Below are positions 1 to 34,750 of a DNA stretch of 34,750 nt, piece after piece. The position numbers and the translations under genes are program-made. A model generated the notes under the pieces. It saw only the letters and a list, made by a program, of their open reading frames with translations. It did not search any database and was not told the origin of the DNA. Location of the stretch: assembly GCA_026390075.1 (NCBI GenBank), contig JAPLGP010000046.1, forward strand, positions 1 through 34,750. Direction: 5' to 3'. The stretch comes from Campylobacterales bacterium (GTDB taxonomy: Bacteria; Campylobacterota; Campylobacteria; Campylobacterales; Sulfurimonadaceae). Each line of letters starts with the position of its first letter. Positions within the stretch are counted from its first letter, which is position 1.

Positions 1-164
1 CCATGAAAATAGCCAAGACTCACAGCCGAACCAAGAGCAGCAAACTGTGCTATGGCTAGGTCTGTAAAAATAATTCCCTTTTGTAAAATCCTTGCTCCAA
101 ACCATGCATGCATCATTACTAAAATGACAACCAAGAGAATTGGAACTAAAAGTATCTCTATCAT
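1..164 (-). CDS. Metal (probably zinc) ABC transporter permease, ZnuB type, 5' part only
   Basis: This is the N-terminal 54 residues of an inner-membrane permease that runs off the left edge of the window. The visible protein starts MIEILLVPILLVVILVMMHA, a first membrane segment. It continues with an amphipathic stretch reading GIIFTDLAIAQFAALGSAVS, typical of the ZnuB/TroC permease family just after its first helix. The ATG at 164 overlaps the stop of the upstream substrate-binding protein in an ATGA arrangement, so translation is probably coupled. The binding protein and outer-membrane protein upstream in the same operon support metal import. Zinc rather than manganese or iron is inferred from the neighbours. 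The ATPase subunit would have to lie beyond the window. Confidence 0.8.
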   Translation of the reverse strand, partial: MIEILLVPILLVVILVMMHAWFGARILQKGIIFTDLAIAQFAALGSAVSLGYFH

Positions 165-1036
165 TTTATGGCACTTGTCAGGTAGTCAAAAAGTGAAACT
201 AAATCTTCAATACTCTCCAATGCACCGATATCATGGGGCATACTAATAACTTTAATACCTGATTTTTCGCTGATAAATTCAGCGGTTTTAGTGGAATGAT
301 ACACATCATGTAAAATACAACAAGGATTCTCTTTTTTAATGAGCTCGATGAGTTCTATTGTGTGTTTTGAACTTGGTGGAATCCCTGGAAGTGGCTCTAT
401 TGTCGCAATAGAAGTTAATCCGTACGCATGGTTAAAGTAAGCCATTACATCATGGTATTGTACAATTTTAACTCCTCTCTTCTGCGCCATTTTAACTTTC
501 CACAGCCCGAGCTTTTCATTCCACATGCCAGAAAATTCTGTATAATTTTTTTCATAAACTGCACTGTTTGAGCTATCAATGGAGATTAAAAACTCTTTTA
601 TAACACCAGCCAACACCAAAATATTGTTCGGGTCTAGGTGAAAATGTGGGTTTCCATCAGGATGAACATCTCCACCTGAGCGGTCAACACTTAGAGGCTT
701 TTGCAAAAGTTCCACATGCTGTGAAAGGTCTAAAAAAGTTTTTGCATTTATGGCTATTTTTGGATTTGCTCCTCGATCAATAAGTGGCGGTAACCAACCA
801 ATCTCAAGCTGTCCACCATTCATAATAAGCGCATCCGCATCTCTGATTTTTGTGATAAGCGAAGGCTTGGGAACGACAAAGTGCGGATCCCAATTTCCTT
901 TTGCTAAAACGACTGTATCTACTTTATCACCACCGATTACTTTTGTGAGAGCACCAATGTAGGGATAACTTACAGCAACACTTAAATTTGCAAACAATGT
1001 GAGTGGTAATAAAAGTGTAAATATATATTTTTTCAT
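161..1036 (-). CDS. znuA: Periplasmic metal-binding protein of a zinc/manganese ABC transporter (ZnuA/TroA family)
   Basis: This 291-residue exported protein should capture a divalent metal in the periplasm and hand it to the permease encoded next to it. A signal peptide covers about residues 1-21. Likely metal ligands are His52 (DPHF), His131 in NPHFHLDP, His195 (QYHD) and the His268-Asp269 pair (MPHD), the usual spread of ligands in the TroA fold. A short histidine-bearing stretch (HPDGNPHFH, from about 125) is much smaller than the long charged loop of enterobacterial ZnuA. The gene lies 9 bases behind the barrel gene and overlaps the permease start by 4 bases. Zinc is the best guess because of the His-rich partners; manganese remains possible. 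Confidence 0.85.
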   Translation of the reverse strand: MKKYIFTLLLPLTLFANLSVAVSYPYIGALTKVIGGDKVDTVVLAKGNWDPHFVVPKPSLITKIRDADALIMNGGQLEIGWLPPLIDRGANPKIAINAKTFLDLSQHVELLQKPLSVDRSGGDVHPDGNPHFHLDPNNILVLAGVIKEFLISIDSSNSAVYEKNYTEFSGMWNEKLGLWKVKMAQKRGVKIVQYHDVMAYFNHAYGLTSIATIEPLPGIPPSSKHTIELIELIKKENPCCILHDVYHSTKTAEFISEKSGIKVISMPHDIGALESIEDLVSLFDYLTSAIK

Positions 1037-1045
1037 ATAAATCTC

Positions 1046-2176
1046 CTAAAAACTATGCGCGCCGTGAGCGCCAATTGTAAATGTCAGCTGCAGTATGATT
1101 TCATCAATCGCTTTATTTTCATTACGCAATTTGAATGCTTCATCGTGTGAATATTGAAGTCTGATTTGTGCAAATTCACTTGTCTTGTAGGAAGCGTCCG
1201 CCGTCGTTTTAACACCGTTTGAATCTTGCAAAAATCCCTCATATCTTAAACCTGTTTTCCAGCTCTCATCCATTTGATATACCAACTGCGTATAGTAACC
1301 GCTTTGCTTTTTGTCATCAAACAGCAGTTTGTCATCACTCTTCATATTTCTATATAAAAATTCACTCTGCCAGCTAATATAACTGTAGCTATCAAAATAA
1401 TTTTTAACACTCAAATCAGCACCATAAATCTCTGAACTGCCCTTATAAAGTTGTGTGCTTGTATCTGCATCTTTTACATTTGAGAGACCATTTACATAAC
1501 TTACACCCAAAAGAACGGATGCATCTTTTATGTCAAATGAGTTTTTTAGGTATCCAATATAGAGTGCTTCGCCATCTTTTTTATCAAAATCATTGGCAAA
1601 TGTACCACCATTTCCTTTTTGCATCGCCTCAAATCCTACTCTCATATACCATGGAGTTGGAGCTAACCACTGGAGTTGGACACCTGGAGCATTTAAACCT
1701 TCTGGCGACAAAAATCCGTTATAGACAAGTGGTGCATCTACAAAATCCCAAGTATGATGATGATGAGAATTGAGCCTGCCAAAATCAGATTTGAACTTTC
1801 CACCTTTTATTTGTAGTCTGTAAGGGAGTGTTTTTGTAGTGAAATAAGCTTCTTCGATTTCAACGCTCCCTGCGCTAAAATGAAATACAGCATCAAGTAC
1901 AAAAGCCTGATCCACATTGCTATGGAGTGCTAATTCTCCATAGTTTAAGTTAAATCCATTGTCGCGGTTGAACTCCTTAAAAGTACCGTAATTTCCATAA
2001 TTTGAAGTTGGAGCATTGTTGTCTAAATCACTGTTGCTTACATTTCTGTGCACAAAACTCGTATCTACAATAAGTGAAATATCTGGTATAAATTTTGATT
2101 GATCAAAGCTTCCGCCACCCTCTCCAGCAAGAGCCAAAGTCGCACAAAGTGCAGTCGATAGTACTATTTTTTTCAT
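1046..2176 (-). CDS. Outer-membrane beta-barrel protein of the zinc uptake operon
   Basis: This 376-residue protein has a signal peptide (MKKIVLSTALCATLALAGEG) and ends in an aromatic residue (HGAHSF), as outer-membrane barrels often do. Its body alternates polar and apolar residues with many Tyr/Phe. Residues 138-141 are four consecutive histidines in NSHHHHTWDFVDAPLVYNGF, a likely extracellular or pore metal-binding site. Position between a His/Cys-rich small protein and a ZnuA-type binding protein suggests a porin that brings zinc across the outer membrane. I cannot assign a precise family. No TonB box or plug domain is visible, so it is not a classical TonB-dependent receptor such as ZnuD. 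Confidence 0.7.
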   Translation of the reverse strand: MKKIVLSTALCATLALAGEGGGSFDQSKFIPDISLIVDTSFVHRNVSNSDLDNNAPTSNYGNYGTFKEFNRDNGFNLNYGELALHSNVDQAFVLDAVFHFSAGSVEIEEAYFTTKTLPYRLQIKGGKFKSDFGRLNSHHHHTWDFVDAPLVYNGFLSPEGLNAPGVQLQWLAPTPWYMRVGFEAMQKGNGGTFANDFDKKDGEALYIGYLKNSFDIKDASVLLGVSYVNGLSNVKDADTSTQLYKGSSEIYGADLSVKNYFDSYSYISWQSEFLYRNMKSDDKLLFDDKKQSGYYTQLVYQMDESWKTGLRYEGFLQDSNGVKTTADASYKTSEFAQIRLQYSHDEAFKLRNENKAIDEIILQLTFTIGAHGAHSF

Positions 2177-2224
2177 AAGTATCCTAAATGATATTTTTTT
2201 GTAAAGTTTTTTTGATTATCGTAT

Positions 2225-2497
2225 TTAGGAAAGAAAAGGAGGGGCTCTAGTTTGGTTTGTTGAAGTTTGAGTATAAAAGTAGGATATTAAATTGCTGGAT
2301 GCTATTGCTTCAAAGCTAAAAATTTCTAAATTTTTAAAGTCAACCACAATATCAGCAGAAACCAAATGATTATCAACTACACAAACTTGGCATGTGGAAC
2401 TATCGTGATGTTCCACATGCTTAAGTTCGTGCAGAGCAGTGAGCGTTGTAGCAATAACAAAAAGTATAGATAATATAAGTCTAAATTTCATGAACAT
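2225..2497 (-). CDS. Small exported His/Cys-rich protein at the head of the metal uptake operon
   Basis: This 90-residue protein has an N-terminal hydrophobic segment (residues 5-22) and then a dense metal-ligand patch, HELKHVEHHDSSTCQVC. It ends in RAPPFLS, a C-terminal signature I associate with small DUF2946-like proteins encoded beside metal transporters; that link is from memory. It may act as a periplasmic metal chaperone or sensor. The stop lies 48 bases before the barrel gene, so the genes are probably co-transcribed. Two in-frame ATGs (MFMKF) are possible starts and neither has a clear ribosome binding site. The His/Cys patch is partly encoded by two inverted copies of the GGCATGTGGAA word. 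Confidence 0.6.
   Translation of the reverse strand: MFMKFRLILSILFVIATTLTALHELKHVEHHDSSTCQVCVVDNHLVSADIVVDFKNLEIFSFEAIASSNLISYFYTQTSTNQTRAPPFLS
2389..2421. repeat. Inverted pair of the GGCATGTGGAA word inside a gene
   Basis: Plus strand reads GGCATGTGGAA (2389-2399, exact), an 11-base spacer, then TTCCACATGCT (2411-2421, last base differs). The arms can form a 10-bp stem. On the coding strand they encode KHVEH and STCQV within the small His/Cys-rich protein. Confidence 0.85.
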
Positions 2498-2569
2498 AAT
2501 TTTAGCTAATTTTACTTAAGTGCGACTAAGTTGCATAAATAAAAAATCTAGTCGATACTGAATTTATTT

Positions 2570-3085
2570 TTACCCTATACTTTTTTTCAAATCTAAAACA
2601 AACTCTGCAATGTCATCATGCAGAGCTTGTAAATCCTCTTCATGTTCTACTTCATCAGCTAAGATTTGCGAGACCATGTTATAGGTAATAATATCTTTAT
2701 CTTTGACGATATCTGCAAGTGTCGAATAAGTGCTAATCGCACACTGCTCCCCTTTAATAGAGTCTTGCAAAATCGCCACTACATCAAAATTTTTAGGCTC
2801 TGCGTAACCGCAATTTGTATGTTTCAACCACTCTTGTGGGCTTAAAAGTGGGCTTCCTCCTAACTGGATAATTCTGTCTGCTATTAATGTTGCATGTCGA
2901 AGCTCATCCGCCGCATGAAGAGTAAGTTCAGCAATAACAGCATCTTTCATAATCCCTTTGATAATTTTTGCTTCAATAAAGTATTGGTAATACGCCAACC
3001 ACTCATCTGCGTACGCTTTGTTTAGAAGATTGATAATCTCACTAATTTCAATACCTTTGATAATCGAATTTCCTCTGACCGCCAT
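2570..3085 (-). CDS. Ferritin-like diiron protein of the Dps-like (DPSL, thioferritin) type
   Basis: A 171-residue four-helix-bundle protein with the diiron ligand set of bacterioferritins: Glu28 (ADEW), Glu61 and His64 (ELRH), Glu113 (GEQC), Glu145 and His148 (EVEH). It also has Cys92 (TNCGY) and Cys115 (GEQC). A cysteine pair near the ferroxidase centre is the mark of the DPSL or thioferritin group known from archaea and anaerobic bacteria, where the proteins form 12-mers that use peroxide to oxidise iron. It would store iron and detoxify peroxide in the cytoplasm. The gene follows the rubrerythrin gene by 33 bases, so both are probably one oxidative-stress operon. Confidence 0.8.
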   Translation of the reverse strand: MAVRGNSIIKGIEISEIINLLNKAYADEWLAYYQYFIEAKIIKGIMKDAVIAELTLHAADELRHATLIADRIIQLGGSPLLSPQEWLKHTNCGYAEPKNFDVVAILQDSIKGEQCAISTYSTLADIVKDKDIITYNMVSQILADEVEHEEDLQALHDDIAEFVLDLKKSIG

Positions 3086-3118
3086 GATATACTCCTTTGA
3101 AAGCTTTTTTAATTACCC

Positions 3119-3616
3119 TTATATTTGAACAAATGTAGAGCCTTTTACTCCACACACAGGACATTTTTCAGGCGGTGTACCTAGCTCTATATATCCACAT
3201 ATCGGACATAAATAGATATTTACCTCATCTAAATCTTTCCCTTCTTTTACTGCTTGAAGTGCTTTTGCATAAAGTTCTGCATGAACTTTTTCTGCTTCAA
3301 GCGCATAACCAAACATCTTTTTAGCTTTATGGCTTTCTTTATCCGCTTGTTCGTACATTGGAGGATACATATTTTCAAACTCATAAGTCTCTCCACCGAT
3401 AGCAGCTTCAAGATTTTCGAGTGTAGAACCTATTTTATCCATTGCCTTTAAATGACCCTCGGCATGAATTTTTTCAGCTTCTGCGGTTGTGCGGAAGAGT
3501 TTTGCTATGTTTTCAAATCCGTCTTTCTCAGCTTTCTTAGCAAATGCACTATATTTTTGATACGCTTGGCTCTCACCGCTAAATGCTGTATCTAAATTTT
3601 CTTTTGTTGTTGGCAT
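3119..3616 (-). CDS. rbr: Rubrerythrin
   Basis: A 165-residue cytoplasmic peroxidase that reduces hydrogen peroxide with electrons passed through its rubredoxin domain. The N-terminal diiron domain shows Glu15 (GES), Glu48 and His51 (EKIH), Glu76 (GGE), Glu94 and Glu109 with His112 (EKVH). The C-terminal rubredoxin-like domain has Cys137-x-x-Cys140 (CPICGY) and Cys152-x-x-Cys155 (CPVCG). Length and domain order are standard. The start codon lies inside an exact copy of the repeated word: the coding strand reads TTCCACATGCC with ATG as initiator, and AAGGA lies a few bases upstream as ribosome binding site. Transcription is divergent from corA. Confidence 0.93.
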   Translation of the reverse strand: MPTTKENLDTAFSGESQAYQKYSAFAKKAEKDGFENIAKLFRTTAEAEKIHAEGHLKAMDKIGSTLENLEAAIGGETYEFENMYPPMYEQADKESHKAKKMFGYALEAEKVHAELYAKALQAVKEGKDLDEVNIYLCPICGYIELGTPPEKCPVCGVKGSTFVQI

Positions 3617-3622
3617 GTGGAA
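3612..3622 (+). repeat. Exact GGCATGTGGAA word over a start codon
   Basis: The copy covers the initiation region of the rubrerythrin gene, with the ATG inside the word and the ribosome binding site immediately upstream. Preceding base is T. Confidence 0.9.
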
Positions 3623-3733
3623 TCCTTACTAAATATTTTTTAAAGGAAAAAATTTATCCTTTGAAACATTGTATCTCTCTTAAACTTAAACAAAAGTTAT
3701 TGTTTTATATGCAAAGGGAGCAGACAAATCTGC

Positions 3734-3739
3734 TACAAT
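3734..3739 (+). promoter_or_regulatory. Candidate -10 element for corA
   Basis: TACAAT lies 28 bases before the corA ATG, with AAAAGG as ribosome binding site downstream. No clear -35 is seen, which is common for the sigma-70 promoters of this phylum. Confidence 0.4.
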
Positions 3740-3767
3740 ATTAGCGATAAATTACAAAAGGTTCATC

Positions 3768-4808
3768 ATGATAAGAAAAGTTGGTCTAGCCCCAGGTTCG
3801 GCTATTTACACGGGTGATATTGCAATACATGACCCAAAAATGTCAGTGATTGTGTATGGTTCACGGCATGTGCAAATCAATGAATATGATTTATATAGTG
3901 ATTTTGAAAATGCCAGTGCAGAGATTGACAATGAAACTAAATCTTGGATTCATATCGAACCTATTAGTAATCAAGATGCCATTTGGAAGCTTAGCAAACT
4001 GTTTGGATTGCATTCTTTGGTTGCGGAAGATGTTTTATCTGTAAGCCACCGTCCAAAAGCTGAGGAGTACGAAGAGTATCTTTTTGTTGTTCTTAAATAT
4101 GCTGTTTATAAGGAAATGGAATTAAACTTTTATCAAATCACATTTGTATTAAAAGATAATCAACTCATTAGTTTTGCGGACAACTCACCAGAACGATTTA
4201 AAGAGATAAAAAAACGGCTTGAAAAAGAGGATTCCCGCATAAGAAAAGAGGGGAGTTCGTATCTACTTTTTTCATTACTTGACTTTATTGTTGACCACTA
4301 TTATCTTGTACTTGAAGAGCTTAGTAATGAAATAGAAGAACTTGAAAATGAGATAATTTACACTCCTACAAAAAAAAGTATAGAACATATACACGCGCTC
4401 AAACGCACACTCATAAACTTGAAAAAATCTATCTGGCCTATGCGTGAAGTGGTAAATGTACTGCTTCGCTCCGAGTCAATTAAGCCAGAATATAAAATTT
4501 ATTACAGAGATGTGTATGACCATGTTATTGATATTATCGATATTCTTGAAGGAAACAGAGACACAGTATCGAGTTTTTTAGATATTTACCTCTCAACTTT
4601 GAGTAACCGCATGAATGAGATTATGAAAACACTCTCGATTATTTCAACAATCTTTATTCCACTTTCATTTTTAACACGGTACTTTGGTATGAATTTCAAA
4701 TATGAGCTCCTATTGGAATCTGAGAATTTTTATACGGGGTCCAATATACTCATGATTTCAATCCCCATACTACTTCTTGGGTATTTTAAATGGCGTAAAT
4801 GGTTTTAA
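3768..4808 (+). CDS. corA: Magnesium/cobalt transport protein CorA
   Basis: A 346-residue inner-membrane channel of the CorA family, which takes up Mg2+ (and Co2+ or Ni2+) as a homopentamer. The long N-terminal cytoplasmic part is mixed alpha/beta followed by long helices rich in Glu and Lys. Two C-terminal membrane helices follow. The signature GMN occurs in RYFGMNF near residue 305, at the end of the first membrane helix, and a basic tail (FKWRKWF) closes the protein. It is transcribed away from the rubrerythrin gene and appears to be a single-gene unit, since a separate promoter candidate precedes the next gene. Confidence 0.93.
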   Translation: MIRKVGLAPGSAIYTGDIAIHDPKMSVIVYGSRHVQINEYDLYSDFENASAEIDNETKSWIHIEPISNQDAIWKLSKLFGLHSLVAEDVLSVSHRPKAEEYEEYLFVVLKYAVYKEMELNFYQITFVLKDNQLISFADNSPERFKEIKKRLEKEDSRIRKEGSSYLLFSLLDFIVDHYYLVLEELSNEIEELENEIIYTPTKKSIEHIHALKRTLINLKKSIWPMREVVNVLLRSESIKPEYKIYYRDVYDHVIDIIDILEGNRDTVSSFLDIYLSTLSNRMNEIMKTLSIISTIFIPLSFLTRYFGMNFKYELLLESENFYTGSNILMISIPILLLGYFKWRKWF

Positions 4809-4832
4809 AATAAAATTTTCAATAATATAAGT

Positions 4833-4838
4833 TATAAT
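4833..4838 (+). promoter_or_regulatory. Candidate -10 element for the 4866 gene
   Basis: TATAAT sits 27 bases before the ATG at 4866, followed by AAAAAGGA as ribosome binding site. It suggests transcription separate from corA. Confidence 0.45.
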
Positions 4839-4865
4839 AATAAACTTAACTTAAAAAGGAATACT

Positions 4866-5132
4866 ATGAAAAAAGTGGTTATGGCGTTACTCGGTACAAT
4901 GTGTTTACTCTGCGCAAATGAAGCAGTTGCGACGCCAACTGAGGCAGTCAAAGAGGTAGTTAAAGAAAAAAAACAAGAAGTGTTTAAAGAAAAAGAAGCA
5001 GCGATTAAAGAAAATAGTGAAGTAAAAAGACTAAGTAGAGAAGAGAAGCTCAAAACAAAAGAAGATATGCGAATTGAAAAAAGAGCCTTGTTAGAAAAAA
5101 GAATAGCAGAAAGACAAAAAGAGCCTTATTAA
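4866..5132 (+). CDS. Small exported Lys/Glu-rich coiled-coil protein
   Basis: An 88-residue protein with a signal peptide (MKKVVMALLGTMCLLCANEAVA) and a mature part made almost wholly of Lys, Glu and Arg, predicted to be a long charged helix or coiled coil in the periplasm. I do not recognise a named family. Its TAA stop at 5130-5132 is followed at once, in the same reading frame, by the ATG of the OmpA-domain gene, which itself begins with coiled coil and has no export signal. The two may therefore be one ancestral gene split by a stop codon, or two coupled genes. The start has a good ribosome binding site (AAGGA). Confidence 0.65.
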   Translation: MKKVVMALLGTMCLLCANEAVATPTEAVKEVVKEKKQEVFKEKEAAIKENSEVKRLSREEKLKTKEDMRIEKRALLEKRIAERQKEPY

Positions 5133-5897
5133 ATGAAACAAACGCATGAAGCAACACTCCAAGAACTAGATAAAACAAAATATTCCCTCTCTAAAGCAGA
5201 AGAGACCATAGGGCAACAAAATCTTGAAATTAAAAACAACAACATAGAGATTAAACGAACAAAAAGTGAACTTGCAACTCTTGACATAAAAAAACTAGCA
5301 CTTCAAGAAGAGCTGTATGACGCACAAAATCTTTTAAACTCTTCTCAACTTAAGTTAAAAGAGTCCGAAGCACAACTTTTGACAATGAGCCAGATTGAAT
5401 CGGAGACAAAAAAAAGAAATGAGATTTACGCTCGTTTTGTTAAAGAACTCCAAAAAATGATTGACGGTGGGCAACTCACTGTGAGCATAGAAGCTGGGCG
5501 AATTGTTCTTAATCTTCCTGAAAATGTTCTCTTTGCAAGTGGAAGTGCTGTTGTAAATGCTGTAGGTGTAGTAGCTCTGACACAAATTGCACATGTACTA
5601 AAAGAGTTCGATGACCGTCGCTTTCAAATCGAAGGACATACAGACAGTGTGCCTATCATGAGTTCAAGTTACCCAAGCAACTGGGAACTCTCAACTGCTC
5701 GCTCACTGAGCGTTTTACATCTTATGGTAAAAGAGGGTGTGTTATCTACAAATGTATCCGCAGCAGGTTTTGGTGAATACCATCCCCGTGCAGATAATGA
5801 TTCAAAAGAAGGAAGAGCACTTAATCGTCGCATAGAGATTATTATGCAACCAAATCTTGATATTCTTTCAAGTGAATTGCCAAAAGTAACGCAATAA
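5133..5897 (+). CDS. OmpA/MotB-domain peptidoglycan-binding protein with N-terminal coiled coil
   Basis: A 254-residue protein. About residues 1-105 are coiled coil (many Leu, Lys, Glu, Gln). The C-terminal half is an OmpA-like domain that binds peptidoglycan, with IEGHTDSVPI, YPSNWELSTARS and GFGEYHPRADN followed by RALNRRIEI, closest in style to MotB-type domains. Such a domain should act in the periplasm, yet this frame has neither signal peptide nor membrane segment. The exported 88-residue protein directly upstream is in the same frame and separated only by one TAA codon; joined they would give a normal exported coiled-coil/OmpA protein of about 343 residues. The ribosome binding site at this ATG is weak (AAGAG). 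Confidence 0.75.
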   Translation: MKQTHEATLQELDKTKYSLSKAEETIGQQNLEIKNNNIEIKRTKSELATLDIKKLALQEELYDAQNLLNSSQLKLKESEAQLLTMSQIESETKKRNEIYARFVKELQKMIDGGQLTVSIEAGRIVLNLPENVLFASGSAVVNAVGVVALTQIAHVLKEFDDRRFQIEGHTDSVPIMSSSYPSNWELSTARSLSVLHLMVKEGVLSTNVSAAGFGEYHPRADNDSKEGRALNRRIEIIMQPNLDILSSELPKVTQ

Positions 5898-5901
5898 AAA
5901 T

Positions 5902-5930
5902 AAAAAATATGACGATTTGCCATATTTTTT
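5902..5930 (+). terminator. Rho-independent terminator after the OmpA-domain gene
   Basis: A perfect 10-bp inverted repeat, AAAAAATATG and CATATTTTTT around a 9-base loop, ends in a T run on both strands. It lies just behind the stop at 5897. Confidence 0.65.
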
Positions 5931-5984
5931 ATAGAAACAAATGAAAGTGCTATGATATGACTAACTAAAGAAAAGGTTAGCATT

Positions 5985-7493
5985 ATGAAAAAAGTCGCCT
6001 GCGCTACATATGAAGGGATGGACGCAAAAGTTGTCCAAGTAGAATCAACCCTCACAAAAGGGCTTCCATCTTTTTCTATCGTTGGCATGGCATCTGCATC
6101 TATCACAGAAGCAAAAGAGCGCGTAAAATCGGCGCTCCTAAGTAATGATTTTTCATTTCCCCCTAAACGCATCACTATAAATTTAGCTCCAAGCGATGTA
6201 AAAAAAGAGGGCTCACAGTTTGATTTGAGTATCGCGCTTATGATTGCTCTTGACTATTTAGAGAGTGATTTTAGTGAATGGTTTGTTTTTGGCGAACTTG
6301 GACTTGATGGCAGTATTAAAGAAAATTTACAGCTTTATCCGCTTATCTTGTCTCTTGCAAATCAAAAAATTATTAAAAAAGCAATAGTTCCACATGCCGC
6401 ACTTTTGAAACTCTCCAAAATACCAAATGTTGAATTTTATGGTGTTCGTGATTTAAACGAAGCGATAGAACTTTTAAAAAATCATGAAAATGCACAGCCA
6501 AGCATAGAACAGAGTGAAATAGCCTATCCATTTTATGAGATTGATGGCGAAAAATATTACTATACCAAAGAGTATGATGAAGATTTCATAGATGTAAAAG
6601 GGCAAGAAATTGCCAAAAGAGCTGCTTTAATCAGTGCAGCAGGATTTCATAACATCCTTTTTGAAGGTAGTCCAGGATGTGGAAAAAGTATGATAGCCAA
6701 GCGAGTTCGCTATATTCTCCCACCTATGAATATCAATGAAATTCTTGACATAGCAAAACTCGATGCACTTGAGGCAAAAGAACCACTCTTTAAACCCCAC
6801 AGAAATCTAAGACATCCGCATCATACTTCCACTTTGGCAAGTGTCTTTGGCGGTGGTTCACATCGTGCCATGATTGGCGAAGTGGGGCTTGCAAATGGCG
6901 GAATTTTGTTTTTTGACGAACTTCCGCACTTCTCGAAGAACATTTTAGAGGCTCTAAGAGAACCAATGCAAGACAATAAAATACGCATATCAAGAGTGAA
7001 CTCAAAAGTAGAATATCCGAGTGATTTTTTATTTATAGGTGCTATGAACCCATGTCCATGCGGAAATCTTCTCAATGAAAAGTTAGAGTGCAGATGCAGT
7101 GATTTAGAGGTGCAGAGATACAAAAATAGACTCTCTGACCCATTCCTCGATAGGATTGATTTAACTGTGGTAATGCAGAGTGCAAATGCCGATGACACTC
7201 CGAGTTTTAGTTCAAAAGAGTTTCATAAAAAAGTGGTAGAAGTGCATATTTTTTCTAAAAATCGAGGGCAAAATAGTTTTAATGCGAAGCTAAGTGACAG
7301 TGAAATAGAGAAATTTTGTATCTTAAGCAATGAAGCAAAAGCAACTTTAGATATTGCAGTAGGCAGATTTACCCTCTCTTTTAGAGCTATAAAAAAGATT
7401 CAAAAAGTAAGTCGTACCATCGCTGATTTGGAGAGTTGTGAGATTATACAAAAAGCACATATTTTAGAGGCTTTAAGTTATAGAAGAAGATAA
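5985..7493 (+). CDS. comM: ComM/YifB-type AAA+ ATPase (Mg-chelatase-like), transformation helicase
   Basis: A 502-residue protein of the YifB/ComM family. ComM is a hexameric branch-migration helicase that helps integrate incoming DNA during natural transformation in Haemophilus, Vibrio and Acinetobacter. The N-terminal domain carries GLPSFSIVGMA and INLAPSDVKKEGSQFDL, typical of the family. The AAA+ core has Walker A GSPGCGKS (about 228-235), HHTSTLASVFGGG, and Walker B GILFFDE (about 306-312). A CPCG plus CRC motif and the C-terminal Mg-chelatase domain follow. TATGAT at 5951-5956 is a candidate -10, and AAAAGG precedes the ATG. The gene carries one exact repeat word (6388-6398). Its presence fits the hypothesis that this organism is naturally competent. 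Confidence 0.9.
   Translation: MKKVACATYEGMDAKVVQVESTLTKGLPSFSIVGMASASITEAKERVKSALLSNDFSFPPKRITINLAPSDVKKEGSQFDLSIALMIALDYLESDFSEWFVFGELGLDGSIKENLQLYPLILSLANQKIIKKAIVPHAALLKLSKIPNVEFYGVRDLNEAIELLKNHENAQPSIEQSEIAYPFYEIDGEKYYYTKEYDEDFIDVKGQEIAKRAALISAAGFHNILFEGSPGCGKSMIAKRVRYILPPMNINEILDIAKLDALEAKEPLFKPHRNLRHPHHTSTLASVFGGGSHRAMIGEVGLANGGILFFDELPHFSKNILEALREPMQDNKIRISRVNSKVEYPSDFLFIGAMNPCPCGNLLNEKLECRCSDLEVQRYKNRLSDPFLDRIDLTVVMQSANADDTPSFSSKEFHKKVVEVHIFSKNRGQNSFNAKLSDSEIEKFCILSNEAKATLDIAVGRFTLSFRAIKKIQKVSRTIADLESCEIIQKAHILEALSYRRR
6388..6398 (-). repeat. Exact GGCATGTGGAA word in comM
   Basis: Plus strand reads TTCCACATGCC; in comM it encodes part of VPHAA. The base before the word on its own strand is C. 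Confidence 0.9.
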
Positions 7494-7512
7494 GAGATTT
7501 TCATAACTTCAT

Positions 7513-7601
7513 AGACTGCCGTGTCGTTCCACTCCTCACAGTGACGGCGAATTGTTACCACAAACAAAGTAGCTCGTCATCGAGTCGGCGTAAAGCAATC
7601 T
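7513..7601. repeat. Degenerate inverted-repeat element, GTCATTGCGAA family, behind metH
   Basis: The left end reads AGACTGC and after about 35 bases GTGACGG; the right end reads CGTCATCGAG and then AAAGCAATCT. This is a decayed copy of the type seen at 34492-34617, whose ends are AGATTGCTTCG and GAAGTGAAGCAATCT. It fills most of the space between the convergent comM and metH genes and may form a long imperfect hairpin. Confidence 0.6.
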
Positions 7602-7610
7602 AAAAACTAT

Positions 7611-10600
7611 TTACACATTATAATAAGTAGCATTTGGATGATAAACAACCAAAGCACTTGTGGACTGTTCAGGATGAATCTGAAAAGTTTCGCTGAGCTC
7701 AATACCGAACTCTTCGGGTTTGAGTAAATCAAAAAGTGGACGATTAAGCTCTAAATCTGGACATGCGGCATAACCAAATGAGTATCTTGCACCTTGATAT
7801 CTGTTCATCTGAACATCGCCAAGTTTACTTCCTTCATTTTCACTTATGTTTAAATCGAGACGGATTTGTTTATGCACCATCTCCGCCAAAGCTTCGGCGA
7901 GTTCAACGCCTAAACCGTGAAACTGATAGTACTCAGTGTAGTTTCCACTCTCGTAAATCTCTCTTTCCACTTCGCTTAGTTTTGCTCCTGCACTGACACA
8001 AGTAAGGGCTAGGACATCATGTCTATCCGAGTGAAAAAAATCACTCAAAGCACGGTGTGGGGCTTTACTTTGTCGTGGAAAAGTAAACATAGTTTTTGCT
8101 CTTCCTATGGCATGTGCAAGTGGTTCGTGATTTATTTCATCTTGCGAATTGTACCCCTCACTCTCATCAAAAATAAGCAGAGTATTATCATCACTTCGAC
8201 ATGGCCAATAGCCATAAACGATGGTCGGGTCAAAAAGATTTTCATCCAAAAACCTCTTCTTTAATTTCTCATACGCAGGGTAAACAACTTCATCCATCTG
8301 TTTTTTATACGCCTCTTTTGTCATTCCTTTGGAGCTATAACCCCAACGAGATTTAAAAAGAATTTTGTGATTCACCCACTCAAATGCCAACTCTTTTTGT
8401 GCACGGGTGAGTTTCATCTCTCTTCTTCCCCAAAACGGTGGAGTAGGAACTTTTACCTCACGGCTTGGCATGTGGAGTTCATGAAATGGCGGAATGATTA
8501 CCTCTTTTTTCTCTTTTACAACTTTTTCTTCATTATCTTTGCCATGCAAATCCGTGTCAAGATTTCCTTTTTCAATTCTACTCATTGCAGTCACGCCATC
8601 AAAAGCATCTTTGCAGTAAAAGATAGGTCCATCATAAAAAGGTCGGCAAAAATCATCTATAAACGCCCTTGTAAGTGCAGCTCCACCTAAAAGCACAGGT
8701 ATAGCAATTCCCTCAGCTTTGAGCGCTTCAAGGTTCTCTTTCATCACTTGCGTTGATTTTACCAAAAGTCCGCTCATCCCCAAGGCACTTGCATTGGACT
8801 CTTTGAGCGTTTTTACAAACTTTTCCAAATCCACTTTTATCCCAAGATTTATAACTTTGAAGCCATTATTTGAGAGAATGATATCAACAAGATTTTTACC
8901 CACATCATGCACATCGCCTTTGACTGTTCCCAAAATCAGCGTTGTATCCACAGCTTTATCTATCTTTGGCAGATAAGGGTTAAGATAATCAACGGTTTTT
9001 TTCATCGTCTCAGCACTTTGAAGTACAAACGGCAACTGCATCTGCCCTGAACCAAAAAGCTCCCCTACAACTTTCATCGCATCAATCAAAATCTCATTGA
9101 CGATTTTCTCAGGTGCGATGGTTTTTCGTGCCTCTTCAACGAGGGGAATCATCCGCTCTTTATCGCCATCCATAAGAAGTTTTGCGATTTTTTGCGCATC
9201 ATTCATCGCCAAATACGCCGCATCTTCCACCGCATTATCCACCGCTTCTTTGGTACTGAAGTGTTCTATAAAAGTAAAAAGTGCTTCGCCATTTGGTTTA
9301 CGGTTAAAAATCAAATCATCACATAACTCTTGGTCTTCTTTGCTGATTTTATTTAAGGGAATGATGTGTTGCACATTGATGATAACACTTGTTAAACCCG
9401 CTTCGATGCAGTGATGCAAAAACATAGAGTTGAGATACGGTCGTGCATCTTTGTCAAGCCCAAAAGAGATGTTTGAAAGCCCTAAAACTGCACCCACTTC
9501 TGGATGTCTTTTTCGTAGTTCTCGTATGGCTTCAATAGTGTTAATCCCTGCATCACGGTACTCTTCATCGCCACTTCCAAGCGTAAAGGTGAGTAAATCA
9601 AAAACCAAATCTTGCGGATTTATGCCATGTTTTTTTGTCGCAAGGTCATAAATACGCTCTGCGATTTCTATTTTTCGCTCCACTGTTTTTGCCATTCCGG
9701 TTTCATCTATGGTTAAACAAACTAAAGCCGCACCATATTTTTTGGCAAGTTGACAAACCGTATCAAACTTTTCTATCCCATCTTCAAGGTTTACAGAGTT
9801 TATGATAGGTTTTCCGCCGATGAGTTTTAAAGCCTCTTCAAGTGCGGGAGTCTGCGTCGAATCGGGCATAAGAGGAAGAGCCAATTTTTGAGCATAAAGA
9901 CTCATAACAGAGTTCATATCTTTTGTTTCATTGCGTCCTGCAAAACCAACACTCACATCCAAAACATGTGCGCCAACACGAACTTGTTGCTGTCCAACGC
10001 TGAGTGTTCCCTCATAATCTTCCGCCAAAAGAAGTTCGCGAAAAGCTTTTGAACCAGTTGCGTTACTTCGCTCTCCGATGAGGAGAGGGGCTGGTTCTTG
10101 CATAAGCGGTACGGTTGAAAAAAGTGAAGCAAGAGAATTTGCCTGAGTTCCACATGCCAACTTTGGAGTTTTATTACTCACACGATTGACTAAAGCACGG
10201 ATGTGTTGGGGTGTAGTTCCACAGCATCCACCCAAAAAGCTCACACCGCCAAAATCTAAAAATGCCTCTTGTTTATCCGCAAACTCTTCGGGTGCCATCG
10301 GATAGTAAGTGTATCCGCCACGGTTTTGCGGGAGTCCTGCGTTAGCGTGAACGCTGATGGGTTTGCCCCAAAGTTCACTGAGAGTTTTTACATGTTTGAG
10401 AACCTGTTCAGGTCCAGTTCCGCAGTTAAAACCAAGACTTAAAATGTCAAAAGGCTCCAAAATGGTCGCGATAGTTCCCGCATCTGTTCCGATAAGCATC
10501 GTTCCACTTAGCTCGATTGTGACCGAAACCATGATAGGAATTTCTTTTTCTCTTTGAGCAGAAGCCTCTGCACAGGCATGAAGTGCTGCTTTGATTTGAA

Positions 10601-11102
10601 GAGGGTCTTGGCAAGTTTCAAGTAAAAAAACATCCACTCCGCCATCTATGAGCGCCAAACAAAATTCTGTATAACCCGCAAACATCTCATCATAGTGAAT
10701 ATGTCCAAGCGATGGAAGTTTTGTTCCTGGCCCGATAGAACCTAAGACAAAACGGGGATGCTCACGAGTGCTAAACTTTTCACACTCCTTTTTTACAAGC
10801 TCCGTTCCCGCTTTTGTCAGCTCATACGCACGATGCCCGATTTGGTATTCATCTAAAACCCAAGAAAAAGAACCAAAAGTATTGGTCGTGATAAAGTCCG
10901 CTCCAGCAGTCAAATAGGCATGAAAAATCTCAGATAAAACCTCAGGACAGGTAACATTGAGAAGTTCATTACACCCCTCATTCCCTTCCCAAGCGGCATG
11001 TGGAATCTTCTCATCTCTCTGCTGTAACTGCGTTCCCATCGCACCATCTATGATAAGTGGACGCGATTGTATAGTGTGTAAAATATATTCTTTAGTTGTC
11101 AT
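7611..11102 (-). CDS. metH: Cobalamin-dependent methionine synthase
   Basis: A 1163-residue cytoplasmic enzyme that moves a methyl group from methyl-tetrahydrofolate through cobalamin to homocysteine, giving methionine. Homocysteine domain (about 1-310) with zinc ligands Cys227 (FNCGTG), Cys293 and Cys294 (GGCCGTTP). Pterin-binding domain about 340-610 (LIGERSNATGS, DVSVGFAGR). Cobalamin cap and Rossmann domains follow, with Asp730-Val-His732-Asp-Val-Gly735 (GDVHDVGKN), where His732 is the lower cobalt ligand. C-terminal activation domain about 880-1163 ends with PEQSTSALVVYHPNA, which binds AdoMet in reactivation. Length and order are those of full MetH. It stands alone, without a visible riboswitch or clear ribosome binding site. 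Confidence 0.96.
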   Translation of the reverse strand: MTTKEYILHTIQSRPLIIDGAMGTQLQQRDEKIPHAAWEGNEGCNELLNVTCPEVLSEIFHAYLTAGADFITTNTFGSFSWVLDEYQIGHRAYELTKAGTELVKKECEKFSTREHPRFVLGSIGPGTKLPSLGHIHYDEMFAGYTEFCLALIDGGVDVFLLETCQDPLQIKAALHACAEASAQREKEIPIMVSVTIELSGTMLIGTDAGTIATILEPFDILSLGFNCGTGPEQVLKHVKTLSELWGKPISVHANAGLPQNRGGYTYYPMAPEEFADKQEAFLDFGGVSFLGGCCGTTPQHIRALVNRVSNKTPKLACGTQANSLASLFSTVPLMQEPAPLLIGERSNATGSKAFRELLLAEDYEGTLSVGQQQVRVGAHVLDVSVGFAGRNETKDMNSVMSLYAQKLALPLMPDSTQTPALEEALKLIGGKPIINSVNLEDGIEKFDTVCQLAKKYGAALVCLTIDETGMAKTVERKIEIAERIYDLATKKHGINPQDLVFDLLTFTLGSGDEEYRDAGINTIEAIRELRKRHPEVGAVLGLSNISFGLDKDARPYLNSMFLHHCIEAGLTSVIINVQHIIPLNKISKEDQELCDDLIFNRKPNGEALFTFIEHFSTKEAVDNAVEDAAYLAMNDAQKIAKLLMDGDKERMIPLVEEARKTIAPEKIVNEILIDAMKVVGELFGSGQMQLPFVLQSAETMKKTVDYLNPYLPKIDKAVDTTLILGTVKGDVHDVGKNLVDIILSNNGFKVINLGIKVDLEKFVKTLKESNASALGMSGLLVKSTQVMKENLEALKAEGIAIPVLLGGAALTRAFIDDFCRPFYDGPIFYCKDAFDGVTAMSRIEKGNLDTDLHGKDNEEKVVKEKKEVIIPPFHELHMPSREVKVPTPPFWGRREMKLTRAQKELAFEWVNHKILFKSRWGYSSKGMTKEAYKKQMDEVVYPAYEKLKKRFLDENLFDPTIVYGYWPCRSDDNTLLIFDESEGYNSQDEINHEPLAHAIGRAKTMFTFPRQSKAPHRALSDFFHSDRHDVLALTCVSAGAKLSEVEREIYESGNYTEYYQFHGLGVELAEALAEMVHKQIRLDLNISENEGSKLGDVQMNRYQGARYSFGYAACPDLELNRPLFDLLKPEEFGIELSETFQIHPEQSTSALVVYHPNATYYNV
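10148..10158 (-). repeat. Exact GGCATGTGGAA word in metH (linker region)
   Basis: In metH it encodes LACGT at the linker between the homocysteine and pterin domains (around residues 315-319). Preceding base T. Confidence 0.9.
10995..11005 (+). repeat. Exact GGCATGTGGAA word in metH (5' end)
   Basis: On the metH strand it reads TTCCACATGCC and encodes IPHAA near residue 35. Preceding base C. Confidence 0.9.
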
Positions 11103-11238
11103 AGTTTGAAATCTTTTGTTAAATTAATAGGGCTCATTTTATCTAAAGAGAGCATAAAAAACGCAGTTGGAATGAAAGATAGATTTGAATATTCAATATT
11201 TTGTGTTAAGATTAACTTACCAAAGAGAGGAGAAGAGA

Positions 11239-11487
11239 ATGCAAACGCTAAATCTTAGGGTGGATGAGAGTTTTTTCCCACATTTTAAAGTCATGCTTGA
11301 TAGTTTTGTTAAAGATAAAAAAGTTGAAATTATTGAAGATACATTCCAAAAACATCTTATTGCAAGTAGCGTCGAAGATGTAAGAAAAAGAGTCTTTGAG
11401 GCGGAACAACAACAAAGCGTATCTCAAGAAGAATATGAGAAGTTGATGAATGCATTTTTTGTTGAAGAGCTTGGAATAAAACGATGA
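11239..11487 (+). CDS. Antitoxin-like protein paired with a ParE/RelE toxin
   Basis: An 82-residue protein starting MQTLNLRVDESFFPHFKVML, with an opening beta strand and helices like small ribbon-helix-helix or CopG-like antitoxins, then an acidic helical C-terminus rich in Glu and Gln that would bind the toxin. I chose the ATG at 11239 because AGAGAGGAGAAGAG lies directly upstream; an earlier start at 11185 lacks this. Its stop overlaps the toxin start by 4 bases (ATGA), the usual arrangement of such pairs. Assignment rests mainly on the neighbour; the sequence alone is only weakly diagnostic. Confidence 0.7.
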   Translation: MQTLNLRVDESFFPHFKVMLDSFVKDKKVEIIEDTFQKHLIASSVEDVRKRVFEAEQQQSVSQEEYEKLMNAFFVEELGIKR

Positions 11488-11756
11488 TAATCGAGAAAAA
11501 GCCAAAATTTATTTATGGCTTGATGAGTATTTTAAAATTTATAAAAAAAGACAAAATATCAGCATCAAAAAAGTTTGAAAATGAACTTGAGAAAAAAATA
11601 AAAAATTTAGTCAATTTTCCAAATAAATTTAAGCAATCCACCTATTTTGAGGATAAAGCATATAGAGATTTAATTCACGATGGATATACAATCATTTATA
11701 AAGTTGAAGAAGAGAAAATTACTATTTTAGAAATTTTTAAATGGCAAGAACGATAA
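11484..11756 (+). CDS. ParE/RelE-family toxin
   Basis: A 90-residue basic protein with the RelE/ParE fold pattern: an N-terminal helix pair (SILKFIKKDKISASKKFENE) and a C-terminal beta sheet YRDLIHDGYTIIYKVEEEKI followed by ILEIFKW. Family members either cut mRNA at the ribosome (RelE) or poison gyrase (ParE); the sequence does not let me choose. It is translated from an ATG overlapping the antitoxin stop, so the pair forms one unit, probably self-regulated. It lies in a low-GC patch between metH and two small membrane proteins, a likely accessory insertion. Confidence 0.82.
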   Translation: MIIEKKPKFIYGLMSILKFIKKDKISASKKFENELEKKIKNLVNFPNKFKQSTYFEDKAYRDLIHDGYTIIYKVEEEKITILEIFKWQER

Positions 11757-11775
11757 TTTAGCCACTTATTACCCT

Positions 11776-12240
11776 TTATGAAAGTTCCACATGCCGAGCA
11801 CTTTTTGATGTTTTATGATAATAACTTTTCTTTTTATTTAGTTGATATAGAATTAAGTTTTTTCTTTCAATTAACTTGCGTCTATTGGATAGCTCTGACA
11901 ATGTCATAAAAATGAATAATATTACAAATATAAATATAATTGATTGCCCTGTATTAGCTATTGATAAAAAGTTTAATTCAATAAAATTAATAATTTTTCC
12001 ATTATTATTATTGTTACCATATATCAAACTAACTAAACTACTCAATCCTTGTAACAAATTCCAGCACATTATCCCTAGTCCAGAGATAAATATTAAGGTA
12101 ACATTATTAGCTAATTTTTCTTTTTCAACTATAGCTTTATTAATGTAGTCAAATTCTTTTAAAAGAACTTCCCTATCTTTGATATTTTTAATTTCTTCAT
12201 CTGAAATGTCTCTGACATTATTAAGAGTTTTTTTAAACAC
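11776..12240 (-). CDS. Small membrane protein with two transmembrane segments, unknown function
   Basis: A 154-residue protein I do not recognise. It has a charged N-terminal helix (about 1-45), two hydrophobic segments (about 48-74 and 99-115) around a polyasparagine loop, and a basic tail ending SARHVELS. The last residues are encoded by an exact copy of the repeated word, so the tail may have been shaped by it. The start is GTG at 12240; its ribosome binding site (GAGGAAT) lies inside the end of the upstream gene, which stops one base earlier, so translation is coupled. Base composition is strongly AT-rich and the codon use looks foreign. Confidence 0.55.
   Translation of the reverse strand: MFKKTLNNVRDISDEEIKNIKDREVLLKEFDYINKAIVEKEKLANNVTLIFISGLGIMCWNLLQGLSSLVSLIYGNNNNNGKIINFIELNFLSIANTGQSIIFIFVILFIFMTLSELSNRRKLIERKNLILYQLNKKKSYYHKTSKSARHVELS
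11785..11795 (-). repeat. Exact GGCATGTGGAA word at the end of a small membrane protein gene
   Basis: Encodes ARHVEL in the last residues of the gene, close to its convergence with the toxin gene. Preceding base C. Confidence 0.9.
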
Positions 12241-12241
12241 T

Positions 12242-12580
12242 TTATTCCTCTGGGTATTTTTTTATGAGTGAATAATACCCATCAGAATCTATGAATTCAA
12301 TATTAAAAGGAATAATTCCTTTTCTTTTGTAGTAATTTAAAAGGTTGTCAATATTTCCTGTATATCTACTTGTTAGCATGTTAGACATCTCGTGAATATC
12401 AATTTTATAACCTTTATTTGAAAGTTTATCGATAGCATCAAGCACTTCTCTTTCTATTTTTTTGTCTTTTAAGTACATTAATATCCAAAGAACTATCATA
12501 ACCATACCAAAAGCTAACCACCATATTCCTAGCTGAGCAACAAGAAAAAATAAGTCATAACCACACTGAAAATTAACCAT
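12242..12580 (-). CDS. Small single-span membrane protein with cytoplasmic domain, unknown function
   Basis: A 112-residue protein with one strongly hydrophobic segment (about residues 9-36, rich in Leu, Ile, Trp and Met). A soluble part follows (VLDAIDKLSNKGYKIDIHEM to YYSLIKKYPEE) that looks like a small winged-helix or other alpha/beta fold: helix, helix with a possible turn (MSNMLTSRYTGN), then short strands. I do not recognise the family. It is coupled to the downstream two-span protein with one base between stop and start, so the two may work together at the membrane. No ribosome binding site is clear at the chosen ATG. Confidence 0.5.
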   Translation of the reverse strand: MVNFQCGYDLFFLVAQLGIWWLAFGMVMIVLWILMYLKDKKIEREVLDAIDKLSNKGYKIDIHEMSNMLTSRYTGNIDNLLNYYKRKGIIPFNIEFIDSDGYYSLIKKYPEE

Positions 12581-12882
12581 AAAAGTTGTTTTGTGCTTTC
12601 AATCATTTTTACATCATCCTTACATTTTTTTGTTACATTTTATCAAAGAATTTACAAAAACTGCTATCTTGACATGTGAAAATAACGCATTTGTTAAATG
12701 AATTGAGAAATTTTTGCAACTATTTTTGTGATTAGTACTCCGCCTTAAAAAAGGTGTAACAAAAAAAGAGCATAAAAAAAAGAATTATGACGAATTAAAC
12801 ATACAGACTATTGACTTTAATCGTCAAAAAAATGTACAATGACGGTGAAAATCAAAAAAACAGAGGAGTTTAACCGTTAATT
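12581..12882. other. Intergenic region between divergent genes
   Basis: About 300 bases without a gene. It holds the promoter of the plus-strand recombinase-like gene (12811-12840) and a short imperfect hairpin (CGCCTT and AAGGTG, near 12743). The rest is AT-rich sequence in which I see no further feature. Confidence 0.5.
12811..12840 (+). promoter_or_regulatory. Sigma-70 promoter with inverted repeat over the -35
   Basis: TTGACT (12811-12816) and TACAAT (12835-12840) are separated by 18 bases, a good vegetative promoter for the gene at 12883. The -35 is part of an inverted repeat TTGAC-N7-GTCAA (12811-12827), a possible operator, perhaps for the DNA-binding protein encoded downstream. Confidence 0.55.
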
Positions 12883-13518
12883 ATGACACTAGCTTACATT
12901 CGACCAGATAAAAACTTTGATGCAGCGGGTGAACAGTTACAACTTATAAACTCTTATGCACACTCAAAAAATATCGTGATTGATGATGAATTTATAGATC
13001 ATATTTCTCAAAATAAACGCCTTGAGCAACGCACAAATGTTACTAATTACTTTAAGAGTAACGAGGGTGCAACTCTTTTGGTGTATGATGTTTGGGTTTT
13101 AAGCACAAACATGGAAGATATCATTCAAATGTTTAGTTGTATGCTAAAAAAGAAGTTCAGCATACATTTTATTAAGCAGTCTGTTATAATATCAGAGCAA
13201 AGTAATGCCGTGCTTGTACTTGGACTCATAGACCAACTTCGCGTGAGAATGCAAAACGATTCTAAAAGAGTCACGGGAAGACCCAAAGGAAGTAAGTCAA
13301 ATTCTAAATTTGACAAACATGTAAATGAAATAATTTCTTGTATAAAAGAGAAAAAATGTGTGAGTGAAATTGCGCGCCAGATAGGTCAAAGCAGAAGCTC
13401 TTTAAAAGATTATATAGAATCGCGTGAGCTAAAACTAGTTGCGCATGGTTCATTAGTACATCCATCACTAGAAAATGCGGAAGAACAGTTAATTAACAAG
13501 ATTAGCTGTCCAGATTAA
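12883..13518 (+). CDS. Serine-recombinase-like protein lacking catalytic residues, probable DNA-binding regulator
   Basis: A 211-residue protein with the layout of a small serine resolvase/invertase: N-terminal recombinase fold (1-125), GRPKG hinge (132-136) and C-terminal helix-turn-helix (VSEIARQIGQSRSSLKDYIE, about 160-179). Aligned by eye to gamma-delta resolvase, the nucleophile Ser10 is Asp9 (YIRPDKNF). Arg68 and Arg71 of the active site become Val72 and Thr75 (VWVLSTNMEDI). Recombination is therefore unlikely, while dimerisation and DNA binding are kept. It is encoded 17 bases before ccoG and probably co-transcribed, so a role as a regulator of respiratory genes is possible (inference). 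The ribosome binding site AGGAG is unusually far, 14 bases from the only usable ATG. Confidence 0.75.
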   Translation: MTLAYIRPDKNFDAAGEQLQLINSYAHSKNIVIDDEFIDHISQNKRLEQRTNVTNYFKSNEGATLLVYDVWVLSTNMEDIIQMFSCMLKKKFSIHFIKQSVIISEQSNAVLVLGLIDQLRVRMQNDSKRVTGRPKGSKSNSKFDKHVNEIISCIKEKKCVSEIARQIGQSRSSLKDYIESRELKLVAHGSLVHPSLENAEEQLINKISCPD

Positions 13519-13535
13519 TTACAGCAGGAGAAAAA

Positions 13536-14969
13536 ATGAGTCAAGAAAAAAAAGGTATTGAAATACCAACAGCGTGGAGATTTAAACGATACTATTTTTT
13601 TGCTGTGCTTACGGGAATTGCTTTAATATTGCCTTGGATAACAATAAATGGAAATCACTTTTTCTTACTGAGTTTTGATAAATTAAAGTTGCACCTTGCA
13701 TTTATTCAGTTTGATATGCAAGAGTTATATTTGATGCCATTTTTACTTATGTTACTATTTCTTGGAATCTTTCTTATGACTGTTATTGGCGGTAGAGTTT
13801 TTTGTGGTTGGATATGCCCACAGACAATTTTTCGTATAATTTATCGTGATTTCATCGAGACAACAATTTTAGGTCTGCGTAAACGCATAAAAAACAAACA
13901 ACAAGAACCTGATATGACTAAGACCGAAAACAAAGTTAAAAGAGTAATAGCAATACTTATCTGGACTGCTTTATCTTTCATCGCTGCTGCCGACCTCTTA
14001 TGGTATTTTGTTCCACCTGAAGATTTTTTTGCATATTTAGCGGACCCTGCGGAGCATATGACACTCTTTGGAACAGTTATTGGACTGGCTCTGTTTCTCA
14101 TCTATGACATCATATTTTTAAAAGAAAACTATTGTATTTATGTTTGTCCATACTCAAGAATTCAGTCTGTTCTTTATGATGAGCATACGGTTATGGCACT
14201 TTATAATACGCACCGTGGTGGAAATATTTATGATGAGCATAAAACCAAACAGTTTACCTCGCAAAAAGATTTACAAGCATTCAAACCAAGTGCAGAATGT
14301 ACTACTTGTGAGAGTTGTGTAACGGTTTGTCCTACGCATATTGACATCCGCAAAGGTTTTCAGTTAGAGTGTATTAACTGTCTTGAATGTGTTGATGCCT
14401 GTACGACTGTTATGGGCAAATTAGGAAAACCATCATTAGTTACATGGTCGAGTGATTATGAAATCATTGACCAAAAAGGGAAAACAAAATATTTCCGTCC
14501 TAAAGTTTTAGCATATATTGCTCTTTTAGTTGGAATAACAATTATCTTAGCCTTGATGGGAAGTAAAAAAGAGCATATGCTTTTAAATATCAACAAAGAA
14601 AATCGTTTATATTCTGTGGAAAGATTAGCAGACAACAGTGTGCAAGTAGATAATTCTTATGAATTTTTACTTCAAAATACAGAAAATGAAGAACTAAAAT
14701 ATTTCTTTGAAGTTATCCCGCCAAAAGGAATGGAAGGTAAAATAATTATCACCAAACCAACAGAAGAATTTAGCGCTGTTCCAAATATTAAGAAGAAAAA
14801 AATCGTTGTTCTTAGTACAACACAAATGCTAGTAGATGATGAGAGAAAAGATACTGTTATCCCTATTACAATTCGTGCATACGCAGTTGGTCATGAAGAT
14901 AAAATTGTAGTTTTTAGAGAATCAACTTTTACTTTTCCAAGAGCAGATGTTATAAAATCAGCGAAATAG
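13536..14969 (+). CDS. ccoG: Cytochrome c oxidase accessory protein CcoG (FixG/RdxA family)
   Basis: A 477-residue inner-membrane iron-sulfur protein needed for assembly of cbb3-type cytochrome oxidase, where CcoG reduces copper for insertion. Membrane segments lie at about residues 18-38, 64-88, 130-160, 175-195 and 325-345. Cysteine motifs are CGWICPQ, CIYVCPYSRIQS, CTTCESCVTVCP and CINCLECVDAC, the last two forming two [4Fe-4S] sites. The C-terminal periplasmic part is an Ig-like FixG domain. Ribosome binding site AGCAGGAG is good. The oxidase genes themselves are not in the window. A hairpin at 14972 follows the stop. Confidence 0.93.
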   Translation: MSQEKKGIEIPTAWRFKRYYFFAVLTGIALILPWITINGNHFFLLSFDKLKLHLAFIQFDMQELYLMPFLLMLLFLGIFLMTVIGGRVFCGWICPQTIFRIIYRDFIETTILGLRKRIKNKQQEPDMTKTENKVKRVIAILIWTALSFIAAADLLWYFVPPEDFFAYLADPAEHMTLFGTVIGLALFLIYDIIFLKENYCIYVCPYSRIQSVLYDEHTVMALYNTHRGGNIYDEHKTKQFTSQKDLQAFKPSAECTTCESCVTVCPTHIDIRKGFQLECINCLECVDACTTVMGKLGKPSLVTWSSDYEIIDQKGKTKYFRPKVLAYIALLVGITIILALMGSKKEHMLLNINKENRLYSVERLADNSVQVDNSYEFLLQNTENEELKYFFEVIPPKGMEGKIIITKPTEEFSAVPNIKKKKIVVLSTTQMLVDDERKDTVIPITIRAYAVGHEDKIVVFRESTFTFPRADVIKSAK

Positions 14970-14971
14970 AA

Positions 14972-14995
14972 GTCTAGCACCCGCTAGGCTTTTGC
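14972..14995 (+). terminator. Probable terminator after ccoG
   Basis: AGTCTAGC and GCTAGGCT pair over 8 bp (one G-T) around ACCC, followed by TTTTG. The T run is short, so termination may be partial. Confidence 0.5.
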
Positions 14996-15059
14996 CTCTT
15001 CCTCATAAAATTTTAATCAACAACAAGGTAAACTTGAAGATAATACTTTGGAGTTTGCT

Positions 15060-18041
15060 ATGTTTAAAAGAATTCTAAAAATAGTCCTTTTTATTTTAGC
15101 GATTTATGCCATTTTGGGCTTTATTGTTTTGCCTTTTGTTTTAAAATCACAAATTATAAAGAGCATTCAAAAAAAGACAAATGCTAGCATTTCCATTGAG
15201 AAGATTGCCTTTAACCCTTTTACTTTTGTTTTAAATATCACAGGTGTTGCACTCAAATCAAATGACGATACATTTGGCTTTCATCTAAAATCTATCACGA
15301 TGGATGTACAGCCCAGTTCACTCCTGAATCTAAATATCCACATGCCAAACATTACGCTAGAGAAAATGACTATGAAAGATTTTTTCTCTTTTGATTTTTT
15401 CTCTCTTAAAAATACAACTATTGAGCTTAGAAATAAAACTATTCATATCCAAAAAGTAAATTTAAACTCTTTGTCTGCGATGCTCAAAAGAGATGCAAAG
15501 GCGCAAATAGATTTACTAGAAAATGTAAAAAAACTTAAATTAAATTCAAACCCTAAAACAAGCTCCGATACCAACGCTTCAACTCCATGGAGCGTAGTTA
15601 TAGATGAGATAGCACTCCAAAAGATAAAAGTAGATTTTAATGATAGCGCTGTAAATCCAAGTGTAGTGACAAAACTTAATGATTTAAACCTCTCTTTGCA
15701 AAATGTTACTCTTGAGGGGAATGAACCATTTTTGTATCAATTAAATATGAATTGCAACAAAGATTTTAACTGTAGTTCAAGTGGCTCTGTTAAATATAAA
15801 GTGTTAGAAGTGAACTCTTCTTTAGAGTGTAGCGGATTAGATGTTGTGCATTATAAACCCTACATAGATGCAATTGCAAAAAAAGAGTTAGAAGTTTATG
15901 ATTTAAACTTAGCGAGTTTAATCGCTAGTTTTGATGCGAATGTGAGCATTAAAGATGCTAAACCAGAGATGATTTTAAATGTAAACAGTGCAAATATTCA
16001 TCTCAACCAATTTGCACTCAACAAAAAAAGCACAGGTGAAAAAGTAGCAAATTTTAGTAGTTTTGATGTAAGCGGTGTTTCACTCAGCTCAAAAGCACGG
16101 CATGTGGAAATCAAAAAAATCGCTTTAGCTAAGTTAGATATCAATGCAAAACGCTATAAAAATAAAAACCTCAATATACAAGATTTAGTAGTTCTAAAAC
16201 AAGAAGCAAACAAATCCGAGCAAAAGCAGGAATATACTTTAAAACTTTGGCATGTGGAATTGCGTGAGGCAAAACTAACTTTTGATGATGAAGCAGTACC
16301 AAAAGGTGCTAAAAACAAAATAGATACAATAAATTTGAATGCGTATGGTGTTGATTCTAAAATAAATAGTTTGTTAAAGTATGATCTCTCTCTTAGAGTA
16401 AATGAAGGCGGATATGTTAAATCAAAAGGCACACTTAAACACACTCCACTCCAGCAAGAAGGAACTTTAGAGTTACAAAAAATTTCTCTTAAAGAGCTCA
16501 CTCCTTATATTAAAGAGAAAGCTTTTTTAAATATTGATGATGGTTATTTGAGTATAAATACAAAAACAAAATATGAAAAGTCTTCAAAAAAAAGTGATTT
16601 AAGAGTCGTTGGTTCAATGAAATTGGAAGAATTTTTTGTGAGTGACAGCAGAAATAAAACACTCCTTCTCTCTTTTAGCGATGTAAAACTCAAATCTTTT
16701 ACCTATGAGATGTTTCCAAATAGACTCTTTGTAGATGAAGTCGATGTAAATTCATTTTATATAAATGCGCTTATAGATGAAAATAAAAAGATGAACTTAT
16801 CTTCTTTGATGAAGCCAATGAAAGATGAAAAGCAAACGAAAGAAAAAGAGAACTTTCCAATAAAAATAATGAAGATAAATGTCGCAAAAGGGAGTGCAAA
16901 TTTTTCTGATTTATCATTGGCAATAAAATTCAAAACAAACATTCATGACTTAAATGGCGTTGTCTATGCTGTTTCAAATATGCCCAATGACACGAGCTAT
17001 ATTGATATTGCAGGTGAAATTGATAGGTATGGTTCAACAAAACTAAAAGGAAGTGTCAATACGGGGAATCCCAAAGCTTTTACAGGCTTGGATTTCAACT
17101 TTCAAAATCTAGACCTTGAAGCTATGAGTGGTTACAGTGCTTCACTTGCAGGATATAAAATTAACAATGGGAAGCTCTTTCTTGACTTAAAATATAACAT
17201 ACAAAATTCAGAACTTCTGGGTCAAAACAGCATTATTATTAAAAATATAGAGTTAGGCGATGAGATCAAAGATAGTAATCAAAGCTCGCTACCACTCAAG
17301 TTTGTAATCTCTTTACTTGAAGATAGTGAGGGTGTGATAGATATAAATATGCCTGTGCAAGGAAATGTAGACGAGCCTGACTTCAAATATGGGGCATTAG
17401 TATGGAAAACTTTTGGTCATATGGTACTCAAAGCAGTTGCTTCACCTTTTAACATTTTAGGCTCGATAATTGGGGTGGATGGTGCTAAGTTGGAATATAC
17501 AGAATTTGAAGGTGGTTCTACAAATATTTTACCTCCAGAACAAGAAAAACTTGACAGTATCGCAAAACTTTTAGTAAAAAAACCAAAAGTTTCTATAAAA
17601 ATCAGTGGAAGATATAACACTCAAATTGATAAAAGAGCTTTGCAAAAAGAGAAGCACTCAAATCTTGTCATTAAAAAAAGTAAAATCAAAAATAGAGAAA
17701 ATCAAGTAAGCAGTGTAAATATAGATTTGCTAGAAGAAATTTATAAAGAGTTCTCAAATGACAATAAACTCAGTGTTATAAAAAATGCTCTTAAAAAACA
17801 ATACAAAGGTGAAGAGCTTACGCGAGCCTATACGAGCGCACTTTTTGAGGAATGTATCAAATTTCAAACAGTAACAGAAGAGGAGATGAAAACTTTGGCA
17901 CAAAAAAGAGCCGAAGCGATTCAGTCTTATTTAGTCATTAACCGTGGTGTAGATGCTCAAAGAGTTACAATAATAGACATAGGCGAAGCACAAAGTGACG
18001 AAAGTAAAGTCAAAATAAAACTACAAGTTGATGTAAAATAG
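15060..18041 (+). CDS. Large AsmA/DUF748-family envelope protein
   Basis: A 993-residue protein anchored by one N-terminal membrane segment (about residues 5-27) with the rest in the periplasm. It consists of repeated beta-rich stretches with many amphipathic strands, like the AsmA-like proteins thought to bridge the envelope and carry lipids; several lines match DUF748 (LPLKFVISLLEDSEGVIDIN, PEQEKLDSIAKLLVKKPKVS). The C-terminus (KRAEAIQSYLVINRGVDAQR) resembles the end of DUF748 proteins. I chose ATG 15060 because GGAG lies 6 bases upstream; a TTG at 15048 overlaps that site. Two exact repeat words and one near copy lie in the gene. Exact role unknown; the lipid-transfer idea comes from the family. 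Confidence 0.75.
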   Translation: MFKRILKIVLFILAIYAILGFIVLPFVLKSQIIKSIQKKTNASISIEKIAFNPFTFVLNITGVALKSNDDTFGFHLKSITMDVQPSSLLNLNIHMPNITLEKMTMKDFFSFDFFSLKNTTIELRNKTIHIQKVNLNSLSAMLKRDAKAQIDLLENVKKLKLNSNPKTSSDTNASTPWSVVIDEIALQKIKVDFNDSAVNPSVVTKLNDLNLSLQNVTLEGNEPFLYQLNMNCNKDFNCSSSGSVKYKVLEVNSSLECSGLDVVHYKPYIDAIAKKELEVYDLNLASLIASFDANVSIKDAKPEMILNVNSANIHLNQFALNKKSTGEKVANFSSFDVSGVSLSSKARHVEIKKIALAKLDINAKRYKNKNLNIQDLVVLKQEANKSEQKQEYTLKLWHVELREAKLTFDDEAVPKGAKNKIDTINLNAYGVDSKINSLLKYDLSLRVNEGGYVKSKGTLKHTPLQQEGTLELQKISLKELTPYIKEKAFLNIDDGYLSINTKTKYEKSSKKSDLRVVGSMKLEEFFVSDSRNKTLLLSFSDVKLKSFTYEMFPNRLFVDEVDVNSFYINALIDENKKMNLSSLMKPMKDEKQTKEKENFPIKIMKINVAKGSANFSDLSLAIKFKTNIHDLNGVVYAVSNMPNDTSYIDIAGEIDRYGSTKLKGSVNTGNPKAFTGLDFNFQNLDLEAMSGYSASLAGYKINNGKLFLDLKYNIQNSELLGQNSIIIKNIELGDEIKDSNQSSLPLKFVISLLEDSEGVIDINMPVQGNVDEPDFKYGALVWKTFGHMVLKAVASPFNILGSIIGVDGAKLEYTEFEGGSTNILPPEQEKLDSIAKLLVKKPKVSIKISGRYNTQIDKRALQKEKHSNLVIKKSKIKNRENQVSSVNIDLLEEIYKEFSNDNKLSVIKNALKKQYKGEELTRAYTSALFEECIKFQTVTEEEMKTLAQKRAEAIQSYLVINRGVDAQRVTIIDIGEAQSDESKVKIKLQVDVK
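16099..16109 (+). repeat. Exact GGCATGTGGAA word in the DUF748 gene (first)
   Basis: Encodes ARHVEI. Preceding base C. A second exact copy in the same orientation lies about 150 bases further on. Confidence 0.9.
16249..16259 (+). repeat. Exact GGCATGTGGAA word in the DUF748 gene (second)
   Basis: Encodes WHVEL, in the same codon phase as the copy at 16099. Preceding base T. Confidence 0.9.
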
Positions 18042-18047
18042 TTTTGA

Positions 18048-18053
18048 TATAAT
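18048..18053 (+). promoter_or_regulatory. Candidate -10 element for the YeiH-type gene
   Basis: TATAAT preceded by TTTTGA, just behind the stop of the DUF748 gene and 26 bases before the likely ATG. Confidence 0.45.
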
Positions 18054-18079
18054 TCGTTTTTATACATTAAGGAGTAATG

Positions 18080-19144
18080 ATGGCATTTTCTGAAAAAAAT
18101 CGTAAAGGAACTATCAACGGGATACTGTTTGTAGCCATTTTTGCAGCTGCTGCTACGATGATTGCAAATATAAAGTTTGTAAGTTCTCTTGGCATTTCGC
18201 CACTTGTTGTGGGTATAGTAATTGGTATTTTTTATGCGAACACGCTTCATAATCAAATACCAAAAGCATGGGAGAGTGGAATAACTTTTTCTGGTAAAAA
18301 AATACTGAGATTTGCCATTGTATTTTATGGTTTTCGTATTACATTTCAGCAAATCGCTGAAGTTGGAATTGACGGCTTTTTGGTGTCACTTTTGATGCTG
18401 AGTTCGACATTCATACTCGGTACATATTTAGGGCATACAATATTTAAAATGGATAAGGACACATCCATGCTTACTGCTGCTGGTGCTTCAGTATGCGGTG
18501 CGGCTGCAGTTTTAGCAACAGAACCTGTACTCAAAGCTGAAGAGCATAAGACAGCAATTGCGGTTTCTATGGTTGTTCTTTTTGGAACAATTGCTATGTT
18601 CTTGTATCCTGTGATGTACACTATGATTATAGAACCAGCAACTGGACTTTTGCACATGACGCCTCAAGAGTTTGGTATTTATGTAGGTGGAACAATCCAT
18701 GAAGTAGCTCAAGTTGTAGCAGTTCCAGCTTCAATTCCAGGAGTAACACCTGAGATGGCGAATAGTGCAGTTATTGTAAAAATGACGCGTGTTATTATGA
18801 TTGCACCAATGTTGATAGTTTTAGGCATTTACCTCTCTTACGCAAATAGAAAAAGTGGGTCGGCTTCAAGCGGAGTCAAACTCGTAATTCCATGGTTTGC
18901 AGTCTATTTTATAGGAATGGCAGGATTTAATTCTTTACAAATCGTACCCCATAATATTGTTGAGTATATAAATGAAATAGATACTTTCTTGCTTACAATG
19001 GCAATGACAGCTCTTGGTATGGGAACAAGATTTGCAAAGTTCAAAGGCTTGGGATTAGCTCCTCTTTACACAGGTGGAGCAATGTTTTTATGGCTTTTAG
19101 TAGGTGGTTTTGTAATTACAAAATGGGTCGTGGCAACTTTTTAG
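18080..19144 (+). CDS. YeiH/UPF0324-family integral membrane protein, putative sulfate exporter
   Basis: A 354-residue protein of about ten membrane helices, recognised by ISPLVVGIVIGIFYANTLHN, LRFAIVFYGFRITFQQIAEVG, AAGASVCGAAAVLATEPVLK and GTIHEVAQVVAVPAS. These are hallmark stretches of the YeiH family, annotated as putative sulfate exporters from work on related bacteria. In a sulfur-oxidising organism, export of sulfate or uptake of a sulfur compound would make sense, but the substrate is not shown by the sequence. The start at 18080 places AAGGAG at normal distance (5 bases); ATG 18077 is too close. It is preceded by its own promoter candidate and followed by a two-way terminator. Confidence 0.85.
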   Translation: MAFSEKNRKGTINGILFVAIFAAAATMIANIKFVSSLGISPLVVGIVIGIFYANTLHNQIPKAWESGITFSGKKILRFAIVFYGFRITFQQIAEVGIDGFLVSLLMLSSTFILGTYLGHTIFKMDKDTSMLTAAGASVCGAAAVLATEPVLKAEEHKTAIAVSMVVLFGTIAMFLYPVMYTMIIEPATGLLHMTPQEFGIYVGGTIHEVAQVVAVPASIPGVTPEMANSAVIVKMTRVIMIAPMLIVLGIYLSYANRKSGSASSGVKLVIPWFAVYFIGMAGFNSLQIVPHNIVEYINEIDTFLLTMAMTALGMGTRFAKFKGLGLAPLYTGGAMFLWLLVGGFVITKWVVATF

Positions 19145-19157
19145 TAAAGTATTTGCT

Positions 19158-19195
19158 ATTTTGAGATATTAACTTTATAGGTTAAATCTCAAAAT
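19158..19195. terminator. Bidirectional terminator between convergent genes
   Basis: ATTTTGAGAT (19158-19167) pairs with ATCTCAAAAT (19186-19195), extended by TTAAC and GTTAA across one bulged A. The A/T-rich ends give T runs on both strands. It separates the YeiH-type gene from def. Confidence 0.65.
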
Positions 19196-19720
19196 TTATA
19201 AAGCGTTTTTTTTCTCTTTTTGCACTTTTTTGAACTCTTTTTCAAACTTTTTTCTACGAGAGTAAGAGAGTCTATCAATAAATAAAAGACCCTTTAAATG
19301 ATCCATTTCATGCTGAATGGCAATACTCAAAAGTTCACCAGCTTCAATGCTTTGTGTATTTCCATATCTATCTTGATAATTAACTGTAACATATTCATAG
19401 CGAATTATATCTTCATAAAAACTAGGAACACTTAAGCATCCCTCTTGATAAACAGTCTCGCCCTCTTTATGGACAATAATTGGATTTATCATTTCTATAA
19501 GATTTTCTTTTGGCTGTTCACCATATTCATCTGGAATGTTTAAAATCAAAACTTGCTTGGCAACTGCTACTTGAATTGCTGCAAGACCTATTCCATTTGT
19601 ATTAACCATGAGCGGATACATAGCATCTAAAAGTTTATGCAAACTTTCATCAAATTGCTCGACTTTGAGAGATTTCTCTCTAAGCTTTTTATCTGGATAT
19701 TCTACTATACTCAAATGCAT
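19196..19720 (-). CDS. def: Peptide deformylase
   Basis: A 174-residue metalloenzyme that removes the formyl group from nascent proteins. All three signatures are present: NGIGLAAIQV (motif 1), EGCLSVP with Cys95 (motif 2) and QHEMDHLKG with His137, Glu138 and His141 (motif 3), which bind and activate the metal. I prefer ATG 19720, four bases after the stop of the upstream gene, because MHLSIVEYPDKKLR is how family members start. A GTG at 19753 would add 11 residues and overlap the upstream gene; neither has a clear ribosome binding site. It is the last gene of the tig-clpP unit, matching the tig-clpP-def grouping of Campylobacter and Helicobacter. The Lys-rich C-terminus (KKVQKEKKNAL) is common. 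Confidence 0.93.
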   Translation of the reverse strand: MHLSIVEYPDKKLREKSLKVEQFDESLHKLLDAMYPLMVNTNGIGLAAIQVAVAKQVLILNIPDEYGEQPKENLIEMINPIIVHKEGETVYQEGCLSVPSFYEDIIRYEYVTVNYQDRYGNTQSIEAGELLSIAIQHEMDHLKGLLFIDRLSYSRRKKFEKEFKKVQKEKKNAL

Positions 19721-19724
19721 TGGA

Positions 19725-20780
19725 TTATATTTGCGTTTTTGAGGTTTCGCCACTGCTTAAGACAACTGCAAAATCAACATTTAGATTTGTATATGCCTTT
19801 TCAACTCCACTCATTGCATAAACAACTATCTCTTCAACAGAAAGTTCTGCATCTATGTCTGTGATTCCTATAGAAATTTTCAACTGAATCTCGCGGTCAC
19901 CTAAAAAGAAGTTACTATTTGATACTAATTCACATAACCTCTCACTTGCTCTTTTAGCACTATCAATATCTGTATGTTTTAAAAGCATAGAAAAAACGCC
20001 ATTGCCATAGTGCGCAACAATATCGCTTCTTCTTGAAGTTTTAAGCAAGAGCCTTGCTATTGTTCTGGTCATTAAAATTACTGCTTTTTCATTTTTTACA
20101 CTTGCTTTTAACTCACGGTCAAGTTCAATCATAATAAGAGAACTTTTGTGTTTAAATTTTTGTATCAAACTTACTTCTTGAGCAATTTTACTCAGAAGGT
20201 ATCGCTTATTGTAAACCCCATACTGATTATCGAAGATAGTTTCGTTTTCTACATTTTTAACTACAGCTGCTGTTTCATCATAAAGTTCTTTCATTTGAGA
20301 ACTTTGTTTTTTTAAAATTTCATTTAATTTAGATATATCACCCTCTAAAACAGAAACAATATTTACAACTGACTGATTATCACTACTTTCTTTTAGTTCT
20401 TCTTTCTTTTTGTCAAGGATTTTAGTCATTAAAGCCATATTTTTGTATAAACTAGCCGTTATTCCTAAAATATTTTTTACTGAAGAAAACCCTTGTTTTA
20501 AACTCTGCTCAAGCACAATTGTTTTGTCATCATTGCCATCATCGAGTTCTAACATAGAAACTACTTGCTTACGCATATGTTCACTTTTCTCTTCTAGAAG
20601 TCTATCAAAATAGAGTGAAAAGTTATTTGGAGTAGGTGGCAGGTTATCGTTTATAAGAGCACGAAGAACTTCTTTTGCATAAACTTCTATATCACTTGTA
20701 GGCTCATCTTTAAGTACAGAATCAGATGAATTCACATCATTTATATCACGACGATTTCTACTTCTTAGTGCTCCTGCCAT
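19725..20780 (-). CDS. Degenerate GGDEF-domain protein
   Basis: A 351-residue cytoplasmic protein. Residues 30-170 are helical, with a conserved-looking opening (VYAKEVLRALINDNLPPTPN) and coiled coil. Residues 185-340 form a GGDEF fold (NQYGVYNKRYLL, LIMIELD, SDIVAHYGNGVFSMLL). The active-site motif, normally GGDEF or GGEEF, is GNGVF (259-263), so the acidic metal and base residues are gone and diguanylate cyclase activity is very unlikely. It may bind c-di-GMP or GTP, or serve as a scaffold. It is inserted between clpP and def, 10 bases after clpP, where Campylobacter and Helicobacter have no such gene. Proteolysis-linked regulation is only a guess. Confidence 0.8.
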   Translation of the reverse strand: MAGALRSRNRRDINDVNSSDSVLKDEPTSDIEVYAKEVLRALINDNLPPTPNNFSLYFDRLLEEKSEHMRKQVVSMLELDDGNDDKTIVLEQSLKQGFSSVKNILGITASLYKNMALMTKILDKKKEELKESSDNQSVVNIVSVLEGDISKLNEILKKQSSQMKELYDETAAVVKNVENETIFDNQYGVYNKRYLLSKIAQEVSLIQKFKHKSSLIMIELDRELKASVKNEKAVILMTRTIARLLLKTSRRSDIVAHYGNGVFSMLLKHTDIDSAKRASERLCELVSNSNFFLGDREIQLKISIGITDIDAELSVEEIVVYAMSGVEKAYTNLNVDFAVVLSSGETSKTQI

Positions 20781-20790
20781 TGCGTACCCC

Positions 20791-21381
20791 TTACTCTTTT
20801 TCGTTCTTTACTAAAACTTCATCAATCATGCCATAATCTAAAGCCTCTTGTGCGCTCATAAAATTATCTCGATCTGTATCTTTTTCTATTGTTTCAACAT
20901 TTTGTCCAGTATTTTTAGCAATCAATTCATTAAGTTCAGCTTTCATGCGAAGTATCTCTTTTGCTTGAATTGCAATATCTGTTGCTTGACCTCTCGCACC
21001 GCCCAGTGGTTGATGTATCATTATTCTGGCATGTGGAAGTGCATATCTTTTACCTTTTTCACCACTACAAAGTAAAAAAGCTCCCATAGAAGCAGCTTGA
21101 CCTATACAAATAGTCGCAACATTCGGACGAATATAATTCATAGTGTCATAAATAGCCATTCCAGCAGTCACAACTCCACCAGGAGAGTTGATATAAAAAT
21201 AAATATCTTTTTCTGGATCTTCAGCTTCTAAAAATAAAAACTGTGCCACTATCGAAGAAGCAACAGAGTCGTTTACTTCTCCACTTAGCATTACAATTCT
21301 ATCTTTTAAAAGGCGTGAGTAGATATCGTAAGAGCGTTCTCCGCGTCCTGTTTTTTCTACTACATAAGGAATATAACTCAT
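20791..21381 (-). CDS. clpP: ATP-dependent Clp protease proteolytic subunit
   Basis: A 196-residue serine protease that forms the 14-mer chamber of the ClpXP/ClpAP machine. The catalytic triad is Ser98 ([11 protein letters not shown]), His123 ([11 protein letters not shown]) and Asp172 (DTDRDNF), at the usual positions. It starts four bases after the tig stop, so trigger factor, protease and deformylase are made together, a nascent-chain quality-control unit conserved in the phylum. The stretch before the catalytic histidine, LPHAR, is encoded by an exact copy of the repeated 11-base word. Confidence 0.96.
21028..21038 (+). repeat. Exact GGCATGTGGAA word in clpP
   Basis: On the clpP strand it encodes LPHAR, four residues before the catalytic histidine. 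Preceding base T. Confidence 0.9.
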
Positions 21382-21385
21382 ATCC

Positions 21386-22687
21386 TTACGCTTCTTTCAT
21401 CTTTGTGTTAAGAAGTCCTGAGAGAACTCTATCTTCAACCATTGACATCTGAATAGCAGGAATATATCCAGCTTTTTTATAGTGTTCATATGCCTGTTGA
21501 GGGTCTTGACCCATCTGCATTGCTTCATAGTAGATAGTTTGCATAACTTCTTGCTCGTGTACTTTTACTTTTTGATCTTGAGCCAAAGCATCGATGATAA
21601 ATGTAGCTTTTACACTTTTTGTCGCATCATCACGGAAAGTTTCACGAAGCGTTGTTAATTTTTCTTCGTTTGTTCTAAGCTCTTGAATCTCTTCTTCACT
21701 CATACTACCCGCTTTTTTGTTCAGAGCCATATCTATCTCTTGCTCAACAACAAATTCTGGTAAATCAAATATGAAAGTCTCAACAAAAAGCTCTAAAAGA
21801 GCTGGTTTTAACTCATCATTATAAAGTTTTGATAATTCTTCATTTTCAATTTGAGTTTTTACTAGAGCTTTAAGTGTCTCTACATTTGCATCTTCTTCAC
21901 CTGGAAGCATTTTTTTAGCCAATTCATCGTCAATTACTACTGCTTCTTTAGTTTTAATACCATTCACTTTTACTTTAAACTCAGCATCTTTACCAGCAAG
22001 CTCATTTCCGCCATAATTTTCAGGGAAAGTTACTTTAACAACTGCTTCATCCTCTTTTTTCATACCAATAACTTGATCTTCAAAACCTGGAATAAATTGA
22101 CCTGAACCTAAACGAAGAGAAAAATCTTTTGCTGTACCGCCATCAAAAAGTTTTCCATCTACTGAACCTTCAAAATCAATTACAGCAGTGTCACCTTCTA
22201 CCAATTTACGGTCTTCTAAAACATCAACCAAAGGAGCTTGAGCTTCTGCTAGCTCTTTAATTCTTGCGTTTATATCTTCATCACTTATCGCTGGTTTATC
22301 AAACTCTTTCACAAGTGCTGCATAATCACCCATTTCAATCAATGGACGCATTGCAACTTTAACAGTTACTTCAATTTTATCAGCACTTTTATCAAACTGA
22401 GAAATTGTCGGTTCGCCTATCAAAGAGTCATTAGAAATATTCATCTCTTCTAAACCTTTACTTAAAACATCACGAAGAGCTTCAGCTTCAGCATCTTGAA
22501 CCAGTTTTTCGCCATACTGTTTTTTAACAGTAGCTACTGGAACTTTACCTTTTCGAAAACCAGCTATTTTAGCAGTTTTTGTTAAGCTTTTTGCGATTTT
22601 ATCCACATTTGCATTTACCTCATCCATTGAGATTGTTGCTTTAATCTCTGCGTTTGCACTGTTGATTTTGTTTGATTTGATTTCCAT
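21386..22687 (-). CDS. tig: Trigger factor (ribosome-associated chaperone and prolyl isomerase)
   Basis: A 433-residue chaperone that meets nascent chains at the ribosome exit. The N-terminal ribosome-binding domain has the tail signature [17 protein letters not shown] (about 44-60). The middle FKBP-like domain runs from about 150 to 245 ([37 protein letters not shown]). The helical C-terminal substrate cradle follows. ATG 22687 has AAAGGA at good distance; a TTG just upstream (22690) is less likely. The gene follows lspA with a gap of 73 bases and is the first of the tig-clpP-GGDEF-def group. Confidence 0.95.
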
Positions 22688-22760
22688 CAATTTCCTTTAA
22701 TTTTCAGTTTTAGTATTTTAACTATTATTTTTGGCAATATTACCAAAAAAGTGCTTTTAA

Positions 22761-23216
22761 TTAGCTTTTACACAGTTTTGGTCTGAAATTTAACAAAAGT
22801 ATCCATGCGACAGCGACATCAATCATTACATCAGCAAAATTAAACACAGCGAAATTAAATCCACAATGCCAATACACCATATCAACAACGCCACCGTGAA
22901 TAAATCTATCATATATGTTTGAAAATGCACCACCTAACATAAGCCCTGCTGGGAAAGCGTAACAAATTTTTTGCATATAAATTATATAGAGTAAAACTCC
23001 ACTTACCATGACAAGTTGTATATATTTCAAAGATTCATCTAAAAAAGAGAGCATTGAAAATGCAACACCTTTGTTATAAACCAAAATCAAATCTATACAA
23101 TCTGTGTAGTAACGAAAACCATCCACAAAAAGCATCTTGATATTTTGGTCTATGATAAATATTCCAATAAGGCTTAGAAATAAAATTGCACTCAGACGAA
23201 GTGTATGATTAAGCAT
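22761..23216 (-). CDS. lspA: Lipoprotein signal peptidase (signal peptidase II)
   Basis: A 151-residue inner-membrane aspartyl protease with four membrane helices that removes the signal peptide of prolipoproteins. Family motifs are [29 protein letters not shown] followed by Asp112 (VVDM), and FNFADVMID with Asp129; the two aspartates form the active site. The start overlaps the glmM stop by 8 bases, so translation is coupled, as in other Campylobacterota where glmM and lspA are neighbours. Confidence 0.94.
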
Positions 23217-24549
23217 TTAAAGCTATTTCAAAAAACTCTACCAAGAGCGGCATGTGGAAATTCATAGTTTTAGAATCTTTGCACTCCAATAAAATTCTCA
23301 ACTTATTTTCTGTACCAGAGTAGCGAATAAGATGACGAATATTATTTGCATCTAACTCTTTTAATTTTTCATCTAATCCATCGATTGCGTTCAGTGGTTT
23401 TTTAGCTTTTATGTTTATATTTACAAGTTTTTGAGGGTATAGATTAAATGGTCGAAGCGCCTTAGAAGCTTTTTGTTTTGTTTTTATAAGCAACGCTAAC
23501 ACTTGCAAAGCACTCACAAGTCCATCACCAGTTTTGGCATAATCACTGATAATGACATGACCACTTTGTTCTCCTCCAAAGTTAATTTTCTCTTTTTTCA
23601 TAACCTCTAAAACATTTTTATCGCCAACATCGGAACGAAATAACTTTAATTCTTGAGAATGCATATAATCTTCTAACGCTTGATTACTCATCACAGTTGC
23701 AACTATTCCGCCACCTTTTAAAGCACCTTGTTTATTCATGTATGCACCCAAAGCACCTAAAAGCTGATCGCCATCAACAACTTCACCTTTTTCATCTACA
23801 ACAACAAGTCTATCCGCATCTCCATCAAGGGCGATTCCCAAATCTGCACGATATTTCAAAACCGCTTCACAAAGGTCTTTGGTATGTAGCGCTCCACATG
23901 CCTCATTTATGTTAAATCCATCTGGTTTATTATGAAGCACAATAACATCCGCACCGAGTTCTTCTAAAACCGTTGGACCTACTTTATACCCTGCTCCGTT
24001 TGCTGTATCTAGGACTATTCTCATATCTTTAAGTGATATTTCTCTAGGAAATGAATTCTTCAACTGAACGATATATCTGCCAATAACATCATCAATTCTT
24101 TTTGCTTTACCTATATTTTTTGCCGTAGCTTGAGCATTTTGAAGCGCTTCATTATCTGCATAAATTGCTTCAATCTCTTTTTCAATATCACTTGAGAGTT
24201 TATCGCCATGTCCATCAAAAAATTTTATTCCATTATCTTCATAAGAGTTATGAGAAGCACTTATCATGATTCCAGCATCACAGCGCATATTTTCAGTGAT
24301 AAAAGCAATGGCTGGAGTAGGCATAGGACCGATTTCAATTACATCATATCCAATCGCAGTTAAGCCACTCACGATAGCATTTTCAATCATGTAACCACTT
24401 CTTCTGGTATCTTTGCCTATTAAAATCTTATTCGTCGTTGAGTGCTTTTTAAAATATATCCCAGCTGCCATAGCAACTTTCATCGCAAGTTCGGCACTTA
24501 AAAAAGAACCTGCTTCGCCCCGTACACCGTCAGTTCCAAATAATTTCAT
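23209..24549 (-). CDS. glmM: Phosphoglucosamine mutase
   Basis: A 446-residue cytoplasmic enzyme that converts glucosamine-6-phosphate to glucosamine-1-phosphate on the way to UDP-GlcNAc for peptidoglycan and lipopolysaccharide. It begins [14 protein letters not shown], has the phosphoserine motif ISASHN with Ser99 as the phosphorylated residue, the metal-binding loop DGDADR, the sugar-binding loop GGEQSGH, and the phosphate-binding C-terminal [14 protein letters not shown]. Length is standard. An exact repeat word lies near the 3' end. The gene is divergent from rpsT and heads the long minus-strand unit down to def. Confidence 0.96.
23249..23259 (+). repeat. Exact GGCATGTGGAA word in glmM
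   Basis: On the glmM strand it encodes FHMP in the last residues. Preceding base C. A one-mismatch copy lies in the same gene at 23892-23902. Confidence 0.9.
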
Positions 24550-24657
24550 AATTTATTTCCATTTTTTTAAAGTGTTGTATTTTAACATAATAAAAGCGTA
24601 AAGAGAAAATATTTACATTTTAGCTTGTCTTTAACTTAATTTTAATTATCTTTAAGC

Positions 24658-24663
24658 TAAGAT
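24658..24663 (+). promoter_or_regulatory. Candidate -10 element for rpsT
   Basis: TAAGAT followed by TCCGCAC, 32 bases before the rpsT ATG. The same TCCGCAC string follows the purM -10 (29766), close to the expected transcription start in both cases. Confidence 0.4.
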
Positions 24664-24695
24664 TCCGCACTAAATTTCATGAGAAGGACTCATAC

Positions 24696-24956
24696 ATGGC
24701 AAATCACAAGTCATCAATTAAGAGAATTCGCCAGACTATCGTTCGTGCAGAACGAAATCGTTTCTACAGAACTCGTCTTAAGAACATTGTAAAAGGTGTT
24801 AATTCTGCAGTTGAAGCAGGTAACAAAGAAGAAGCTACGGCAGCATTTAAATTAGCGAACCAACAAATTCACAAATTTGTTAGCAAAGGTATTTTAAAAA
24901 AATCTACAGCAGCAAGAAAAGTTAGTCGTCTTCACAAATCTGTAAACGCACTGTAA
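24696..24956 (+). CDS. rpsT: 30S ribosomal protein S20
   Basis: An 86-residue very basic, wholly helical protein that binds 16S rRNA. It begins [20 protein letters not shown] and ends in [18 protein letters not shown], both typical of S20. Ribosome binding site AGAAGGA. It is followed after 12 bases by prfA, the same order as in other Campylobacterota, so ribosomal protein and release factor are probably one transcript. Confidence 0.97.
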
Positions 24957-24968
24957 GGTTAACAATTA

Positions 24969-26036
24969 ATGTTAGCCGATAAACTTACACCGTTTATCAA
25001 TCGTTATAACGAACTTAGCAACTTGCTAAGTTCTCCTGACATCACCTCCGACATCAAACGAATGACAGCTCTCTCTAAAGAACAATCTTCACTTATGCAC
25101 ATCGTTGAAAAAGCTCACGAGTACAAAGATACTCTCAATGAAATCAAAGATGCAAAAGCAATGCTTGGCGACCCAGAAATGATTGACATGGCAAAAGAAG
25201 AGCTAAAAGAGCTTGAGCCAAGAATTCCTTTGATAGAAGAGCAGATAAAACTTTTACTCTTACCAAAAGACCCAAATGATGATAGAAATATCATCGTAGA
25301 ACTTCGTGCTGGTGCGGGTGGAGATGAAGCTGCAATCTTTGTTGGAAATCTTTTTGATGCCTATGTTCGTTATGCTGACCTTAAAGGTTGGAGCGTTGAA
25401 CTTATGAGCACTTCACCGTCCGATGCTGGTGGATATAAAGAAGTTATTGCACTCATAAAAGGTGATCAGGTATATAGCAGGTTGAAATACGAAGGTGGAA
25501 CACACCGCGTACAAAGAGTTCCTGCAACAGAGTCCCAAGGGCGTGTTCACACTTCTGCGATTACAGTTGCAGTTATGGCTGAAGTTGAAGATGTTGAAGT
25601 TCAGATAAATGAAAATGATTTGAAAATTGATGTTATGCGTTCAAGCGGATGTGGTGGACAAAGTGTCAATACAACGGACTCTGCTGTTCGTATTACGCAC
25701 TTGCCAACAGGCATAGTCGTAACAAATCAAGACCAAAAGTCACAACATAAAAACAAAGACAAAGCGATGAAAGTTCTCAAAGCGAGACTTTATGACCTTG
25801 AAATGCAAGAAGCTCTTGCAAAAGATAGTGCAAACCGTGCTTCTCAAGTAGGAACAGGCGATAGAAGCGGACGCATTCGAACTTATAATTATCCACAAAA
25901 TCGTATGAGCGACCATAGAATCACTTTGACACTTTACAGACTTGCCGAGATTATGCAAGGCGGACTTCTTGATGAGATTATAGAACCGCTCATCACAGAT
26001 CATCAAGCTAAAATAGTGGAAGCTGCGGGACTCTAA
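24969..26036 (+). CDS. prfA: Peptide chain release factor 1
   Basis: A 355-residue factor that ends translation at UAA and UAG. The codon-recognition tripeptide is Pro185-Ala-Thr187 (RVPATES), which marks RF1 rather than RF2. The peptidyl-tRNA hydrolysis loop is Gly229-Gly-Gln231 ([10 protein letters not shown]). [10 protein letters not shown] and the C-terminal [11 protein letters not shown]-type stretch ([15 protein letters not shown]) are also standard. Its end is 14 bases before the head-to-head pair of repeat words that separates it from the convergent AAA ATPase gene. Confidence 0.96.
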
Positions 26037-26048
26037 AAATTTTTATTC

Positions 26049-26076
26049 TTGGCATGTGGAAACTTCCACATGCCAA
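26049..26076. terminator. Head-to-head pair of GGCATGTGGAA words between convergent genes
   Basis: GGCATGTGGAA (26051-26061), AC, TTCCACATGCC (26064-26074), flanked by TT and AA, gives a 13-bp inverted repeat with a 2-base centre. It is the only sequence between the prfA stop (26036) and the stop of the convergent AAA ATPase gene (26081), so it is likely to serve as a two-way terminator as well as two uptake-type words. No T run follows, so termination is inferred from position. Confidence 0.7.
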
Positions 26077-26080
26077 AGTT

Positions 26081-27361
26081 TCAGGAATCCAACATATATT
26101 TATAAAGAGGTAAAATAGTAATTGTTTTATCTTCAACGCTCACTACACTCTCTTCACTTTGTGTGACCAAAAAAGCCTCTTTTAGGTTTAGATACTCCAT
26201 CGCTTCAACTAAGCCATTTATCTCTCTTTCTCTTGTTTGCAAATTGCTTATATCATAGCTCACATTTACAAGTATCTCTCTATCTTCAAGTTTTGCATAA
26301 AAATCTACTTCTTGTTTTTGCTTATAATAATATATATTTTTTGTTTTTCTTCTAAGATGCAAGTAAACAGCATTTTCATAAAGCTTACTCATATCTTCGC
26401 CTATTGCATAATCATATATTTTTTTAAATCCACTATCAACTGCATATATTTTTTTTGGATTTCTTTGCTCTTCTTTGATGGAATTTCTATAAATAGGAAG
26501 CGTAAAAATTGTATATGCATCTTCAAGATGTGAGAGATACTGAAAAATTGTATCTTTGCTCAGTTTAAAACCCTGAGATTTAAAATCATTATAAAGTTTA
26601 GTAAAACTTACAAGCGTAGCAATATTTGTAAAGCAATATTTATTGAGATGTTTAAGAAGACTTCGGTTTGTTATATTGTACCTCTCAACTATATCTTTAT
26701 ACACTATCAACTCCAAATAATCACTGAGTATTTTTCTTGATATTTGTGGCTCAGTATCAATGGTTTCTGCAAAACCGCCATCAATCAAATAGCTTGCAAG
26801 TGCATTTTTAATATAACTCAAAGAGTTCGATGAGTGCAAATTTATTTCAATGTTTTTATACTCCAAGTACTCTTTAAACGAAAAAGGAAATATCTCATAA
26901 GTGATTGTCCTTCCACGCAAACTTGTAGCAATTTCACTTGAGAGAAGTTTCGCACTTGAGCCCGTTATAAATATTTGTATGTTAAGAGTATCATAAATTC
27001 TCCGCACATAAAGTTCCCACATCTCAACCTCTTGAATTTCATCCAAAAAAAGATATATTTTTTCATCTCTTTTATGAGGGTACATCTCGTAGTAAGATTC
27101 TAAAATAAGGTCAAGTGATTTTAACTCAAGTGGGTAAAATCTATCATCTTCAAAGTTAAGATAAATTATGTTTTCTTTTGGTATTTTTTCTCTGAGTTTA
27201 TTAATCATTTCAAACAAAACAAAGCTTTTGCCGCTTCTTCGTACGCCAATAAGCGATACTATTTTTTTAGAGTCAAGGGGTATCTCATAAGAACGAGAAA
27301 AAATATTTTTTATATCTCTCTCAAAAAAATCTACAATAACTCTTTTGAAAATATTTTTCAT
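26081..27361 (-). CDS. AAA ATPase with DUF4143 domain
   Basis: A 426-residue protein of the large prokaryotic AAA_14/DUF4143 group. Walker A is GVRRSGKS (about 38-45), Walker B is IYLFLDEIQEVEMW (about 102-115), followed by sensor IFITGSSAKLLSSE and the AAA_14 line LRGRTITYEIFPFSFKEYLE. The C-terminal DUF4143 part contains KIYAVDSGF and a PD-(D/E)xK-like stretch VDFYAKLEDREILVNVS. Function is unknown for nearly all members; they are scattered, often variable genes, sometimes linked to toxin-antitoxin or mobile regions. It stands alone between two conserved blocks and may be an accessory gene. Confidence 0.85.
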   Translation of the reverse strand: MKNIFKRVIVDFFERDIKNIFSRSYEIPLDSKKIVSLIGVRRSGKSFVLFEMINKLREKIPKENIIYLNFEDDRFYPLELKSLDLILESYYEMYPHKRDEKIYLFLDEIQEVEMWELYVRRIYDTLNIQIFITGSSAKLLSSEIATSLRGRTITYEIFPFSFKEYLEYKNIEINLHSSNSLSYIKNALASYLIDGGFAETIDTEPQISRKILSDYLELIVYKDIVERYNITNRSLLKHLNKYCFTNIATLVSFTKLYNDFKSQGFKLSKDTIFQYLSHLEDAYTIFTLPIYRNSIKEEQRNPKKIYAVDSGFKKIYDYAIGEDMSKLYENAVYLHLRRKTKNIYYYKQKQEVDFYAKLEDREILVNVSYDISNLQTREREINGLVEAMEYLNLKEAFLVTQSEESVVSVEDKTITILPLYKYMLDS

Positions 27362-27428
27362 TTTTTATCCTTTTACTAAAGGACAATTTTACTATTTTAT
27401 ATCCCTACTGTCAAGTACAGACAGCTTC

Positions 27429-27439
27429 GGCATGTGGAA
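27429..27439 (+). repeat. Exact GGCATGTGGAA word in an intergenic gap
   Basis: Lies 4 bases beyond the dapF stop, between it and the start of the ATPase gene. Preceding base C. Single, not paired. Confidence 0.9.
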
Positions 27440-27443
27440 ATAA

Positions 27444-28196
27444 TCACACCTCTGTAACAAACACTCTTTTTACTTCACCCTGAAATGTAATCGTTCTTTC
27501 ATTCATTCCTAAATAAAGTGTATCGCCACTTCTAGGATAAACTTCTATTTTATTTGAAACTAAACCCTCTTGAAATGCACGGTAAAAGCAAGCCGCCATA
27601 CCAGTTCCACATGCCAAGGTTTCATCTTCAACACCGCGTTCATAAGTTCTTACTTTTAGATTTTTACCATCTACAAAAGCTATATTTACATTTGCGTTAT
27701 ACTTGTATCGAAGTTCTCTCGCCTCTTGCAAATCAAATTCTTCAATAGTGTTCGTAATGTGAACGAGATGCGGAACTCCAGTATCTAGTTTCCACCAATT
27801 TTTTCCATTATGCTCAATTTTTTTATCCAAAATTTTTGGCGGAGTGAGTTCACTCAAAACCAAGCCACTATTTTGACTTATTGGCGCAACCTCAGCATTT
27901 ATAACACCCGCTACAGTTAAAAAGCTCATCTTCGCAGGTGCAAGGAAATTACTAAATGCGTAATGCGCACATGCACGGCTTCCATTTCCACACATTTCAG
28001 CTTCGCTTCCATCGGAGTTATAAAATTGCCACTCGAAGTCATACACGGCATGTGGAACTAAAACTATAAGCCCATCAGCCCCTACACCATTTTGTCTATG
28101 ACAAAGTTTTTTTGCTTCCTCACTTCTATCTTTTTTAATAAATGTATGAAAAATTACAAAATCATTTCCATTGGCACTGTATTTAGATACTGTCAC
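27444..28196 (-). CDS. dapF: Diaminopimelate epimerase
   Basis: A 250-residue enzyme that converts LL- to meso-diaminopimelate for lysine and peptidoglycan synthesis. The two catalytic cysteines are Cys69 (EMCGNGSRAC) and Cys196 (LACGTGMAA), in mirror-image half domains. KYSANGNDFVIF at the start is typical. The start overlaps coaE by 14 bases. The gene carries two exact repeat words, one of which encodes the LACGT of the second active-site cysteine and the other VPHAV; two copies in a 753-base gene is the highest density in the window. Confidence 0.95.
   Translation of the reverse strand: MTVSKYSANGNDFVIFHTFIKKDRSEEAKKLCHRQNGVGADGLIVLVPHAVYDFEWQFYNSDGSEAEMCGNGSRACAHYAFSNFLAPAKMSFLTVAGVINAEVAPISQNSGLVLSELTPPKILDKKIEHNGKNWWKLDTGVPHLVHITNTIEEFDLQEARELRYKYNANVNIAFVDGKNLKVRTYERGVEDETLACGTGMAACFYRAFQEGLVSNKIEVYPRSGDTLYLGMNERTITFQGEVKRVFVTEV
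27605..27615 (-). repeat. Exact GGCATGTGGAA word at the dapF active-site codons
   Basis: Encodes LACGT, which includes catalytic Cys196. Preceding base T. Confidence 0.9.
28047..28057 (+). repeat. Exact GGCATGTGGAA word in dapF (second copy)
   Basis: On the dapF strand it encodes VPHAV near residue 48. Preceding base C. Confidence 0.9.
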
Positions 28197-28797
28197 TTTT
28201 TTTCTCCAAATATTTAGCTTTTATTGTATCAACGAACGCTTCACACTCTTTTTGAAGATGTTTTAAATCTTTAGAGTTATCTATAATCCAAGTCGCTCTT
28301 TTTTTCTTTTCATCGATTGTCATTTGAGAGTTTATTCTCTTTAACGATTCCTCTTTAGAGTAACCATTTCTTTTCATAAATCGCTCTAATTGTATATTGC
28401 TTGGCGTGTAAACAACTACGCTCTCTTTTATATCGTAAGAGCCTTTTTCAAAAAAAAGTGGAATATCTATGAGGTAAGGAAATTTAAAACTATCTTGTTT
28501 TACACTTCGGTTTTCTATCTCAGTTCTAATCTTTGGATGCAAAAAATCTTCTAAAATCTTCTTCTTTTTCTCATCTGAAAAGATAAGACTCCCAAGCTTT
28601 GCACGATTTACTTTTGTACCTTCAACAAACTCTTCACCAAAAGTCTCCCTCACCCAAGAGGAAGAAGCATCTAAAATTTCATGAGAAATGGTATCTGCAT
28701 CAATAACCCGCATGCCATTGAGTGCCAAAAGCGAAGCAACCGTACTTTTACCAGTAGCAATTCCTCCAGTCAAAGCAATAGCGTAAAGAAAAAACAT
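28183..28797 (-). CDS. coaE: Dephospho-CoA kinase
   Basis: A 204-residue kinase for the last step of coenzyme A synthesis. The P-loop is GGIATGKST (11-19), followed by VIDADTISHEIL (nucleotide and substrate binding) and IDIPLFFEKGSYD, all usual for CoaE. Its start shares one base with the stop of the upstream gene (TAATG) and its end overlaps dapF by 14 bases, so the three genes are translationally linked. Confidence 0.94.
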   Translation of the reverse strand: MFFLYAIALTGGIATGKSTVASLLALNGMRVIDADTISHEILDASSSWVRETFGEEFVEGTKVNRAKLGSLIFSDEKKKKILEDFLHPKIRTEIENRSVKQDSFKFPYLIDIPLFFEKGSYDIKESVVVYTPSNIQLERFMKRNGYSKEESLKRINSQMTIDEKKKRATWIIDNSKDLKHLQKECEAFVDTIKAKYLEKKSDSI

Positions 28798-29342
28798 TAG
28801 TTCTTAATAATTCCTAAATACTCTTTACGAATATAGTTTGGCATTGCAAAAGAGGCGATATGAATATCACCATTATAATACTGTAAATCATCAAGCATAT
28901 CCGCTCTTTGAAGGATTATATCTGCCGTTGGATGGTACTCTTTTGAAGCAAGTATTGCACTGTTGTCATTCCCTAAATTGTAAGGCATAATTATTTTGAA
29001 ATAGTGAGCTAACTCTTCCATAAGCACTTTATTAGATTCTACATCTTCCAACGGTTTATTATTGGTAACAAGTTGTCCATCTGGTTTTAAGATACGGTTA
29101 ATATGAGCCAAAACAACAGCATCTCCGTACATTTCACTAATTACCACATCATAAGTTCCATCTGCTTCTTCGCGAAGCTCATCCATGTTAGAACCTATAA
29201 CTTTTGTATTTACTTCACTATATTTTTGCATCTCATGGCTTAAAAATTCTGCATTATCACTAATGATTAAAACATTTTGTGGGTTTTTATTGGTGCATAA
29301 CGCTACATGCACCATCATTTCTGGGTAAATAAAAGATTTCAT
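28797..29342 (-). CDS. Short spermidine-synthase-like (SpeE-type) Rossmann protein
   Basis: A 181-residue protein resembling the core of spermidine synthase: YPEMMVHVALCTNKNPQNVL, then a Rossmann strand VLIISDNAEF, DVVISEMYGDA and LKPDGQLVTNN. The N-terminal beta domain of about 50 residues normal in SpeE is absent, as is the classical GGGDG nucleotide loop. It may still bind decarboxylated AdoMet, or be a related methyltransferase-like protein. I chose ATG 29342 because AGGAA lies 8 bases upstream; the in-frame ATG at 29357 overlaps that site. It is first in the unit with coaE and dapF. Catalysis is unproven. Confidence 0.7.
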   Translation of the reverse strand: MKSFIYPEMMVHVALCTNKNPQNVLIISDNAEFLSHEMQKYSEVNTKVIGSNMDELREEADGTYDVVISEMYGDAVVLAHINRILKPDGQLVTNNKPLEDVESNKVLMEELAHYFKIIMPYNLGNDNSAILASKEYHPTADIILQRADMLDDLQYYNGDIHIASFAMPNYIRKEYLGIIKN

Positions 29343-29460
29343 TCTATAATTCCTCATATATAATTAAAGTTGATTTTAGCATATTTGCATTAATAAATTT
29401 TAAAAAGCTTAACAATTCTATATATTTAAGTTCTTGCGTATCTGCTTTACATAAAATTGC

Positions 29461-29466
29461 TATACT
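29461..29466 (+). promoter_or_regulatory. Candidate -10 element for the DUF2892 gene
   Basis: TATACT, 27 bases before the ATG at 29494, with AAAGGA as ribosome binding site. Confidence 0.4.
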
Positions 29467-29493
29467 TGTACAAGATTTTTTCAAAGGATTAAA

Positions 29494-29694
29494 ATGGATT
29501 TCAATAAAATAAGATCATTTTGTAGAGTTTTTCGTATTATCATTGGTTTAGCGTTGATTGGGACTGGTGTTATACAACTTGGTGCGATGAATGGAGCTGC
29601 ATGGTTTTTTCTAGGATTTGCACCGCTCATTGCAGGAATAGTCAATTTTTGCCCACTTTGCATAATTAGCAAAAAGTGTGACTTACCAAAGTAA
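29494..29694 (+). CDS. Small DUF2892 (YgaP-like) membrane protein
   Basis: A 66-residue protein with two close membrane segments (about 13-29 and 34-50), a glycine-rich turn (IGTGVIQLGAMNG) and a C-terminal CPLC with a further cysteine (NFCPLCIISKKC). This is the DUF2892 pattern, the membrane part of YgaP-type rhodanese proteins, here without rhodanese domain. In sulfur-oxidising bacteria such proteins are often near sulfur genes; none is adjacent here. Role unknown; thiol chemistry or metal binding at the cysteines is possible. Confidence 0.75.
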   Translation: MDFNKIRSFCRVFRIIIGLALIGTGVIQLGAMNGAAWFFLGFAPLIAGIVNFCPLCIISKKCDLPK

Positions 29695-29765
29695 AAATAG
29701 TAAAAAAGGGATTCTATTTTCTTGGAGTCTCTCTCCTCTTAACACTTCTCTCAACTCACATAAGA

Positions 29766-29771
29766 TATAAT
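29766..29771 (+). promoter_or_regulatory. Candidate -10 element for purM
   Basis: TATAAT followed by TCCGCAC, 26 bases before the chosen purM start. The string matches the region after the rpsT -10. Confidence 0.45.
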
Positions 29772-29797
29772 TCCGCACTTTTAAAATGGAGTCTTTT

Positions 29798-30793
29798 ATG
29801 AGCCAAATAAGCTATAAAGATGCCGGCGTTGACATAGATGCTGGCAATAGTTTTGTAGAAAACATCAAACCCTTAGTTAAATCCACGAAAATACCTGGTG
29901 TACTCGGTGGCATAGGCTCTTTTGCTGGAGCATTTGAATTGCCAAAAGGCTTTAAAGAGCCAGTAATGTTAGCAGCGACAGATGGAGTTGGAACAAAACT
30001 CAAACTCGCAATCGATTCTGGCATACACAATACAGTCGGGATAGATTTAGTTGCAATGTGTGTAAATGATCTTCTTTGTAACTTTGGAACTCCCTCATTT
30101 TTCTTAGATTACTACGCAACTGGAAAACTTGATGTGAAAACTGCAACGAGCGTTGTAGCAGGTATTGCTGAGGGCTGTATAAGAGCCGAATGTGCACTCA
30201 TTGGTGGAGAAACTGCTGAGATGCCTGGAATGTATGCGAGTGATGATTACGATTTAGCAGGTTTTGCAGTTGGCGTTGCTGAAAAGAGCGAAATGGATAG
30301 AGTTGCACTTGTTCGTGCTGGACATAAACTTATAGCACTTCCAAGTTCAGGACTTCATTCAAATGGTTTTTCACTTGCGAGAAAAGTTCTGTTTGAAAAA
30401 ATGGGCATGAAGTTTAGTGATGAATTTAACGGTAAACCACTCATAGAAACTTTACTCGAACCTACAAATATTTATGTAAAAATGTTCAAAGAATTAAAAG
30501 ACAGCATCGTTGCAATGGCGCATATTACAGGTGGTGGAATCGTAGAGAACCTTCCTCGTGTACTTCCAGAAAATTTACGAGCAGAAATCAAAAAAGATTC
30601 TATTAAAGTTCTCCCAATATTTGAACTCATATCCCAGCATGTGGAAATAGATGAAATGTACAGAGCTTTTAATATGGGTGTTGGTATGATTTTAGTTGTT
30701 GAAGAGGCAAATGTTGCAAATATTTTAGCTAAAACAGACGGTTATGTCATTGGTGAAATTGTGGATGGAAAAAGAGAAGCAGTAATGATTTAA
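29798..30793 (+). CDS. purM: Phosphoribosylformylglycinamidine cyclo-ligase (AIR synthetase)
   Basis: A 331-residue cytoplasmic enzyme that closes the imidazole ring in purine synthesis, using ATP. It starts MSQISYKDAGVDIDAGNSFV and contains ATDGVGTKLKLA, GIDLVAMCVNDLL, GGETAEMPGMY, SSGLHSNGFSLARKV and HITGGGIVENLPRVLP, all standard. I chose ATG 29798 because GGAG lies six bases upstream; the earlier ATG 29786 overlaps that site. The gene is monocistronic and ends just before an inverted pair of repeat words. Confidence 0.96.
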   Translation: MSQISYKDAGVDIDAGNSFVENIKPLVKSTKIPGVLGGIGSFAGAFELPKGFKEPVMLAATDGVGTKLKLAIDSGIHNTVGIDLVAMCVNDLLCNFGTPSFFLDYYATGKLDVKTATSVVAGIAEGCIRAECALIGGETAEMPGMYASDDYDLAGFAVGVAEKSEMDRVALVRAGHKLIALPSSGLHSNGFSLARKVLFEKMGMKFSDEFNGKPLIETLLEPTNIYVKMFKELKDSIVAMAHITGGGIVENLPRVLPENLRAEIKKDSIKVLPIFELISQHVEIDEMYRAFNMGVGMILVVEEANVANILAKTDGYVIGEIVDGKREAVMI

Positions 30794-30796
30794 AAC

Positions 30797-30822
30797 TTTC
30801 CACATGCCATGGCATGTGGAAA
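30797..30822. terminator. Perfect palindromic pair of GGCATGTGGAA words between convergent genes
   Basis: TTCCACATGCC (30798-30808), AT, GGCATGTGGAA (30811-30821), with one more matching base at each side, gives a perfect 26-bp palindrome. It is the centre of the 37-base gap between the purM stop and the stop of the convergent exported-protein gene. Here the words point the opposite way from the pair at 26051, so both arm orders occur. Confidence 0.7.
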
Positions 30823-30830
30823 TACTCTAC

Positions 30831-31667
30831 CTAATTAAACGGTTTTTCTAAATCTTTTTTGATTGCATCTGGGACACTTGATATAGTCATAAATGTTCCC
30901 ATATCAAGAAGTGGATAGCTAAGAGCTATATGGTATTTACCATTTAAAGCTGTTGCAATTCCATCTTCTATGGATATACAATAAGGTAAAACAGCAGCAT
31001 TTGCTCTACCAATTTTTCCTACAAACTTATTAGTTTTATCACCTAGCTGGTATCCTAAAAGTGTACTTTTATCTGAAAGTTTAAGTTCAAATATCAAAAG
31101 TTTTCCCTCTTTATAACCCTTAGCCTTAGCTAATAACTCTTCATTTGTTCCCGTACCCAATTCTTCAACATCGCTATAATAAGGCATTCCCATCATAAAA
31201 TGATATCCTGCTAAATCATCAAACTTTAACTTATCAACAGATGGTGTAAGAGCTGAAAACGCCTTATTGATTGCTTCTAATTGCGCATTAAATACTTTAT
31301 GATTGTAATCTTTTTGCATATATGCTTTTCCAAAGTAAACAGGATTAGTAATACTAATCATTTTCTCTTGCTCATCTACAAAAAGACGAAGAACAGCTGC
31401 GTGTGCTTTTTTTGGTTTAGCACCTTCAGCTTTGAGTGCTGCATTTGTAAATACGATTGTATTTCCATTTTCAACACTTGCATAAGTTGCAATTACTTCA
31501 AAACCTGCACCTGCAAGCTTCGTCTTAGCAGTTGCAACATCTACATAAGCCCCTTGAAGATATGCGCTAACTTCTGTACCTTCTAAGCCTGTATCTTCTG
31601 CTGAGGCAACAGTTGCGCCAAATGCAAATAAGCTAATGAATGTTATGAATTTTAATAATTTTTTCAT
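30831..31667 (-). CDS. Exported protein of unknown function, partner of the DUF302-like protein
   Basis: A 278-residue protein with a signal peptide (MKKLLKFITFISLFAFGATVASA) and a soluble mature part of alternating strands and helices; it seems to hold two related halves (GFEVIATYASVENGNTIVFT and later GYHFMMGMPYYSD, YHIALSYPLLDMGTFM). I do not recognise a named family. The start overlaps the upstream gene by 4 bases (ATGA), so the two are made together, probably as partners in the periplasm. The broken FadL-type porin gene lies just upstream, suggesting that all three handled the same substrate, but a terminator separates the porin gene. Confidence 0.6.
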   Translation of the reverse strand: MKKLLKFITFISLFAFGATVASAEDTGLEGTEVSAYLQGAYVDVATAKTKLAGAGFEVIATYASVENGNTIVFTNAALKAEGAKPKKAHAAVLRLFVDEQEKMISITNPVYFGKAYMQKDYNHKVFNAQLEAINKAFSALTPSVDKLKFDDLAGYHFMMGMPYYSDVEELGTGTNEELLAKAKGYKEGKLLIFELKLSDKSTLLGYQLGDKTNKFVGKIGRANAAVLPYCISIEDGIATALNGKYHIALSYPLLDMGTFMTISSVPDAIKKDLEKPFN

Positions 31668-32665
31668 ATCTCTTTCGCTCCTAAACTTAACATGATTTTT
31701 GTAATTTCTATATCAAGATCAGTAATAGATTTTTGCATAACTGCATCTTCAATATGTAAAACTGAAGTCCAGTTTGCAAGACGAGGCATACCGATAACTA
31801 ATTTATTTGTATCTTTTGCTATATACATATACATTGAACAAGGAGCAAAAGCACCAGCATCTGGGCGACCTTTGTTGAAAATATTGTAAGAGAAAGTAAA
31901 ATGACATAGTGAGTAAGTAAAGTAAGCATCATATTTACTAAACTCTAAATTCAAATCAGTATAAGCTTCTTTGTAGTTTTTAAACCCCGCAATAATATAT
32001 TTGTTTTTTTCAAAGGCAGCTTCAAATTTTTCTTGAAATTCATCTAAATATGTACCGAGTTCAGCAGGTCTATCAAATGTAATTTCAAATTGCATCATTG
32101 GCTTTGCAGGAAGTGACTTATATTCACTCACTTTAGCAACTCCACCTATCTCTTTTTGAACCATAGCATCCAACTGAGTAAATGTTCCAATAAACTCTTT
32201 TCTTAGCGCCTCATCTTTAATACCTACGATATCCAACATTGTTTGAGGAACAACATGTCCAACATAGGTATTATCTTCATTTACTGGTTTAAACATATGA
32301 AGATTAAATGGAGAAAAACCACCAAGTTCAGGTGCTTTTAGAAGTAATTCACGAATTTTTACATCATTTGAAACAGAAAAAAAACCAAGAGTATCAAGGT
32401 TCTTATTCCATGCTGGGTCATAATTAGGATTTGGTTTTCCATCTTCTAAAGTTTTTGAACCATATTTTGTTGCATACGCATCATTAATCCTAGCATGTGG
32501 ATCCGAGAGAACAAAACCAATACTTTTAATCTTTTCATTAATCATAGTGTTGTACTTCGCTTCAGCATTTCCAGATACAACATTTAGCATAACACCCTGC
32601 GCACCGAAAGCCATCGTAGTAACAATAGACAGTGCCACTACAGATTGTATAACTTTGTTTATCAT
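31664..32665 (-). CDS. Exported DUF302-like protein
   Basis: A 333-residue protein with a signal peptide (MINKVIQSVVALSIVTTMAFG). The C-terminal part, FSYNIFNKGRPDAGAFAPCS with MYMYIAKDTNKLVIGMPRLA, resembles DUF302, a small fold seen in periplasmic proteins of sulfur and metal-metabolising bacteria; the match is from memory and moderate. Two cysteines (SLCHF and APCS) could be paired. I chose ATG 32665, with AAGGA upstream, over a start 45 bases earlier that would put the signal peptide inside the protein. It is coupled to the next exported protein. Confidence 0.6.
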   Translation of the reverse strand: MINKVIQSVVALSIVTTMAFGAQGVMLNVVSGNAEAKYNTMINEKIKSIGFVLSDPHARINDAYATKYGSKTLEDGKPNPNYDPAWNKNLDTLGFFSVSNDVKIRELLLKAPELGGFSPFNLHMFKPVNEDNTYVGHVVPQTMLDIVGIKDEALRKEFIGTFTQLDAMVQKEIGGVAKVSEYKSLPAKPMMQFEITFDRPAELGTYLDEFQEKFEAAFEKNKYIIAGFKNYKEAYTDLNLEFSKYDAYFTYSLCHFTFSYNIFNKGRPDAGAFAPCSMYMYIAKDTNKLVIGMPRLANWTSVLHIEDAVMQKSITDLDIEITKIMLSLGAKEI

Positions 32666-32769
32666 TTTTTTTCCTTGTATTGTATTTCTAAATTGCGAAT
32701 ATTGTATCATAAAACTATATGAGTTACATCAATTTCCACATGCTGGGTTTAATATTGCTGGTTGGTGTA

Positions 32770-32802
32770 TAAAAATAGAATGCCGCCATAAAAGCGACAT
32801 TC
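32770..32802 (-). terminator. Rho-independent terminator behind the FadL-type gene
   Basis: On the minus strand GAATGTCGC pairs with GCGGCATTC (9 bp, one G-U) around a 7-base loop and is followed by a T run (TATTTTTAT). It lies 31 bases after the last codon of the broken porin gene. Confidence 0.75.
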
Positions 32803-32832
32803 AAAACAGGAGGAAAGTAATCTAGTTAAAGA

Positions 32833-33285
32833 TTAGAATTTATAGTTAAGTTGAGCACTTAGAGCTGTTTGACTGTGTTTTGTTGTAATATCTTGAGTAC
32901 CCGTGAAATTTTTATAAGTATTACTTACTTCTGGAGTATAAACATACGCCAAATCCACCGAAGCTTTGTCACTTAGGCTATATGAACCACCCACAGTCAT
33001 GTGAGATTGAACTATACCAGGGAAACCCAACAAGTTAAATGTGTTCGCAAGACCACTATTCAAACCAGCTGAATTATATCCACTATATGTTTGCTCACTT
33101 ATAGGACTTTTTGAATAGTTATAACCAAGACGAGCAGCCCATTGTTTAGTAGCATACTGATAACCTAAAGCAATAACATTTTGATCTTTCCATTCAAAGT
33201 CTTGGTAACCTTTAGCAGCAGACCATTTGATTTGTTTATAATCAACTGCTACTGTATTATTGCTAAATTTATAACTAGCTCCCAC
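32833..33285 (-). pseudogene. FadL-type outer-membrane transporter, C-terminal fragment
   Basis: A 150-codon frame beginning GTG with VGASYKFSNNTVAVDYKQIK and running to a typical barrel end (SQTALSAQLNYKF, final Phe). It is the C-terminal third of an OMPP1/FadL/TodX barrel, a family that brings fatty acids, aromatics and other hydrophobic compounds across the outer membrane. It overlaps the N-terminal fragment by 11 bases in another frame and has no ribosome binding site of its own. In intact relatives a stretch with a conserved Pro-Glu lies before the GVGASYKF strand; here it is missing, so a deletion with frameshift seems to have joined the two parts. Confidence 0.7.
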
Positions 33286-33991
33286 TCGGGTTCATTGCAT
33301 TTGCTAATACACCCTTATATTCCATGTCTATTTGAGATTTATAAGTAACACCAAAAGTTACATTAGCAATCTCATATGCTACGCCTAAGTTATATCCGAA
33401 TTTTAAACTTTGAGCTACTCCTGCACCTACTTTATTAATCCCCATAGCACCACCAGCATCATAATTAATATCTAGTGAACCATATTGTAAAAGTGGAGTA
33501 ATTGCAGCACTAAAATTATTCATTTTGTATGCTAATGGCACACCAAATTGCATAAGTTGTAAATTAGTAACCATATTCATTTGAGTAGTAGTTGTAGGAT
33601 CACGATAGTCAACACCCATTCCTGCAGTTCCCCACATGCCAACACCCATGTAAAAATTATCATTAATTTTACTTGCTAGAGAAACTTCAGGTATAACATT
33701 TATTTTAGCTTCACTTGTTGCACTTGAAGCACCGCCACCAAGATCGTTAGTATTTTTAACATTTGGCATAAACAAAGTGCCACCAAAAGAAATTTCACTA
33801 CTTTCTACTGATGTAATTAAAGCAGGATTCACAAGTGCAGACTCTGCACCATGACTCATACCGATTCCAACACCACCCATACCAGTTGCTTTTGCACCTG
33901 TTGCTATCATGTTCGATCCATTTGTTGCAAATGCTGTCGTTGCACCTAAAGCTAATGCAGCTACCACTGCTAACTTAATTGTTTTTTTCAT
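33275..33991 (-). pseudogene. FadL-type outer-membrane transporter, N-terminal fragment
   Basis: A 238-residue frame with signal peptide (MKKTIKLAVVAALALGATTA), the FadL start (NGSNMIATGAKATGMGGVGI, with Asn-rich hatch segment MSHGAESALVNPALI), and barrel strands up to VTYKSQIDMEYKGVLANAMN. It then reads PSGS and stops. The remaining barrel continues in another frame from 33285. Intact family members are about 400-430 residues, so perhaps 30-40 residues are lost (estimate from the family). Ribosome binding site AAGGAAT, -10 TATAAT at 34050-34045 and an operator-like palindrome precede it, so the promoter region looks intact and the break may be recent, a phase variant or a sequence error. Confidence 0.75.
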
Positions 33992-34016
33992 TCTTATTCC
34001 TTAAAAGTAAATTATC

Positions 34017-34033
34017 AAATAGTGTCACTATTT
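34017..34033. promoter_or_regulatory. 17-base palindrome in the leader of the FadL-type gene
   Basis: AAATAGTG-T-CACTATTT is a perfect inverted repeat between the -10 (TATAAT on the minus strand, 34045-34050) and the start codon at 33991, around the expected transcription start. It could be a repressor operator. Confidence 0.5.
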
Positions 34034-34044
34034 ATCATGCCTGC

Positions 34045-34050
34045 ATTATA
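34045..34050 (-). promoter_or_regulatory. Candidate -10 element for the FadL-type gene
   Basis: Minus strand TATAAT, 54 bases upstream of the ATG at 33991. Confidence 0.45.
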
Positions 34051-34308
34051 GGGGAGTTAATTTAAAGATAATCTTAAATATTTTAGAATTAATATAACAC
34101 TTTTTCTTATTAATCATTCATAAAATGATAATTATAATATATGTAGTACATTTAGATAATAAAAAAAGATAATTGTGTAGTTAAAATCATAACATATAAG
34201 AATATATAATTATTTATATCAAAAATATTTCAATATTCATTTTGTGATAATATAATCACATTTGTGTAGTTATGAAACACAATTTGATGTTTTTCTAATT
34301 CCTAATAT
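34051..34308. other. Very AT-rich intergenic region
   Basis: No convincing gene. It holds a perfect inverted repeat TGTGAT-N6-ATCACA at 34243-34260, similar to but 2 bases wider than a Crp-type site, and long A/T tracts. Otherwise I see nothing. Confidence 0.45.
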
Positions 34309-34340
34309 CCAGAGACTGTGAAATAACTCACAGTCTCTGG
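34309..34340. repeat. Strong hairpin with 13-bp perfect stem
   Basis: CCAGAGACTGTGA (34309-34321), loop AATAAC, TCACAGTCTCTGG (34328-34340). It lacks a T run on either side, so it is either a terminator of unusual type or the tip of a small repeat element. Confidence 0.7.
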
Positions 34341-34416
34341 AACTTGAAAGCGAGAAAAATATATGATTATTTCTAGCATATCCACATGCCAAAAAGGAAA
34401 GTTCTTGCATAACTAA

Positions 34417-34474
34417 TATTGCTTCGTCGTTCTTCCTTGGCACATGACCGTCATTGAACGAAATAAAACAATCT
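34417..34474. repeat. Degenerate inverted-repeat element, GTCATTGCGAA family (copy A)
   Basis: Left end TATTGCTTCGTCGTTC, centre near ATGACCGTCATTG, right end AAAACAATCT. The two halves are decayed inverted copies of the same about 27-base arm. Confidence 0.6.
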
Positions 34475-34491
34475 AAGAAGTTACCGAGTAA

Positions 34492-34617
34492 AGATTGCTT
34501 CGTTCCTCGCAATGACAGGTTTCGTTTCCCGCAATGACGGATTTTGTGCTTTGCAATGACTGGTTTTGTGTTTTGCAATGACATTCCGCCGTCATTGCGA
34601 ACGAAGTGAAGCAATCT
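34492..34617. repeat. Inverted-repeat element with internal 22-base tandem units (copy B)
   Basis: The left arm starts AGATTGCTTCGTTCCTCGCA (34492 on) and ends ATGAC; the right arm, 34590-34617, is its near-perfect inverse ending GTGAAGCAATCT. Between them lie three tandem units of 22 bases (34517-34538, 34539-34560, 34561-34582), each ending GCAATGAC, which look like stepwise copies of the left arm's end. Arms of this kind are widespread bacterial repeats; open frames across them (FASFAMT-type peptides) are not genes. Confidence 0.75.
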
Positions 34618-34750
34618 AAAAAGAGAGTTTTGCTATTTGAATTGGCGACATAAATTCCACATACCAAGAAAAAGCAAAAACTAAAGAAGTCAACAATAAA
34701 AAAAGCAGAAAAGTTAAAAAAAGTAGATTCAATAAAATCGAAATAAAAAT
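34616..34750 (-). CDS. Possible C-terminal end of a membrane protein entering from the right
   Basis: The minus strand is open for 44 codons from the window edge to a TAG at 34616-34618. It reads as a strongly hydrophobic segment rich in Leu and Phe followed by SWYVEFMSPIQIAKLSF. A T-rich strand gives such residues by chance, so this is weak. The stop lies in the last bases of the neighbouring repeat. Confidence 0.25.
   Translation of the reverse strand: MFISILLNLLFLTFLLFLLLTSLVFAFSWYVEFMSPIQIAKLSF

Follow-up and report, generated by a model that had tools for sequence, protein, structure and literature searches.

An inverted word pair between prfA and an ATPase gene

The window, by which we mean the whole 34,750-nucleotide stretch of DNA that was analysed, carries prfA, the gene for peptide chain release factor 1 (24969-26036, + strand; TIGR00019), which converges on an ATPase gene with the domain families AAA_14 and DUF4143 (26081-27361, - strand). 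Beyond the latter lies dapF, encoding diaminopimelate epimerase (27444-28196, - strand), whose convergent neighbour, in most of the relatives examined, is prfA. The gap between prfA and the ATPase gene measures 44 nt and contains a 28-bp inverted pair of words (26049-26076), which starts 12 nt past the prfA stop codon and ends 4 nt short of the 3' end of the ATPase gene. The left arm, TTGGCATGTGGAA (26049-26061), carries an exact copy of the word in + orientation and the right arm, TTCCACATGCCAA (26064-26076), an exact copy in - orientation, so that the AA ends face each other, an arrangement that we refer to as the IN type. Both arms are 13 nt long and 100% complementary, with a 2-nt spacer between them. 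Given the base composition, perfect 13-bp arms at such spacing are expected about 0.002 times per window and 0.12 times per genome, and the observation at this site was confirmed as real and beyond chance. The initial annotation had recognized two exact facing words, 2 bases apart, in a 28-bp near-palindrome, which the complementarity of the arms bears out; it had also described the palindrome as nearly filling a convergent gap, and the gap is indeed convergent, although the filled part comes to 28 nt, about two thirds of it.

When folded as RNA, the + strand at this site gives a hairpin of -19.5 kcal/mol on its own (centroid) and a best structure of -21.1 kcal/mol, against a mean of -8.3 for shuffled sequences, none of which equalled it (0 of 200). 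The - strand folds at -26.9 kcal/mol, against a shuffled mean of -12.9, and again no shuffle equalled it. A second inverted pair in the window, TTCCACATGCCATGGCATGTGGAA (30798-30821), has the opposite, OUT orientation and lies 4 nt past purM (29786-30793, + strand), which is convergent with a gene at 30831-31667 (- strand).

A strict word with hundreds of copies

The word itself is the 11-mer GGCATGTGGAA, of which the window holds 18 exact copies. Apart from those in the two pairs and one directly past the dapF stop codon (27429-27439, + strand), sequence matches lie on the + strand at 2389-2399, 3612-3622, 10995-11005, 16099-16109, 16249-16259, 21028-21038, 23249-23259 and 28047-28057, and on the - strand at 519-529, 6388-6398, 10148-10158, 11785-11795 and 27605-27615. 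The whole 2,403,259-base genome (G000) has 946 copies, 485 on the + and 461 on the - strand, while the reversed control has 0. For finer questions of placement we used a sample composed of twenty 20-kb stretches and the window, 434,750 bases in all with 195 exact copies, in which genes were called by a simple script and 91% of the sequence is coding.

The word is strict. Among its one-letter variants in the sample, the most frequent is A to T at position 11 (n = 42), followed by C (15) and T (11) at position 9, and every other change occurs at most 9 times. The flanks contribute slight information only, with T or C preceding the word and T two places after it, and this fades within 3-4 nt. No replication polarity was found, as 105 of the 195 copies in the sample lie on the G-rich strand (p 0.32), and the spacing of copies is slightly more even than random (coefficient of variation 0.80 when close pairs are left aside and 0.97 when they are included). 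In the sample, genes enclose 114 copies entirely; co-directional gaps contain 36, convergent gaps 34 and divergent gaps 4, a further 5 run across the edge of a gene and 2 sit at the ends of stretches. Convergent gaps there number 49 and total 4.1 kb, and divergent gaps number 52 and total 8.5 kb.

The three longest word-free stretches of the sample feature, respectively, a phage-type gene with a Zot domain, signal-transduction genes and core genes, as judged from 10 of the 21 listed genes sent to Pfam, 8 of which gave a family. The longest, 13.1 kb at a contig start, contains ftsZ, ftsA and a nosZ-type gene and is not foreign DNA. The gene with the Zot domain (L137:12802-13920, G000:C29) sits inside an 8.7-kb word-free stretch whose GC content is 29.7%; Zot-domain genes occur in filamentous phages. 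The same genome has a second repeat family, CTCGCAATGAC[G/C]GTCATTGCGAG with GAAGCAATCT (L135:3021-3043 and L136:3923-3945), which is far above expectation, with 21 copies of GTCATTGCGAG and 23 of CGAAGCAATCT in the 435-kb sample.

Inverted pairs accumulate at gene ends

We defined a pair as two words 0-30 nt apart, IN pairs being a word followed by its complement and OUT pairs having the opposite orientation. Genome-wide there are 34 IN and 40 OUT pairs (the latter including one triple counted twice), where the word counts predict about 2.9 of each; in the sample there are 9 IN, 15 OUT and 3 same-direction pairs, with about 0.7 of each expected. By gene context, the 74 inverted pairs divide into 33 convergent, 32 co-directional, 3 divergent and 4 coding, with 2 at contig edges. 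A survey of the gaps between convergent genes, which the initial annotation had proposed as a check, found them enriched in pairs: of the 49 convergent gaps in the sample 14 hold one, whereas among the other 269 gaps 9 do (odds 11.6, p 2e-7), the figure for divergent gaps being 1 of 52. Stems begin close to stop codons, at a median of 16 nt past the stop for IN and 10 nt for OUT pairs. The spacer is 1-2 nt in 17 of the 34 IN pairs, and an identical spacing of 2 nt recurs in 16 of the 40 OUT pairs, while loops and flanks differ from pair to pair.

Approached from the side of the palindromes, the sample contains 25 perfect ones with arms of at least 11 and a spacer of at most 4, one of them being a run of N. 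Exact word pairs make up 13 of the remaining 24, and in two more an exact word is joined by a truncated partner. The viral contigs scanned contained no word pair.

A strong hairpin with no clear U-tract

The initial annotation suggested that the pair replaces a terminator. As regards the criteria for an intrinsic terminator, a stable hairpin closely past the stop codon is present at the prfA site; the tails past the arms (AAGTTTCA / AGTTTCAG on the + strand, GAATAAAA on the - strand) show no U-tract, and a terminator scanner called none at the site. Across the genome, the 74 pairs yielded 98 tails once those within a gene or lying farther than 200 nt from a stop codon had been set aside. At least five T among the eight bases directly past the stem were found in 5 of the 45 IN tails and in 15 of the 53 OUT tails, with a background of 20%. 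The stems likewise stop where the words do, the outer flanks being no more complementary than shuffled ones (p 0.11 and 0.13).

A loose test for intrinsic terminators was passed by 8 of the 23 convergent ends that have a pair (1.8 in shuffled sequence), by 5 of the 18 co-directional ends that have a word (0.4) and by 1 of the 13 convergent ends where a word stands alone (0.4). Among wordless ends, it was passed by 12 of 74 convergent ones (8.4 in shuffled sequence), 9 of 90 co-directional ones with a gap of at least 60 nt (2.6) and 16 of 191 close co-directional ones (13.8). Wordless convergent ends thus give little sign of U-tract terminators, while wordless ends in long co-directional gaps give some, and the tail and end counts together indicate that pairs contribute a strong hairpin without any additional U-tract.

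Position, fold and the scarcity of intrinsic signal at wordless convergent ends speak for the suggested replacement; the absence of a U-tract clearly above background, stems that stop with the words and the near-equal orientations (34 and 40) speak against it. We therefore regard the terminator reading as half supported, backed as it is by position and predicted fold without a U-tract. In the other word-rich genomes, the numbers of IN and OUT pairs are 41 and 16 (G289), 21 and 21 (G357), 30 and 43 (G416), 17 and 30 (G438), 16 and 19 (G408), 12 and 21 (G430) and 9 and 8 (G439), and in genomes with lower counts 0 and 0 (G442), 4 and 2 (G500) and 2 and 2 (G327).

The prfA locus in relatives

Differently arranged pairs follow prfA at 2 of the 27 loci compared in relatives. 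One of them (L002), whose prfA is 92% identical, has an OUT pair 9 nt past the prfA stop; the other (L015), at 86% identity, has an OUT pair of the variant word GGCATGTGA about 10 nt past the stop, this variant being defined from 4 copies in 3.3 kb. At the other 25 loci the 140 nt past prfA contain no core of the word, which we count against the explanation favoured below; one locus with a 98% identical prfA (L001) may retain degenerate remnants there.

At 20 of the 27 loci dapF lies within 200 nt of prfA on the opposite strand, and a relative of the AAA_14/DUF4143 gene was found at the prfA locus in none of the 27. In the window this gene sits between prfA and dapF. It is possible that an older OUT pair was split by the ATPase gene, and that the single word just past the dapF stop codon is its other half.

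Words appear to arise by substitution

Sites of GGCATGTGGAA were aligned with the corresponding sites in relatives. In the rich group, made up of L002 (4 words in 7 kb) and stretches of two rich genomes (G289 and G357), 19 of 29 sites are identical, against a baseline of 9%. In the group that we labelled wordless, which includes single-word loci and in which 4 of 74 sites are identical, 59 of the 74 align without gaps and show a broad spread of mismatches, while 15 (20%) are gapped, against a baseline of 10%. Since ungapped sites in wordless relatives are what words arising by substitution rather than insertion would leave, the alignments point to substitution, followed by retention. Two further groups stand outside this argument: an intermediate one (14 sites, 7 identical, 2 gapped) and one composed of genomes with the second word described below (19 sites, 0 identical, 3 gapped).

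Two unrelated words within one genus

Among 397 genomes of the class, more than 6 copies of GGCATGTGGAA occur in four only, with 946 (G000), 734 (G289), 662 (G357) and 50 (G327) copies, and the genomes of this class sample that lie outside the family have 0-3 copies each. Within the genus (135 genomes), eight are rich, with 946, 907, 734, 662, 595, 573, 535 and 318 copies (the last being 65% complete), ten are intermediate, with 152 to 15 copies, and the other 117 have at most 7. Variants of the word also exist, namely GGCATGTGGG and GGCATGTGA, and two genomes (G434 and G470) show TTGGCATGTGGG, a variant based on 45.7 kb. One genome (G200) had no exact GGCATGTGGAA in 40 kb.

A second strict word, YTGCGTTT, is unrelated to GGCATGTGGAA and was met in two genomes (G332 and G239) that have 6 copies each of GGCATGTGGAA. 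In 31 of the 135 genomes of the genus it reaches at least three times its reversed control, from 83 against 25 up to 4199 against 463, and it stays at control level (0.67-1.3 times) in all 18 genomes with at least 15 copies of GGCATGTGGAA; the tallies of 18, 31 and 117 genomes were counted by eye from tables. Loci with YTGCGTTT are L253-L256 and L261-L263. A tree of ComEC from 15 genomes, with an unsettled bootstrap, groups the two YTGCGTTT genomes together and four wordless genomes together, while those with GGCATGTGGAA form no resolved grouping.

A candidate third word, from G295, was dropped because it belongs to a longer repeat, built around GGCGTATGTGGC and spanning some 26 bp or more, with 8-9 copies in 80 kb (L257-L260). 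Another genome (G129; L264-L265), which is without GGCATGTGGAA and has YTGCGTTT near control level, has 4 sites in 40 kb that carry the palindrome TTACATGTAA.

Competence genes and receptor candidates

The competence gene comEC is present in 19 of 20 genomes, including all 7 rich ones tested, and occurs in wordless genomes too. Two candidates for a receptor of the word were considered and rejected. A T2SS-like secretin locus seemed to go with the word carriers in 20 genomes and failed over 135: the secretin is absent from G409 (99% complete) and from G433 and G465 (80-82% complete), in each of which the second word is enriched. A minor pilin of 224 amino acids is found in 88 of the 135 genomes, wordless ones included, and is absent from a rich one (G357). 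Neither of these two presence/absence candidates, then, tracks the word over the 135 genomes. Of the pilins near comEC, the first has the start ...PKLAATR in five word carriers (L250, L252, L254, L262 and L323) and ...PKFxGVS in four wordless genomes (L232, L233, L235 and L236); the PKLAATR start is also seen in G295, G129 and G333, which carry neither word.

A probable DNA-uptake-type word, with pairs proposed to serve as 3' hairpins

Taken together, we consider GGCATGTGGAA to be probably a DNA-uptake-type word of a Sulfurimonas-like lineage, whose inverted pairs would be kept at gene ends as 3' hairpins that may be Rho-aided or protect the mRNA. The uptake reading, already put forward in the initial annotation, is a prediction from sequence that finds good support in the genome-wide numbers, the strictness of the word, its dialects and the pattern of pairs at gene ends. 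A competence DNA receptor would prefer DNA bearing the word, and recombination with DNA taken up in this way would spread and maintain it by point mutation, resulting in some 950 copies, mostly single and inside genes. Head-to-head copies that happened to arise directly past a stop codon would then be retained by selection, as their excess suggests, because they give the transcript a strong hairpin of at least 11 bp, which may end or protect the 3' end of the mRNA on both strands of a convergent gap. With no clear U-tract, assistance by Rho or a block to 3'-to-5' exonucleases seems likelier than a textbook intrinsic terminator. Several results count against the account as a whole, namely that neither receptor candidate tracks the word, that wordless genomes have comEC as well, that the longest word-free stretch of the sample consists of core rather than foreign genes, and that the pairs show no clear U-tract.

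That the uptake words of the pair could nonetheless form, as they do in Neisseria, a canonical intrinsic (Rho-independent) terminator acting in both directions is suggested by the perfect hairpin in a convergent gap with a strong fold on either strand, by the placement of pairs at gene ends and by the loose test, in which convergent pair ends (8/23 vs 1.8) and co-directional word ends (5/18 vs 0.4) both exceed shuffled sequence. We consider this unlikely in view of a site that the scanner does not call, T-rich tails near background, stems that end where the words do and the lack of an orientation bias in G000, although G289 is biased 41 to 16. A hairpin without a job is a similarly doubtful proposition: pairs would be by-products of template switching at quasi-palindromes, or of relaxed constraint past stop codons, and the generally higher density of words in convergent gaps, the lack of any stem extension past the words and the 1-2 nt spacers of half the IN pairs all agree with it. 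It fits poorly, however, with divergent gaps, which are twice as long in total as convergent ones and yet so rarely hold a pair (1/52 vs 14/49), and with the differently arranged pairs that two relatives carry after prfA.

The word might instead be a chromosome-handling site (Chi-like, KOPS-like or bound by a nucleoid protein) rather than an uptake word, as its strictness and genome-wide occurrence, the failure of the receptor candidates and a long word-free stretch of core genes would allow. Against it stand the lack of strand skew, the inverted pairs at gene ends and the unrelated word in other genomes of the genus that stays at control level where GGCATGTGGAA is common, and we hold this account to be quite improbable. 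Least credible of all, to the point where we give it next to no weight, is the idea that the pairs arose as copies of a mobile element, a small palindrome of the REP or MITE kind: the 2-nt spacing shared by 16 of 40 OUT pairs and the gapped sites in wordless relatives (15/74, against 10%) are compatible with mobility, but information fades within 3-4 nt of the word with no longer shared flank, most words are single and inside genes, loops and flanks vary among pairs, and 59 of the 74 sites aligned with wordless relatives are ungapped.

Comparison with known uptake sequences

Campylobacter and Helicobacter belong to the same class and have comEC-based competence. In contrast to the rich genomes described here, class genomes outside the family have no genome-wide GGCATGTGGAA, with 0-3 copies each. 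Searches of the literature on uptake sequences and competence in Sulfurimonas, Campylobacterota and Epsilonproteobacteria, with subscription papers and preprints outside their scope, gave no report of uptake words among the matches listed, which included the review PMC2734928 and a paper on stress proteins; the matches listed for the word GGCATGTGGAA itself dealt with mice, tomato and cancer. PMC1939737, when searched for Campylobacter, Helicobacter and related terms, contained none of them.

The closest likeness is to the DUS of Neisseria, which also number hundreds to thousands of strict copies, with inverted pairs mostly in convergent gaps or past co-directional genes. According to the excerpted text of Kingsford 2007 (PMC1852404), hairpins of words within 10 nt of each other in N. 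meningitidis comprise 94 tail-to-tail, 61 + 63 tail-to-head, 3 intragenic and 10 head-to-head cases; the same classes in G000, for words within 30 nt, number 33 convergent, 32 co-directional, 4 coding and 3 divergent, plus the 2 contig edges. Dialects of the DUS are described among related Neisseria species in the excerpts of Frye 2013 (PMC3630211), and dialects together with inverted pairs in those of PMC3630211, PMC2397512 and PMC12616744. The strong IN bias of Neisseria is explained, in the part of PMC1852404 that deals with it, by a T-tail supplied by the extended word, whereas the flanks of GGCATGTGGAA supply no T-tail and the orientations in G000 stand at 34 to 40. Unlike in Neisseria, moreover, the word is unrelated to the DUS and lacks the CTG core, two wholly different words occur inside one genus, and the uptake role is here a predicted one.

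Haemophilus-type USS are 9 bp long. The second word, YTGCGTTT, is short like these, with a different sequence. With the USS of Pasteurellaceae, as presented in the excerpts of PMC12616744, our system shares a strict word, inverted pairs and types within a family, but no long extended flank surrounds GGCATGTGGAA. In the excerpted text of the literature cited here, uptake words with dialects are confined to Neisseriaceae and Pasteurellaceae. On balance, we lean towards the view that Sulfurimonas-type Campylobacterota represent an independent third origin of uptake words, which come in two or more unrelated forms (GGCATGTGGAA and its variants, and YTGCGTTT) and would split the genus into groups favouring their own DNA, and that inverted pairs may have been co-opted as 3'-end hairpins in a genome where U-tract terminators are little in evidence at convergent ends that lack the word. 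If this is true, a separate origin in a distant and environmentally important phylum stands beside those in Neisseriaceae and Pasteurellaceae, and two unrelated words in one genus, with many genomes having neither, offer a natural comparison of how words originate, spread and change. In addition, the hairpin pairs, having no clear T-tails, would separate the notion that pairs make intrinsic terminators from the notion that pairs are general 3' hairpins.
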